DNA of 64,000 nucleotides from Clostridiales bacterium (GTDB lineage: Bacteria > Bacillota > Clostridia > Christensenellales > CAG-138). The stretch's first letter is position 1, and the number at the start of each line of letters is the position of its first letter. Both the position numbers and the translations under genes were made by a program. Below, in pieces: positions 1-64,000 of this stretch. The notes beneath the pieces were generated by a model. That model did not search any database. It saw only the letters and a list, made by a program, of their open reading frames with translations, and was not told the origin of the DNA. Location: positions 1-64,000 of the forward strand of contig JAILRE010000050.1 in the NCBI GenBank assembly GCA_024698505.1. The letters run 5' to 3'.

Positions 1-155
1 AAGGATAAACAGCCTCAAAAGGTATCTTTTTGCGCCGTGCTGCGTTAAAAATGCTCGGAAGACGGCTAACGGGTATTCCTGCGCTTTTCGCCTTGCCCGG
101 CACAAAAATCTCCTCTTTTGAGACGCTTCGCGGTTTTCAGCTTAAAAACGAATGA

Positions 156-187
156 AAGATCCGGGGATATCGCTATCCCCGGATCTT
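156..187 (+). terminator. Intrinsic terminator-like hairpin
   Basis: Perfect inverted repeat AAGATCCGGGGATA-TCGC-TATCCCCGGATCTT followed by T-rich sequence. Confidence 0.7.
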
Positions 188-281
188 ATTTATTCGTTGA
201 GTTTTTTTCGGCTGAAAACCTGCATCTCCTTAAGTGAATGCACCCTTGAGCGCTTTTTGTGTTATTCTTCCCCTCCCCCAT

Positions 282-311
282 GTCATTTTGAAAAGCTTAT
301 GCTCATATCCT
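282..311 (+). promoter_or_regulatory. Candidate sigma-E-type promoter of spoIVA
   Basis: GTCATTTT - 14 nt - CATATCCT, resembling Bacillus sigma-E -35/-10 elements, about 40 nt upstream of the spoIVA ATG. Confidence 0.45.
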
Positions 312-349
312 TTTATTGCCATATATGAAAAGCTGAAGGGAGATACCTG

Positions 350-1834
350 ATGGAAAGAGCGGAGCTTTACCGTGATATAGCAAAGAGGACGCAGGGAGAT
401 ATCTATATAGGCGTAGTCGGCCCGGTCAGGACCGGAAAATCGACGTTCATAAAACGCTTTATGGATACCCTCGTCATCCCCGAGATAGATAACGAATACG
501 TTCGCAGACGGGTTATTGACGAGCTGCCCCAGAGCGGGTCGGGAAAAACGGTTATGACGACTCAGCCGAAGTTCGTCCCAAACGACGCCGTTAACATAAG
601 ACTGGGCGACGATGAGAACACGGAGCTTTCCGTAAGAATGATCGACTGCGTTGGGTACATGGTCGAAGGCGCTTTGGGCGGCGAGGAACAGGATATGCCA
701 AGGATGGTCCGTACGCCCTGGTTCGACAGGGACATCCCCTTTGACGAAGCCGCCGAGATAGGTACGCGCAAGGTCATAGTCGAACACTCTACGGTGGGCA
801 TAGTCGTTTTGACGGACGGAAGCATAACGGGCATCGAAAGAAAGGCCTATGCGGAAGCCGAAGAAAAGGTTTTCGCGGAGATCAAAAAAGCGGGAAAGCC
901 GTTTGCCGTAGTGCTGAACAGCACGGATCCCGCAAGCGAAAACGCGAAGCGATACGCCGAGGAGATCGAAAAGAGATACGGCGTCAAGGCGCTGCCGCTC
1001 GACGTTATGAATATGAGCGCGGACGGTATCAACGAACTGCTTTACAATCTCCTGCTCGACTTCCCGATAAGAACCGTATCGGTAGAGCTTCCCTCATGGC
1101 TGAGATCGCTCGGAGCAGAGCACCCGATCATAAAGGATCTCATCGAAAGGCTGAGAAACGAAATACCTTCCGTATCGAAAATGAGGGATCACGCTCTCAT
1201 TGGCGATGCATTGACGGGTACTGAGTATTTCGAAGCTCCCGAGCTTGTAAGGCTGACACCGGGAGACGGCTGCGCGCAATACAGGCTGACTCCGTACGAA
1301 AGCGTCTATTACGGAGTACTGAGCGAGGAATGCGGCTTTGAGATAAGGAACCAGGCCGAGCTTATGACCTCGCTGAAGGAATTTGCCGCGGCTAAACGTG
1401 AGTACGACAGATACTCTTTTGCGATAAAGACCGCAAACGAATTCGGCTACGGGCTCGTTCCGCCTCAGATAGACGAGATGCAGCTCGACAAGCCTGAGAT
1501 GATAAAGCAGGGCAACCGATTCGGAGTACGGCTCAAAGCGCACGCATCCGGTCTGCATATAATAAGGGTGGATATCGAAAGCGAAGTCAATCCCCTCGTC
1601 GGAACAGCCGAGCAGGGCGAGGAGCTTGCGGGTTATCTTATGAACAAATTCGAAACGAAGCCCGAGGAGATCTGGACGACGAACATATTCGGCAAGCCCA
1701 TCTACGATCTTGTTAAAGACGGCATGACGGGAAAGATAAACAATCTGCCGCCCGACGTTCAGATGCGCCTGAGAGACACGATAAACCGCATGGTGAACGA
1801 TGGCTGCAACGGGCTTATATGTATTCTGCTTTAA
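350..1834 (+). CDS. spoIVA: Stage IV sporulation protein A (spore coat morphogenetic ATPase)
   Basis: Start MERAELYRDIAKRTQGDIYIGVVGPVRTGKSTFIKRFMD with P-loop GPVRTGKS; full length 494 aa; SD gaaggga. Confidence 0.96.
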   Translation: MERAELYRDIAKRTQGDIYIGVVGPVRTGKSTFIKRFMDTLVIPEIDNEYVRRRVIDELPQSGSGKTVMTTQPKFVPNDAVNIRLGDDENTELSVRMIDCVGYMVEGALGGEEQDMPRMVRTPWFDRDIPFDEAAEIGTRKVIVEHSTVGIVVLTDGSITGIERKAYAEAEEKVFAEIKKAGKPFAVVLNSTDPASENAKRYAEEIEKRYGVKALPLDVMNMSADGINELLYNLLLDFPIRTVSVELPSWLRSLGAEHPIIKDLIERLRNEIPSVSKMRDHALIGDALTGTEYFEAPELVRLTPGDGCAQYRLTPYESVYYGVLSEECGFEIRNQAELMTSLKEFAAAKREYDRYSFAIKTANEFGYGLVPPQIDEMQLDKPEMIKQGNRFGVRLKAHASGLHIIRVDIESEVNPLVGTAEQGEELAGYLMNKFETKPEEIWTTNIFGKPIYDLVKDGMTGKINNLPPDVQMRLRDTINRMVNDGCNGLICILL

Positions 1835-1835
1835 C

Positions 1836-1866
1836 AAAAAGACGCTCCTTTAGGGAGCGTCTTTTT
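1836..1866. terminator. Bidirectional terminator between convergent spoIVA and pfkA
   Basis: AAAAAGACGCTCC-TTTA-GGGAGCGTCTTTTT. Confidence 0.85.
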
Positions 1867-1877
1867 GAATAATCCAA

Positions 1878-2840
1878 TCAGAACTTCGCCATCATCTCGT
1901 TGAGCTCGTAAAGCTTGCTGTCGAACTCGTCCTTGATCTCGATAGCTTCATCAAGGGGAACGTCATATATGGTGTTATGCCTAATGCCTACGGCTCTGCC
2001 TGCCTTGCCTTCGACGAGGAGCTCAACGGCGCGCTCGCCGAGCCTGGCCGCAAGCACGCGGTCGAACGCGGAGGGATTGCCTCCCCTCTGTATGTAGCCG
2101 AGCACGGTAGCCTTGATCTCAACGTCGGTATGCTCGCGGACGTACTTAACGAAATCCTCCGCCTTGCCGGCGCCTTCCGCGATCATTACGATGCTGGTGA
2201 GCTTGCCCCTGAGCTTATTTTGCTCAAGACGGTTCGCGGCGTCCTCCCAGGAGATCGGCACTTCGGGAACGATTATAAGATCGGCCGCGCCGCCGATGCC
2301 GGCCCAAAGCGCGATATCGCCGCAGTTCCTTCCCATGACCTCGATAACGCCAACGCGGTCATGCGCGCGCATCGTATCCCTGATCTTGTAGATCTCGTTG
2401 GTGACGTTGTTGACCGCGGTATCGAAGCCGATAGTGAAATCGGTATAGCCCATGTCGTTATCGATAGTTCCGGGAATGCCGATAGTCGGTATGCCGCGCT
2501 TGACGAGCTCCATGCTTCCGCGGAAGCTGCCGTCGCCGCCGATAACAACAAGGCCCTCGATGCCGTAGGCCTTGATCACGGAAATGGCCTTCTTTATTCC
2601 GGCCTCCGTTTTGAAGTCCTCGCTCCTTGCGGTACGAAGTATAGTGCCGCCTTTATGCATCTTGTTCTCAACGTCCTCATGGGTAAGGTAATCCACCCTG
2701 CCCTCAATGAGTCCTTTGTAGCCGTGGTAGATGCCCATTACCTGCAGTCCCATTGCCACGCCCGTTTTGAATACGGAACGGATAGCGCAGTTCATGCCCG
2801 GAGTATCGCCGCCGCTCGTTAAAACACCGATCCTTTTCAT
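1878..2840 (-). CDS. pfkA: 6-phosphofructokinase (ATP-type)
   Basis: MKRIGVLTSGGDTPGMNCAIR, GGDGSFRG and GIPGTIDND motifs. Confidence 0.96.
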   Translation of the reverse strand: MKRIGVLTSGGDTPGMNCAIRSVFKTGVAMGLQVMGIYHGYKGLIEGRVDYLTHEDVENKMHKGGTILRTARSEDFKTEAGIKKAISVIKAYGIEGLVVIGGDGSFRGSMELVKRGIPTIGIPGTIDNDMGYTDFTIGFDTAVNNVTNEIYKIRDTMRAHDRVGVIEVMGRNCGDIALWAGIGGAADLIIVPEVPISWEDAANRLEQNKLRGKLTSIVMIAEGAGKAEDFVKYVREHTDVEIKATVLGYIQRGGNPSAFDRVLAARLGERAVELLVEGKAGRAVGIRHNTIYDVPLDEAIEIKDEFDSKLYELNEMMAKF

Positions 2841-2877
2841 AAGTTCCGCCTTTCCTAAGCGATGGAGTTGCCGTCGT

Positions 2878-5800
2878 TTATTTTAATTTAATGAATTTCA
2901 CGTTGTCATGCCCAAGCAGGTTTTCCGCCACTTCGATAAGGGCGGCAGACCCGCTCACGCAAAGCTCCCTCGGAGCAAGCTGCTGTTTGCCCGTGGTCGA
3001 ATCGAAGAATATGACCTCATGCTCGCCGGGGTATCTGCGAAGAACGGATACTATGCGATCCTTCTTCTGCATGTTATCGGCTGTGAACCTGAGGTAAAGC
3101 CTGTATCTCTCCGTTTTCTCAAGAGGAGCAAGCTCGTCGATCATGACGGTATTGGCCTTATCCTCACGCATGGAGAGCCTGCCCGTTACCTTGACGGGTT
3201 TCTCTTCGGCGAAGAGCTCGCGGTATTTGGAATAGACCGTCGGGAACGCCGCGAATTCGACCTGTCCCGTCATATCCTCGACGACGCCGTAAGCCATCAT
3301 TCCGTTTCCGGCTTTGGTCTGCCTCGTCCTCACTCCCCCGAGTATCCCCGCGAAGGTGACTCTCTCGTTATCCTGCAGGCCGGAGCTTCCGTCCGCTTCG
3401 GAGAGCCGTTTGCAGTCGGTCTTCAGCAGGCGTATCGCGGACTCGTACTCCATGAGAGGATGCCCGCTGATGTAAATGCCGAGAGCCTCCTTCTCCATGG
3501 AGAGAAGATCGTTTATCGAATACTCGTCCGAGCTTGCGGGAGCGGAAGCCCTCTTTACGGAAGGCTCGTCGGATGAGAACATATCGAAGAGCGACATCTG
3601 CCCTGATTCGAGGCGTTTCTTCTCCGCCGCGGCGGCACTCATCTCATCCTCGTAATTCTGCATGAGCCAAAGCCTTGTAACGCCCATGCCGTTAAAACAT
3701 CCGGCTTTTATAAGGCCTTCTATCATGCGCTTGTTGATGCCGTCCGTCCTCATCAGGAAATCGTTGAAATCCTTGAAGGGGCCGTTCGCTTTGCGCTCCT
3801 TCAGCATTTCGGCCATCGCTTCCTCGCCGACGTTCCTGATGGCGACGAGGCCGAATCTTATGGCGCCGTCTTCAACGGTGAAATGCGGCTCCGATCTGTT
3901 AATATCGGGGGGCAGTATCTTTATGCCGCGCTTGCGGCAATAATAGATGTAGTCTGCGATCTTATCCGCCGAACCGATGAAGCTGTTTATGAGAGCCGTC
4001 ATCATCTCAACGGGATAATAATATTTGAGATACGCCGTCCTGTAAGCGACGACGGCGTAGCAGGCCGCGTGCGCTTTATTGAACGCGTAGGAGGCAAAGT
4101 CCATCATCTCGTCGAATATTTTGTTTGCGATCTTCGCGGGGATGCCGTTCCTTACCGCGCCGGGGACTTCGACGGTGCCGTCCTCTCTTATGATGCCGTT
4201 TATGAAGTTCTCCCTCTCCTTCTCCATCACGTCATGCTTCTTTTTGCTCATGGCGCGCCTTATAAGGTCGCTCCTGCCGTAGGAATAACCGGCAAGATCG
4301 CGGACGATCTGCATGACCTGCTCCTGGTAGACCATGCAGCCGTAAGTCGTGGAGAGTATGGGACGGAGCTTTTCGTGCTCGTACGTGACGCTGTTTATAT
4401 CGTGCTTGCCCTCGAGATACCTGGGTATCTGCTCCATGGGGCCGGGCCTGAACAGGGCGATGCCGGCGATTATATCCTCGAAGCAGCTCGGTTTCATCTG
4501 CATCATGAAATTCGTCATGCCGGCGGACTCAAGCTGGAATATGCCGATAGTATCGCCGGAGCAGATGAGATCGTAAACGTTCTTATCGTCGAAGCCGAGC
4601 CTCGGGAAATCGGGCGCGGAGAGCCCTCTCTTTTTTATAAACTCACAGCAGTCGTGGATAACCGTAAGCGTGCGAAGCCCAAGGAAATCCATTTTGAGCA
4701 TGCCGAGAGCTTCGAGCGTGCCCATCGGATACTGTGTCGTTATGGAATCCTCATTCCTCTGCAGGGGGACGAGCTCCATGGTCGGAACGGACGAGATGAC
4801 GACGCCCGCGGCGTGAGTGGAGGCGTGCCTCGGCAAGCCCTCGAGCTTCATGGAAAGCTCCATGAGCTTTTTATACGTCTCGTTGCTCTCGGTAAGCTCC
4901 TTGAGCTCGGGAACCATCTCCAGCGCCTGCGAGAGCGTTATTTTCAATATCTGCGGTATAAGCTTCGCGATCTTATCGACCTCGTTATACGGGATCCTGA
5001 GCACTCTGCCGACGTCCCTGACGACGCCCCTTGCGGCCATCGTACCGAAGGTTATAATCTGGGCGACGTGATCCGCGCCGTACTTTCTTACGACGTAGTC
5101 TATGACCTCCTGCCTGCGTTCGAAGCAGAAGTCGACGTCTATATCGGGCATGGTTATCCTCTCGGGGTTAAGGAACCTTTCGAAGAGGAGGCTGTATTTT
5201 ATCGGATCGAGATCGGTTATATCGAGCGTGTACGCTACGATCGATGCGGCGCCGCTTCCCCTGCCGGGGCCGACGGGTATTCCGTGAGTTTTGGCGTAAT
5301 GGATGAAATCCCATACGATGAGGAAGTAATCTACGAAGCCCATCTTGGAGATAACGCCTATCTCGTATTCGAGCCTGTCGACGTACTCCTTCCCCGGATG
5401 ATCGCCGAAGCGCTTCTTCATGCCCTCGGCGCAGAGCTGCCTCAAATACTGCTCGTGATCCATGTTGCCGGGCGTTGTAAACTCGGGCAGGTGCCTTCCT
5501 CCGAGCTCGATCTCAAGATCGCACTTTGCCGCGACCTCGGCCGTATTGTCTATCGCATACTCGTAACCGGAGAAGCGCTTTCGCATCTCCTCCTCGGATT
5601 TGACGTAGAACTCCTCCGCATACATCTTCATGCGGTCGGTCTCGTCGACGAAATGACCGGTCTGTATGCAAAGCAGCGCATCCTGCGCCTCGGCGTCCTC
5701 TTTGCGGACGTAATGGATATCGTTCGTGGCGACGGTCTTTATGCCAAGCTCCTTAGCAAGCGCGTCAAGACGCGGCAGAACGACCTGCTGTTCGGGCAGA

Positions 5801-6324
5801 CCGTGATTCTGAAGCTCGATATAAAAATCATCGCCGAAGGCGGCCTTCAATCTCAGCGCAAGCTTTTTCGCATCCTCGAACTGTTCGTTGAGGAGATACT
5901 GCGGGATGTCGCCAGCCAAACATGCGGATAGGCAGATGAGCCCTTCGCGGTATTTTTCAAGCAGATCGTAATCGATCCTGGGCTTATAATAGAAGCCGTC
6001 GACGAAGGCTATGGATGAAAGCCTCATCAGGTTCTTATAGCCCTGCTGATTTTTGCAGAGAAGAATGAGATGCGCGTGATCCCTCGCCGTGGGAGGATCG
6101 TAAATGCTCTTCTTGGAGACGTACGCCTCCATGCCGATAATGGGTTTTACTCCCTTTTTCCTGCACGCGTTATAGAAATCGATAACGCCGTACATACAGC
6201 CGTGATCGGTTATCGCAAGCGAATCCATGCCAAGCTCGGCGGCCCTTGAAACAAGGTCGTCGATCCTCGAAGCTCCGTCGAGCAGGCTGTATTCGGTATG
6301 TACGTGCAGATGGGTAAAGCTCAT
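2878..6324 (-). CDS. dnaE: DNA polymerase III subunit alpha
   Basis: PHP start MSFTHLHVHTEYSLLDGA; PDIDVDF motif; 1148 aa. Confidence 0.97.
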   Translation of the reverse strand: MSFTHLHVHTEYSLLDGASRIDDLVSRAAELGMDSLAITDHGCMYGVIDFYNACRKKGVKPIIGMEAYVSKKSIYDPPTARDHAHLILLCKNQQGYKNLMRLSSIAFVDGFYYKPRIDYDLLEKYREGLICLSACLAGDIPQYLLNEQFEDAKKLALRLKAAFGDDFYIELQNHGLPEQQVVLPRLDALAKELGIKTVATNDIHYVRKEDAEAQDALLCIQTGHFVDETDRMKMYAEEFYVKSEEEMRKRFSGYEYAIDNTAEVAAKCDLEIELGGRHLPEFTTPGNMDHEQYLRQLCAEGMKKRFGDHPGKEYVDRLEYEIGVISKMGFVDYFLIVWDFIHYAKTHGIPVGPGRGSGAASIVAYTLDITDLDPIKYSLLFERFLNPERITMPDIDVDFCFERRQEVIDYVVRKYGADHVAQIITFGTMAARGVVRDVGRVLRIPYNEVDKIAKLIPQILKITLSQALEMVPELKELTESNETYKKLMELSMKLEGLPRHASTHAAGVVISSVPTMELVPLQRNEDSITTQYPMGTLEALGMLKMDFLGLRTLTVIHDCCEFIKKRGLSAPDFPRLGFDDKNVYDLICSGDTIGIFQLESAGMTNFMMQMKPSCFEDIIAGIALFRPGPMEQIPRYLEGKHDINSVTYEHEKLRPILSTTYGCMVYQEQVMQIVRDLAGYSYGRSDLIRRAMSKKKHDVMEKERENFINGIIREDGTVEVPGAVRNGIPAKIANKIFDEMMDFASYAFNKAHAACYAVVAYRTAYLKYYYPVEMMTALINSFIGSADKIADYIYYCRKRGIKILPPDINRSEPHFTVEDGAIRFGLVAIRNVGEEAMAEMLKERKANGPFKDFNDFLMRTDGINKRMIEGLIKAGCFNGMGVTRLWLMQNYEDEMSAAAAEKKRLESGQMSLFDMFSSDEPSVKRASAPASSDEYSINDLLSMEKEALGIYISGHPLMEYESAIRLLKTDCKRLSEADGSSGLQDNERVTFAGILGGVRTRQTKAGNGMMAYGVVEDMTGQVEFAAFPTVYSKYRELFAEEKPVKVTGRLSMREDKANTVMIDELAPLEKTERYRLYLRFTADNMQKKDRIVSVLRRYPGEHEVIFFDSTTGKQQLAPRELCVSGSAALIEVAENLLGHDNVKFIKLK

Positions 6325-7280
6325 TTTCCGTCTCCGATCCTCGAACCGCTCCTAATATCGGCGGCAAGGGCTTGAATCTTTTTGAGTCTGTAATTAACTG
6401 CGGATCTGCCGATGCCGACCTTTTCAGCAAGCTCTGTAAGCGTAAGTTCGGGATTCGCCATCCTCGCCTCTGCTACCTCGTAAAGCTCTTCCGACAGGCA
6501 ATCGACGCCGAGCTCGCATATTATGAGCTTTATATCCTCGACCTGGGCGGTGGAAGCTTTGGCGGCCTTCTCCATATTGGCAACAAGGCAGTTGACCTCG
6601 CGATTGCTGTTATTGGCGGCTTCCCTGATCATGCGGCCGTCCCTGACCGCGAGCATGGATTCGCCAGCGCCCATGAACGTAAGGAAATCCTCAACGGTAT
6701 CGCCGTTCTTCATGTATACGACCCAAAGGTTCTTCCGTTTCGAGACCTTGGGCGGGATGCCCCTTTCGGCAAGAAGCTTCGCGACCTTGGAGGCGACAGC
6801 CTCGTTCTTGAAGACCAATTCGGCATGACAGCCGGAGGACGGATCCGAAACAGAACCGCATGCGAGAAATACTCCCCTTATGAAAGCCCTGCAGGCGTGC
6901 TCGCTCTCGAGCCCGTCCGGGATACGGGTCTCAAAGCTCTTGTCTCCGTTTTCATCGAACGAGATAAGCCCCGCGTCCTCGCAAAGCTTGTCCGTGTCCT
7001 TTCCGTATAGGAATAGCTCCGTGTTCCTCGCATGAAGACGCTGATGGACGTTGAGCGAGATCTCGGGCTCGAGCTCATACGATTTTGCCGCAAGCTTGGC
7101 GATGAAATTGATGCACAGCGCGCTCTCGCTAACGTAATGAAGGCCCCATGTCCTGTGCTCCCTGGAATACTTGAGCGAAGCCGCGGCAAAAGTAGCGCCT
7201 GCAACGAGCTTCGCTCCGTCGGAGCCCCTTCTGAGCCTTACCTCGGTCAATTCGGTTTTGACTTCCTGAGAGAACGACAT
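6321..7280 (-). CDS. whiA: DNA-binding protein WhiA
   Basis: MSFSQEVKTEL start, C-terminal HTH NPELTLTELAEKVGIGRSAVNYRLKKI. Confidence 0.95.
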   Translation of the reverse strand: MSFSQEVKTELTEVRLRRGSDGAKLVAGATFAAASLKYSREHRTWGLHYVSESALCINFIAKLAAKSYELEPEISLNVHQRLHARNTELFLYGKDTDKLCEDAGLISFDENGDKSFETRIPDGLESEHACRAFIRGVFLACGSVSDPSSGCHAELVFKNEAVASKVAKLLAERGIPPKVSKRKNLWVVYMKNGDTVEDFLTFMGAGESMLAVRDGRMIREAANNSNREVNCLVANMEKAAKASTAQVEDIKLIICELGVDCLSEELYEVAEARMANPELTLTELAEKVGIGRSAVNYRLKKIQALAADIRSGSRIGDGK

Positions 7281-8155
7281 CAGCCTTCGAACCTTTCGGA
7301 GATGGATTCCGCCTCAATAACGAGATCTCGGTGCTGAATGGAGGTGTTGCGGAAACCGCGCATGTTCTCATACAGCGCTTCCGCCATGGCTACGGATCTG
7401 TGCCTGCCGCCCGTGCATCCGAAGCAGATCATAAGGCGGTGCTTGCCCTCCTTTTCGTAAGCGGGGATAAGATCCTTCAGCATTTCGGTAAGCTCACCGA
7501 GCTGCTTCCTTACAAGGGGATCGCTCATAACGTAATCGTAAACAGGCTTGTCTCGTCCGGAAAGATGCCTTAGAGAATCCTCATAGAAGGGATTTGCGGT
7601 ATAGCGCATGTCTATAACGATATCCGCGTTGAGCGGGATGCCGCGCTTGTAGCCGAAGCTCGTAATTACGAGCCTGAACAGATTCTCGCCGTTGGCGTTG
7701 ATGGCCTTTTCGATAACACGCTGCGTCTCCCTCGGGGACATATCGCTCGTATCGATAATGTAATTCGCGCGCTGCTTTATCGGCTCCAAAAGCTCTCGTT
7801 CGATAAGTATTCCCGCGAGAGGATCGTCGTGCATGGGATGACGGCGTCGCGTCTCGTTATAGCGGCGAAGAAGCACCTCGTTGGAGCAGTCGAGGAACAG
7901 AATCTCGTAGGGATCGTCGAGCATATCGAGAGTCTGGAACATCCTCTCCGTGCTGTAACGGAATACGGAGGTGCGGCAGTCGATAACGAGCGCGACACGC
8001 TCAACGGGCGGTTCGTTGCTCCTGCAGAGCTCGACGAAATTGCCCATCAGCCCGCTTGGCAGATTATCGACGCAAAGATAGCCCATATCCTCGAGCACGC
8101 GCAGCGCGCCCGATTTACCGGCTCCGCTCAATCCCGTTACGATAAGGATGTTCAT
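7280..8155 (-). CDS. rapZ: RNase adapter/nucleotide-binding protein RapZ (YvcJ)
   Basis: VTGLSGAGKSGALRVLEDMGYLCVDNLP and FGCTGGRHRSVAMAE motifs. Confidence 0.95.
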   Translation of the reverse strand: MNILIVTGLSGAGKSGALRVLEDMGYLCVDNLPSGLMGNFVELCRSNEPPVERVALVIDCRTSVFRYSTERMFQTLDMLDDPYEILFLDCSNEVLLRRYNETRRRHPMHDDPLAGILIERELLEPIKQRANYIIDTSDMSPRETQRVIEKAINANGENLFRLVITSFGYKRGIPLNADIVIDMRYTANPFYEDSLRHLSGRDKPVYDYVMSDPLVRKQLGELTEMLKDLIPAYEKEGKHRLMICFGCTGGRHRSVAMAEALYENMRGFRNTSIQHRDLVIEAESISERFEG

Positions 8156-8168
8156 TGGTATCTCCCGT

Positions 8169-9065
8169 TCAAAGTATTTTGACCTCAGGCTCGAGCCTGA
8201 CGCCGTATTTTTCGAATACTATATCCTGTACTTTTCTGATTAGTTCGAGCACGTCGCCCGACGTGGCGTTACCCGTGTTTATTATGAATCCCGCGTGCTT
8301 CTCGCTGACACGTGCGCCGCCGACGCTCATTCCCTTCAAGCCGGCGTTCTCAATAAGCGCTCCCGCAAAATGTCCTTCCGGCCTTTTGAAGGTGCTTCCC
8401 GCGGAAGGATAATTGACGGGCTGTTTCTCGCGCCTTCTCGCGGAATAATCATCCATGCGAGCTTTGGCTCCGCCGTCGTCCGGTGAAAGCTCAAATACCG
8501 CAGACAGAACTATACACTCGGGGTAAGCGTAAGGCGATAAACGGTAGCCCATAAGGGAAATATCCGCGTCTGTCGTTTTCAATTCGCCGTTCTCTATTAC
8601 GGTCAGCCTGCGAAGCGCCTGCTTTATCTCTCCGCCGTACGCGCCGGCGTTCATGGCTACCGCGCCTCCGACGGTCCCGGGGATCCCGGCCGCCCACTCG
8701 AGACCCATAAAACCGCATGCCACGGAGAACTTGGAAGCGGCCGCGAGCGAAGCGCCTCCTCCGCAAACGAGCGTGTTCCCGCAAAGCTTATACGAGCAAA
8801 GCTCTCCGCAAAGCTTTATAACGAGCATATCGAGGCCTTCGTCGCCTATCAGAAGATTGCTTCCGTTCCCTATCAGAAAATACGGAACGCCTTTATTTTG
8901 AGCAAAATGGATCAGCCCGACGGCCTCCGATTCGGTTTTGGGTTCGGCAAACAGGGCAATTTTACCGCCCGTTTTGAAGGTGGTGCAGTATTTGCCCTCC
9001 GTATCTTCACGGAAAGAGATCCCGTTTTCATTCAAGTATTCGATTGTTGAGGTAAAGTCGACCAT
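8169..9065 (-). CDS. murB: UDP-N-acetylmuramate dehydrogenase
   Basis: FKTGGKIALFAEP, AGIPGTVGGAVAMNAGAYGGE, YPSAGSTFKRPEGHFAGALIENAGLKG; internal ATG at 9065 preferred. Confidence 0.93.
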   Translation of the reverse strand: MVDFTSTIEYLNENGISFREDTEGKYCTTFKTGGKIALFAEPKTESEAVGLIHFAQNKGVPYFLIGNGSNLLIGDEGLDMLVIKLCGELCSYKLCGNTLVCGGGASLAAASKFSVACGFMGLEWAAGIPGTVGGAVAMNAGAYGGEIKQALRRLTVIENGELKTTDADISLMGYRLSPYAYPECIVLSAVFELSPDDGGAKARMDDYSARRREKQPVNYPSAGSTFKRPEGHFAGALIENAGLKGMSVGGARVSEKHAGFIINTGNATSGDVLELIRKVQDIVFEKYGVRLEPEVKIL

Positions 9066-9136
9066 CGGCCCTCGCCTTTCAAATATCATACCATGATAAT
9101 TATACTATCAATTAATTGCCAAGACAAGATTAAAAC

Positions 9137-9163
9137 GAAAAAAAGCCGGGGATGTTCCCCGGC
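9137..9163 (-). terminator. Terminator downstream of the 9177-10421 gene
   Basis: On the minus strand GCCGGGGAACATCCCCGGC followed by TTTTTTTT. Confidence 0.85.
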
Positions 9164-9176
9164 AAAATGAGAATGC

Positions 9177-10421
9177 TTAATTATGCTCGATGAAGGTCAG
9201 ATCGGAGAAATAATCCTCGATAGGTCTTCCGCCGTAGAGGAATCTTCCGTTTGAAACGGCGACCGTGAGATACCCCTGCGCGCCGGATTCAAGCTCTATG
9301 TTGATCTTGCTCGTCATATTGGTAGAAACCGGCCTCATCACGTCGCCCTCCGTAAGATAGACGGATTCGTTGTTCTGACCAGAAGTATAGAGACCGGCGA
9401 TCATATCGTCCGCAAGTGTGCAGAAGCGTTCCTCCGGCTTAACGATCCAAAGCTCGTCCACCATATCGAGATAGAAACCCGATCTTGCGAAGCAGAAGCC
9501 CGCCGTGCAGTCCCAAGTCCCCATGAGATCGATGTATCTGCCAATGACGACGACCTCGCCGTTGAGATCCTCAACGCGGCCGACGGTATCGCACATCAAA
9601 AGATCGTCCGAAGCAGAATCGAGCCTGTAACAGACTACGTTCTCGGCGCTTCCCTTGACGACGGACAATACGAGTTCCGCCCTCATATCGTCGGGGTTGA
9701 AGTTATAGACGAACCCGAGTTTCATAAGGTTGGCCGGAAGTCTTTCCGAGAGCTCCTTCCCCGTCCTGCCGACCTTTATCCTGACAGTGAGATAGGAACC
9801 TGCAAGCGAAAGCTCAAGCTCTTCGGGCTTGCCGTCAAAATCCATATCGCAGCTGTATTTCACGTCTGTCTTTACCCAGAGCGCAGCCATGTGAGGATCG
9901 GGCACAGGAGTAGTGCCGGGAGCCGCCGTAGGCTGAGTCGTTTGAGAAGGCCCGGGCGTAGGCGTCTGGCCCGGAGCGGGAGTCTGAGTGGCGGAAGAGG
10001 TCTGCGTTGGAGCCGTCGTCTGCCCGGGCGCGGGCGTCTGGCCCGGAGCGGGAGATGAAGTCGGGACGGCAGCCGTAGGCGCGGGCTTGGCTGACGCTCC
10101 GGTACCGGAAGGCTCGGTAATCGCGGGGCCTCCCGTTACGGAAGGATCGTCGGTATTGGGCGCATCGGTAATAACCGCGGGATCGTCCGTCCCATCCGCG
10201 GGATCGGATGAGCAATCTGCGGTCGGCATTTCGGAAACGGTATCCGGCGATACGGGATCGGTCGTATCGGGGTCTGTCGAAACAAAGGCTTCGGGCGAAT
10301 CGGATACAACGGGTTCAGGTTTATCCCCGTTATCGCATTTTTGCGTGCAGGCGCAGGAAAAAGCCATCGCGAATATCACGATGAACGAGATGACCGTTGT
10401 CAATGCCTTGCTGTTTTTCAT
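9177..10421 (-). CDS. Secreted/membrane-anchored protein with Pro/Thr/Ser-rich linker
   Basis: N-terminal hydrophobic signal followed by a long PTS-rich low-complexity linker (PAPGQTPAPGQTTAPTQT...) and a C-terminal globular part; start at 10421 has SD aaggaagga. Confidence 0.7.
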   Translation of the reverse strand: MKNSKALTTVISFIVIFAMAFSCACTQKCDNGDKPEPVVSDSPEAFVSTDPDTTDPVSPDTVSEMPTADCSSDPADGTDDPAVITDAPNTDDPSVTGGPAITEPSGTGASAKPAPTAAVPTSSPAPGQTPAPGQTTAPTQTSSATQTPAPGQTPTPGPSQTTQPTAAPGTTPVPDPHMAALWVKTDVKYSCDMDFDGKPEELELSLAGSYLTVRIKVGRTGKELSERLPANLMKLGFVYNFNPDDMRAELVLSVVKGSAENVVCYRLDSASDDLLMCDTVGRVEDLNGEVVVIGRYIDLMGTWDCTAGFCFARSGFYLDMVDELWIVKPEERFCTLADDMIAGLYTSGQNNESVYLTEGDVMRPVSTNMTSKINIELESGAQGYLTVAVSNGRFLYGGRPIEDYFSDLTFIEHN

Positions 10422-10505
10422 GCGAGCGTCCTTCCTTTTTCTCGTCATTTGATTATAATGCTCAAAAAATCTTTCGTCAAGTGCATACTTTTTCCTGCGC
10501 CGTAC

Positions 10506-10534
10506 TTCACATTTCTTTCGACTTATGGTAAGAT
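10506..10534 (+). promoter_or_regulatory. Candidate sigma-A promoter, possibly leaderless transcript
   Basis: TTCACA - 17 nt - TAAGAT, with the downstream ATG starting 7 nt after the -10 element. Confidence 0.55.
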
Positions 10535-10540
10535 ATTCGC

Positions 10541-11899
10541 ATGAAACAGAAAACGAATGAAATCTCGATGAAGTACGTCGACGTTCTCGACGGAATCAGG
10601 GCGATAAGCGTTATAATCGTCCTCATATTCCATTTCTGGCAGCAGACGTGGATATTCCCCGTCGTGAAAACGCCGTTTCTCGAATTCCTCGGCGTCACGC
10701 AGATAAACTTCACCGCCTACGCAAGAGTCGGATATCTCTTCGTGGACATGATGGTTTTGATAAGCGGCTTCCTTCTGTTTTTGCCCGTTGCGAGGAACAT
10801 TTTCACGGGCGAGCCTCTTTCAAAATGGAAGGACTATTATAAGAAGCGCGCTATAAGGATCCTCCCCAGCTACCTTTTCTGCGTACTCGCGCTGTTCGTT
10901 TACGAGCTGATATCCGGCGGCTTCGGCTCCCCCATCGTCTGGAAGGCCGCAATACGGGATCTGTTGCTCCATCTGACGTTTATGCAGACTTGGACGGTGC
11001 AGACCTATCTTTCGACAAAGCTCAACGTCGTTTTATGGACGCTCGCCGTCGAGGTGTGGTTCTACATCATTTTTCCTGTTTTCGCTATGATAATCAAACG
11101 CAGAAAGAGCGAGAAGAATGCGGTCATGCCGCTCGTCAGATCCGTTGTATTGGCCTTGTTCATGGTCGGGATATCCTTCGTTTTCATCTATTCCTACGTG
11201 CTGAAAACGGGAAGTCCGTTCTCGACCAAAATAGACGGAGCTTTCGAAGCGGTGGGCTCCGGCATAAGGTCCTCGTATCTTTCAATGGTAATTAATCAGC
11301 TTCCCGCGTTCTTCGGCACGTATGCGGTGGGCATGATCGGCGCGATCGTTTACGCTGCCGCCGCAAAGAACTTAAAGCGCAGCTGGTGGGGCGGCTTGAT
11401 CGGAACTGTATTTTCGATCGGCTTCATCTATCTCATCACGAAGATGATCGAACAATGCGCCGCCCTGTCCGGAGCCGACGCTCAGGTTTGGCAGATGACG
11501 AAGCGTCTTCCCCTGGCGCTCGCTTTCATGGGTTTCATACTCTCCGCTTCGTTTGCGAACGGCTGGTTCCGCTTCCTGTTCTCGAACGGGTTAATGAGAT
11601 TCCTCTCGATGATCTCCTATAACCTCTACATTTGGCACCAGTGGCTCTGCGTCAAGATCAAGGATCCCTGGCGCATCCCCTTCTGGGAGGGCGAAACTCC
11701 CCCGAATCAATGGGGAAATGCCGCCGGCAAGCTGTGGAGCTCCCGCTACGCGCTGATAATCACGCTTTTCGCGTTCGCGGCCGCGATACTTGCGACATTC
11801 CTCATCGAAAGGCCCGCTGCGGATCTGCTGAACGGAAGACCGTCTATCTATAACGGCAAGCTTAAAACTCTGTTCAAGAAGAAGGATAAGGCGAAATAA
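10541..11899 (+). CDS. Acyltransferase family 3 membrane protein
   Basis: Multi-TM protein with YVDVLDGIRAISVIIVLIFHFWQQ start and IWHQWL motif near the C-terminus. Confidence 0.88.
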   Translation: MKQKTNEISMKYVDVLDGIRAISVIIVLIFHFWQQTWIFPVVKTPFLEFLGVTQINFTAYARVGYLFVDMMVLISGFLLFLPVARNIFTGEPLSKWKDYYKKRAIRILPSYLFCVLALFVYELISGGFGSPIVWKAAIRDLLLHLTFMQTWTVQTYLSTKLNVVLWTLAVEVWFYIIFPVFAMIIKRRKSEKNAVMPLVRSVVLALFMVGISFVFIYSYVLKTGSPFSTKIDGAFEAVGSGIRSSYLSMVINQLPAFFGTYAVGMIGAIVYAAAAKNLKRSWWGGLIGTVFSIGFIYLITKMIEQCAALSGADAQVWQMTKRLPLALAFMGFILSASFANGWFRFLFSNGLMRFLSMISYNLYIWHQWLCVKIKDPWRIPFWEGETPPNQWGNAAGKLWSSRYALIITLFAFAAAILATFLIERPAADLLNGRPSIYNGKLKTLFKKKDKAK

Positions 11900-11906
11900 T
11901 AATATA

Positions 11907-11933
11907 AAAGCCCCGCTGTTTACGCGGGGCTTT
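11907..11933. terminator. Terminator between convergent acyltransferase and glycerate kinase
   Basis: AAAGCCCCGC-TGTTTA-CGCGGGGCTTT then T-rich. Confidence 0.8.
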
Positions 11934-11946
11934 CGTATTTTTACTA

Positions 11947-13473
11947 TTATTCTTCGGCGATCCTTCGGGCAAGCCTGTCGGCGGCTTCGTCGAGGAATCG
12001 AAGGGCGTCCGTCTCGGAACCCGTGTATTCGGTGAACCGCGCCTCGGCTTCAACGGCTCCGTACCCATCCCCGCGGCATCCGGCAATGAGAGCGATCTCG
12101 ACGCCGGCTTTTTTTGCGTGTTCGATTATCCTGCCGACGGCTTTCCCGTTAAGGCTCGTGGAATCGATACGGCCTTCGCCCGTGATAACGAGCGATGCGT
12201 TCCTGAGCTTGCGGTCGAATTCGGCGATATCGAGGAGCGCTTCCGCGCCGCTCATGCATTCCGCGTCAAACAGCGCCATGAGCATGGTTCCAATTCCTCC
12301 TGCGGCGCCGGCACCCTTCTCGAGGCTGACGGGCTTCCCCGCCGCTTCGTCGAGCAGTACGGCCATATTCTTCATGCCTGCTTCAAGCTTTGCAAGCGTT
12401 TCGCCGTCCGCGCCCTTCTGCGGCCCGAAAACGCAAGTTGCGCCGTTCGGTCCGGTCAATGGATTGGATACGTCGCACATGACCTTGATCTTCGCTGATT
12501 TGACCATGGGATCGAGGTTCGTGCGGTCGATTTTTGCTATCCTTTCCATTTCCGAAGCAGTATCTATCTCGTTTCCGTCGTTATCGAGGAAACGGCAGCC
12601 GAGTGCTCTCGCAAGGCCTATCCCGCAGTCGTTGGTGGCTGAACCGCCGAGGCCTACGTAGATCTCCTTCAAGCCCTCGTGCGCGGCGCGCATAATGAGT
12701 TCGCCCGTACCGAAGCTCGTTGCCCTTAGCGGATCGAGCTCCGCACCGCCGCAAAGAGCGAGCCCGCTTGCGAGGGCGGATTCTATTACGGCCCTGATAC
12801 CGTCCGCAACGAGGTAATCGGCCTTTATCTTTTCGCCGTAGGGGCCCGTTACAGTCATGCTGCGGCGCATGGAAAGCACGGCGTTCTCCACGGTTTCAAG
12901 CGTTCCGTCGCCTCCGTCGGCAACGGGAACGGGTATCAGTTCGGTCTCGGGAAGGCGTTTTCTGAGCGCCGCCGAAATATGCTTTATGGCTTCAAGCGAG
13001 GAGATCGTGCCCTTGAACGCATTCGGAGCGATCAGTATATGCCCTTTTCCGGTATAGGCGCGCCTCCGGTCGGCCGTCTCGCTGAATACTATACTGCGGC
13101 CGGATCCGCCTCGGCAAACGCCGTCCATTCCGACCTCTCCGAAGTACTCCATGTCCTCGAAATTCCTGATGACGTTATTTTGAATGAAAGGCTCCTTCGC
13201 CTCGAGCATGGCGTGGATACGCGCGTCCCCATTCAGCTTTGCGTACAGCGCGCGCATCTGCTTTATCCCGCCGTTCATAAACACGACGGTATAGACGCCT
13301 GAGCTGTCCCGAGAGTCGATCGGGCATACGCCTCCGAAGATTTGAAGATCAACTACGTCCTTAACGGTGAGCGCGCCTGTCAGCTCGGAAACGACCGCGC
13401 CGACGTCTTCATCCGAAACGGAAGAACGGTAAAAATCGAATCTTATCCCGAGAGCGAATTTAAGGATGTCCAT
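11947..13473 (-). CDS. Glycerate kinase with about 140 aa N-terminal extension (Dabb-like)
   Basis: Kinase part begins GHILIAPNAFKGTISSLEA, VPVADGGDGTLE, GLGGSATNDCGIGLARALG; extension ends in a Dabb-like segment. Confidence 0.9.
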   Translation of the reverse strand: MDILKFALGIRFDFYRSSVSDEDVGAVVSELTGALTVKDVVDLQIFGGVCPIDSRDSSGVYTVVFMNGGIKQMRALYAKLNGDARIHAMLEAKEPFIQNNVIRNFEDMEYFGEVGMDGVCRGGSGRSIVFSETADRRRAYTGKGHILIAPNAFKGTISSLEAIKHISAALRKRLPETELIPVPVADGGDGTLETVENAVLSMRRSMTVTGPYGEKIKADYLVADGIRAVIESALASGLALCGGAELDPLRATSFGTGELIMRAAHEGLKEIYVGLGGSATNDCGIGLARALGCRFLDNDGNEIDTASEMERIAKIDRTNLDPMVKSAKIKVMCDVSNPLTGPNGATCVFGPQKGADGETLAKLEAGMKNMAVLLDEAAGKPVSLEKGAGAAGGIGTMLMALFDAECMSGAEALLDIAEFDRKLRNASLVITGEGRIDSTSLNGKAVGRIIEHAKKAGVEIALIAGCRGDGYGAVEAEARFTEYTGSETDALRFLDEAADRLARRIAEE

Positions 13474-15824
13474 TACTTTTCGACCTTCCTAACGATATAG
13501 TTGCCGTTTTCGAATAGTACTTCGGCGGAATCGCCGCTTTTGATCTCTCGATTGAGCACGGCGAGACTTACGGCGTCCTCAGCATGAATGGAGATAAGGC
13601 GAGCGATATTCGAGGCGTCCCCTGCGGATGCCGCTGCAATGCCGCAAACAACGCCTTCGTCGAATTCAAGGGAAACGCCTTTTCTAAAAGCCCTGGCCTT
13701 AAGATCGTTCAGTTTGCTCTTAACGATGAGACTCAGCGCGTTTTTATCGAGCTTATTGAATACGATAACCGCGTCAGCAAACGATATGACCGAAGCCGGA
13801 AGCACGGAAGCCGCCGCTTTACGGACGTCTTTCGAGGTATCCGTGCCGCCGTTTGCGAACCCGACAGAGGTATTGCGGGCGTCAGTATCGACGCAAAGGG
13901 CTATCAGACAGTTGCGGAAGCTTACAGTCCTGCCTCTGCCGTCCTCGATCCTGCCGTTCATGAGGATATCAGTCATAAGCGAAAGCACCTTGGCGGAGCA
14001 AAGCTCGGCAGATCCGACAAGTATGACCGAAACGGGATGAAGCCTTACGAATTCGGTGAGCCTTCCGCCCTTTTCAGCGTCCTTATACCCAGACGGCGCG
14101 CCTACAAGCCTTATAACAGCCGAATCGTCGGCAAGCTCGCCGCCATTCAGCCGAATGACCGAGGAATTGAAAACAGTCTCGGCCAATCGTTCGATGAGCG
14201 TCTTCTTCCCCGTGTTTGCGGGGCCTGCAAGTATAAGCGAAGCAAACGGCCTTGCTGCGTCGCCGAGGCCCGCCGCAGATCTTCTCAGTATGGCTGATAT
14301 CTCGTCTATCGCTTCATCCTGGCCGAAAACCTCCGCCTTAAGCTTCGATTCAAGGCGGTTCAGCCTTTCGTAACCGCCGTCTGCGGATACGTCCATCCCC
14401 GTCCTTTCGCTGACTACCGCGGCGATATCCGAAGCGGAAACGCAGGGCGTTTCACCTTTATTGGGATTCTGCTTCAGCTCGTTCCTAAGCTTTTCGGCAA
14501 GCTCGAAATCGCCCTTTTCTGCCGCGCGCTCGATGCGTTTTTCAAGGCTCTTTTCGCTTGCTATGAGCCTTGCGCGCGAGCAGGCCTCGTCCATGAGGTC
14601 GATGGCCTTATCTGGCAGTCTCCTGTCCGCAACGTAACGGATCGAAAGCTCGATCGCGGAGGATATGGCTTCATCGCTTATCCTTACGCCGTGATGCTCC
14701 TCGTAACGGGGTCTTAGCCCCTCAAGTATCGTCCTCGTCTGCTCCTCTGTGGGTTCGCTGACGAGTATGGGCGAGAACCTTCTTTCAAGCGCGGCGTCTT
14801 TTTCGATATAAGTCCTGTATTCGTCTATCGTTGTCGCGCCTATCACGCGAAGCTCGCCCCTTGCCAGAGCAGGCTTCATTATGTTTGCGGCGTCTACGCT
14901 TCCCTCGCCGGAGCCCGCGCCGACGATCGTATGTATCTCGTCGATGAAGAGGATCGTGTTCTCGTCGTTCGAAAGCTCTTCAAGGGCCGTTTTAAGGCGT
15001 TCCTCGAACTCGCCGCGATAGCGCGTCCCGGCGATCATCGCGCCGAGATCCAGCGAGAGTATCCTTTTCTTTTCAAGCGATTCGGGCACTTTTCCCTCCG
15101 CGATCCTTACGGCAAGCCCTTCCGCTATCGCCGATTTGCCGACGCCCGGTTCGCCTATCAGAACGGGGTTGTTCTTCGTTCTGCGGCAGAGCGTCTGCAG
15201 GACGCGGTTGATTTCGGCCTCGCGCCCTATGACAGGGTCTATCCTGCCGAGCGCGGCGAGCCTTGAAAGATTCCTGCAATAGGTATCGAGTATCGGAGTA
15301 CTGCTTTTAAGCCCGTTCCTTTGAACGGGAGCAGGCGCGGCGGGCTTTGGCGATTCGGCGGGTTCCTCGAATCGTTCGGGTTCCTCATAAGGTTTCTCGG
15401 AGCCGCCCTGAAGGAAGGCTCTGAGCGCTTCCCTGTCCCGGCACAGCGTCTCGACGATCCTTGCGCCCGTCGAATCCCTCTCCCTCATTATCGAAAGAAG
15501 GATATGCTCGGTGCCGATGAGATCCGCGCCCATCGATTTGGCTTCGTAAAGGGAGAGCTCCAGTATGCGCTTTACTGTCTGCGTGTTGCCGAAGCTGTCG
15601 GTGAATATGTTCCTTCCCCCGCCTACGACCGTATCGATATAGGGAGCGGCTTCCTCTGCGGTAACGCCGAGCTCAGCGAGCTTTTCGGCCGTTTTATCGC
15701 CGCACTTAATTATCCCCATGAGCAGATGCTCGCTGCCCACGAAGCTGTGACCGAACGATCTTGCCGCCTCCTGCGCGCCGGAAAGGGCGTTGACGGCGGC
15801 GTCGGTATATCTGGATAATTCCAT
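13473..15824 (-). CDS. ClpC-like AAA+ protein with degenerate second ATPase domain
   Basis: Clp_N repeats, intact D1 Walker A (GEPGVGKSA) and Walker B (ILFIDEIHT), UVR-like segment; D2 motifs degenerate. Confidence 0.9.
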
Positions 15825-15841
15825 TGATTATTCCCTTCGGA

Positions 15842-16174
15842 CTAACCCGGAGGCCACTGCATGCTTCTGCCGCCAAGCAGGTGCATGTGCAGATGCTTTA
15901 CGCTCTGGCCGCCTTCCTCGCCCGTATTGATAACGATCCTGAATCCGTTTTCGGCGATACCTTCGCTGACGGCGAGCTTCTTGGCGACCTCGGTCATACG
16001 GCCGATGATCCTCGGGCCCGCTTCAAGCACGGAATCATAATGCTTCTTCGGAATTATGAGGATATGCGTGGGCGCCTGGGGATCGATGTCCCTGAACGCG
16101 AGCACGTATTCGTCCTCATAAACCTTGGAAGAAGGTATCTGCCCCTCAATTATCCGACAAAAGAGACAATTCAC
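15842..16174 (-). CDS. HIT family (HinT-like) nucleotide hydrolase
   Basis: MNCLFCRIIEGQIPSSKVYEDEYVLAF...HLHMHLLGG (HxHxH motif). Confidence 0.95.
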   Translation of the reverse strand: MNCLFCRIIEGQIPSSKVYEDEYVLAFRDIDPQAPTHILIIPKKHYDSVLEAGPRIIGRMTEVAKKLAVSEGIAENGFRIVINTGEEGGQSVKHLHMHLLGGRSMQWPPG

Positions 16175-17456
16175 CGTTCCTATCCTCCGTTATCGATCCT
16201 ATTTTAACATCGACGAGCGTGTTCGCTTCGGCGTTTTTCGTCAGCACTCTGACGTAGCTGTCGGTATAGCCTGCGAACAAGCCGTCGTCATGTTCGGTTT
16301 CAATGAGCACGCTCTCCGTGCGCCCGATATGCTTTTCGAGGAACGCCCTTTCGAGCTTCCTTCCAAGCGCGATAAGCTCCTGCGCTCTTTCGGCTTTTTC
16401 GGCATTTGTGAGCTGACCGGGCATTTTATCGGCCAACGTGCCGCTCCGCCTTGAATACGGGAAGATATGCACCCTGGCGAATCCTATGCGCTCCATAAAG
16501 GCCTTCGTCTCCTCATGTTCTTCTAAGGTCTCGCCGGCGAACCCAGCAATTATATCGGTAGTGAATGCGACGAATTCGCCCTCTTCGCCGTAGCGCGCTC
16601 TGATCTTTTCGACTATCGCGGCATATTCATCAGCAGTATAGCCGCGACGCATCCTCGAAAGGACGCTCGTACTGCCGCTCTGCAGCGACATATGGAACTG
16701 GCGGCAGACGCGCTTATTTGCGGTAATTCTATCGATAAGCTCGTCCGTCATGCCGTGAGGCTCGAGCGAACCCAATCGGATGCGCTTTATATTGTCAAGC
16801 CCTTCCGCGCAGTCGATGGCGTCGGCAAGATCCACGCCGCCAAGATCCTTTCCGTAATCGGTAAGATGGATGCCGGTAAGCACGACCTCCGCAAATCCCG
16901 CTTCGTTCAGCTTCTCGAATTCGCGGCGCACGGACTCGGGCCTTCTGCTCCTAATCGCTCCCCTTGCGAAGGGGATCGCGCAGTATGAGCAGAATCTGTT
17001 GCAGCCGTCCTGTATCTTAAGATAGGCCCGCGTGCGGCCTTCGGCAGTCGCCGAGATCTCCTCGAATTCATGCTCATGACGTACTTCTTTAATGATGCTT
17101 TGCGGCTGCGTCAAGCTTCCGACCTCGGCGCAGATATCGGCTATACGGCTCTTTTCGGCAGTCCCGAGAACGAACGAAACGCCGGGCAGCGCTTTTGCCG
17201 CTTCGGGGTATCTCTGTGACCAGCAGCCCGTCACTATCACTTTGGCTTCCGGGTTCAGCTTATGGCACCTCGATATCATCTGGCGGGATTTCCTGTCAGC
17301 GATATTCGTGACGGTGCAGGTGTTTACGATACAGATATCGGCAGGTTCGGAATCGGATACGACCAAAAAGCCGCGGCTCCTCAAAAGCCCAGCCATTGCG
17401 TCGCTTTCGTAGCTGTTCACCCGGCATCCGAGCGTTGTGATCGATACCCTTATCAT
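16146..17456 (-). CDS. mtaB: tRNA (t6A37) methylthiotransferase MtaB
   Basis: Radical SAM motif CNRFCSYCAIPFARG, MTTase N-terminal cysteines, TLGCRVNSYESDAM start. Confidence 0.93.
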   Translation of the reverse strand: MIRVSITTLGCRVNSYESDAMAGLLRSRGFLVVSDSEPADICIVNTCTVTNIADRKSRQMISRCHKLNPEAKVIVTGCWSQRYPEAAKALPGVSFVLGTAEKSRIADICAEVGSLTQPQSIIKEVRHEHEFEEISATAEGRTRAYLKIQDGCNRFCSYCAIPFARGAIRSRRPESVRREFEKLNEAGFAEVVLTGIHLTDYGKDLGGVDLADAIDCAEGLDNIKRIRLGSLEPHGMTDELIDRITANKRVCRQFHMSLQSGSTSVLSRMRRGYTADEYAAIVEKIRARYGEEGEFVAFTTDIIAGFAGETLEEHEETKAFMERIGFARVHIFPYSRRSGTLADKMPGQLTNAEKAERAQELIALGRKLERAFLEKHIGRTESVLIETEHDDGLFAGYTDSYVRVLTKNAEANTLVDVKIGSITEDRNGELSLLSDN

Positions 17457-18175
17457 TGCTCCAGTTCGTACATTATCTGCGCAAGCACGGCCATGCCCGC
17501 GGTTTCCGTCCTAAGTATCCTCCTGCCGAGCGATACCGCTGTCCCGCCTGCGTCGATGACCTTCGATACCTCGCCGGGCTCGAAACCGCCCTCGGGACCT
17601 ATAATAACCGCAATGCTCCGAACGGATCTATTCGTGCTCAGGATCGATTTCAGCGTGGTTTCACTCTCGTTCTCATACGCGATAAGCACAAGATCAAAAC
17701 CCGTAAGATCGGCTTGAGGGAGTTCTATCGGCCTCGTCACCTCGGGCACTCTCGCCCTGCCGCATTGCTTGGCGGCCTCCTGTGAGACCTTGTTCCAACG
17801 GACGATCTTTCCGTCCTTGCCTTCGATTTTGACGACGCACCGGCGGGAGACGGTTGGCACTATGCGGCTGACGCCGAGCTCGACGCATTTTTGGATTATG
17901 ACCTCCATCTTGCCCTGTTTGGGAAGGCATTGGAAAAGCGTCACCTCGATATCGGGATCTGCTTCGCAGACTTGCCTTTCGACGATCTCGAGCTCAACTC
18001 CGTCTTCACGGCAGGAAAGGATCCTCGCCAGGCATTCGTCTCCGCCGCCGTTTATAAGCAGGACCTCGTCCCCGCTTTTCATGCGGAGGACGTTCCTGAT
18101 ATGGCGCGCGTTATCGCCGGTCAAGAGCACCGTATTTCCCTCAAGATCGAGGTTTTCGGCAAAGAAGCGCCTCAT
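17453..18175 (-). CDS. rsmE: 16S rRNA (uracil1498-N3)-methyltransferase
   Basis: MRRFFAENL start, IGPEGGFEPGEV and LGRRILRTETAGMAVLAQIMYE motifs. Confidence 0.94.
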   Translation of the reverse strand: MRRFFAENLDLEGNTVLLTGDNARHIRNVLRMKSGDEVLLINGGGDECLARILSCREDGVELEIVERQVCEADPDIEVTLFQCLPKQGKMEVIIQKCVELGVSRIVPTVSRRCVVKIEGKDGKIVRWNKVSQEAAKQCGRARVPEVTRPIELPQADLTGFDLVLIAYENESETTLKSILSTNRSVRSIAVIIGPEGGFEPGEVSKVIDAGGTAVSLGRRILRTETAGMAVLAQIMYELEQ

Positions 18176-19146
18176 TTGAGCACGGCCTCCAGAGCGCGCC
18201 AATCCTCGCCCTCGCGGATCTCGCGGATGGAAAGACCGTTCTCCTCAAGCGCGGCAGCGACCTCGTCAAGCCTGTCGTCGATAATGCCGGAAGCGATGAA
18301 AACGGAGTCCTTATGCATGAGCTCCGGCACGAGCGGCGCAAGCGCTATTATGACGTTTGCAACTATATTCGCAAGCACGATATCGTATTTTCGCCTCGTT
18401 GCGGCTTCCCTTATCTGCTTGTCCGTGAGTATGTCGCCGGTATAGACGGTGTATCGCATGATGTCGATGCCGTTCTTCTCCGCTGTCTCCGCGGCGATCT
18501 TGGTGGCGACGGGGTCAATATCGATGGCGAGAGCGTCTTTGGCGCCCATGAGTATCGCGGAAGCCGAAAGTATCCCGCTGCCGCAGCCGACGTCTATGAC
18601 GGAGTCGCCCTCCTTCAAATCCTTTTCAAGAAGCTCAAGGCACATCCTTGTCGTATGATGAGCGCCCGTTCCGAAGGCCATGCCGGGATCTATCCTGAGT
18701 ATAGCCCTCGTTCCGTCGTCCTCCGTCTCCTCCCAAGTGGGGCAGACAGTGAGCCTGTCGCCGACCTTTATGGGCTTGAAATAGGCCTTCCAGTTGTTGG
18801 CCCAGTCCTCCTCGTCCACCTCGCGCGAGGTGACTTCAAGGGAGCCGAGAGATACCCCTATATCTTGTTCCATCGCCTTGAGTTCCTTCATCGAGGCTTC
18901 GATCTTTGCTATCATGCCTTCGTTCTCGGGCAGCATGGCAAGGTAAGCCTTGACGGCGGGCTGATCGTTCAGCGCGGCGTCCTCGGCGTAATCCCAGTAT
19001 TTGACCGCGTCGTTCATTATCCTTTCGACTTCGTCATGCCCCTGCACGACGCTGACCTCGTTTATGCCGAGCATCGACAACCTTGCTGATACGATATCCG
19101 CGCCTTCATCGGTCGTTGCGACGGTCACTTCGAGCCATTTCATCAT
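18172..19146 (-). CDS. prmA: Ribosomal protein L11 methyltransferase
   Basis: DPGMAFGTGAHHTTRMCLELLEK, DVGCGSGILS, LANIVANVI; SD GGAGG. Confidence 0.95.
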   Translation of the reverse strand: MMKWLEVTVATTDEGADIVSARLSMLGINEVSVVQGHDEVERIMNDAVKYWDYAEDAALNDQPAVKAYLAMLPENEGMIAKIEASMKELKAMEQDIGVSLGSLEVTSREVDEEDWANNWKAYFKPIKVGDRLTVCPTWEETEDDGTRAILRIDPGMAFGTGAHHTTRMCLELLEKDLKEGDSVIDVGCGSGILSASAILMGAKDALAIDIDPVATKIAAETAEKNGIDIMRYTVYTGDILTDKQIREAATRRKYDIVLANIVANVIIALAPLVPELMHKDSVFIASGIIDDRLDEVAAALEENGLSIREIREGEDWRALEAVLK

Positions 19147-19273
19147 CCGTTCCTCCGTTCGATCTTTTAACTTTACTATTATAACATAACGGCTGCGATT
19201 TGCATAGATGTATCATTTTTGATAAAGCCGAATAATAGAATCGAATGAGCCGAAAACGTAAAGGAGTTTGTTT

Positions 19274-20752
19274 ATGGAACTGATCTGGAAAGAGATCGAG
19301 GCCGAAAGGCTGATAAGCAATGAAACCGTACAGGTACATATCGAGGGGGAGCTTCCCTCGCCGGACGGAAGAACGCCAATCGAAATACCGATTGCGACGG
19401 CGCGGGTAATAGTGGAAGGCGCATCCGCTGATGCCGGGGAAATAAGGATCTCGGGACGGATCGCCGTGCAGGTTACGGCGACGGACGAATCGAATACGCC
19501 GTTTGCTTTCGAATCCTCCGCGGGATTCACGCACAGAATTGAATGCGGAAAGGCGCTTCCCGGTATGCGGGCGATGGTATCTCCGTCCGTGCAGAGCATC
19601 GCAGTGACGCCCGCCGCATCGGGAGCTTCGATAAGCGCGGCGGTGGATCTTAACGTACGCCTTGTTTCCGCCGTTCCCTTAAAGGTCACGGGCGGTATCG
19701 CGGGAGTGAAGGATCTTGAAATCAAGACAAAAACCGTTAATTGCACTTCGAAGCAGCTGATCGGAAGCGACACGCTGCGGCTCCGTGAGGAGCTATCCGC
19801 CGAGGGTATAGGAAGCATCGTCAACACCGAGGGGCAGATCAACGTGCGCGACGTATCGATAGAGCAGGGCGCGGCGGCAGTCAGCGGTACGATCACGGTA
19901 TCGGCAGTTACCGTTGACGGAGCGGGAAGGTTCGGACAGCTGATCCGCCAGATACCGTTCAGGGAGAAGATAGCTCTGAACTTGCTTGCCGACAGGCCAT
20001 ACTGCACGGCAAGCATAGATTCGATCTATCTAAGAGCCCTTGGAGAGGAATTCGCTCTCGTATCGATGGAGGCGCAGGTCACGTTCAGCGTATTCGGGCT
20101 TACCGAAAAGGAGCTGACGCTTCCCGTCGACGCGTTCTCCCCTTCCATCGGGTTCGACTGCCTGTATGACGAAGCGATGCTCCTCTCCTGTGAAGGGAAC
20201 GCGACGGAGCAGCTCTCGCTGAAGGAGACCATCCCTCTTCCCGACAACGCTTCCGAGATGGCCGCGCCTCTCTTCGTAACCGCAAGACCGCTCGTAACAA
20301 GCGTTGACGTCGACGGAGAAAGCATATCGATCGAAGGAGTTTTGGCGACCACGGCCGCATTCGAAAGCGCTTCGGGAAGATGTTATACCTTCACGGAGGA
20401 CGTCCCTTTCTCCGCCTCAATTGATAACCCCACGGGCGCTGATATGCCCCTTGTTACAGCTTCATGCTCCGCGCAGATAACGGGCACGGCCGAAAGAGCG
20501 CTCCAGATACAATACTCGCTGCTGCTCAACTCCGAAATACTGAGAACCGAAAGGATAGAAGTCGTCACGGGGCTTGCCGAAAGGGAGCTTCCCGAAAGAA
20601 AAAGCGGGATAGTCATAAGCTTCGCGTCATCGGGAGAGGACGTTTTCGACGCCGCGAAAAGATACGGCGTCAGCTGCGAAAGCGTTAGAAAGCTGAATCC
20701 CGACATTAAGGAGCCTTTTCTCGAGGGAGATAAGCTGATAATTCTCGTATAA
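19274..20752 (+). CDS. SPOCS (DUF3794)/LysM spore-morphogenesis protein, SipL-like
   Basis: Repeated DUF3794-like segments, C-terminal LysM-like EDVFDAAKRYGVSCESVRKLNPDIKEPFLEGDKLIIL; SD aaggag. Confidence 0.85.
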   Translation: MELIWKEIEAERLISNETVQVHIEGELPSPDGRTPIEIPIATARVIVEGASADAGEIRISGRIAVQVTATDESNTPFAFESSAGFTHRIECGKALPGMRAMVSPSVQSIAVTPAASGASISAAVDLNVRLVSAVPLKVTGGIAGVKDLEIKTKTVNCTSKQLIGSDTLRLREELSAEGIGSIVNTEGQINVRDVSIEQGAAAVSGTITVSAVTVDGAGRFGQLIRQIPFREKIALNLLADRPYCTASIDSIYLRALGEEFALVSMEAQVTFSVFGLTEKELTLPVDAFSPSIGFDCLYDEAMLLSCEGNATEQLSLKETIPLPDNASEMAAPLFVTARPLVTSVDVDGESISIEGVLATTAAFESASGRCYTFTEDVPFSASIDNPTGADMPLVTASCSAQITGTAERALQIQYSLLLNSEILRTERIEVVTGLAERELPERKSGIVISFASSGEDVFDAAKRYGVSCESVRKLNPDIKEPFLEGDKLIILV

Positions 20753-20762
20753 AGAGAAATAC

Positions 20763-20810
20763 AAAGGCCGCACAGCGCAGCGCGTAATGCTGAGGCTATG
20801 CGGCTTTTTA
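20763..20810. terminator. Terminator after the SipL-like gene
   Basis: Stem GCCGCA...TGCGGC followed by TTTTT. Confidence 0.55.
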
Positions 20811-20816
20811 CTTTCT

Positions 20817-21392
20817 TCAGAGAGGTCTTGAGATCGTTATAGCGGTAACGGTATCGTTGCTGTCGTAGATGAATTCGACCTCTGCGCCGTTCGGGCGCGA
20901 TCCGATATAGAAGATATCGAATGGATCCGTTTTGTCTCCGATCCTTTCGTTTTTGCCGAAATGCTCGCGCACTCTCGACCTTTTCACGCCCACGCAGATG
21001 TTTCCGTCCGCAATATGTATTTCGGAGCCTGTGATTACGACGCGCGTCAGGACGGAGTCGTCTTCGCCCCCACCGGTTGCCGAGGGGCTGAAGTAAAACG
21101 TCGCTCCCTCATAGTAGAACGTCACGGTGCCTTCGCCGTTTGTTCCGTATGCCTTCTCAACGGGTTCTTCCCATACGCTAAGAAGATCTCCGGGATTGAG
21201 ATACATAAGCGTTACGTCGACACGGCGGTTTGTTTCGAAATCGCTGAGGATGAGCTTCGTGACCTTATGCTTTTGGAGGGCAACGAACAGCAGCAGTAAT
21301 ATGAACGGAACGACAAATAGAGTTTGGATCAAGCCCTTGCGGCGATCCACCTGCAAACCTTCTTCGCGTATTCTCATTTCCCCTTCGCGCAT
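20817..21392 (-). CDS. Hypothetical membrane-anchored protein
   Basis: ORF with one N-terminal TM; start at 21392 (MREGEMRIREEG) has SD gaggagg, so the longer ORF start is unlikely. Confidence 0.7.
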   Translation of the reverse strand: MREGEMRIREEGLQVDRRKGLIQTLFVVPFILLLLFVALQKHKVTKLILSDFETNRRVDVTLMYLNPGDLLSVWEEPVEKAYGTNGEGTVTFYYEGATFYFSPSATGGGEDDSVLTRVVITGSEIHIADGNICVGVKRSRVREHFGKNERIGDKTDPFDIFYIGSRPNGAEVEFIYDSNDTVTAITISRPL

Positions 21393-21451
21393 AGCATTAT
21401 CCTCCTCAGAGGAATTATATGCCGCGAAGCTTGCCGCTGTCAAGGCAAAAT

Positions 21452-21475
21452 AAGGACGGGCGATCGCCCGTCCTT
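21452..21475 (-). terminator. Hairpin terminator downstream of tspO
   Basis: Perfect palindrome AAGGACGGGCGATCGCCCGTCCTT followed on the minus strand by ATTTT. Confidence 0.7.
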
Positions 21476-21491
21476 TCATTCTTACTGCGGT

Positions 21492-21971
21492 TTACTTATT
21501 GAGCAGGAATACGCCGAAATTCAAGTAGGCGGCGAAGATCAGCCAGAGTATGTACGGGAACTGGAGATTTCCCGCGGTCGTATCGATCCTCTTGAATTTT
21601 GCGGTCATCCATATCACGAGCCCAAGAAGCATGAGCAGCCAAACGAAGGCCGCGAGCCTCAGCTCGAGCGAGAAGAATATGGGCGACCAGAGCGCGTTGA
21701 AAAACAGCTGTACGGCATAGAGCGTCAGCGCGGACTTGGTCTCATGCGTGTTGGCAAGATAGACCCTCGCCGCGGATATGCCCATAAGCGTATACAGCAC
21801 GGTCCACGCTATCGGGAACAGCCAGCCGGGCGGAGAAAGGGGCGGCTGTTTGAGTGAAGCGAACTCCTTCATCCCCTTCATGCTGAAGAGCGCGGATATC
21901 AAACCCACGCCTATCGCCGCGCCGATGCTGATGGCGTACACCGCCGCATTGCTGATTTTGCGTCTTACCAT
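21492..21971 (-). CDS. TspO/MBR family protein
   Basis: Five-TM protein with LKQPPLSPPGWLFPIAWTVLYTLMGISAARVY and FNALWSPIFF motifs; SD aaggagg. Confidence 0.93.
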   Translation of the reverse strand: MVRRKISNAAVYAISIGAAIGVGLISALFSMKGMKEFASLKQPPLSPPGWLFPIAWTVLYTLMGISAARVYLANTHETKSALTLYAVQLFFNALWSPIFFSLELRLAAFVWLLMLLGLVIWMTAKFKRIDTTAGNLQFPYILWLIFAAYLNFGVFLLNK

Positions 21972-22034
21972 TCGATGAATACCTCCTTGGATCGTCAATA
22001 TTATTATATATGCTTATTTTTCATAAAATTATGC

Positions 22035-22063
22035 TTGCATTTTGAATCGGAGCGTGGTAAAAT
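22035..22063 (+). promoter_or_regulatory. Sigma-A promoter upstream of rpmB-glyS
   Basis: TTGCAT - 17 nt - TAAAAT. Confidence 0.75.
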
Positions 22064-22132
22064 ACTTGCGTTTGATTTTTAAGCCGTATGCTTATCCAGG
22101 CAAGCGGATTATCTCGGCAAGGAGGTGTAAAC

Positions 22133-22324
22133 ATGAGTAAGTATTGTGAGGTTTGCGGTAAGGGCACCATGAGCGGCAACCTTGTCAGCCATTCCAACAG
22201 GAAGACGAGGACGAGCTGGGCTCCCAACATTCAGCGCGTCAACGTTATCGTCAACGGTACTCCCAAAAAGATGAACGTCTGCACACGTTGTCTTCGTACC
22301 GGCAGGGTACAGCGCGGCGTCTGA
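22133..22324 (+). CDS. rpmB: 50S ribosomal protein L28 (Cys-containing form)
   Basis: MSKYCEVCGKGTMSGNLVSHSNRKTRTSWAPNIQRV...CTRCLRTGRV; SD ggaggtg. Confidence 0.96.
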   Translation: MSKYCEVCGKGTMSGNLVSHSNRKTRTSWAPNIQRVNVIVNGTPKKMNVCTRCLRTGRVQRGV

Positions 22325-22341
22325 TCACGCAGGGTATCTTT

Positions 22342-23736
22342 ATGAGAAGTGAATTAACAATGGATAAAATCGTAGCTCTGTGTAAAAACCGGGGCTACAT
22401 TTTCGCTGGGTCGGAAATCTACGGCGGGCTCGCCAACACATGGGATTACGGCCCTCTCGGCGCAAGGCTCAAGAACAACGTCAAGGAGACCTGGCGCAAG
22501 CGTTTCATTCAGGAGCGTCACAACAGCTTCGAGGTCGACGCCGATATTCTCATGCACCCCAGGGTTTGGGAAGCCAGCGGCCATATCGCAAGCTTCTCCG
22601 ATCCTCTTCTCGACTGCAAGGAATGCAAGATGCGTTTCCGCGCGGATAATCTTATCGAGGAGTTCGATCCCGATGCGCATGCCGACAGCATGACGCATGA
22701 GGAAATGTTCGATTACATAAAGGCTCACCATATCGCCTGCCCCAACTGCGGCAAGCATAACTTCACCGATATCCGTGAGTTCAACCTTATGTTCCAGACT
22801 TTCCGCGGCGTTACCAACGACGCCAAGTCTGCTATTTATCTGCGTCCCGAAAACGCGCAGGGCGAGTACGTCAATTTCACGAACGTTCAGCGCACCATGC
22901 GCGCCAAGCTACCGTTCAGCATCGGCCAGATAGGCAAGGCTTTCCGCAACGAGATCACTCCCGGCAACTTCACCTTCCGCACCATCGAGTTCGAGCAGAT
23001 GGAGTTCCAGACCTTCTGCAAGGAAGGCACCGACGCCGAGCTTTACGAGTATTTCAAAGAATACGGAATGCAGTATTATAAGGATCTCGGCATCGCTCCC
23101 GATCACCTCAGGTTCCACGATCACGAGAAGCTGGCCCATTACGCCAAGGCGGCCTGCGATATAGAGTTCCTCTTCCCCTTCGGCTGGGGTGAGATAAACG
23201 GCACTCACAACCGCACGGACTTCGACCTCAAGCGTCATCAGGAATACAGCGGAACGAACATGGGCTATCTTGATCCCGTCACGAACGAGCGTTATATCCC
23301 CTACATTATCGAGTCCACCTACGGCCTCGACCGCACCGTCCTCGCCGTTCTCTGCGAGGCCTACGACGAAGAGGTGCTCGACGAAGCGACGAACGATACG
23401 AGAGTCGTCCTGCACATAAAGCCCGTTCTCGCGCCGTATAAAGCCGCCGTTCTTCCCCTTTCGAAGAAGCTCTCTCCGAAGGCTATGGAGGTCCGCGATA
23501 TGCTCTCCAAGCGCTTCATGGTCGACTTCGACGAGACCGGCTCCATCGGCAAGCGTTACCGCAGGCAGGATGAGATCGGCACTCCGCTCTGCATCACCGT
23601 CGATTTCGAGACCGTCGAGGGCGGCGAAGGCGTAGAGCCCGATACCGTGACCGTCCGCGACCGCGATACCATGGAGCAGATAAGGCTCCCCATCAGCGAG
23701 CTGGAGGCTTATATCTCGAAGATCTGCGAGTTCTGA
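22342..23736 (+). CDS. glyS: Glycyl-tRNA synthetase (single-chain type)
   Basis: DKIVALCKNRGYIFAGSEIYGGLANTWDYGPLG; YLRPENAQGEYVNFTNV; start could be 22342 or 22360. Confidence 0.95.
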   Translation: MRSELTMDKIVALCKNRGYIFAGSEIYGGLANTWDYGPLGARLKNNVKETWRKRFIQERHNSFEVDADILMHPRVWEASGHIASFSDPLLDCKECKMRFRADNLIEEFDPDAHADSMTHEEMFDYIKAHHIACPNCGKHNFTDIREFNLMFQTFRGVTNDAKSAIYLRPENAQGEYVNFTNVQRTMRAKLPFSIGQIGKAFRNEITPGNFTFRTIEFEQMEFQTFCKEGTDAELYEYFKEYGMQYYKDLGIAPDHLRFHDHEKLAHYAKAACDIEFLFPFGWGEINGTHNRTDFDLKRHQEYSGTNMGYLDPVTNERYIPYIIESTYGLDRTVLAVLCEAYDEEVLDEATNDTRVVLHIKPVLAPYKAAVLPLSKKLSPKAMEVRDMLSKRFMVDFDETGSIGKRYRRQDEIGTPLCITVDFETVEGGEGVEPDTVTVRDRDTMEQIRLPISELEAYISKICEF

Positions 23737-23749
23737 CGAACAAAAAAAC

Positions 23750-23777
23750 AATGAGCAAGGCGAACGCCTTGCTCATT
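23750..23777. terminator. Bidirectional terminator between convergent glyS and yitT
   Basis: AATGAGCAAGGCG-AA-CGCCTTGCTCATT flanked by A- and T-runs. Confidence 0.85.
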
Positions 23778-23790
23778 TTCATTTCGGTTT

Positions 23791-24696
23791 TTACTTTTCT
23801 ATCAGCGGGTTGAATCCAAGGCCGTATGCCTCGTCGATCGTCGAGAGCATCACCATGGCGTTGGGGTCGGTCTTTTTGACTATCTCGCGAGTCGGGAACA
23901 CCTCCGTCTTGGAGCAGACGCACATTATGATATGCTTGTCCTGCCCCGTGTAGGCGCCGACGGCCTTAAGGAAGGTGACGCCGCGTTCGGTAACTTCGAA
24001 TATCCTGTCCTTTATCTCGTCGGTCTTGTCGCTTATGATGAGGAGCATCTTCTGCGAGCCGGAACCGTACATGATCTTGTCGATAACGAGGGAAGCGAGT
24101 ATCGTCATTATGATACCGTAGAGCACGGCGTTAACGTTGCCGAATACAAGTCCGCCAATGACGATTATCGCGCCGTCGATAAAGAGCGTTATGGAGCCCA
24201 CGGACATATGTGGCTTCTTTTTTCTGATGCTCATTATCACGAAATCGCTGCCGCCCGTGGAAGAGCCGCGCATATAGATGAGCGCAAGACCGGCTCCCGT
24301 AAGTATGCCCGCGAATATCGCCGCTATGAGACGGTTGGCTTCGAGCATCTCCGCGCCGCCGTATTTCGGGAAGAGGGGCATTATGAAGTCGCCGAATATC
24401 CACATGAAGAACATCGTCTTAACGGACTTAATAAAGAACTTCTTTCCGAGCAGCTTATAGCAGATTATCGCGATCGGGATATTGATTATGTTCTGGCAGA
24501 GGAAAAGCGGCATCCAGGGCAGATAGTGATTGATTATGATCGCAATACCGCCTACTCCTCCCGGGGCGAAATCGGCGTTGGAGGCGAAAGTATAATAACC
24601 TACCGCGTACAGAATGGAGCCTATGATATCATAGATCGTATCCACCGCGAAAAGCTTGATATTTTCCTTTGTGAACCAGCTTTTTATCTTATTCAT
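23791..24696 (-). CDS. YitT family membrane protein (DUF161/DUF2179)
   Basis: NADFAPGGVGGIAIIINHY, RGSSTGGSDFV, C-terminal RGVTFLKAVGAYTGQDKHIIMCV. Confidence 0.93.
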   Translation of the reverse strand: MNKIKSWFTKENIKLFAVDTIYDIIGSILYAVGYYTFASNADFAPGGVGGIAIIINHYLPWMPLFLCQNIINIPIAIICYKLLGKKFFIKSVKTMFFMWIFGDFIMPLFPKYGGAEMLEANRLIAAIFAGILTGAGLALIYMRGSSTGGSDFVIMSIRKKKPHMSVGSITLFIDGAIIVIGGLVFGNVNAVLYGIIMTILASLVIDKIMYGSGSQKMLLIISDKTDEIKDRIFEVTERGVTFLKAVGAYTGQDKHIIMCVCSKTEVFPTREIVKKTDPNAMVMLSTIDEAYGLGFNPLIEK

Positions 24697-24713
24697 CTTG
24701 ATATCCTTTCGGC

Positions 24714-25481
24714 TCAGTAAGGCTTCTTCTGCTGACCGCACCACACGCGCATTACGAATTTATGAGGAAGTATCTTTGTGAGGAACGCGTTGAACTGCGC
24801 GGTCCTTCCGCAGATCGAAACGTCCCTCCCCTTCTTCTTCATATCTTTTATCGCCTTCGTCACAACGTCCCGGGATTCGGTATAGCACTGATAATAGGTG
24901 ATGGTATCGTCGGATACGGCCGTATCGAAGAACTCGGTCCTTGTCCAGAACGGGCATACGGCGAGCGCCTTTATGCCCCTCGGCCTCAGCTCAACGTTAA
25001 GCGCTCTCGTGAAATTGAGCGCGAAGGCTTTGGTAGCCGAATAGATGTTGATATAGGGCGTGGGCTGGAAGGCGGCGACGGAACAGATGTTGTAGATCTT
25101 CGCGTTCTCCTTCATGAAGGGGAGCGTAACGTAAGTTAGCCCCACCATCGCGGCGTCGTTAAGGGCGATCATCTTATAATAACCGTCAAGAGGCGCCTTA
25201 TCGAACTGCTTGAAATAGCCGAAGCCGCTCGCGTTGACGAGCACGGCCACGTCGGGCTTCTCGGCAATGAGCATGCGCTCGTATTCCTCGATGCTTTCCT
25301 TTTCCGAAAGATCCAGACATACGGGACGGATGAAGTCTCCGAGCTCTTTTTTCAGCTCCTCGAGCCTTTCCCTGCGTCTTGCGATGGCCCAGATCTCATC
25401 ATATTTTTCGATGGCGGAGAGCTGCCTTACGAAGTCTCTGCCCATGCCGGAGGACGCTCCGGTTATAACGGCGATTCTCAT
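24714..25481 (-). CDS. Short-chain dehydrogenase/reductase
   Basis: AVITGASSGMGRDF nucleotide-binding motif, YSATKAFALNF catalytic YxxxK. Confidence 0.93.
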   Translation of the reverse strand: MRIAVITGASSGMGRDFVRQLSAIEKYDEIWAIARRRERLEELKKELGDFIRPVCLDLSEKESIEEYERMLIAEKPDVAVLVNASGFGYFKQFDKAPLDGYYKMIALNDAAMVGLTYVTLPFMKENAKIYNICSVAAFQPTPYINIYSATKAFALNFTRALNVELRPRGIKALAVCPFWTRTEFFDTAVSDDTITYYQCYTESRDVVTKAIKDMKKKGRDVSICGRTAQFNAFLTKILPHKFVMRVWCGQQKKPY

Positions 25482-25503
25482 ACGATACCTTTCTTTACAA
25501 TAA

Positions 25504-25540
25504 AGCGACCGCAAAGACGATGAGCCTCCGCGGTCGCTGA
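25504..25540 (-). terminator. Terminator downstream of ppdK
   Basis: Stem AGCGACCGC...GCGGTCGCT. Confidence 0.5.
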
Positions 25541-25557
25541 AGTCAATTCAACTAATA

Positions 25558-28185
25558 TCAGTTGTTATTGAGCTTCGCCTGCGCAGCGGCAAGACGAGCT
25601 ATGGGTACGCGGAAGGGAGAGCAGGAAACGTAGTTCAGACCGATCCTGTGGCAGAAATCGATGGAGGAGGGATCTCCGCCATGCTCGCCGCAGATGCCCA
25701 GCTTGATGTTGTGGCGGGTCTGCCTGCCCAGATCGGCGGCCATCTTCATCAGCTTGCCGACGCCGACCTGATCTATCCTCGCGAAGGGATCGGATTCGAA
25801 GATCTTCTTCGCATAGTAATCGTTCAGGAACTTGCCCGCATCGTCACGGCTGAAGCCGAAGGTCATCTGTGTAAGATCGTTGGTGCCGAAGGAGAAGAAC
25901 TCGGCCTCCTTGGCGATCTCGTCGGCGGTGAGAGCCGCGCGGGGGATCTCGATCATCGTGCCGACCATGTAGGGGATCACGACGCCGCGCTCCTCCATGA
26001 CCTTATCGGCGGTGGCGACGACGTAGCTCTTGACGTACGCAAGCTCCTTGACCTCGCCTACGAGGGGGATCATGATCTCGGGAACGATGTTGAAGCCGGT
26101 CTCCTGACGGACCTCGATAGCCGCCTCGATGACGGCGCGGGTCTGCATCTCGGCGATCTCGGGATAGGTGACGGAAAGACGGCAGCCGCGGTGACCCATC
26201 ATGGGGTTGGACTCGTGAAGAGCCGCGACGGTCTCACGGAGGGTCTCATACTCGATACCCATGGTCTTTGCGAGAGCGGCGATATCCTCGTCCTTGGTGG
26301 GAAGGAACTCGTGAAGGGGCGGATCCAGGAAGCGGATCGTTACGGGACGCTCTTCCATGGCCTTATAGATGCCCTTGAAGTCTTCGCGCTGCATTGGGAG
26401 GATCTTGGCAAGAGCCCTCTGACGCTCTTCGACGGTCTTGGAGACGATCATCTCGCGGACGGCGGGGATCCTGTCCTCATCGAAGAACATATGCTCGGTG
26501 CGGCAGAGGCCGATACCCTCGGCGCCGAACTTGACGGCCATAGCGGCCTGGGCGGGAGAATCGGCGTTGGTGCGGATCTTCAGCGTGCGGATGCTGTCGG
26601 CCCACTCCATAATGGTGGCGAAGTTGCCGGAAAGCTCGGCGGGAGCGGTCTTGATGGCCTCGGCATAGACCTTACCGGTCGTACCGTCAAGGCTCATCCA
26701 GTCGCCCTCCTTGACGACGAGACCGTTTACGAAGGTGATGGTCTTCGCGGCTTCGTCGATGAAGGCTTCCTTACAGCCGGATACGCAGCAGGTGCCGAGC
26801 TGACGCGCGACGACCGCGGCGTGGCTGGTCATACCGCCGAAGGAGGTAAGAATACCTTCGGAAGCGGTCATGCCCTCGATATCCTCGGGGCTGGTCTCCT
26901 TACGGGCAAGGACGACCTTTTCACCGGCCTCGTGATGGGCCTTGGCGTCCTCGGCGGAGAAATAGACCTTACCGCAGGCGGCTCCGGGAGAAGCGGCGAG
27001 ACCCGTGGCAACGGGAGTCGCGGCCTTGAGAGCGGCGGCGTCGAACTGGGAATGGAGCAGCGCGTCAAGGGACTTGGGGTCTATCATTTTGATAGCCTCT
27101 TCCTTGGAGATCATGCCCTCGTCAACGAGGTCGACGGCGATCTGCAGAGCGGCGGCGGCGGTGCGCTTGCCGTTGCGGGTCTGGAGCATGAAGAGCTTGC
27201 CGCGCTCGATGGTGAACTCCATATCCTGCATGTCGCGGTAATGGTTCTCGAGCTTGTTGGCAACGTCAACGAACTGGTTGTAAACGGACTCGTTGATCTG
27301 CTTGAGGGACTCTATCGTCTCGGGAGTACGGATACCCGCGACGACGTCCTCGCCCTGAGCGTTCATAAGGAACTCGCCGAAGAGCTTCTTCTCGCCGGTG
27401 GCGGGGTTCCTGGTGAAAGCGACGCCGGTACCGGAATCGTCGCCCATGTTGCCGAATACCATGCTCTGCACGTTGACGGCGGTGCCCCAGCTGGAGGGGA
27501 TGTCATGCATGCGGCGATATACGATGGCGCGGGGATTATCCCAGCTGCGGAAGACGGCCTTGACCGCCTCGAGAAGCTGAGTCATGGGCTCCTGGGGGAA
27601 GTCCTCGCCCTTTTCGGCCTTATAGAGGGCCTTATACTCGGTGATGAGCTCCTTGAGGTTCTCGGCAGTGAGATCCTTATCAAGGGCTACGTTGTTCTGC
27701 TGTTTCTTATTCTCGAGAAGCTTGCTGAACTTTTCCTTGTCGATCTCCATAACGACGTCGGAGAACATCTGGATGAAGCGGCGATAGCTGTCGTACGCGA
27801 AACGGGGATTGTTGGTAAGACGGGCAAGAGCCTCCACGGTCTCGTCATTGAGGCCGAGGTTGAGGATCGTATCCATCATGCCGGGCATACTGGCCCTGGC
27901 GCCGGACCTTACGGACACGAGGAAGGGGTTCTCGGTGCTGCCGAACTTCTTGCCGGCCTTCTCCTCGGTGATGGCGAGAGCGGCCTTGATCTGCTCGACG
28001 ATCTCGTCTGCGATCTTCCTGCCGTCCTCATAGTAACGGGTGCAGGCCTCGGTGGTCACGGTGAAACCGTAAGGCACGGGCAGACCCAGCGTCGTCATCT
28101 CGGCAAGGTTCGCGCCCTTACCGCCGAGGAGATTACGCATACCCGCATTACCTTCGTTGAAAAGGTAAACGTACTTCTGTGACAT
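25558..28185 (-). CDS. ppdK: Pyruvate, phosphate dikinase
   Basis: KYVYLFNEGNAGMRNLLGGKGANLAEMT; GGMTSHAAVVARQLG phospho-His motif; 875 aa. Confidence 0.97.
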   Translation of the reverse strand: MSQKYVYLFNEGNAGMRNLLGGKGANLAEMTTLGLPVPYGFTVTTEACTRYYEDGRKIADEIVEQIKAALAITEEKAGKKFGSTENPFLVSVRSGARASMPGMMDTILNLGLNDETVEALARLTNNPRFAYDSYRRFIQMFSDVVMEIDKEKFSKLLENKKQQNNVALDKDLTAENLKELITEYKALYKAEKGEDFPQEPMTQLLEAVKAVFRSWDNPRAIVYRRMHDIPSSWGTAVNVQSMVFGNMGDDSGTGVAFTRNPATGEKKLFGEFLMNAQGEDVVAGIRTPETIESLKQINESVYNQFVDVANKLENHYRDMQDMEFTIERGKLFMLQTRNGKRTAAAALQIAVDLVDEGMISKEEAIKMIDPKSLDALLHSQFDAAALKAATPVATGLAASPGAACGKVYFSAEDAKAHHEAGEKVVLARKETSPEDIEGMTASEGILTSFGGMTSHAAVVARQLGTCCVSGCKEAFIDEAAKTITFVNGLVVKEGDWMSLDGTTGKVYAEAIKTAPAELSGNFATIMEWADSIRTLKIRTNADSPAQAAMAVKFGAEGIGLCRTEHMFFDEDRIPAVREMIVSKTVEERQRALAKILPMQREDFKGIYKAMEERPVTIRFLDPPLHEFLPTKDEDIAALAKTMGIEYETLRETVAALHESNPMMGHRGCRLSVTYPEIAEMQTRAVIEAAIEVRQETGFNIVPEIMIPLVGEVKELAYVKSYVVATADKVMEERGVVIPYMVGTMIEIPRAALTADEIAKEAEFFSFGTNDLTQMTFGFSRDDAGKFLNDYYAKKIFESDPFARIDQVGVGKLMKMAADLGRQTRHNIKLGICGEHGGDPSSIDFCHRIGLNYVSCSPFRVPIARLAAAQAKLNNN

Positions 28186-28253
28186 AAAGTTTCCTCCAAA
28201 TATATTTCGTTTTTTTGTAACCTAATAAAAGTTCTCCGCGAGGGGAACGCTTT

Positions 28254-28282
28254 ATTATAAAACAATAGAAAGGATTTTTCAA
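28254..28282 (-). promoter_or_regulatory. Sigma-A promoter of ppdK
   Basis: Minus strand TTGAAA - 17 nt - TATAAT. Confidence 0.75.
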
Positions 28283-28471
28283 GAGTAAGCTTTCTATATA
28301 TTATGAAAAATTATACAAAAATCATATCCCTCGGGCGCGATTCTTTGCCATTTGCGGCCATAAACGGGTCTTATTCGGCAAAAAACGGTCAAATATATCA
28401 TTTTGCGCGGCAGGAGAATATAGCATTGCGTGGAATAAAAACAAGGAATAATCTCAAGGAGCGCTTTACGA

Positions 28472-30262
28472 TTGGCATTTCCCGAGGCATGGCTTAATGA
28501 ATTGATGAGCAAAAACGATATAGCTTCAGTTATATCGGAGTATGTTCAGCTTACTCCCAAGGGAGGCCGTCTTTGGGGGCATTGTCCTTTTCACGTCGAC
28601 AAGACTCCTTCCTTTTCCGTAACGCCGGACAAGCAGCTCTTTCACTGTTTCTCCTGCAAGGCGGGCGGTAGCGTTATACAGTTCATAATGCAGGTCGAGA
28701 ACCTTTCCTATATCGACGCTATCAGGCATCTTGCGCAAAGGGCCGGCATGGATATGCCGAACGAGATAGACGACCGGCGGCTCATGGAGCAGAAGCGCAA
28801 ACGCGAGCGCATCTACGAAGCCAACCGCGAGGCCGCCCTTTTCTTCTGCCGAGCGCTCTATTCGAACGAGGGCGCAAACGCCAGGCGTTACCTTGAAAAA
28901 CGCGGCGTCAATTTCGAGACCGCAAAAAAATTCGGGCTCGGCTACTCTCCCGAAGGGTACGATACCCTCTTCAATTATCTTACTTCAAAGGGCTTTTCAA
29001 GGGAAATACTTATCGACGCGGGCCTTGCCGTCGCAGGGCACAAGGATCCTTCCAAAACTTTCGATTTCTTCCGCGGCAGGCTTATGTTCCCCGTCATTTC
29101 GGCATCCGGCAAGGTCATTGCCTTCGGCGGCAGGACCATGGGAAACGACGAGCCCAAATACATCAATACCGGCGACACGCCCGTCTACAACAAGCGGGAA
29201 AACATATACGCCATTAACCTGCTTAAGGGCAAAAAACTCGACGACGTAATAATGGTCGAAGGCTATATGGACGTCATCAGCCTGCATCAGCGCGGGATTG
29301 ACAACGCCGTAGCTTCGCTCGGAACTGCACTTACCACTCAGCAGGCTAGGCTCATAAAGCGCTACGCTCCGAAGGTTTACTACGCTTACGACGGCGACGA
29401 AGCCGGTCAGAAGGCCATGATCCGCGGCATCGACATACTGCGGGCATCGGATATAGAGGCGAGAGTAATAATAATCCCCGACGAGCACGATCCCGACGAA
29501 TTCATAAAGCAGTACGGGCCCGACAGCTTCCTTTCCCTCAAGGACGCGTCCATCACTGGCATAAGGTTCAAGCTGGAAAGGATCGCCAAGCTTAACGGCA
29601 CGGATACTCCCGACGGTAGGGAGAAATTCGCAAGAGAGGCCTGCGCGCTGCTTTCAAAGCTCGATCCCGTCGAGAGGGACAGATACATACCCCTCGTCGC
29701 CGAGAGGAGCGGATTATCGAAGGACACCGTAAAGGAGCAATGCGGGCTTTCCAAAAAAGCCGTCACGGGAGAAGAGCAGACCGCTGCGCGCTACGTCGGC
29801 TACAAGAGGCCTAAGACGGACAGCGAAAGGCTAAAGGCCGAAAAAAAGCTGCTCTCCTGCATTATGGCCTCCGCCGATTACGGAAACGAGATAGGCAAAA
29901 TGAAGGGCTTCTCGCTGATGCTGTTCTCGTCACCCCATCTAAGGGCATTCTGCGCGAGGCTGCTCACCGCCTATTCCGCCAAAGGAAAGGCGGATATCCC
30001 CGTAATGATGGCCGAGCTCGAGAAGGACGCCGCCGATGAGGTTTCCGGCGCTTACGCCGGGATAAGCGACCTCGTCTCCCCCATCGCCTCTGCTGAGGAG
30101 ATAATCTTCTCCCTGCGCAAGCAGAATATGAAAAGAGAACTCGAGGAGCTTTCAGCCGAAATAAAGGAGCTCACCTCCCCCGAGGAAAAGGCCGAAGCCT
30201 TGAACAAGTATAAGGCGAAATACGCCGAATTCCAGAAGCTCTCCGCCGAGAGGCAGAACTGA
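28472..30262 (+). CDS. dnaG: DNA primase
   Basis: TTG start after SD aaggagcg; zinc motif [43 protein letters not shown]. Confidence 0.96.
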
Positions 30263-30294
30263 AGACCGTTTATAAACCAAGGAGGTTTACATAC

Positions 30295-31590
30295 ATGGAA
30301 GAAGAAAAGAAGGATCATCTCAAGCTTGTCGACGAGCTGATCGAGCGCAACAAGGATAAGGGCGTCATGACCTATAAGGAAGTCATGGACACGTTCGAGG
30401 ACGTGGAGCTTTCATCCGAGAAGATCGAGAGCATTTACGACCGCTTTGAGGCCGCGAGCATCGACGTCGTGGAGGATATCGATATCAACGAGGGGCTCGA
30501 TATCGACATTTCCGAGGGCGAGGTCGACCAGTCTCAGGGCGTTTCCGAGACCGCTTCCGACGCCATCGCCATAGACGATCCCGTCAGGATGTATCTGAAG
30601 GAGATCGGCCGCGTACCGCTCCTCACGGGTAATGAAGAGATAGAGATCGCCACCAGAATGGCCAACGGCAAGCCCGCCGAGACCGCGATACTCAATTTCG
30701 TAAAGGCGCAGACCGGCAACGATCACGAGGATTTCAAAGCGGCGATAATCGACCTTGCTGAGACAAAGCTTGACAAGACCTTCAAGGATTACGCGGCAGC
30801 CGTCGAGGCGCTTTCCGAGACCGACGCCGCCATCGACCCAGCCATGCTCGAGCTTGCGGAGGACGGCCAGTACGCAAAGAGCCAGCTTGCCGAAGCAAAC
30901 CTCAGGCTCGTCGTAAGCGTTGCGAAGCGCTACGTCGGCCGCGGCATGCTCTTCCTCGATCTTATTCAGGAGGGCAATCTCGGTCTTATAAAGGCCGTTG
31001 AAAAGTTCGACTACCGCAAGGGTTACAAGTTCTCCACCTACGCGACGTGGTGGATCCGTCAGGCCATTACGAGGGCTATCGCAGATCAGGCGAGGACGAT
31101 AAGGATCCCCGTTCACATGGTCGAGACTATCAACAAGCTCGTCAGGGTGAACCGTCAGCTCCTGCAGGAGCTCGGCCGCGAGCCCAGGCCCGAGGAGATC
31201 GCAAAGGAAATGGGCATTTCCGAGGACAAGGTCCGTGAGATAATCAAGATCGCACAGGAGCCCGTATCTCTTGAAACGCCTATAGGCGAGGAGGAGGATT
31301 CCCACCTCGGTGATTTCATAGCGGACGACGAAGCCCCCGCGCCCGAAAGCATCGCCTCCACTTCCATGCTGCAGTCCCACCTTGAAGAAGTCCTCCGAAC
31401 CCTCACTCCGAGAGAGGAAAAGGTATTGAGGCTCAGGTTCGGCCTTGACGACGGCAAGACCCGCACGCTCGAGGACGTCGGCAAGGAGTTCAACGTCACG
31501 AGGGAGCGCATCCGTCAGATCGAAGCCAAGGCTTTGAGGAAGCTCCGTCATCCCAGCCGCAGCAAGAGGCTCAAGGATTTCCTCGACTGA
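30295..31590 (+). CDS. rpoD: RNA polymerase primary sigma factor
   Basis: Region 2 [36 protein letters not shown], region 4 [29 protein letters not shown]. Confidence 0.97.
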
Positions 31591-31604
31591 TAAAAGGCAT
31601 ATAA

Positions 31605-31634
31605 AAGCGCCCGATGAGATCTCATCGGGCGCTT
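31605..31634. terminator. Bidirectional terminator after rpoD
   Basis: 30-nt perfect palindrome AAGCGCCCGATGAGATCTCATCGGGCGCTT then T-tract. Confidence 0.85.
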
Positions 31635-31642
31635 GCTTTTTT

Positions 31643-32389
31643 TTAGACTCTTTTGGCTATCTCGACCGCAATATGGAGTTTTCTGAGATCGTGGTTCGCG
31701 TCGTACAGCTCTGCTATATCGTATTCCTCTCCGTCCAGCACGTCGCCCGCCTGCAGGAAGGAATACAGCTTGAATCCGTGGAAAGAGCAAACCGCCGCAA
31801 GGCCCGCCATCTCCATCTCAACGGTAAGGCAGCCCTCCGAAACGCGCTTTTCGAGCTTTGCCCTTGTTTCGCGGTAGAACGCGTCCGTGGTCCAGGTTTT
31901 GCCAAGCACGCAAGGAATATTCAGCTCGTCGAATATCCGTGCCGTGACGGCGTTGTCCGGAAGCTCGATGTAATCGGAGGGCGGCGCGTAATGATAGGAC
32001 ATGCCCTCGTCGCGGTACGCGGAGGTCGGGATAACGTACCTGCCCCCTATCTTCCCCTTATCGAGCGCGCCAGCGGAGCCGAACACAACGAAGGACGAAG
32101 CTCCGGCGACGTAATTGACGTCGATGATCTCGGTCCCGGCCAATGCGGAGCCTACTGACATAGAGAACGCGCCTATCGTTTTGCCATCTGCCTCGAAAGC
32201 GTAAACAGGCACCGCGCCCTTTACCGATCCGAAGGAGGCCGCCTGACGATGTGGATAAAGCGCGAGCAGTTCTTCAAGGAGCTTCGGAGAGAAAAGGCAT
32301 ATGCAGACGTCGAAATAACTCCCCCGTTCCTTATAGATATCCACGGGGCCGATGATCGCCTTATCGGTGCTGAAGCCGTCAGTGATCAT
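31643..32389 (-). CDS. Nucleoside phosphorylase superfamily protein
   Basis: SVGSALAGTEIIDV, FGSAGALDKGKIGG, LTVEMEMAGLAAVCSFHG. Confidence 0.88.
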   Translation of the reverse strand: MITDGFSTDKAIIGPVDIYKERGSYFDVCICLFSPKLLEELLALYPHRQAASFGSVKGAVPVYAFEADGKTIGAFSMSVGSALAGTEIIDVNYVAGASSFVVFGSAGALDKGKIGGRYVIPTSAYRDEGMSYHYAPPSDYIELPDNAVTARIFDELNIPCVLGKTWTTDAFYRETRAKLEKRVSEGCLTVEMEMAGLAAVCSFHGFKLYSFLQAGDVLDGEEYDIAELYDANHDLRKLHIAVEIAKRV

Positions 32390-32394
32390 TTTCG

Positions 32395-32703
32395 TTATCG
32401 ATCGAAATAAAAATCGATGACCTTGCGTTCCTCCATCACTTTGCCGATATAGGCGAGGACCTTCTGATGCTCGGGATGATCGCGGTAGGTTATGAAGCCT
32501 TCCTTATCCGGGAAAGTGCATACAAGGCACATATCGGAGGAAGCGGGAGTATGCAGAACGTCTATGCCGACCTCGGCGGTGATCAGCGTGGGAACTTTGC
32601 CGATAAGGCCCATGAGACCGTCCTTGACGATCTGCATGTTTTCATCCTTAGTATGGCCGCAGGCTTCATCCTTGAAGCGCCAGAAAACGATATGCTTGAA
32701 CAT
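32395..32703 (-). CDS. Dabb (stress-responsive A/B barrel) family protein
   Basis: MFKHIVFWRFKDEA...YRDHPEHQKVLAYIGKVMEERKVIDF; SD aaggag. Confidence 0.9.
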   Translation of the reverse strand: MFKHIVFWRFKDEACGHTKDENMQIVKDGLMGLIGKVPTLITAEVGIDVLHTPASSDMCLVCTFPDKEGFITYRDHPEHQKVLAYIGKVMEERKVIDFYFDR

Positions 32704-32807
32704 AATTGTCATCTCCTTGAAATAATACCAATTATATAACGGACTGAGCAATTCTTTCAAGAGTTTTTTACGGGATACGGTCAAGAATAAGCTCTGGGAG
32801 AATCAAA

Positions 32808-35120
32808 ATGAAAAACAGGGATAAACAAAAAAAGCTAAAGCGATCGCGCGCAGGCCTTAAGATAGGGTTCGGTCTGTTCCTCCTGCTCATAGGTTCAGCG
32901 CTCATTGCGGCGTCGTACGCGTTCAGGTTCGAAGAATGGCGCGACCTCGATCCGAAGCTGATAACTGGCTGCCCGAAAAGCCTGCTCGTTTACGACAGGA
33001 ACGGCGAGCTCGTCAGCGTTTTGGGAACCGAAAAGAGGATCTGGGTAGACTATGACAGGCTTAATAAGCACACCGTAGACGCTTTCGTATCCGTCGAGGA
33101 CGCGCGTTTCTACACGCATAAGGGGATCGATCTCTACCGCATATTCGGCGCGGCTTGGGCGGACCTCAAAGCCGGAAGCTACGTTCAGGGCGCTTCTACG
33201 ATCAGCCAGCAGCTGATAAAGCTTTCTCATCTGTCCTCCGAGAAGACGATTGACAGGAAGCTCGAGGAGGCCGTGCTCGCGCTTCAGCTTGAAAAGGCTT
33301 TCGATAAAAACGAGATAATGGAGATGTACCTCAACTACATCTATTTCGGAGGCGGATACTACGGCATAGAGGCGGCCTCGCTCGGCTATTTCGGAGTGCA
33401 CGCCGAAGAATTGACTACGGCGCAGTCGGCGCAGCTTGCGGGAATACTGAAAAGCCCCTCCGCGTACGCCCCGCATATAGATCCCGAGGCTTCCCTTGCA
33501 AGGAGGAACACTGTGCTGAGGCTTATGCATGAAAACGGCTTCATAGACGACGCGGAGTATGGATCGGCCAAAGCCGAGGAATGCATCCTCTCCTCCGCCA
33601 TTCCCTCTTACAGGGGTCTTATTATCGACCGATCAATCGAAGAAGCCGCAGAAAAGATCGGGATAACGCGCGAGGAACTGCTTACAGGCGGATACTCCGT
33701 TTATCTTGCCATGGACTCGAGGATAGAAGAATTCTGCCACAGGCTGATGGGCGAAAGCGAAACATACCCTTCGGAAAAAGCTCAGGGAGCGCTCGTCGTT
33801 CTTAACAGGTCGGGAGGCATAGAAGCCGTTATCGGCGGCCGCGGAGAATACGATCCATCGGGCATAGACAGGGCTTCGGGGATAAAGCGTCAGCCCGGTT
33901 CGCTCATAAAGCCCGTTCTCGTCTACGCGCCTGCGATCGAGTACTTTGGGTACGGAACCGCTACGATACTTAACGACGAGCCGACGAGCTTCGGTGACTA
34001 CGCGCCGAGGAACTCGGACGATAAATACTACGGTAAAGTGACTCTGCGGACGGCCCTCGCCAAGTCGCTGAACGTTCCGGCCGTGAGCGTGCTTGCGGAT
34101 ATCGGTGTTGATTCAGGAGTGGCGTTCGCGTCCAAACTCGGCATCGATTTTGAAGGCGAAAACATGGGGCTTCCGCTCGCTTTGGGCGGGTTCACGCACG
34201 GAGTATCGCCGCTTGAAATGGCCGGCGCATATTCGGCGTTCGCCAATGGCGGAGTATTCATTGCGCCCGCTTACGTCGACAGGATCGTTTCATCGACCGG
34301 CGAAACATTGTATCTCAGGGCCGTTTCCGGAGAACGCGTAATGAGCCGTGAAACCGCGTACGTTATTAATTCGATGCTTGAGACGGCTGCTTCGGAAGGA
34401 ACGGCTAAAAGGCTTTCCGGGCTGGGCTTTCCCATTGCCGCAAAGACAGGAACCGCGATATATGAAAACGGAGTGCGCGACGCCTGGTGCGCGGCGTACA
34501 CTCCCGATTATACGGCGGTCATCTGGATGGGGACGGATTCCTCAAAGGAAGGCAGCCTGCCGGCGGAAGCTGTCGGCGGAAACCACACTGCGTCTGCGCT
34601 GTATAAGCTTTTCGATATGATAGGCAAGCTTTCCCCAACAAGCGATTTCACGGTCCCCGATGGGATAACGACAGTTGAGATCGACTTATCGGATATTGAA
34701 AACGGCAGGATATTTGCAGCTGGAGCAAACACTCCCGAAGAATACAAAGCCGAAGAGGTTTTCGTTTCGGGAACGGAACCGGATTCTGTCAATCCGTCCT
34801 TCATTCCGCCCTCTCCGCCGGACGAGTGCGGCTGGAGCATAGACGCGAAAGGCCGCCCCGTTATCTCTTTCCGATCGGAAAGCGGGATATTGACTTACAG
34901 GATACTCCGCGCCGACGCCACGGGGAACGAGCAGGCGGTATGCGCGTTCTGCGGAAAGACGGGAAGTCTGAGCTTTACGGACAACAGCGCGATCCCCGGC
35001 GCGGTCTATACTTACAGGATAGTCGCCGTGCATCCCGTCCTGAAGGACGAAAACGGCTCGCCCCTAACGAGCGAGCCTTCGAGAAAGATGCGTGTCGTGA
35101 CGCCCTTTATCGGTCAATAG
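32808..35120 (+). CDS. Class A penicillin-binding protein (glycosyltransferase/transpeptidase)
   Basis: EDARFYTHKGID, GASTISQQLIKL, SLIKPVLVYAPAIE, KTGTAIYENGVRDAW. Confidence 0.95.
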   Translation: MKNRDKQKKLKRSRAGLKIGFGLFLLLIGSALIAASYAFRFEEWRDLDPKLITGCPKSLLVYDRNGELVSVLGTEKRIWVDYDRLNKHTVDAFVSVEDARFYTHKGIDLYRIFGAAWADLKAGSYVQGASTISQQLIKLSHLSSEKTIDRKLEEAVLALQLEKAFDKNEIMEMYLNYIYFGGGYYGIEAASLGYFGVHAEELTTAQSAQLAGILKSPSAYAPHIDPEASLARRNTVLRLMHENGFIDDAEYGSAKAEECILSSAIPSYRGLIIDRSIEEAAEKIGITREELLTGGYSVYLAMDSRIEEFCHRLMGESETYPSEKAQGALVVLNRSGGIEAVIGGRGEYDPSGIDRASGIKRQPGSLIKPVLVYAPAIEYFGYGTATILNDEPTSFGDYAPRNSDDKYYGKVTLRTALAKSLNVPAVSVLADIGVDSGVAFASKLGIDFEGENMGLPLALGGFTHGVSPLEMAGAYSAFANGGVFIAPAYVDRIVSSTGETLYLRAVSGERVMSRETAYVINSMLETAASEGTAKRLSGLGFPIAAKTGTAIYENGVRDAWCAAYTPDYTAVIWMGTDSSKEGSLPAEAVGGNHTASALYKLFDMIGKLSPTSDFTVPDGITTVEIDLSDIENGRIFAAGANTPEEYKAEEVFVSGTEPDSVNPSFIPPSPPDECGWSIDAKGRPVISFRSESGILTYRILRADATGNEQAVCAFCGKTGSLSFTDNSAIPGAVYTYRIVAVHPVLKDENGSPLTSEPSRKMRVVTPFIGQ

Positions 35121-35992
35121 CGAAACATTATCTCCGCTTCGTGAACCGACGCATCATCCAAAGAGAATTTATAGCCGCGATCGGACTTATCGAGCTTGCC
35201 GTCCGCGCCGTCGAATTCGAGCGCAAGCTCAGAATCGGCATAAACGGTCAGTGTGAAAGAGGTGTCATACCAGAATCCGAAGAGGTAAAGCTCATCCTTT
35301 ACGGGGCACCTGCCTGAGAACTCAAAGTAGATCTCGTTAGACTCGCCCTGTTTGAGCTCGTTCACGAACGGTATGGAAAGCTTCCCTTCGGAAATATCGA
35401 ACGATGCGGGGGCTCCGTCCAAGGTGACGTTCGTGACGTCCATCCCGCCCGTCAGCAAAACGACCTTATACAGCACGGAATCCGTGTTGTTGACGAATTC
35501 CAGCGCTGCGGATCCGCTGACCACGGCTTCCGCCTCGCCCGACGCGTTGAAGGCAAGGCCGCATTCCATTATGACGAGCGCGCGGCTCGATTCATCCGAT
35601 ATCCTTACGGGGATCTCCGGATCGGGGGTCGCGGTGGGCTGTAAGGTCGGCTCATCCGAAGGCGCTTCCGTATCCTCCGGCGTTTCCGTAACCGCTTCCG
35701 GAGTATCGGTCGGCTGCTCTGCCCGGGGAGTGTCCGTCGGCTGAGCTTCAGGCGTTTCGCTCGGCGCTTCGGTGAGCGTTTCAGTAGGAGCGGATGTTGC
35801 TGGATGCGTCTGAGCAGCAGTTGGCGAAGCCGAATATGAGGCTTCATTATCTGGCGCGGGCTTATCTTTTTTGTGAAGCAGAGCAAACAAAACCAAGCCG
35901 GCAGCGATGACCGCGATCCCCGCGAGTATCGCTATCGGCACGATCTTTCTTATCTTTCTTCTGCGCTCTACGTTCTTCAAAACAAAACCCAA
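35114..35992 (-). CDS. Membrane-anchored protein with Pro/Thr/Glu-rich linker
   Basis: N-terminal basic segment and TM helix, PTE-rich linker, C-terminal beta-rich part; start codon uncertain (ATG sits at a terminator). Confidence 0.65.
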   Translation of the reverse strand: MGFVLKNVERRRKIRKIVPIAILAGIAVIAAGLVLFALLHKKDKPAPDNEASYSASPTAAQTHPATSAPTETLTEAPSETPEAQPTDTPRAEQPTDTPEAVTETPEDTEAPSDEPTLQPTATPDPEIPVRISDESSRALVIMECGLAFNASGEAEAVVSGSAALEFVNNTDSVLYKVVLLTGGMDVTNVTLDGAPASFDISEGKLSIPFVNELKQGESNEIYFEFSGRCPVKDELYLFGFWYDTSFTLTVYADSELALEFDGADGKLDKSDRGYKFSLDDASVHEAEIMFRY

Positions 35993-36012
35993 GGGCGGGT
36001 CTCCCCGCCCTT
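35991..36012 (-). terminator. Terminator downstream of buk
   Basis: AAGGGCGGG-TCTC-CCCGCCCTT hairpin. Confidence 0.7.
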
Positions 36013-36021
36013 TTTCATCGA

Positions 36022-37095
36022 TCAGTCTTCAAGCTTGAATTCATGCGCCTGCTCTTCGCCCCTGAGCACCCTCAGGCCGCCCGCGGCAAGCGCTTCCATC
36101 TCATACTCGCCCGCCATTATCTCAACGGGAGCGATCCACTCGATCCTGTTCTTGAGCATATCGGTGAAGAGCTTGGAATACGCAAGACCGCCGGTTATGA
36201 CGATCCTGTCGACCTTGCCGTTTACCGCCGCGGCAAGCTCCGCAATGCCCTTGGCGTGGGAGAGCGCCATTGCTTCGTAAAGGAGTTTTGCCTGCTCGTT
36301 GCCGTCCGCGATCATTCGCTCGATCTCAAGTCCGTCGCTGGTGCCAAGATACGCCTTAAGGCCGGAGTTGCCCCTGATATAACGGCTCATCTCCTCCTTG
36401 GTGTACTTGCCGCTGTAGCAGAGCATCGCAAGATCCATCGCCTGCAGCCTGCCGCACCTTTCGGGAGCAAAGCCCGCGTCGTCGTCGGAATAGCAGTCGA
36501 TCAGCCTTCCCTTATGGGAAAGCCAAGCGGAGCAGCCGCCGCCGATATGCAGAACGATTATGGTGCAGTCCTCAAGCTTTTTGCCGAGTATCTCCTCGGC
36601 GCACTTCCTCGCCATGGCGCGGCTGTTCAGAACGTGACCGCGGCTCTTTTTGGGGATCTCGGGCATGCCGGTGATCCTGGAGATCCTGTCAAGCTCGTCG
36701 ACGGCGACGGGATCGTAGACCATCGCGGGTATGCCGAGAGGCCTCGCGATCGCATCCGCAAGCACGCAGGCGAGGTTCGAGATATGCGTATCGACCTTGG
36801 CGGCATAGAAATAATCGATCATGTCGCGGTTAATCTTGAACGCTCCGGAGGGCACGGGAGGAAGCAGACCGCCCCTTGCCATGACGCAGGTAAGCGTCTC
36901 CTTTTCTATACCGTTCTCCTTCAGCGCCTTTTCGATGAGCGCCATACGGTAATCGAACTGATCCATGACCCACTTGAAATGCTTGACCTCTTCAAGAGGA
37001 TGCCTTACCGTGACGGCCATGATGCGCTGATCGTCATCGAAAACGGCGAGCTTTGTGGAAGTGGAGCCAGGATTTATAACCAAAATTCTTTCCAT
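36022..37095 (-). CDS. buk: Butyrate kinase
   Basis: MERILVINPGSTSTKLAVFDD, HIGGGCSAW, acetokinase-family fold, adjacent to ptb. Confidence 0.94.
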   Translation of the reverse strand: MERILVINPGSTSTKLAVFDDDQRIMAVTVRHPLEEVKHFKWVMDQFDYRMALIEKALKENGIEKETLTCVMARGGLLPPVPSGAFKINRDMIDYFYAAKVDTHISNLACVLADAIARPLGIPAMVYDPVAVDELDRISRITGMPEIPKKSRGHVLNSRAMARKCAEEILGKKLEDCTIIVLHIGGGCSAWLSHKGRLIDCYSDDDAGFAPERCGRLQAMDLAMLCYSGKYTKEEMSRYIRGNSGLKAYLGTSDGLEIERMIADGNEQAKLLYEAMALSHAKGIAELAAAVNGKVDRIVITGGLAYSKLFTDMLKNRIEWIAPVEIMAGEYEMEALAAGGLRVLRGEEQAHEFKLED

Positions 37096-37193
37096 CGGTA
37101 AACACCTTTCGGATCATTGAAAGGCGGGGCCGAAGCGCAGCGTTTCGCCCCGTCTTCAAGTAATCAATTGCTGTTTATGCGATCCTCTCGGGA

Positions 37194-38090
37194 TCAGTTT
37201 ACGAAGCCCGCGCCGAGAGCGAGGGAATAATACTTCTCCTCCGCGCTGGAGCCGCGGGAAGCGAGCACGATGGGGACCTTGCAGCCCATAATGAGACCGG
37301 CCATCCTGCCGCCCGCCGTATAGACGAGCGCCTTGCCGAGGACGTTGCCGACTACGATCTCGGGAACGAGAAGGATATCGAAATCGCCGACGCAGGGGCA
37401 GTCATAGCCCTTGATGGCGGAAAGCTCGGGGACCATGGCAAGGTCGTAAGAGATGGGGCCTTCAACGTAGCAGGAGGGAAGCTCGCCCTCAAGGCTCATG
37501 CGCTTGAGCTCGGCGGCGTCGACGGTCTCCTGCATTTTGGGATTGATGGTCTCGATCGCGCAGAGAGCGGCCACGTTGGGCTTCTCGTAACCGAGCTTAT
37601 GGAAGAATTCAACGGCGTTCTTGACGATCTTGATCTTCTTGTCAAGATCGGGATAGGTGCACATGCCGCCGTCGGTGACGCAGATGAGCTTGTGATAGCC
37701 GGGGACCTCGACCATCATGCAGTGGCTCATAAGGGAGCCGGTGCGAAGATCGGCTTCGGGATTCAGAACGCCCTTGAGCATCTGACCGGTCATGATCTTG
37801 CCCTTCATGAGGAAGTCCGCTCTGCCCTCCTTGATGAGCTTAGCGGCGCATACGCTGGGATGCATTCCTTCGGGGACCTCGACAATCTCGAATTCCTTGG
37901 GATCCTGACCGAGGGATACGAGCACGGCCTCGATCTTCTCCCTGTCGCCGACGAGAACGGAATCAACGAGATCCCTGGCGTGGATAACGGCCTCGAGAGC
38001 ATGAGCGTCATCGGCGCAGACGAGAGCGACGGTGCGGCGCTTGCCGGTCTTGACTTTAGCAACGAGTTCATCGAAATTGGTGATAGCCAT
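37194..38090 (-). CDS. ptb: Phosphate butyryltransferase
   Basis: MAITNFDELVAKVKTGKRRTVALVCADDAHALEAV; phosphotransacetylase family. Confidence 0.92.
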   Translation of the reverse strand: MAITNFDELVAKVKTGKRRTVALVCADDAHALEAVIHARDLVDSVLVGDREKIEAVLVSLGQDPKEFEIVEVPEGMHPSVCAAKLIKEGRADFLMKGKIMTGQMLKGVLNPEADLRTGSLMSHCMMVEVPGYHKLICVTDGGMCTYPDLDKKIKIVKNAVEFFHKLGYEKPNVAALCAIETINPKMQETVDAAELKRMSLEGELPSCYVEGPISYDLAMVPELSAIKGYDCPCVGDFDILLVPEIVVGNVLGKALVYTAGGRMAGLIMGCKVPIVLASRGSSAEEKYYSLALGAGFVN

Positions 38091-38144
38091 TTAATTGTTC
38101 CTCCTTGTATTGCATAAGAGCGTAAGCTCCCTTTTATCTTTTCT

Positions 38145-38173
38145 ATTTTACTATCTTTTGCCCTTCATGGCAA
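38145..38173 (-). promoter_or_regulatory. Sigma-A promoter of ptb-buk
   Basis: Minus strand TTGCCA - 17 nt - TAAAAT. Confidence 0.75.
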
Positions 38174-38243
38174 CACAAAAAGGCGATATATTTGCGGCGT
38201 ATTGAAAAATCTCCGCCGTTGCGAAGAAAACAGCAAAGTATAT

Positions 38244-38272
38244 TTGCATTGAGGCGTAAGGTGTTATATAAT
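38244..38272 (+). promoter_or_regulatory. Sigma-A promoter of the ecfA1 operon
   Basis: TTGCAT - 17 nt - TATAAT. Confidence 0.8.
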
Positions 38273-38303
38273 AATTTGATTAATTATGTACAGAGGGAAC
38301 TCT

Positions 38304-39131
38304 ATGCTTTCGATTAAAAATGTAAGCTTCACATACGACAGCGGTACTCCCGCCCTCTCGGACGTTTCGCTCGAGATCAAGGACGGCGAGTTCGTCTGCA
38401 TCGTCGGTCATAACGGAAGCGGAAAATCGACCCTGGCAAAGCTGTTCAACGGTCTGCTCCTCCCCTCCTCCGGCACCGTCGAGGTCAACGGCATGGACAC
38501 GGCCGACGATGAAAAAACGCTCGATATCAGGCGGCTCGTCGGAATGGTCTTCCAGAATCCCGACAACCAGATCGTCACGACCGTCGTCAGAGAGGACGTC
38601 GCTTTCGGCCCGGAGAATCTCGGCATACCCACGGACGAGATGATAATAAGGGTCGATGAGGCGCTTAAAGCGGTCGGCATGGAAAGCTACGCCGAATCCG
38701 CGCCGCACATGCTCTCCGGCGGTCAGAAGCAGAGGATCGCGATAGCGGGCATGCTCGCCATGGAGCCCGAGATACTCGTTCTCGACGAGGCCACGGCGAT
38801 GCTCGATCCCATGGGAAGAGCGGACATAATAAGGATCGTCCGCGATCTCAACCGCGAAAAGCACATCACCGTTATTATGATAACCCAGTATATGGAGGAG
38901 GCCGTCGGAGTCGACCGCGTGATCGTCATCAACAACGGCTCCATCGAAATGGACGGAACGCCCGCGGAGATATTCTCCCACGGGGACGAGCTAAGAGCCA
39001 TCGGGCTCGACGTCCCCCCCGCCGTAGAGCTCCGCGAGCTTTTGAAAAGCAGGGGCATTGCCGACTGCGGCAGCGCCATGACACTTGAGGAGATCTCCGA
39101 TAATCTATGCCGATCGTTATTGAAAAACTGA
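38304..39131 (+). CDS. ecfA1: ECF transporter ATPase 1
   Basis: MLSIKNVSFTYDSG, GHNGSGKST, LSGGQKQRIAIAGMLAMEPEILVLDEATAMLDP. Confidence 0.95.
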   Translation: MLSIKNVSFTYDSGTPALSDVSLEIKDGEFVCIVGHNGSGKSTLAKLFNGLLLPSSGTVEVNGMDTADDEKTLDIRRLVGMVFQNPDNQIVTTVVREDVAFGPENLGIPTDEMIIRVDEALKAVGMESYAESAPHMLSGGQKQRIAIAGMLAMEPEILVLDEATAMLDPMGRADIIRIVRDLNREKHITVIMITQYMEEAVGVDRVIVINNGSIEMDGTPAEIFSHGDELRAIGLDVPPAVELRELLKSRGIADCGSAMTLEEISDNLCRSLLKN

Positions 39132-39967
39132 CATACACGTATCAAAGCGGCAGCGTCAACGCCTTTACCGCGATTATGGACGTCAGCCTTACGATACACG
39201 ACGGTGAATTCGTCGGGCTGATCGGCCATACCGGAAGCGGCAAATCGACGCTCATACAGCAGCTTAACGGGCTCATGCAGCCGACGAGCGGAAAGGTGCT
39301 CGTCGACGGATTCGACATGAGCGACAAGAAACAGCGCGCCAAGGGCAGGGCTCTCGTCGGCATGGTTTTCCAGTACCCGGATTATCAGCTTTTCGACGAG
39401 ACCGTCTACAAGGATATCAGCTTCGGCCCCAAGAACATGAAGCTCGCGCCGGACGAGATCGATCGCCGCGTGCGCGAGGCCATGCGCCTTGTGGGGCTTG
39501 ATTTCGATGAATTCGCCGAAAAATCCCCCTTCGAGCTCTCCGGCGGAGAAAAGCGCAGGACGGCCCTCGCGGGGATAATCGCGATGTACCCGAAGTACCT
39601 CGTGCTCGACGAGCCGATGGCCGGTCTCGATCCCGCGGGCAGAAGAGCCGTTCTCGCCATGATAGACGATTTCAGAAAACAGCTCGGCTGCGCCGTCGTG
39701 ATGGTGAGCCATTCCATGGACGACATAGCAAGATCCGCCGACAAGGTTATTGTTCTCAGGGACGGGGCGATCTTCGCAAGCGGCACTCCCGCCGAGATAT
39801 TCTCCAGATCCGACGAACTGTACGAAATGGGGCTCGAGCCTCCGTTCGCAGCGAGGATGGCTTCGGAGCTTAAGCGTCACGGTTTCCGCCTGCCCGGCGG
39901 CATCTACACGAACGAAGCTCTTGCGGACGCGCTTGCCGCATACAAGGGGGGTGACCTTAATGTTTAA
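39107..39967 (+). CDS. ecfA2: ECF transporter ATPase 2
   Basis: GHTGSGKST, LSGGEKRRTALAGIIAMYPKYLVLDEPMAGLDP; overlaps ecfA1 by 25 nt. Confidence 0.95.
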   Translation: MPIVIEKLTYTYQSGSVNAFTAIMDVSLTIHDGEFVGLIGHTGSGKSTLIQQLNGLMQPTSGKVLVDGFDMSDKKQRAKGRALVGMVFQYPDYQLFDETVYKDISFGPKNMKLAPDEIDRRVREAMRLVGLDFDEFAEKSPFELSGGEKRRTALAGIIAMYPKYLVLDEPMAGLDPAGRRAVLAMIDDFRKQLGCAVVMVSHSMDDIARSADKVIVLRDGAIFASGTPAEIFSRSDELYEMGLEPPFAARMASELKRHGFRLPGGIYTNEALADALAAYKGGDLNV

Positions 39968-40817
39968 GGACATCACTCTCGGGCAATACTTCCCCGTCGA
40001 TTCCGTCGCTCACCGTCTGGATCCCAGAACGAAGCTCGTTCTTTTGATACTCTACATCGTCGCGGTGTTCATAGTTAAGGACATCTGGGTCTTCGGCTTT
40101 ATAATCGCGTTCATGCTCTTCATGACGGCAATGAGCAAGGTGCCTCTCAACTACGTGCTCAAGGCCATAAAGCCGATGAAGCTGCTCCTGCCGCTGATGT
40201 TTCTGCTGAACCTCTTCATGATAAAGTCAGGGCACATACTCTTTTCATGGAAGTTCATCACCGTCACGACAGGCGGATTGAGGCAGGCGCTGTTCATAGT
40301 GCTCCGTCTTATCGCGCTCGTCACCGGCGCTTCTCTGCTCACGCTGACGACCACGCCCGTATCGCTCACCGAAGGTCTTGAAAGGCTGCTTTCCCCGCTG
40401 AAGGCGGTGAAGTTCCCCGTGCACGAGCTCGCCATGATGATGACTATCGCGCTGAGGTTCATCCCCACCCTGCTCGAAGAGGCCGACAAGATCATGAAGG
40501 CTCAGCTTGCCAGGGGCGCCGATCTTGAAAGCGGAAACATATTCAAGAAGGCGAAGGCGATGATACCCATACTTATACCGCTCTTCGTCAATTCGTTCCG
40601 CAGGGCCGAGGAGCTTGCGCTTGCTATGGAGAGCCGCTGTTACCACGGCGGCGAGGGCCGCACGAGGCTGAAGGTGCTGAAGTTCCACATGCGCGATCTT
40701 TGGGCGGTGCTGATATTCGCCGCGCTTATCGCCGTCGTTGTGATACTCCAGAACACCTTCCCGATCGACAGATACGCAGCCGACCTCATATTGGGGCTGC
40801 TCGGCAAAAAGCAATGA
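39960..40817 (+). CDS. ecfT: ECF transporter transmembrane protein EcfT
   Basis: MFKDITLGQYFPVDSVAHRLDPRTKL; ARGADLES and AMESRCY motifs. Confidence 0.95.
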   Translation: MFKDITLGQYFPVDSVAHRLDPRTKLVLLILYIVAVFIVKDIWVFGFIIAFMLFMTAMSKVPLNYVLKAIKPMKLLLPLMFLLNLFMIKSGHILFSWKFITVTTGGLRQALFIVLRLIALVTGASLLTLTTTPVSLTEGLERLLSPLKAVKFPVHELAMMMTIALRFIPTLLEEADKIMKAQLARGADLESGNIFKKAKAMIPILIPLFVNSFRRAEELALAMESRCYHGGEGRTRLKVLKFHMRDLWAVLIFAALIAVVVILQNTFPIDRYAADLILGLLGKKQ

Positions 40818-41224
40818 AGCCCGACGCCAAAACGAGAAGGACGATGCTCATGATCGCGGCCGCGCTGCTTGCGGCGGCGGCGATATGGCTAATTCTTCTC
40901 GAAAGCAAAAGCTACTCCAGAGCCGTATGCAGAAGGATAAACGAATTCGGGTACAATGTCTCCCCTTCCGACTTCTACACACAGGGATACGGCGTCAACA
41001 CGAGCATTGCCGAGGTAGTGAAGGAAGACCTCGCCGTGATAATCAGGCAGAGCCGGGCCTGCGGCTTTTCCGCAGACGTTAACAAGGTCGGAGCCGTCGA
41101 ACTCATGCTCTGCAAATTGGACGATACGAGAGTATTGTTCGTCTATCTCGTCGATAAGGAGCCAGAGCTCGTGTTTATTGAGGACACAGAAACTAAAGAA
41201 ACCTTCCCGCTTGCAGATAAATGA
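40814..41224 (+). CDS. Hypothetical membrane-anchored protein
   Basis: MKPDAKTRRTMLMIAAALLAAAAIWLILL; ATGA overlaps with both ecfT and truA. Confidence 0.75.
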   Translation: MKPDAKTRRTMLMIAAALLAAAAIWLILLESKSYSRAVCRRINEFGYNVSPSDFYTQGYGVNTSIAEVVKEDLAVIIRQSRACGFSADVNKVGAVELMLCKLDDTRVLFVYLVDKEPELVFIEDTETKETFPLADK

Positions 41225-41985
41225 GACGCATCGCGCTTATAATCGAATATGACGGCACGAATTACGTCGGCTGGCAGGTCCAGCCTAACGGGATCACCGT
41301 TCAGCAGGTGATAGACGACGCCTTTGAAAAGCTTATCGGCGAGCGTCCCGTACTGCACGCCTCCGGCCGCACGGACAGCGGCGTCCACGCGAGGGCGCAG
41401 GTCGCGCATTTCGATACCGAATGCCGCATACCTGACGACAAGTTCTGCTACGCTCTCAATACGAGGCTGCCTTCGGACGTCCGCATAAAGGCGAGCTTCG
41501 AGGTCCCCTCGGATTTCCATGCGAGATTCTGTGTTAAGGAAAAGCATTACGTCTATACGATCAACAACGCGAAGCACGCTTCTGCTTTCACGAGGAACAC
41601 CGCTCTCCACGTTCACTACCCGCTCGACCTCGACAGGCTGAACGAAGCTGCCTCGTATTTTCTGGGTACTCACGATTTCAACGCCTTCCGTTCGTCCGGA
41701 AGCTGCTCGACTTCAACCGAAAGGACGATCTTCGTTTCCGAATGGGAAAAGGAAGGCAGCTGCCTCAGATACCACGTTGCGGGAAGCGGCTTCCTTTACA
41801 ACATGGTGAGGATAATGACCGGCACCATGCTGAGGATCGGCCTCGGCTTCGAAAGCCCGGAAACGGTAAAGGAGGCGCTTGCAAACCCCAGCCGCGAATT
41901 TGCCGGGGATACCGCGCCAGCCCACGGGCTGACCCTTTGGCGAGTGGTCTACGATCTCTTCGATACGGAAGATCATCTTGAATAG
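41221..41985 (+). CDS. truA: tRNA pseudouridine(38-40) synthase
   Basis: IEYDGTNYVGWQVQPNG, ASGRTDSGVHARAQ. Confidence 0.96.
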   Translation: MRRIALIIEYDGTNYVGWQVQPNGITVQQVIDDAFEKLIGERPVLHASGRTDSGVHARAQVAHFDTECRIPDDKFCYALNTRLPSDVRIKASFEVPSDFHARFCVKEKHYVYTINNAKHASAFTRNTALHVHYPLDLDRLNEAASYFLGTHDFNAFRSSGSCSTSTERTIFVSEWEKEGSCLRYHVAGSGFLYNMVRIMTGTMLRIGLGFESPETVKEALANPSREFAGDTAPAHGLTLWRVVYDLFDTEDHLE

Positions 41986-42032
41986 AGCGTTTGTCCGTTT
42001 TCCCAAGCTCCGCCTCATTTTGGCGAAAGCAC

Positions 42033-42061
42033 TTGCGCAAAGCGGATAAATGTTGTAGAAT
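42033..42061 (+). promoter_or_regulatory. Sigma-A promoter upstream of the Gls24 gene
   Basis: TTGCGC - 17 nt - TAGAAT. Confidence 0.65.
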
Positions 42062-42091
42062 AAAGTGTAAAATCATATTCGGAGGTGTATT

Positions 42092-42448
42092 ATGCCTGCT
42101 AACATTCTTTATGATCTTGGCACCGTAACGCTCACCGACGATCTCATCGCGACGATCGCCGGCACCGCCGCCGTTGAAAACTACGGCATAGTTGCCATGA
42201 ACAGCAAGAGCGCTACCGACGCGATACTTCAGCTCGTCGGAAGCGATAATATGAAACGCGGCGTCAAAGTCACTATACTTAACGACGGAACCACGATAGA
42301 TATCGACCTTCACGTTACCGTAATGTACGGCGTATCCCTTCCCGTTGTAGCGCAGAACGCCGTCAGCAACGTCAAGTACCGTGTTGAGGATCTCACCGGT
42401 CTCCACGTCCGCAACGTCAACATATTCGTGGAATCCATCAAAGTCTGA
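42092..42448 (+). CDS. Asp23/Gls24 family protein
   Basis: ISDDLIATIAGTAAVENYGIV-type start; VNIFVESIKV end; upstream of DhaL/DegV gene. Confidence 0.92.
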   Translation: MPANILYDLGTVTLTDDLIATIAGTAAVENYGIVAMNSKSATDAILQLVGSDNMKRGVKVTILNDGTTIDIDLHVTVMYGVSLPVVAQNAVSNVKYRVEDLTGLHVRNVNIFVESIKV

Positions 42449-42468
42449 CGCCGAAGGAGTGCTTTGTT

Positions 42469-44133
42469 TTGAAAAGATCAGTTTTTAACGGTGATCTGCT
42501 CAGGGATATGTTCCTCATGGGAGCAGCTCTCCTTGAGCACAATAAGGCATCCATTGATGCTATGAACGTCTTCCCCGTTCCCGACGGGGATACCGGCACC
42601 AACATGTCGATGACGATGCAGCGCGCCGTCGCCGAGATCCGTTCCTGCGACAGCGACACGGCTGAAGCGATCGCTGCAGCCGCATCCCTCGGCGCGTTAA
42701 AGGGCGCAAGGGGCAACTCCGGCGTTATCCTCTCCCAGATATTCCGCGGCATTTCTCAGTCGCTCAAGGGAAAGGGCGACGTCATCAGCGCGAGGATGCT
42801 CGCCGACGCGATGACCTCCGGCACGGAGGCCGCTTACAAGGCGGTCATGCGCCCCAAGGAGGGCACGATGCTGACCGTCTCCCGCGTTATGGCGGAGTAC
42901 GCTCAGAAGGCCGCGACCGTTAGGGGCGCGGAAGCCTATGACGTTCTCGAGGCTATGCTCGAGGGCGGCGAGGACGCCCTGAAAAAGACGCCAGATCTGC
43001 TCCCCGTTCTCAAGGAAGCGGGCGTGCTCGATTCCGGCGGAACCGGTCTGCTTACTATCTTCCGCGGATTCATGCTCGCCGCCAACGGCGAGGACGCCGA
43101 ATCCATGGATCTCGATCTCGCGCTTCCCGGCGAAACGCCCGAGGAGTCGGAGTATAACTCCAACGAGAGCATAATCGCCTCCACCGACGTCAACGATATC
43201 AAGTTCGGCTACTGCAGCGAGATGTTCATAATCCATCTGCACGACGACGTGACCGAAGCGGACGTCGACAGGTTCCGCGACAAGCTCTGCAGGCTGGGCG
43301 ACAGCGTCGTGGTCGTTTACGATACCGACATCATCAAGGTCCACGTCCACTCCAACGCCCCCGGCAAGGTCATACAGTTCGCTCTCATGCTCGGCGAGAT
43401 CGACAAATTGAAGGTCGACAACATGCGCGAGCAGAACCGCCAGATAAAGGAAAAGCAGAAGCGCGAGCAGAAGGAACAGGCTGTCGTCGCCGTTAGCGCG
43501 GGCGAAGGACTTGAAGAGGATCTCAAGGCTCTCGGCGTAAGCTTCGTTATCTCCGGCGGGCAGACAATGAACCCCAGCATCGACGTTATCGCTCAGGCGA
43601 TCAAGAAGGTCAACGCCAAGACCGTTTTCGTCCTGCCCGATAACTCCAACATAATCCTTGCCGCGCAGCAGGCGGCCAACGTAGTCGACTGCGAGGTCAT
43701 CGTCCTCCCCACCAAGACCGTTATGCAGGGCATTTCCGCTATGACGGGCTTCAACCCCGACGCCTCCGTTGAGGAGAACCGCGAGGCAATGACCGAGTGC
43801 TTCGGCAACGTGGTTTCCGGCTCCGTCACCTACGCCGTACGCGATACCTCCTATAATGGGAACACCATCCACACGGGCGATATAATCGGACTCGTCGACA
43901 ACAACATCGTAGAGGTCTGCAAGGACGTGGCGGAGTGCTCCAGAGCCCTCATAAAGAGGATCATGGAAGCCAAGGAGGATTGCGGTTTCGTCTCCGTCTA
44001 CTGGGGCGAAGGCGCCGACGAGGAGAGCGCGGAGGCTCTCGTGGCCGAACTTACCGACGAATATCCCGACGTTGAGTTCATGGTCAGGAAGGGCGGTCAG
44101 CCTCTCTACTATTACTACATCTCAGCAGAATAA
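42469..44133 (+). CDS. DAK2/DhaL-DegV-type fatty acid kinase (YloV/FakA-like)
   Basis: TTG start after SD aaggag; NVFPVPDGDTGTNMSMT, GARGNSGVILSQIFRG. Confidence 0.93.
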   Translation: MKRSVFNGDLLRDMFLMGAALLEHNKASIDAMNVFPVPDGDTGTNMSMTMQRAVAEIRSCDSDTAEAIAAAASLGALKGARGNSGVILSQIFRGISQSLKGKGDVISARMLADAMTSGTEAAYKAVMRPKEGTMLTVSRVMAEYAQKAATVRGAEAYDVLEAMLEGGEDALKKTPDLLPVLKEAGVLDSGGTGLLTIFRGFMLAANGEDAESMDLDLALPGETPEESEYNSNESIIASTDVNDIKFGYCSEMFIIHLHDDVTEADVDRFRDKLCRLGDSVVVVYDTDIIKVHVHSNAPGKVIQFALMLGEIDKLKVDNMREQNRQIKEKQKREQKEQAVVAVSAGEGLEEDLKALGVSFVISGGQTMNPSIDVIAQAIKKVNAKTVFVLPDNSNIILAAQQAANVVDCEVIVLPTKTVMQGISAMTGFNPDASVEENREAMTECFGNVVSGSVTYAVRDTSYNGNTIHTGDIIGLVDNNIVEVCKDVAECSRALIKRIMEAKEDCGFVSVYWGEGADEESAEALVAELTDEYPDVEFMVRKGGQPLYYYYISAE

Positions 44134-46157
44134 TGGATCTTGAATCGAAACTGACCGATCTTAAAGGAATCGGGCCCAAACGTGCAGAAGCTCTTGCCCG
44201 CTTGGGCCTTTTCTCGATACGCGATATCCTGTTCTACGCACCGAGGGAGCATTACGATCTGCGCGAAGCGAAGAAGATCGAAGAGCTGACTCACGGCGAA
44301 TACGCGATAGTGAAGATCGAAGAGATCGATAAACCGAAGATCGCCTACCCCGTTATCGGCGGAAGGAGGACTTCGCTCGTTTCGGTCAATATTTCGGACG
44401 GTACGGGCCGGCTCCGCCTCTCATGGTTCAATCAGCCCTACGCAAGGAACTCGATACCCGAATTCGCCAACGGATACGTCCACGGCAGGGTGGATCTCTC
44501 CCGCGGGAAGGTTATGGTGAACGGCGTATTCTGCCCCTCGCCTCCCGGCATGCTGCCGGTCTATCCGCTGACTAAAGGATTGGGCCAGGCCTCGATGCGC
44601 TCTTGCGTAAAATCCGTTATGCGCGGCGTCGATGGAGTGTACGGCGAGACTTTGCCCGAAAAAATACGCATGGAGCACGGTCTTTGCCAGCTCGGCTTCG
44701 CGCTTGAAAACCTGCATTTCCCACTCTCGCCGGAGGCTTTGGCGATAGCAAAGCGCAGGCTGTCATTTGAAAACACGCTCTATTTTACAATACTTCTTGA
44801 ATCGCTGAGAGCGCGTTCCTCGCACGAGACCGGTATTTCATTCAATGTAAAAGGTCTTTTGGACGAATACTTGAAGCTCCTTCCGTTCGCTCCGACTAAC
44901 GGTCAGCTCGCCGTCATGCGAGAGCTCTCATCCGATATGGCCTCCCCCGTCCCCATGAACAGGCTCGTTCAGGGCGACGTTGGCTCTGGCAAGACCGCGA
45001 TAGCGGTTTACGCTATGTTCGTAGCCGCGAGCAACGGCTGCCAGGCAGCGCTCATGGCGCCGACCTCGATACTCGCCGAACAGCACTTTACGAAGCTTCA
45101 AAAGCTGTTCGGGGAAAACGCCGTGCTCATCACGGGGAGCATGAAAAAAGCCGAGCAGAGGGCCGCGCTTGAAAAGATCAAGAGCGGCGATGCAAGCTAT
45201 ATCGTGGGGACTCACTCCCTTCTGGAGAGCGGCGTGGAATTCCGCGATCTCGGCCTTGTGATAACGGACGAACAGCACCGTTTCGGAGTGCGCCAGCGCG
45301 CTGTTCTCGGCAACAAGGGCCGCTCGCCCGACGTTCTTATTATGAGCGCGACGCCCATACCGAGAACGCTTTCCCTGATACTCTACGGCGACCTTGACGT
45401 TTCGAAGCTAACGGAGCTTCCCGGCGGCAGGAAACCCGTAACGACGCGCTTCGTTCCGCCCGAGAAACGCGCGGATATGTACCGCTACATCGAACGTGAA
45501 ATAAAGGAGAGAGGCATACAGGCTTTCACCGTCTGCCCCATGATAGAGGACAACGACGAGGTCCGGCTCGCCTGCTCCGCAGAGGCAGTCTTCAAGGAGC
45601 TTAAAGAAAGGCTTACCATCTCCGTCGAACTGATACACGGCCGTATGAAGGCCGACAAGCGAGAAGAGATAATGCGCCGTTTCCGCGACGGGGAGATAGA
45701 TCTGCTCGTCTCCACGACCGTTATCGAGGTTGGCGTCGACGTGCCGAACGCCTGCATAATGGCGATAGAGGCCGCGGAGCGATTCGGCTTGGCTCAGCTC
45801 CATCAGCTGAGGGGCCGCGTCGGGAGGAGCGACAAGGAGAGCTTCTGCTTCCTGCTGACCGAGAGCCGCGCCGAGAGCGTAGCCGAAAGGGTGAAAACGC
45901 TCGTCGCCTCCAACGACGGGTTCGAGATCGCCGAAAAGGATCTGATTACGAGGGGCCCGGGAGAGCTTTTGGGCATGCGTCAGCACGGCAGCTCACAGCT
46001 CCTGAACGCGCTTGCGATAAGCGACATGGATACTCTTAACGAAGCGAGGAACGAAGCTTTGAAGCTGCTTTCGAGCGGCAGGAGCGAGGAAATGGCTTTT
46101 GTCAAAAACGTGCTTGCGAAGTATTCCAAGCAGCTTGAGGATATCGCCATAAACTGA
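44133..46157 (+). CDS. recG: ATP-dependent DNA helicase RecG
   Basis: LKGIGPKRAEAL, QGDVGSGKTAIA, TDEQHRFGVRQR, LRGRVGRSD. Confidence 0.96.
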   Translation: MDLESKLTDLKGIGPKRAEALARLGLFSIRDILFYAPREHYDLREAKKIEELTHGEYAIVKIEEIDKPKIAYPVIGGRRTSLVSVNISDGTGRLRLSWFNQPYARNSIPEFANGYVHGRVDLSRGKVMVNGVFCPSPPGMLPVYPLTKGLGQASMRSCVKSVMRGVDGVYGETLPEKIRMEHGLCQLGFALENLHFPLSPEALAIAKRRLSFENTLYFTILLESLRARSSHETGISFNVKGLLDEYLKLLPFAPTNGQLAVMRELSSDMASPVPMNRLVQGDVGSGKTAIAVYAMFVAASNGCQAALMAPTSILAEQHFTKLQKLFGENAVLITGSMKKAEQRAALEKIKSGDASYIVGTHSLLESGVEFRDLGLVITDEQHRFGVRQRAVLGNKGRSPDVLIMSATPIPRTLSLILYGDLDVSKLTELPGGRKPVTTRFVPPEKRADMYRYIEREIKERGIQAFTVCPMIEDNDEVRLACSAEAVFKELKERLTISVELIHGRMKADKREEIMRRFRDGEIDLLVSTTVIEVGVDVPNACIMAIEAAERFGLAQLHQLRGRVGRSDKESFCFLLTESRAESVAERVKTLVASNDGFEIAEKDLITRGPGELLGMRQHGSSQLLNALAISDMDTLNEARNEALKLLSSGRSEEMAFVKNVLAKYSKQLEDIAIN

Positions 46158-46171
46158 GGTATAATGAAAAA

Positions 46172-47545
46172 ATGAGCGCACCTTTTAAGAAAAACGACGA
46201 TATAACCCTGGAAATAACCGGTATGAGCAGCGAAGGCTCCGGCGTAGGCAGATACGAGGGATTCGCGGTATTCGTGCCGTTCACCCTGCCGGGAGAAACG
46301 GTATCCGCGCATATCATAAAAGTAACGGGCTCGTACGCCGTCGGAAAGCTGATGGAGGTCATAGTCCCCTCCCCGGAGAGGGTCGATCCCCCCTGCCCCG
46401 TATTCAAAAAATGCGGCGGGTGCACGCTTATGCACATGAGCTATCAGGCTCAGCTCGAATACAAGAGGAACGCGGTTAGGGACGCGCTCGTTCGCCTTGG
46501 AGGGTTCAAGGATATCGAGGTGAAGCCCGTTATCGGGATGGACGAGCCCGCGCGCTACCGCAACAAGGGGAGCTTCCCCTTCGGCAATACGGATATAGGC
46601 GTCACGTTCGGCCTTTACGCCCAGAGGAGCCACAGGCTCGTTCCCACAAGCGACTGCATAATAGAACGCGAGACCGCCATAAGGGCCGCTGAAGCCGCCG
46701 CCGATTGGGCGAGCGCGAACGGCATACCCGCCTATGACGAGGTGACGAAGCGCGGCGTCATCCGCCACGTTGTTACAAGATCCTGCACGGGCGGAGCGGC
46801 GGTATGCGTCGTAACTACGGGAAAGCTCCCGCATAAGGACGATCTGATCGAACGTATAAAAAAAGCCGTTCCCGAAGTCAGATCGATCGTTCATAACGTG
46901 AACCCCGACGACACGAACGCCATCTGCGGAAAAGAGGACAGGCTCATTTACGGGAGCGAGACCGTCGTTCAGAATATGGGCGGCCTTGATTTCGAGGTCA
47001 GCCGTGAAAGCTTCCTGCAGGTGAATCCCGTGCAGACCGAAAAGCTGTATTCGCTTGCCATTGAAGGGCTTGAATTGAAGGGAAACGAGACCGTCGCCGA
47101 CGTTTTCTGCGGCATTGGAACTATCACGCTGATGCTCGCAAAGAGAGCAAAGAGCGCCGTAGGGATCGAATACGTCGAGAAGGCCGTGGACGACGCGAAA
47201 CGCAACGCCGAACTGAACGGTATCGCAAACGCCGATTTCATCTGCGGCGCGGCGGAGACGGCGCTTCCGGAGCTGATCGGCAAAGGACGCCGGTTCGACG
47301 CCGTAACGCTCGATCCCCCGCGCAAGGGCGCCGATCCCGAAGTGCTGAAGGCCATCGCCGAGTGCGGAGCCGAAAAGATCGCTTACGTCTCCTGCTCCCC
47401 CGCCACCCTTGCAAGGGATCTTAAGCTCCTCGCCGGATACGGCTTCCGGATCGTTTCGGTTCAGCCGGTGGATATGTTCCCGATGACAAGCCACGTTGAG
47501 ACGGTCGTCACCTTGTTCCAGACAAATCGACAATCAGAAGTTTGA
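46172..47545 (+). CDS. 23S rRNA (uracil-C5)-methyltransferase RlmD/RumA family
   Basis: TRAM domain, CPVFKKCGGC cluster motif, DVFCGIGTITL, DPPRKGADPEV, YVSCSPATLARDL. Confidence 0.94.
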   Translation: MSAPFKKNDDITLEITGMSSEGSGVGRYEGFAVFVPFTLPGETVSAHIIKVTGSYAVGKLMEVIVPSPERVDPPCPVFKKCGGCTLMHMSYQAQLEYKRNAVRDALVRLGGFKDIEVKPVIGMDEPARYRNKGSFPFGNTDIGVTFGLYAQRSHRLVPTSDCIIERETAIRAAEAAADWASANGIPAYDEVTKRGVIRHVVTRSCTGGAAVCVVTTGKLPHKDDLIERIKKAVPEVRSIVHNVNPDDTNAICGKEDRLIYGSETVVQNMGGLDFEVSRESFLQVNPVQTEKLYSLAIEGLELKGNETVADVFCGIGTITLMLAKRAKSAVGIEYVEKAVDDAKRNAELNGIANADFICGAAETALPELIGKGRRFDAVTLDPPRKGADPEVLKAIAECGAEKIAYVSCSPATLARDLKLLAGYGFRIVSVQPVDMFPMTSHVETVVTLFQTNRQSEV

Positions 47546-47989
47546 ATGATAATGGAAATTCAATTATACGAAGACAAATACAGGGACGATATTATCTTCA
47601 TGGTTTTACAGGCCAAGGACGCGCTTGGGAGGCTGCCAAGGATCAATGAGGACCTGCTCGATATAAAGAAGAACTACTTTGACCGTGGGGATAAGTTCTG
47701 GATTGCTTTGGATGATAACGACCGGGTGATCGGCTGCGGGGGATATTCGAGGATTGAAAGAACGAATGAAGCTTTTATCCATCGATTGTACGTAAAGGCG
47801 TCTGAAAAGCGCAAAGGCATCGGATCGGCTCTGCTTGAAACGATCGAGGCGGAAATGCGCGGCAACGGCATTTCGGTAGCGCGGGTACATCTCGGCGCTC
47901 CGCGGGAACAGTGGTTTGAGTCATATTCATTCTATCCGAAGCATGGATACGCCGAATATGAGCCACGATATATGATGAAGGAATTATAA
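47546..47989 (+). CDS. GNAT family N-acetyltransferase
   Basis: IHRLYVKASEKRKGIGSALLETIEAE. Confidence 0.88.
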   Translation: MIMEIQLYEDKYRDDIIFMVLQAKDALGRLPRINEDLLDIKKNYFDRGDKFWIALDDNDRVIGCGGYSRIERTNEAFIHRLYVKASEKRKGIGSALLETIEAEMRGNGISVARVHLGAPREQWFESYSFYPKHGYAEYEPRYMMKEL

Positions 47990-48019
47990 AGACAAATCGG
48001 AATTTGGAAAGGCAGTTAA

Positions 48020-48883
48020 ATGGAATACATAATCGAGGATCTGACAAAAGAAGAAGCCGAATACATCGGCAGGAAGATCGATGAAATCGTACCGCACGAA
48101 GTGGATGCTGATTCGGAAGAATTCGTTCTCAAAGTCGAGAACGAAAACGGCGAGATCATCGGCGGCTGTATCGTAGAAGCATACGAATACCACTGGTCGA
48201 GAGTTCTTCTTGAAGAGCTTTGGGTAGATGAACGCTATCGACATCAGGGACTTGGATCTATGATCCTACGCGAGGTCGAGCGTATTGCAAGAGAGAAGGG
48301 CTGTCGGGTCGTTACGCTCGGAACCGCCAGTTATATGGCAAGACCGTTCTATGAGAAACATGGCTATACGGTATTTACGACGCTGAAAAAGGCAAATGGC
48401 TATATCAGTTATTCATTGGTCAAGTATTTGGACAGGGACACGCCCGACTATGTGCCGACAAACAACAGCGGTACGCGGTTCAAGGTTTCCTATGGCAATG
48501 AGGACGATGCAGATGTGATACAAGACGGCCTTGACACATACGACGAAGCCTACGAGCCGAAATACGAAAATGTTGGCTTTTATAAAAAACTTGTGGACGA
48601 AGACGGCAGGTTTTCGGCAGGCGTGATCGCTGACGTTGACAAAGGTGAGAGCGGCTTTGTTGAAGCACTGTTTGTGGAAGAGCCGCTGAGACTTCAAGGT
48701 CTGGGCACATGTCTTTTGAAGGAAGCGGAAGAATTCGCAAAGGGAAACGGTGCGTATGTAGTTTTAACAAGCGCAGGCGACTGGAACGTCGATTTCTTCA
48801 AAAAGAACGGCTATTTGATCAGAGGTGAACTCAAAGACGTTCCGAAAGGACACAATTGCTACGAGCTTTACAAAATGATTTGA
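48020..48883 (+). CDS. Tandem two-domain GNAT N-acetyltransferase
   Basis: Two acetyl-CoA motifs: LWVDERYRHQGLGSMIL and LFVEEPLRLQGLGTCLL. Confidence 0.87.
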   Translation: MEYIIEDLTKEEAEYIGRKIDEIVPHEVDADSEEFVLKVENENGEIIGGCIVEAYEYHWSRVLLEELWVDERYRHQGLGSMILREVERIAREKGCRVVTLGTASYMARPFYEKHGYTVFTTLKKANGYISYSLVKYLDRDTPDYVPTNNSGTRFKVSYGNEDDADVIQDGLDTYDEAYEPKYENVGFYKKLVDEDGRFSAGVIADVDKGESGFVEALFVEEPLRLQGLGTCLLKEAEEFAKGNGAYVVLTSAGDWNVDFFKKNGYLIRGELKDVPKGHNCYELYKMI

Positions 48884-48906
48884 GAAGAGGAAAAGGAGAA
48901 CAATTC

Positions 48907-49396
48907 ATGAGATTAGTTGATATCACAAGCGAAAACTGGGAAGACGTTATTATTTCTGACAACAAACGAAACCATAACGGTCAAGGGCAGCAGAGGGCCG
49001 TATGAAGCGAAAGGCATGCCGTCGCTGTGTGAGGATTTTGTGGCATCCAATGCCTTGTCCATCGTACAGTCCGTGTACGAGGACGGCTGGGTCATTAAGG
49101 CAATCGAACATGAAGGGGAACTGATCGGCTTCACCATGTTCGGTTGGAACGAAGAGGAAGAGTTTTACGAACTGTGCAGGATCATGATCGATTTGCATTA
49201 TCAGAATAAGGGCTATGGGACCCAAGCGATCAAAATGATCCCGGATGAGATGAAGTCCCGTTTCGGATGCAGGGAAGTCTATCTGTCCACAGACCCTGAA
49301 AACGCTGTCGGAATGCACGTATATGGAAAAGTCGGGTTCAAGTCAGAAAACAGAATGGTCGATGACGAAGAACTGTTCAAGATCATATTTGACTGA
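48907..49396 (+). pseudogene. GNAT N-acetyltransferase with apparent single-base frameshift near the N-terminus
   Basis: Frame 1 from ATG 48907 reads MRLVDITSENWEDVI; family-like sequence continues in frame 2 (FLTTNE...PSLCEDFVASNALSIVQSVYEDGW...). Confidence 0.7.
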
Positions 49397-49518
49397 ATCG
49401 TTATGAGTCTGTCGATCTGTTTCCGAATCGGCAATTCATGAATACGGTCGCTCAGTTATCCCGCTGAAATAATGAACGTCAGTTTTTCAGACCAAGCGAA
49501 GAAAAAGGAGGATGCAAT

Positions 49519-49824
49519 ATGAAGCTGTCGATGATATTCAAAGAAAAACCAAAGCAATGGGGCTTTCGCGGGGATCCGTATTTCTGGGATCATCTCCGAA
49601 AGAAGGCTGAAAACATGGAACTGATCACTCCCGACGAACTCGAGGAGTGGATAAAAGCGGAATACCTTTCGGTTTCGGGCAAGGCTTTGACAGACGAATA
49701 CGGCGATTTTGCCGTTGTCGACGAATTCGCTCACGGGGGAATGAGCTCCGGCGGAGTCGATAACATTTGGTGGATGGAAAATGGCATACCTCTGCTGAAG
49801 AGCAGGCTCGCCGCGCTCCTGTAA
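49519..49824 (+). CDS. Small hypothetical protein
   Basis: 101 aa ORF with SD aaaggagg; WGFRGDPYFWDHL...EWIKAEYLSVSGKALTDEYGDF. Confidence 0.75.
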   Translation: MKLSMIFKEKPKQWGFRGDPYFWDHLRKKAENMELITPDELEEWIKAEYLSVSGKALTDEYGDFAVVDEFAHGGMSSGGVDNIWWMENGIPLLKSRLAALL

Positions 49825-49941
49825 GCCCACAGCCGCTCCGGTAATAAATGAAACAGATTTATAAAATCAAGTAATTAATCGGCGTTTGGCTCTGCGCCGA
49901 GAACGGCGAAACAGTAAGCAATGACGCAAGGAGATCCCGAA

Positions 49942-50721
49942 ATGGTTTGCGAGCTTCATGACACGGCAAAAGCCGAAGCTCTATTTAAGGGCATGGAGGA
50001 TTCTTTGATCCTCTCCTGCCTGCAGAATATGATGGACGGAAAGATATACGTGACCGATCCCGAGGACCCGAGATCCGCTATGGCGTATGTCGCGGGCTTC
50101 GCGTTTTACGCGGGATCACCCGACGAGGAGCTTGCGGCCTTCACTCCGAACGGATCCTTCGAAATGGTCGCGCAGGACGAAGCCTGGGCAAGGCTGCTGA
50201 AAGATAAGCACCCCTGCGCAGTTACGTACACCCGCTACGCGATCAAAAAGGATACTAAGTTCGACCGAAAAAAGCTCGAAGCTCTGGCGGCTTCGCTTCC
50301 TTCCGGGTATGAAATAAGAAGGATAGACGCCGATCTTTACCGCGTTTGCCTGCAAAACGAGCTGTTCGAGTGCTGCGTATCGAACTTCGCATCGGAACGG
50401 GACTATCTGGAACACGGGCGCGGATTTGCCGTGATGAAGGACGGCGATATGGTTTCCTCCGCCTCGTCCTACTCCGTGTACCGCGAGGGAGTCGAAGTCG
50501 AGATAGATACCGTTGAGGAGGAACGCCGCAGGGGGCTTGCATCCGCCGTCGCGGCAAAGCTTATTCTTTCCTGTCTCGACGACGGTCTTTATCCCAGCTG
50601 GGACGCCGCGAATATGGAATCGGTGCGTCTTGCTCAAAAGCTCGGCTACGAGCTCAAAGGCGAATACAAAACGCTTTTTGTGAGAGACGTCTGCGATCAT
50701 GCCGTCGATCCGGGCAAATGA
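49942..50721 (+). CDS. GNAT acetyltransferase (ZmaR-like GNAT_acetyltran type)
   Basis: EEERRRGLASAVAAKLILSCLDDGLYPSWDAANMESVRLAQKLGYE; SD aaggag supports start at 49942. Confidence 0.82.
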   Translation: MVCELHDTAKAEALFKGMEDSLILSCLQNMMDGKIYVTDPEDPRSAMAYVAGFAFYAGSPDEELAAFTPNGSFEMVAQDEAWARLLKDKHPCAVTYTRYAIKKDTKFDRKKLEALAASLPSGYEIRRIDADLYRVCLQNELFECCVSNFASERDYLEHGRGFAVMKDGDMVSSASSYSVYREGVEVEIDTVEEERRRGLASAVAAKLILSCLDDGLYPSWDAANMESVRLAQKLGYELKGEYKTLFVRDVCDHAVDPGK

Positions 50722-50773
50722 ATATGGACGCGTGATCGGAGACGCCTGCATTATTATAGACGGCCTCACCTTC

Positions 50774-51076
50774 TGAAAATCTGTAAAGCTAGGCTATGTA
50801 ATGGTCATATACGACTATGATATCCCGGAATACGATATCTGGCATATGATGATGGACAGCTCGGAGCAGGGCAAGGGTTACGGCAAAGAAGCTCTCAACA
50901 GGGTTCTCGAATACATCAGTACGAAGCCCTTCGGCAATTCGGACAGAGCAGCCCTGACATGCGGGAAGAACAATACAGTGGCTATGAAGCTTTATGAAAG
51001 AATGGGCTTCTCGGCAACCGGCGCGGAGGATGAAGACGAGATAGAAATGGCTCTGACGCTTTCACAGCATAAATAG
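50774..51076 (+). pseudogene. N-terminally truncated GNAT acetyltransferase remnant
   Basis: Open frame KSVKLGYVMVIYDYD...MMMDSSEQGKGYGKEALNRVLEYI begins after an in-frame TGA, mid-domain, without an SD. Confidence 0.65.
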
Positions 51077-51109
51077 CCGTTCGTATCAGATCAATAAAAG
51101 GAGGCAAAT

Positions 51110-51421
51110 ATGGATCGCATCACAAGGATAAAAAAGATGGAGGAATGCCTTAACGTTTCGGAAAAGGCGTTGGACAGGGCTACCGAAGCCCTCGACGAGC
51201 TTGAAAAGTCGATGAAGGCCTTCGACAAGCTCAGTAAGTATTACGGAAGCACGCTGTGGATGTCGGATTTCGAGGCCGACGAGGCCGGCAAGCTTCCCGA
51301 GGATCTTAAAAGGGGCGTGCTTTCGGAGGACGCGGCATACAACGTGATCGTCGGCTACCGCGATATGACCGTCAGAATGATGAGGATCGCTGCGACGCTG
51401 ACCGAGAACGTGCTTATGTAA
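51110..51421 (+). CDS. DUF4298 domain protein
   Basis: MDRITRIKKMEECLNVSEKAL...LEKLSKYYGS-like...WMSDFEADEAGKLPEDLKRGVLSEDAAYNVI; SD aaaggagg. Confidence 0.85.
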   Translation: MDRITRIKKMEECLNVSEKALDRATEALDELEKSMKAFDKLSKYYGSTLWMSDFEADEAGKLPEDLKRGVLSEDAAYNVIVGYRDMTVRMMRIAATLTENVLM

Positions 51422-51425
51422 ACGA

Positions 51426-51460
51426 AAAACAGCTCTTCGAAGTTATCGAAGAGCTGTTTT
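51426..51460. terminator. Bidirectional terminator
   Basis: AAAACAGCTCTTCGA-AGTTA-TCGAAGAGCTGTTTT. Confidence 0.85.
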
Positions 51461-51470
51461 ATTTTGCTAA

Positions 51471-52601
51471 TTATTCGAAATGGGCCTTCAAAACGAGCTC
51501 GAAGGCAATTTTCAGCCCGTCCCTCAGCGAATCGATCTCAAGCCATTCGTCCCTTGTGTGCTCGCCCTTGCCGGAATACAGGCCGAACGTAACCGCGGGC
51601 ACTCCGAGCGAAAGCGGGATATTGGCGTCGGTCGAGCCCATTCCCCTTTTGACGTTCCCGCTTCTGACGGAGGTGATAGCGGTTTCGCATCTTGCGAGCA
51701 GAGCGTCGTAGGCGTCCCTGTCCACCCTGCCTCCGCAGGGGCGTTCCCCTATCAGTTCGGCGGAGAATTCGGCTCCCCTCCCCTGCGCGTCCCACATCAG
51801 CTCCTGGAAGCGTTCGCGCATGAACGCGAGGGCAATGCGGTCGTCCGAGCGGTACTCGTACAGTATCTCGCAGGAGGGCGCGATGGTGTTGACGGAGGTG
51901 CCGCCGTTTATCATGCCGACGTTATAGGTGGTTTTGACGCCGCTGATATCGGGAAGCTGCTGCGAATACAGCGCGGTCACGAGCTCGGACATTCGGTGTA
52001 TGGCGTTGGGGCTGCCGAAATCCCCGAAGGAATGGCCGCCCTGAGTTTTTGCATTAACGCGCCATCTTTCGCTTCCGACGGCTTTGACGATCATACCGTC
52101 TTCGAAAGTGCAGTCGAAGGAGACGAGCTCCTTTATCCTGCCCGCGTTGTCCTTCATAATTTGCCTTACGCCCTTGAGATTGCCGAGGCCCTCCTCGCAG
52201 GAATTGAGCACGAACAGCACGGGCGATTTGGGCTTACGCCCGGTTTCGAGTATGTATCGGATGAGCGTCAATATAGCCGTGACGTTGGCGGTGTCGTCGC
52301 CTATACCGGGGGCAAAGAGCCTGCCGTCCTCCTCCCTGACGGGAAGCGGCTCCGTATCGGGGAAAACCACGTCCGTATGAGCGGAATAAACGGTGATATC
52401 CGACGTCCCCTCGTCTATCCCGAAGGGGACGCAGACGTTCTTAGCCTCGTCCGTATAGACGCCCTCCGCTCCCCAGCCGCGCAAGAGCCCAGTAATGAAC
52501 TCTACCCTCTTTTCCTCATGGTGAGAAGGGGCGGGTATCGCGGCGAGTGTTTTCAAAAGCTCAACGTGATTGGCAAATTCGGTTTTTATCCAGCTGTTCA
52601 T
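51471..52601 (-). CDS. M20 family metallopeptidase
   Basis: VYSAHTDVVFPD, GDDTANVTAILTLIRYI, NSCEEGLGNLKG metal/catalytic motifs. Confidence 0.9.
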   Translation of the reverse strand: MNSWIKTEFANHVELLKTLAAIPAPSHHEEKRVEFITGLLRGWGAEGVYTDEAKNVCVPFGIDEGTSDITVYSAHTDVVFPDTEPLPVREEDGRLFAPGIGDDTANVTAILTLIRYILETGRKPKSPVLFVLNSCEEGLGNLKGVRQIMKDNAGRIKELVSFDCTFEDGMIVKAVGSERWRVNAKTQGGHSFGDFGSPNAIHRMSELVTALYSQQLPDISGVKTTYNVGMINGGTSVNTIAPSCEILYEYRSDDRIALAFMRERFQELMWDAQGRGAEFSAELIGERPCGGRVDRDAYDALLARCETAITSVRSGNVKRGMGSTDANIPLSLGVPAVTFGLYSGKGEHTRDEWLEIDSLRDGLKIAFELVLKAHFE

Positions 52602-52673
52602 GGAGGCCTCCGTTATTTCTTTACAGCATTATAACCGCTCGGCCGGTCAATTTCAATCAAAAAAGCGTCAAAC

Positions 52674-52702
52674 TTGACAAAATCGCGCTTCGAATTTATA
52701 CT
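52674..52702 (+). promoter_or_regulatory. Sigma-A promoter of methyltransferase/GNAT operon
   Basis: TTGACA - 17 nt - TATACT. Confidence 0.8.
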
Positions 52703-52731
52703 TTTTTTATTACGTATTCAGAGGACACGAC

Positions 52732-53481
52732 ATGGATTATCAGGAGGTCAACGCCGAGACCATCGACAGATGGGCGGAAAGCGGCTGGGAATGGGGCAAG
52801 CCCATCGGACATGAGACATACGTTAAAGCAAAGCACGGCGAATGGGACGTTCTTCTCACCCCGTCGAAGCCCGTTCCGCACGAATGGTTCGGCGAGCTTG
52901 TGGGAAAGAAGCTGCTCGGTCTCGCAAGCGGCGGCGGTCAGCAGATGCCCATCTTCGCGGCGCTCGGCGCGGAATGCACCGTGCTCGATTATTCAAAGAG
53001 GCAGCTTGAAAGCGAAAGGCTCGTTTCCGAGCGCGAGGGATATTCCATCCGCATTATAAGAGGCGATATGACGAAGACGCTCCCCTTCGCCGACGGAGAA
53101 TTCGATATTGTTTTCCATCCCGTTTCGAACTGCTACGCGAGGGACGTCGCGCATATCTGGCGCGAATGCGCAAGGGTATTGAAAAAAGGCGGAATCCTTA
53201 TTTCCGGGACGGATCATTTCGTCAATTACATCGTGGATGACGACGAGGAACGCATCGTAAATCATCTTCCTTTCGACCCTCCTTCGGATCCAGCGCAGAT
53301 GGAACAGCTGAGAAGGACTGACAGCGGCGTGCAGTTCTCGCACACGATCGCTGAGCAGATCGGCGGTCAGCTCGAAGCGGGCTTCATGCTGACGAACATA
53401 TATGAGGACACCAACGGCTCGGGCAGGCTGCACGAGCTGAACATTCCCACATTCCTCGCTATGAGGTCTGTAAAACTGTGA
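52732..53481 (+). CDS. Class I SAM-dependent methyltransferase
   Basis: GKKLLGLASGGGQQMPIFAALGAECTVLDYSKRQL. Confidence 0.9.
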   Translation: MDYQEVNAETIDRWAESGWEWGKPIGHETYVKAKHGEWDVLLTPSKPVPHEWFGELVGKKLLGLASGGGQQMPIFAALGAECTVLDYSKRQLESERLVSEREGYSIRIIRGDMTKTLPFADGEFDIVFHPVSNCYARDVAHIWRECARVLKKGGILISGTDHFVNYIVDDDEERIVNHLPFDPPSDPAQMEQLRRTDSGVQFSHTIAEQIGGQLEAGFMLTNIYEDTNGSGRLHELNIPTFLAMRSVKL

Positions 53482-53488
53482 GGCGCAT

Positions 53489-54496
53489 ATGGAAAACAAA
53501 GGAACGGTTACAATCGAAACAAAAAGGCTGAGGCTCAGGAGATTCACTCCCGAGGATGCCTCCGCCATGTATAAAAACTGGGCGAGCGACCCGGAAGTGA
53601 CGAGGCATCTGACCTGGCCCGCTCATGCGGACGAAGGCGTTTCGGCTTCTGTCATTTCGTCGTGGGTGAAGGAATACTCCTCCCCCGCCTATTATCAGTG
53701 GGCTATAGAGCTCAAAAGCCTTGGCGAACCCATAGGCGGCATCAGCGCTGTCGCAATCGACGAGAAAGCCGGCTCGGTTACTATCGGCTACTGCATTGGA
53801 AAACGCTTTTGGAATCAAGGGATCATGACGGAAGCCCTCGGCGCGGTGCTTGGATTCTTCTTCGAAGAGGTCAAGGCGCGCTGTGTGAACGCCTGTCACG
53901 ATCCGCGAAACCCTCATTCGGGAATGGTAATGCGAAAATGCGGTATGAGATACGACGGTACGCTGCGCTGCAAAGGGCATAACAACCTCGGCCCCACCGA
54001 CGAAGCCTGGCATTCGATACTACGCGGAGAATACTATAAAAACAAGCTCGGATATGAGATAGTTTGCATTTCCGAAAGGCCGGATCTTATCGAAAAGGCT
54101 TCCCGCTGGTTCCACGAAAAATGGGGCGTCCCGCTTGAAGCCTACGTTGAGAGCATGGAAGCATCGTTAGGTTCCCGAACATATCCCGAATGGTACGCTG
54201 CCATTCTGAACGGAAGAATAATAGCCGGCCTCGGCGTTATAGAAAACGACTTCCATAACAGGAAGGATCTTGCGCCGAACGTCTGCGCCGTCTATACGGA
54301 GCCGGAATTCCGCAATATGGGCATAGCTGGCGTGCTGCTTGACGGCGTTTGCGAGCATATGCGAAAAAGAGGCGTTTCACCACTCTATCTCTTAACGGAT
54401 CACGATTCCTTCTACGAGCGATACGGATGGGAATTCCTGACCATGGCTCAGGGCGACGGCGAGCCCGATCTTTCGAGATTGTACGTTCATCTTTGA
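53489..54496 (+). CDS. Fusion of RimJ/RimL-type GNAT and a second GNAT domain
   Basis: N-terminal IETKRLRLRRFTPEDA...GKRFWNQGIMTEAL...; C-terminal VYTEPEFRNMGIAGVLLDGVCEHMRKRG. Confidence 0.88.
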   Translation: MENKGTVTIETKRLRLRRFTPEDASAMYKNWASDPEVTRHLTWPAHADEGVSASVISSWVKEYSSPAYYQWAIELKSLGEPIGGISAVAIDEKAGSVTIGYCIGKRFWNQGIMTEALGAVLGFFFEEVKARCVNACHDPRNPHSGMVMRKCGMRYDGTLRCKGHNNLGPTDEAWHSILRGEYYKNKLGYEIVCISERPDLIEKASRWFHEKWGVPLEAYVESMEASLGSRTYPEWYAAILNGRIIAGLGVIENDFHNRKDLAPNVCAVYTEPEFRNMGIAGVLLDGVCEHMRKRGVSPLYLLTDHDSFYERYGWEFLTMAQGDGEPDLSRLYVHL

Positions 54497-54502
54497 GCAA
54501 AA

Positions 54503-54532
54503 AAACGGTCCTCTATAAAGAGGGCCGTTTTA
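54503..54532. terminator. Terminator between convergent GNAT fusion and amylase genes
   Basis: AAAACGGTCCTCT-ATAA-AGAGGGCCGTTTT. Confidence 0.8.
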
Positions 54533-54544
54533 TTTTGCGCTTGA

Positions 54545-56167
54545 TTATTTCAATATTACGCTCGTCTGGGAGCTGAGGGTAAGGATATTTCCCTCGAGCT
54601 TGGCTTCGCCCTTCCCAATGAAGGCGCGGATCCCGCTTACGGAGATATCGGTCACGGTGGAAAGATCGATCGTGACGTCGGAACCGGTAGTATTATGTAT
54701 CACTATTACGGAGCTGCCGTTATAAGTGGAGACGAATCCGCCGACGCGCATATCCTTGAAGGAGAGCGCCTTGTAATCGCCCAAAGCGATCTCGGGATTC
54801 GCCCTGCGGATCATGATGAGCTTCTTATAATAATTGTAGAGGCTGTTTTCGTCCTTCAGCTGATCCGCGACGGGCGCGTCGACGCGGTTATCCGCGGGAT
54901 AGGAAGCTCCCGTGGGATCCTTGACCTTGTCTTCGTCGCCCCATATCATAGCGAGGCGGCGGTTGGCGTCGGTATTGGAAGCGCCCCTCGAGCCCCTCAT
55001 GCCGATCTCCTCACCGTAATAGATGAACGGTGTGCCCGGGCCGAGTATGTAGAGGTTGGCGCCCATCTGCATATAGAAGCTCGCGATCGTCAGGAAGCCT
55101 GCCGCCCTGTCCATATCGTGATTGGTGATGAAGGGAGTTATCGTAGCGCCATCCCTCATGGCCGAAACGCGCTTAAGGTAGTTCTCCGTGTAGGCGGTGA
55201 ACTTGTTGACGTCGCCCTTTTTGGCGGCCTCGGCTATGATGCCGCTTGCCATCGCCTCCGCGAAGTCGAAGCAGTTCGTCGCCTTCATGTAAAGATCGGT
55301 TATGCCGTCGCCGTCCCATACCTCCGCGACGGTGTAGATATCGGGCTTCAGCTCCCTGAGCTTTGTCATGTACCACTCCCAGAACTCGAGGCTCCTCTTG
55401 TGATCGCCGAAGTAGACGTATTTTGCGGCGTCAAAGCGGAAGCCGTCGACTCCGAGATCGATATAGTACTTCGCGACTTCGAGCATCGTCCGGCGGACGA
55501 AATCGCTGTCATAGTTGAGCTCGGGCATATCGCCGGAGAAATTGCACTCGTAAAAATGCTTGGTGCCGGAGATCTGGCTGAACGTGCGCCCGGCGGGAGC
55601 GGAATCCGTTTCGGAATCGTACCAGGTGAAGAAATTGTAATAATCGCTGTCGGTATCGCCGTTCCTGTGAGCGACGACGAATTTGTTGAACCACTCGTTC
55701 TGCTTGCCGGTATGATTGAGAACGAGGTCGAGTATCAGGTACACGCCCCGCTCGTGGCAAACGGAGATGAGCTCTTTAAGATCCTCCTCGGTACCGAATG
55801 TGCCGTCGACCTTATAGTAATCGGTGACGTCGTATTTATGATACGAGGGCGACTGGAATATGGGCGTGAGCCAGATCCCCTCGATCCCGAGGGATCTGCC
55901 GGAATTCGGGTCGCCGTCGTTGAGGTAATCCATGCGGTCGATTATTCCCCTGAGATCGCCTATGCCGTCCCCGTTGGAATCGGAGAAGGAGCCGACGAAT
56001 ATCTCGTAGAACACGCGATCGTGGCCCGATTCCGTTTCGCTTGCCTTCAGATTATCGTCCTTTATCACGAACTCGCCGTTCGGATCCTGCGCGGGCTTCT
56101 TGCAGCCTGCCAAGAGCACGAACGCGGCGGCTAACAGAATAAGCAGCGCTCTCTTTGCGATCTTCAT
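54545..56167 (-). CDS. GH13 alpha-amylase family lipoprotein
   Basis: Lipobox LLAGC; VLNHTG, DGFRFDAAKY, AEVWD, ITNHDMDR GH13 motifs. Confidence 0.94.
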   Translation of the reverse strand: MKIAKRALLILLAAAFVLLAGCKKPAQDPNGEFVIKDDNLKASETESGHDRVFYEIFVGSFSDSNGDGIGDLRGIIDRMDYLNDGDPNSGRSLGIEGIWLTPIFQSPSYHKYDVTDYYKVDGTFGTEEDLKELISVCHERGVYLILDLVLNHTGKQNEWFNKFVVAHRNGDTDSDYYNFFTWYDSETDSAPAGRTFSQISGTKHFYECNFSGDMPELNYDSDFVRRTMLEVAKYYIDLGVDGFRFDAAKYVYFGDHKRSLEFWEWYMTKLRELKPDIYTVAEVWDGDGITDLYMKATNCFDFAEAMASGIIAEAAKKGDVNKFTAYTENYLKRVSAMRDGATITPFITNHDMDRAAGFLTIASFYMQMGANLYILGPGTPFIYYGEEIGMRGSRGASNTDANRRLAMIWGDEDKVKDPTGASYPADNRVDAPVADQLKDENSLYNYYKKLIMIRRANPEIALGDYKALSFKDMRVGGFVSTYNGSSVIVIHNTTGSDVTIDLSTVTDISVSGIRAFIGKGEAKLEGNILTLSSQTSVILK

Positions 56168-56273
56168 TTCATGATGCCTCTTTTCATGGTTTTTTCTTTC
56201 TATTATCGTACAATATATACCCGTTCATTGTCAAGTGAACGCGGTAAAAAATAAACGCTTTAGGTCAAACCGC

Positions 56274-56301
56274 TTGCGAACGGAAAAACCTGTGATATAA
56301 T
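56274..56301 (+). promoter_or_regulatory. Sigma-A promoter, possibly leaderless transcript
   Basis: TTGCGA - 16 nt - TATAAT with ATG 6 nt after the -10. Confidence 0.6.
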
Positions 56302-56307
56302 TAAAAT

Positions 56308-56793
56308 ATGGACAAACAGATAATTGAACTCTATGAAAAAGACGAGCCCTGCCTTCTTGAAAAGAGAGCGCGTATCTGGCGCGCGGTCGCGCTGGGCGTG
56401 GCTTTTTTGACGCTTACGGTCTGCGTGCTGCTCGTTATCAATATCAACAGGTTCCATTTCAACAAAGAGCTTGCCGCAGCCATAGCCGTCTGCACCGTCG
56501 GCGGTTGGACGGTCATTTCGCTAATGCATTTCCCCGCGGGCGACAGCCATAACGAGGCAAGGCACGCGAAGGCCATACTGGAAGCCGAGCGTGAAACGGT
56601 CCCTGGCAAGCTTACCGTTACGGACGAGCGGATCTACATCAAGAAAGCCGTAACGATGCGGAAGGTCTTGGTCGAAAACGGCGAAGAGAAAAAGAGCCTC
56701 TGGATCAACGAGCGCAAGCTTGGCGCGGTGAAAGGGCTTGAAACGAAAACGGTCTATGCGGCGAACGGCTTCGTAGCCGCCGTGGAGGTGTGA
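56308..56793 (+). CDS. Hypothetical membrane protein (two TM)
   Basis: 161 aa ORF with two hydrophobic segments. Confidence 0.75.
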   Translation: MDKQIIELYEKDEPCLLEKRARIWRAVALGVAFLTLTVCVLLVININRFHFNKELAAAIAVCTVGGWTVISLMHFPAGDSHNEARHAKAILEAERETVPGKLTVTDERIYIKKAVTMRKVLVENGEEKKSLWINERKLGAVKGLETKTVYAANGFVAAVEV

Positions 56794-56794
56794 C

Positions 56795-57364
56795 ATGATA
56801 CTCTTCAAGCGCATACTTTCACAGCTTCACCGATACGTCGTTTGGGCGCTCGTTTCCGCGCTCATTTGCGGTTTCGTGTTCTTCCGCGTTACCGACGCCA
56901 AGAAGGAAAAGAAGATCACGATCTACGCGAGGGTCCCCTCCGTCTCGTGCGAGGAGCTTTCGCTCGAGCTTGAAAAGAACAAGCCCGAAGGAATAAAGCT
57001 CATCAATGTTCATCACTTCTCCTACGATCTTTTCGGCATGGACGTATTCGAGTCCGGCGACGTATTCATCATCTCCAAGAGCGACGCGGAGCTCTATAGG
57101 GCAAACCTCTGCGAGATAGCGGGCCGCGGCGAAAACGATCTTATTATAGACGGCAAGGTCTGCGGCTGGCTCTTCTACGATGCGGAAAGCAGATCTTGCC
57201 CCGCCTCCTCATACTTCGATTTTACGTTCTACGAGGGCGACGGCTACGCCAACGAGGACTACTACATATGCTTCAACAAGGATTCCGTGCATATCGGCGA
57301 TATCAACGGATCCGCTGACGACGCCGCGATACAAACCGCGGAACACCTGCTTTCCCTTAAATAA
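56795..57364 (+). CDS. Hypothetical membrane-anchored protein
   Basis: 189 aa ORF, one N-terminal TM, coupled to the upstream gene. Confidence 0.75.
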   Translation: MILFKRILSQLHRYVVWALVSALICGFVFFRVTDAKKEKKITIYARVPSVSCEELSLELEKNKPEGIKLINVHHFSYDLFGMDVFESGDVFIISKSDAELYRANLCEIAGRGENDLIIDGKVCGWLFYDAESRSCPASSYFDFTFYEGDGYANEDYYICFNKDSVHIGDINGSADDAAIQTAEHLLSLK

Positions 57365-57380
57365 AGAACGGAGACCGAAA

Positions 57381-59348
57381 ATGAAAAAGATCTGCTTTAT
57401 CATGGCTGCCTTCATGCTTATCGCGTGCCTCACCTCCTGCTCTAAGAAAGGGGGGCGCGTCCGCACGGAGAAGATCGAGGGAAGCCCGCTTTACGTCAGG
57501 AAGGTCGAAAACCTGCCCGATGATTTCATAATGGGAATGGACGTCTCCTCCGTCATCGCCGAAGAAAACAGCGGCGTGAAGTATTACGATTTCGAGGGGA
57601 ACGAGCAGGATATCTTCGTTACGCTCGCCGACTGCGGCGTGAACACGATAAGGGTCAGGATATGGAACGATCCCTTCGACGATGAAGACCGCGGCTTCGG
57701 AGGCGGCAACTGCGATATAGATACCGCCCTCGCCATCGGAAAGCGCGCGACAGCGGCAGGTCAGAAGCTTCTTCTCGACTTCCACCTTTCCGATTTCTGG
57801 GCGGATCCCGGAAAGCAGTTCTCCCCAAGAGCCTGGAAGGATATGGCTATAGAGGAAAAGACCGAAGCCGCATACCAATACGTCAAGGATTGCCTCACCA
57901 AGCTGAAGAAAGCGGGCGTTAAGGTCGCCATGGTGCAGATAGGCAACGAGACAAATACTGGCATCGCCGGAGAAAAGACCTGGTTCAACATGCAGTACAT
58001 AATGCAGGCGGGCTCAAAGGCCGTCAGGGAAGTCATGCCGGAAGCGCTCGTAGCTCTGCATTTCGCAAACCCCGAGAAGGCGGGAAGCTATGAAGGGATA
58101 GCCAAGAAGCTCGATTATTACCAAGTCGATTACGACGTTTTCGCCTCTTCTTATTATCCTTACTGGCACGGTACTCTCGAGAACCTCGCAAGCGTATTGA
58201 ACTCCATTTCCAAAACCTACGGCAAAAAGGTGATGGTGATGGAGACCTCCTACGCCTACACCGCCGAGGATACGGACTTCAACGGCAACACGATAGGCGA
58301 CGGCGGCGGGATAGTAAAGAACTACCCCTTTACCGTGCAGGGGCAGGCGAACCTCGTAAGGGACGTTATCGACTGCGTCGCAAATTCCATGGACAGCGGC
58401 ATAGGCGTTGTTTACTGGGAGGGCGCGTGGATAACCGTAGGTCAGAACTCATGGGATGAAAATCACGAGCTCTGGGAGAAATACGGTTCCGGCTGGGCCT
58501 CGAGCTTCGCATCGGTCTACGATCCCAACGACGCAGGCAAGTATTACGGCGGCTCTGCCGTAGATAACCAGGCCATGTTCGGGCCGGACGGCAAACCCCT
58601 TGAATCACTGCGCGTTTTCAATCTCGCAAGGTTCGGGAACGAGGTCGAGCCCAGGGTCGACGCGCTTGAGGACGTGACTATCGACGTGGATCTTAACGGA
58701 ACGATAATCCTTCCCGAAACGGTAAACGCCGTAATGACCGACGACAGCAGGCAGCCCGTTCCCGTCAAGTGGAACGTTACCGACGCCGAAATTGCGAAGA
58801 TGTACACAGGCGGCGTGCACACCTACGAAGTGACCGGCGAAGCCGACGGAAGCCCCGTTCGCTGCTTCGTCAACATGATCGAATACAACTTCCTGCAAAA
58901 TTACAGCTTCGAAGACGAAGAGCTTTCGCCTTGGGAGATCGTCGAGCGCGGTCACGCGGACGAGCTTTACGTTGAAAGCAAGCCCACCGATTCCAAAACG
59001 GGCGACAAGCATATGCATTTCTGGAGCGCAGCGAAGAACTCCGTCGATTTCTCGCTCGAGCAGAAGGTCACGGGACTTGCGGCGGGAAGCTACAAGTTCA
59101 CTATCTCCATCATGGGCGGAGACGGAGGCAATACCGAGATATACGCCTACGCCCTTGTCGACGGTACGGAGGTTTCAAGAGCTCCCCTTAAGATTACCGT
59201 TTATAACGAATGGGATACCGCGGTCATCACGGGTATCCGCATCGAGGAAGGGCAGAGCTTAACTGTGGGCATATACGTCAATTGCGAAGGCGCGGGAAAC
59301 GGCGCCTGGGGCAAGATAGACGACGCGCTGCTCAATTCCGAGGGCTGA
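57381..59348 (+). CDS. GH53 arabinogalactan endo-beta-1,4-galactanase lipoprotein with C-terminal Ig-like and CBM-like modules
   Basis: Lipobox LTSC; FIMGMDVSSVIAEE, RVRIWNDPF, QIGNETNTG (acid/base), VMETSYAYT (nucleophile); C-terminal NYSFEDEELSPWEI... module. Confidence 0.93.
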   Translation: MKKICFIMAAFMLIACLTSCSKKGGRVRTEKIEGSPLYVRKVENLPDDFIMGMDVSSVIAEENSGVKYYDFEGNEQDIFVTLADCGVNTIRVRIWNDPFDDEDRGFGGGNCDIDTALAIGKRATAAGQKLLLDFHLSDFWADPGKQFSPRAWKDMAIEEKTEAAYQYVKDCLTKLKKAGVKVAMVQIGNETNTGIAGEKTWFNMQYIMQAGSKAVREVMPEALVALHFANPEKAGSYEGIAKKLDYYQVDYDVFASSYYPYWHGTLENLASVLNSISKTYGKKVMVMETSYAYTAEDTDFNGNTIGDGGGIVKNYPFTVQGQANLVRDVIDCVANSMDSGIGVVYWEGAWITVGQNSWDENHELWEKYGSGWASSFASVYDPNDAGKYYGGSAVDNQAMFGPDGKPLESLRVFNLARFGNEVEPRVDALEDVTIDVDLNGTIILPETVNAVMTDDSRQPVPVKWNVTDAEIAKMYTGGVHTYEVTGEADGSPVRCFVNMIEYNFLQNYSFEDEELSPWEIVERGHADELYVESKPTDSKTGDKHMHFWSAAKNSVDFSLEQKVTGLAAGSYKFTISIMGGDGGNTEIYAYALVDGTEVSRAPLKITVYNEWDTAVITGIRIEEGQSLTVGIYVNCEGAGNGAWGKIDDALLNSEG

Positions 59349-59364
59349 AAACGGAGAAACGCCG

Positions 59365-60777
59365 ATGGAAACAAATCTGTTCCGGAACATTAAAACCATA
59401 TCGAAAGGCAGAAAAACTGCCTCTTGGATCGTTCGCGCGGCGGCAGTCGCAGCCGCTGCCGCGGTGTTTTCCGTATATCTCTATAAGAATTGGAAAAACT
59501 ACGATCCTATCTCGCTGCTTGCGGCGTTCCTATCCATTGCCGGATTCGCTGCGGTATTCTGGCTCGCGGCGCCTCGGCTTATCGATCTGATATGCGGAGA
59601 CAACGAGTTTTCATCCGCTGAAGTTACAATAAAAGAGCGCTCGCGCACTTTCGTTTTCATCTGCATAGGAGCGCTCGCGATCCATATCGTCACATTCCTG
59701 CTCGGCGTTTTCGTTTTCAAATGGTTCAATGCCTCTCCGAACGCCACGTTCGCGTATTGCTTCCGCACCTCGTGGATGAAGAGCAACACCGACGCGGGCC
59801 ATTACATCACCATCGCAGAGAACTGGTATGTCAGGGAGGGAAACGACAAGCTCCTCATAGTCTTCTTCCCCATGCTTCCCGTGCTGATGCGCGCGCTCAA
59901 CTTCATCACCCGCGACAGCTACGTTTCGGCGCTTATAATCAATTCCACCGCAACTGCGCTCGCTTCGGGCATGATCTATCTGACGTTCGTTCCCGTTATG
60001 GGAGATAAGCGCTCAAAGGCCGGGGCGTTTATCGCCCTGCTCCTCCCCGGCGCGATATTCCTCAATTCGCCGATGACGGAGCCTCTGTTCCTGCTGTTCT
60101 CGGCCTGCGCGTTCTGCTTCATGCAAAAGCGCCTGTACGTTCCCGCGGGGATATTCACAGCGCTTGCTGGATTCACCCGCTCGCTTGGCGTCCTCATCGC
60201 CGTACCCATAGCGCTCGTCGGCATAGGGCATCTCGCAGGTCTTATCAAAAGGAAGCGTCCTATTGCAAAGACACTCGTTCTTCTGCTATTAGGACTCCTT
60301 ATATCAACGTTCGGCACGCTCGGATATCTTGCGATAAACTATTCGATACACGGCGACTGCCTCAAATTCTTTGAATTCCAGTGGAGCAACTGGCATCAGA
60401 AGGCCTGCCCGTTCTTCGATACGGTAAGGTATATCACGAAATACAGCATGCAGAACGCCGTCGAGGCGCCTCCCAAGTTCTGGTCGCTGTGGTTCCCTCA
60501 GCTCGTATGCATATTCGCGTCCCTGCTGCTCGTCGGGTCCAAGGCAAGGAAGCTCCCGGCCTCCTATACCGTATTTTTCCTTTGCTATTTCGCGGTGGCT
60601 GTAGGCTGTACCTGGCTGCTCTCATCAGTGAGGTATCTCTCCGCCTGCCTGCCGCTCATAGCGGCCGCGGCAATGCTCTGCAATAAGAAGCTCGGCGCAG
60701 CGGCGGTATTCTCCTTAACGGTCGTTCTTTACGCAGTATATCTTGTAATGTACATGATGAGGATGTCCGTCTATTAG
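59365..60777 (+). CDS. GT-C fold membrane glycosyltransferase, PIG-V-like
   Basis: Multi-TM protein with DAGHYITIAENWY and LVFFPMLPVLMRAL motifs. Confidence 0.75.
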   Translation: METNLFRNIKTISKGRKTASWIVRAAAVAAAAAVFSVYLYKNWKNYDPISLLAAFLSIAGFAAVFWLAAPRLIDLICGDNEFSSAEVTIKERSRTFVFICIGALAIHIVTFLLGVFVFKWFNASPNATFAYCFRTSWMKSNTDAGHYITIAENWYVREGNDKLLIVFFPMLPVLMRALNFITRDSYVSALIINSTATALASGMIYLTFVPVMGDKRSKAGAFIALLLPGAIFLNSPMTEPLFLLFSACAFCFMQKRLYVPAGIFTALAGFTRSLGVLIAVPIALVGIGHLAGLIKRKRPIAKTLVLLLLGLLISTFGTLGYLAINYSIHGDCLKFFEFQWSNWHQKACPFFDTVRYITKYSMQNAVEAPPKFWSLWFPQLVCIFASLLLVGSKARKLPASYTVFFLCYFAVAVGCTWLLSSVRYLSACLPLIAAAAMLCNKKLGAAAVFSLTVVLYAVYLVMYMMRMSVY

Positions 60778-60809
60778 GCTAAAAACGCGATCATATCGTA
60801 AATTATTTA

Positions 60810-60836
60810 CCGCTTTCTCCGGTTCGGGGAAAGCGG
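60810..60836 (+). terminator. Terminator after PIG-V-like gene
   Basis: CCGCTTTC...GAAAGCGG stem-loop. Confidence 0.55.
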
Positions 60837-60944
60837 CGCTTATTTGTGAAAACTAATAATCAGCTTCGCACATTTCGATTCAGTATACGGCAAAATACGT
60901 TTAGCCGATTAATAATTTTCCGAATATAAAATCGATCAAAGCTG

Positions 60945-60973
60945 TTGACATTTTTGTGAAACCGATGTATATT
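60945..60973 (+). promoter_or_regulatory. Near-consensus sigma-A promoter of ABC transporter operon
   Basis: TTGACA - 17 nt - TATATT. Confidence 0.85.
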
Positions 60974-61082
60974 TAACACATAAAAGGTATTCGTCCCAAA
61001 TATGGCTTTTCGCCGTAAGCGGGTCCGTGCCTTTTGAAGTTGCTTTTCATGTATACTACAATGAAAATAGGAGGTAAAAACA

Positions 61083-62654
61083 ATGAAAAGAACTTTAGCT
61101 CTTATTATGGCTCTCATCATGGTCGTAGCTCTTGCAGCCTGCAAGAAGCCCGAGCCCGACAACAAGCCCGACGACCAGCAGCCCAGCAATGAGCTTGCCG
61201 GCACCTATGACATCAAGGTATGGTGCGGCGAAGATATCGTTGAGCTCACCAAGCAGCAGATCGCCAAGTTCAACGAAGAGAACAAGGATGCCGGCATCGT
61301 CATCAACGCCGACGTCCAGGGCGTCAGCGAAAGCACCGCTGCCAACGACATGATCACCGACATCGAGGCCGGCGCGGACATCTTCTGCTTCCCGCAGGAT
61401 CAGTTCGCCAGGCTGGTACAGGCCGGCGCTCTGTCTGAGCTCGGCGCAGGCGCAAGCGAGTTCGTAAAGACGAACAACGCCGAGGACTCCGTTGCCGCTG
61501 CCACTGCGGGCGAGAAGATCTACGCTTATCCTCTCACCGCCGATAACGGTTACTTCATGTACTATGACAAGTCCGTCATCCCCGAGACCGATATCGATTC
61601 TCTCGAAGCCCTGATCAAGGACTGCGAGGACAACGGCAGGTACTTCGCTATGGAGACCAACACCTCCGCCTGGTACATCGCGGCCTTCTTCTTTGCCACC
61701 GGCTGTAAGTCCGAGTGGGTCACCAATGACGACGGCGAGTTCGAATCCGTTAACGACACCTTCGATTCCCCCGAGGGCCTCATCGCCGCCAAGGGTCTGA
61801 AGAAGCTTCAGGATTCCCCCGCTCACATCAGCTCCTCCGCCGCCGATGAATTCGGCAAGAGCGCTGCCGTTCTCGTCTCCGGTACCTGGGCGTACAACAA
61901 CGTTCTCAGCATCCTCGGCGAAAACATGGGCGTTGCCGATCTGCCCTCCTTCGAGGTAGACGGTCAGCAGTATCACCTCGGTTCCTTCTCCGGCTACAAG
62001 CTCATGGGTGTTAAGCCCTGCTCCGACGCCAAGAGGGCTGCCGTTCTCAACAAGCTCGCTCAGTATCTTACCGGCGAGACCTGCCAGAACGAGCGCTTCG
62101 CGGCTGTAAGCTGGGGTCCCTCCAACAAGGCCGCTCAGGGTTCCGACGCCGTTAAGGCCAACCCCGCTCTCGTTGCTCTCAACCAGCAGGCCGCTTATGC
62201 TACCATTCAGGGCCAGATTCACGGTTCCTGGTGGGATATCGCCAAGGTCATCGGCGACGACGTTAAGGACGCTACCGACGAAGCCGGTCTCCAGGCTGCT
62301 CTTACCAACTACCACAACAAGATGAACGAGCTCTTCAACATGACCGATGATCAGAAGAACGCTTGGAGCGTAATCGGCACCTGCAACTCCGTTGACGGAT
62401 TCTTCTACACCGATTACACCGACGAGACCCGTTCCAACTGGGCTGAGGACATCCCCATGCAGGAAGTCTCCGACGGCATCTGGAGGACCGTACAGGCCTG
62501 GGCTATGGAAGCCGGCTGTGAGTTCAAGTGCCGCAAGGGCGGTTCCTGGGACGAGGCTATCCCCGCCGATAACTTCAAGGTAGAAGAGGCCGGCACCTAC
62601 TACGTCGAGCTCGACGTCAACGCCGGTACCATCACTCTCGTTCCCGCTGAATAA
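61083..62654 (+). CDS. Maltodextrin-type ABC transporter solute-binding lipoprotein with C-terminal putative starch-binding module
   Basis: Lipobox ALAAC; SBP family 1 fold; C-terminal AWSVIGTCNSVDGFFYT...EFKCRKGGSWDEAIPADNFKVEEAGTYYVELDVNAGTITLVPAE; SD aggaggt. Confidence 0.9.
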   Translation: MKRTLALIMALIMVVALAACKKPEPDNKPDDQQPSNELAGTYDIKVWCGEDIVELTKQQIAKFNEENKDAGIVINADVQGVSESTAANDMITDIEAGADIFCFPQDQFARLVQAGALSELGAGASEFVKTNNAEDSVAAATAGEKIYAYPLTADNGYFMYYDKSVIPETDIDSLEALIKDCEDNGRYFAMETNTSAWYIAAFFFATGCKSEWVTNDDGEFESVNDTFDSPEGLIAAKGLKKLQDSPAHISSSAADEFGKSAAVLVSGTWAYNNVLSILGENMGVADLPSFEVDGQQYHLGSFSGYKLMGVKPCSDAKRAAVLNKLAQYLTGETCQNERFAAVSWGPSNKAAQGSDAVKANPALVALNQQAAYATIQGQIHGSWWDIAKVIGDDVKDATDEAGLQAALTNYHNKMNELFNMTDDQKNAWSVIGTCNSVDGFFYTDYTDETRSNWAEDIPMQEVSDGIWRTVQAWAMEAGCEFKCRKGGSWDEAIPADNFKVEEAGTYYVELDVNAGTITLVPAE

Positions 62655-62721
62655 TCGAATAAGTTCCGATCCATTACGTTAAAGCGTTAGCTTTAATCGG
62701 ATCTGACAGAAATCGGATTTT

Positions 62722-62749
62722 GGTTGGAGCCGACAACACGGCTCCAACC
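62722..62749 (+). terminator. Intercistronic hairpin (attenuator-like) between SBP and permease
   Basis: GGTTGGAGCCG-ACAACA-CGGCTCCAACC followed by TTTCTT. Confidence 0.8.
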
Positions 62750-62772
62750 TTTCTTATAACCGGGGGTATAAT

Positions 62773-64000
62773 ATGAGAAAATACACCGATCTGGAATATC
62801 TGAAGCTCAACAAATGGCAGCGAGCCGGCCATAAAATACTGAGCTTCTTCGCGGGTATCCCCCAAGGCATCTGGAATTTCATCAAGAAGATCGGCCTCGG
62901 CTTAGGCAAAGCCGGCAAGGCCATTGGCGCGGAATTCAAAGACATAGTGGATACCTTCGTGCACGGCGATTGGAAAACCAAGCTTTCATTCCCGATAATG
63001 GGTTTTGGCAGCATCGCCAGGGGGCAGGTGCTTCGCGGCATCCTGTTCCTCCTCTTTGAGATCATATTCATAGGCTACATGGTGCTGACAGGCGGTTACT
63101 GGCTCTCCATGCTGCCTTCGCTCGGCAAACAGGGCCCCGAGAAGGGATACGATCCCATCTACGATCAGCCCATCACCATCTTCCATGACGACTCCTTCAA
63201 GATACTTCTTTACGGAGTCCTCACCATCTTCTTCATCATCGCATTCATCTACACATGGCGCGTCAACGTCCGTCAGAACAAGATCTCCGAGGAGATCCTC
63301 AAGTCCGGCAAGAAGCTCAAATCCGGCAAGGACGATCTTCGTTCGATGGTCGATGATAATTTCCACAAGACACTGCTTGCCCTGCCCATGACCGGCATAG
63401 TGATCTTCACCGTGCTGCCAATGGTGTTCATGGTGCTCGTCGCATTTACCAATTACAGCGCGGCCTATAACGGATACAGCAACAACCTGTTCCACTGGGT
63501 CGGGCTGGACAAGTTCAATCAGCTCCTCTCCTGGAAGAGCGTGCAGGGCGGACAGAGCTATGCCGCGACATTCGGCGAAATACTCGTTTGGACGCTGATC
63601 TGGGCGTTCCTTGCGACGTTCACGAACTATTTCCTCGGCATACTCGTCGCTATGATGATCAACAAGAAGGGCATACAGTTCAAGAAGGTATGGCGTACGA
63701 TACTCGTTCTCACGATAGCGATACCGCAGTTCATCTCCCTGATGTACGTTTCGAAGCTGTTCGCCGAAAACGGTTACTTCAACCTGAAGCTCTTCAACGA
63801 TATGCACCTGTTCACGAAGGCTCTGCCCTTCTGGCAAGATAAGACTTGGGCGAGGGTAATGGTCGTTCTGATCAACATCTGGATAGGTATCCCCTACCTC
63901 ATGCTGATGGCGACCGGTATCCTTATGAACATCCCGCAGGATCTTTACGAGTCCGCCAAGATCGACGGCGCGAGCGCATGGCAGCAGTACAGGAAGATCA
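62773..64000 (+). CDS. MalF-like sugar ABC transporter permease (truncated by window end)
   Basis: Own translation: MRKYTDLEYLKLNKWQRAGHKILSFF...LPMTGIVIFTVLPMVFMVLVAFTNYS...; EAA loop ESAKIDGASAWQQYRKI at the window edge. Confidence 0.9.
   Translation, partial: MRKYTDLEYLKLNKWQRAGHKILSFFAGIPQGIWNFIKKIGLGLGKAGKAIGAEFKDIVDTFVHGDWKTKLSFPIMGFGSIARGQVLRGILFLLFEIIFIGYMVLTGGYWLSMLPSLGKQGPEKGYDPIYDQPITIFHDDSFKILLYGVLTIFFIIAFIYTWRVNVRQNKISEEILKSGKKLKSGKDDLRSMVDDNFHKTLLALPMTGIVIFTVLPMVFMVLVAFTNYSAAYNGYSNNLFHWVGLDKFNQLLSWKSVQGGQSYAATFGEILVWTLIWAFLATFTNYFLGILVAMMINKKGIQFKKVWRTILVLTIAIPQFISLMYVSKLFAENGYFNLKLFNDMHLFTKALPFWQDKTWARVMVVLINIWIGIPYLMLMATGILMNIPQDLYESAKIDGASAWQQYRKI

Follow-up and report, generated by a model that had tools for sequence, protein, structure and literature searches.

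The clpC-like gene and its neighbourhood

The window analysed here, a stretch of 64,000 nucleotides from the genome of a Clostridiales bacterium (contig JAILRE010000050.1), carries on its minus strand a gene for a ClpC-like protein with two AAA+ modules, D1 and D2. Its features, placed by alignment unless another source is given, are as follows.

13473-15824, minus strand: clpC-like gene, a D2-degenerate ClpC of 783 amino acids (ORF, alignment, Pfam)
15405-15824, minus strand: Clp N domain, amino acids 1-140; R5, T7 and E32 of the first phospho-arginine pocket kept
14550-15299, minus strand: D1 AAA+ ring, amino acids 176-425, every catalytic motif intact
15129-15155, minus strand: D1 Walker A, GEPGVGKSA
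14928-14954, minus strand: D1 Walker B, ILFIDEIHT
14775-14792, minus strand: D1 arginine-finger motif, ALERRF
14442-14582, minus strand: shortened M domain or linker, 47 amino acids (alignment of relatives)
13476-14366, minus strand: D2 AAA+ ring, putative pseudo-ATPase, amino acids 487-783 (predicted AAA+ fold)
14199-14225, minus strand: degenerate D2 Walker A, GPANTGKKT, with Lys kept and the Mg-binding Thr replaced by Lys
14079-14090, minus strand: D2 pore loop 1, GYKD (canonical GYVG)
13995-14027, minus strand: degenerate D2 Walker B, with neither Asp nor Glu
13884-13913, minus strand: degenerate D2 sensor 1, Asn replaced by Asp
13857-13865, minus strand: VGF ClpP-docking tripeptide, within TSVGFANGG (13845-13871)
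13758-13802, minus strand: lost D2 arginine finger (canonical FRPEFLNRVDE), with SFADAVIVF inside it
13599-13619, minus strand: lost D2 sensor 2, DASNIAR (canonical GARPLRR)

Pfam recognizes two stretches of Clp_N, followed by AAA and AAA_lid_9 in D1 and by AAA_2 and ClpB_D2-small in D2, and this arrangement of two Clp_N repeats and two AAA+ modules follows the order of ClpC. Bacillus subtilis ClpC (PDB 3j3s) aligns to residues 3-781 with an E value of 1e-163. Identity with ClpB was considered and rejected: the protein scores 628 against the NCBIfam ClpB model, which has a cut-off of 1232, and a separate, intact ClpB is encoded at G000:C12. In a tree of D1 sequences the degenerate proteins are nested among the ClpCs of the family, away from the ClpB of the same genome. 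Because its D2 catalytic set is incomplete, the protein is classed as a variant ClpC by descent and not as a canonical one.

The gene order prmA-rsmE-mtaB-HIT-clpC-glycerate kinase is kept in all of the named loci (10/10), in several of which the clpC and glycerate kinase ORFs overlap (TAATG/TGATG). Genes for ClpP and ClpX, both with intact motifs, are adjacent in the window genome, and its ClpX has an MGF loop of its own; HslU and ClpB are also encoded, and a Lon-like ORF is found among the AAA_2 matches. Most relatives have a single ClpP, and the ClpP gap in G012 is probably an assembly gap because ClpX is missing there too.

The glycerate kinase ORF occupies 11947-13473 on the minus strand (508 amino acids), with its N-terminal part at 13054-13473. 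A conserved domain of about 130 amino acids (MxILxFALGxRFD...IQNNVIR...) is fused before the kinase, and neither a Pfam match nor a convincing PDB match was found for it. Of 103 family genomes, 73 carry this domain, and some of them encode it as a separate ORF of 131-159 amino acids. This breadth, and its mostly unlinked position with respect to clpC, led us to reject it as a candidate ClpC adaptor.

The two AAA+ rings and the ClpP-docking loop

An earlier note on this DNA had described an unfoldase with an intact D1, a D2 that had lost Walker A, Walker B, sensor 1, the arginine finger and the canonical pore loop, and a retained VGF loop. Homologues were fetched from 60 related genomes, and in alignments with B. 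subtilis ClpC and 43 relatives all of the motif strings that the note quoted were found in the ORF and sat on the canonical motif positions. The D2 losses were borne out and no intact Walker A or Walker B was found in D2; the same alignments ruled out that the motifs had moved or been substituted. The loss of sensor 2 (GAR to DAS) is an addition to the original list. D1 retains Walker A, Walker B, sensor 1, the arginine finger and the pore loop, both in the window protein and in all 12 recovered relatives.

Loss of D2 is common to these 12 relatives, 11 from the same genus and one from a second genus (G023), and the 13 members of this dead-D2 clade all have open frames and intact D1 motifs. 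An assembly error was ruled out by the 12 independent relatives, by the open frames and by synteny that matches where flanks are present. Within the clade, the Asp-Glu pair of the D2 Walker B is kept in no member (0/13), sensor 2 is lost in 13/13 and the arginine finger in 12/13, and sensor 1 has Asp in place of Asn in most members. The Mg-binding Thr of Walker A is replaced in 11/13, and the Lys is kept in 10/13 and is Arg in the other three; the pore-loop Tyr is also kept in 10/13. Among residues with at least 97% identity across 53 intact relatives, 44 of 88 are lost from D2 in the dead clade, compared with 4 of 84 from D1. Inactivation of D2 in the window ClpC and its relatives is, as judged from these residues, well supported. 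Several members do have acidic residues near Walker B, such as SAELCS and NADECS, through which D2 might still hydrolyse ATP; with Asp-Glu at both positions in no member, and with the arginine finger and sensor 2 so widely gone, we give such substitution almost no credence.

The structure prediction that the note had proposed indicates that D2 keeps an AAA+ fold. Most D2 blocks in an AlphaFold2 model made with 11 sequences reach pLDDT 80-94. Among PDB structures, ClpC-ClpP complexes match best. The retained VGF loop was confirmed as well: its GF dipeptide is invariant in 19/19 degenerate ClpCs, comprising 13/13 of the dead clade and 6/6 from genus g10 (below), and the preceding residue is V, L, I or M in 13/13 dead-clade members. 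Mean identity of the loop is only 0.24 in the dead clade, despite the invariant Gly and Phe. Judged from this tripeptide, the window ClpC may bind ClpP.

A single clear change in D1 is common to ClpCs with a degenerate D2. Amino acid 326 (14847-14849, minus strand), just before sensor 1, is Gln in 98% of intact ClpCs; it is Arg or Lys in 13/13 dead-clade members and Arg in five of the six g10 proteins.

Descent and retention of the degenerate gene

The evidence throughout consists of sequence and metagenome-assembled genomes. A profile of the dead D2 was searched across the family (103 genomes) and the order (396 genomes), and gave 381-447 bits in 12 of 13 genomes of the window's own genus and in one genome of another genus, with the next best match at 258; the one genome of the genus without such a match, G009, has a completeness of 53%. 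Across the phylum, a sample of 399 genomes yielded no further genome at E 1e-80. A distant lineage with its own loss of D2 would escape this profile, so the clade is bounded and is not necessarily the only one. Named copies of the dead-D2 ClpC come from Clostridia assemblies, mostly from the rumen or abomasum of ruminants. A second, canonical ClpC, for which the earlier note had suggested a survey, was not found in the window genome (85% complete), where the search returned ClpB, ClpX, HslU and the Lon-like ORF only. Elsewhere, ClpC is absent from several genomes of the family, including genus g2, and G018, G031 and G036 gave no match to ClpC or ClpB with the queries used. In genus g8, locus L143 (G075:C48) has an otherwise canonical ClpC in which a run of N covers D2.

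A sister genus, g10, has D2 in the INTERMEDIATE state, partly degenerate in all six ClpCs found (loci L135-L140). Its D2 rings have a complete Walker A (GxGKT/S) and a pore loop that is mostly GYKD or GYRD; the Walker B Asp is kept in 5/6, with the catalytic Glu replaced by Asn or Asp. The arginine finger is mostly lost and the sensor 2 Arg is kept in G072 only. The other family ClpCs that were read have an intact D2. In the tree, for which only D1 was used and the D2 columns were omitted, the 19 degenerate proteins form one clade (support 100/98), with g10 (100/99) beside g1 and g12 (95/90). Because all 19 fall in a single clade, with g10 as the intermediate, D2 appears to have been inactivated in an ordinary ClpC; a single origin and a stepwise course would account for this most simply.

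The g10 proteins also bear on whether D2 might remain able to bind ATP or ADP but not to hydrolyse it, and so glue the hexamer together in a nucleotide-dependent way, as the D2 ring of NSF does. A complete Walker A in a non-hydrolysing ring is just what g10 displays, together with the Walker B Asp and an Asn or Asp at the catalytic position, and the Walker A Lys that most dead-clade members keep would fit too. The window protein itself lacks such a complete Walker A, its Thr being replaced, and across the dead clade the replaced Thr, the three Arg substitutions and the missing Walker B acids and sensor 2 make a nucleotide-binding glue unlikely.

Divergence differs strongly between the two rings. 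Pairwise identity in D1 is 0.735 in the dead clade and 0.767 in the intact clade, compared with 0.425 and 0.690 in D2. The median omega (Nei-Gojobori, Jukes-Cantor, unsaturated pairs) is 0.125 for D1 and 0.278 for D2, values that are rough, since dS approaches saturation within the genus. Conservation in the dead D2 is highest in the block formed by pore loop 1 and the helix that follows it. An omega of about 0.28, rough as it is, suggests that D2 is under purifying selection. The earlier note had argued for selection and had put forward dN/dS and a look for decay in relatives as checks: retention across the genus, the invariant GF, the intact D1, an omega below 1 and the failure to find a second canonical ClpC all agree with its view.

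Fast divergence of D2 could also mean that the gene is decaying, with D2 lost first and the whole gene to follow. Several genera of the family have no ClpC, and neither do five of the 11 g10 genomes, from which the gene seems dispensable; this calls for some caution. No decay is seen in the window's own genus, however, where the gene occurs in every genome but the incomplete G009, as it does in the second genus. Frames are always open, synteny is fixed and D1 is as conserved as in intact ClpCs, and with the constraint on D2 and its GF dipeptide these observations make decay highly improbable. At the level of sequence, D2 inactivation, its single origin, the retention of the gene and the conservation of GF can be regarded as shown.

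M domain, adaptors and a predicted one-engine protease

Every degenerate D2 is accompanied by a shortened or absent M domain, a feature that goes beyond the earlier observations. The M domain measures 68-73 amino acids in 56/56 complete intact ClpCs and 12-61 amino acids in 19/19 degenerate ones, and it has been completely lost on four separate branches of the degenerate clade. Apparent losses in G034 and G060 were rejected as contig-end truncations, and both were left out of the count. Staphylococcus aureus ClpC without its M domain is a hyperactive, toxic enzyme (PMC5699869). Known adaptor input also seems to be reduced. A search of 61 genomes found MecA in none, and McsB was not found in any g1 genome, in G023 or in G021. 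McsB was detected in 20 relatives, and it adjoins clpC in many of the intact ones; the family search was silent in all control genomes, so that the absences rest on its success in those 20. B. subtilis possesses McsB. Of the phospho-arginine pocket sites, we take those of the second pocket to be R83 and E106 in B. subtilis numbering: R83 is lost in 19/19 and E106 in 16/19 (10/13 in the dead clade), and the window protein has Thr for R83 and keeps E106. In the first pocket, T7 and E32 are kept in 13/13 dead-clade members.

The change of the D2 pore loop from GYVG to GYKD, along with the missing M domain and adaptor input, might suggest a ClpC that no longer threads substrates, and that acts as a regulator or holdase by occupying ClpP in competition with ClpX or by only binding substrates. 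An inert plug would have no need of an intact ATPase, however, and the complete set of D1 motifs together with the pore-loop Tyr kept in most of the clade makes this role very unlikely.

We consider it probable that the gene encodes a ClpCP driven by D1, in which D2 serves as a passive ClpP-docking ring and the known adaptors and brake are missing. A vertically inherited ClpC would have had its D2 turned into a pseudo-ATPase that still assembles as an AAA+ ring and whose [VLIM]GF loops still dock ClpP. D1 would be the sole site of ATP hydrolysis, and substrates would be threaded from D1 through the passive D2 pore into ClpP. Power from D2 would have been lost together with the M-domain brake and the known adaptor input (McsB, MecA and the second phospho-arginine pocket), and the likely outcome would be a weak, adaptor-independent ClpCP for loosely folded substrates. 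From sequence we infer that the ring assembles, that D1 alone threads, that ClpP is activated and that substrates of this class are handled.

Work on other Clp enzymes speaks partly for and partly against a machine of this type. In chlamydial ClpC, a dead NBD2 (D2 Walker B) costs about 30% of the ATPase activity and a dead NBD1 over 70% (PMC10128030), which makes a ClpC driven by D1 plausible. Against it, the main motor of Escherichia coli ClpA is D2, with D1 in an auxiliary role (PMC9663308), and D2 Walker B mutants of ClpE lose most degradation (PMC13125188); a D2-dead machine would therefore be expected to be weak. The weakness of the motor may be what made loss of the brake possible. More tentatively, and with somewhat less than an even chance in our judgement, a two-engine ClpCP may have been converted step by step into a brakeless, adaptor-free one-engine protease, with D2 hydrolysis lost first, nucleotide binding next and the M domain shrinking alongside. 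The replaced catalytic Glu and retained Walker A of g10 would represent the first stage, and the weak motor would render the missing brake tolerable.

How the rings of two-ring Clp unfoldases divide their labour is an open question, one that has been addressed with engineered mutants. Here, intact, intermediate and dead states of D2 occur in related genomes as a natural experiment, and they offer natural reagents for asking if D1 alone can power a ClpP protease and if M-domain repression matters only with two running motors. They also provide a clean test case for a pseudo-ATPase ring retained as a docking platform, in what would be a gut-bacterial 'one-engine' version of a machine usually held to require two. 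No precedent for a natural D2-dead ClpC was found in the literature searched, with most subscription papers outside its coverage.

Canonical ClpCs, such as those of B. subtilis and S. aureus and ClpC1 of Mycobacterium tuberculosis, are full-length homologues that share the N domain, D1, D2 and the VGF loop, and canonical ClpC gives the best PDB matches of the window protein in both sequence and fold. The window protein differs from them in its lost D2 motifs, GYKD pore loop and short M domain, as well as in the loss of the second phospho-arginine pocket and in the lack of detected MecA or McsB. NSF has an active D1 and a non-hydrolysing D2, and like the window ClpC it is a two-ring AAA+ protein in which one ring is catalytically lost. 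PEX1/PEX6 also combines two rings with one dead, although here it is D1 and not D2 that is degenerate (PMC6862443); unlike the window ClpC, NSF and PEX1/PEX6 are eukaryotic classic-clade AAA proteins without protease docking. The plant SMXL proteins, atypical Clp-ATPases, are likewise repurposed from a canonical two-ring chaperone of Clp type, but they are ClpB-like signalling repressors that lack the IGF/L ClpP motif and keep their Walker motifs (PMC9133912). Laboratory Walker B mutants of D2 in ClpC and ClpE similarly combine a dead D2 with a live D1 (PMC10128030, PMC13125188), whereas in the window clade the combination is natural, is fixed across species and is accompanied by loss of the brake and of the remaining D2 motifs.
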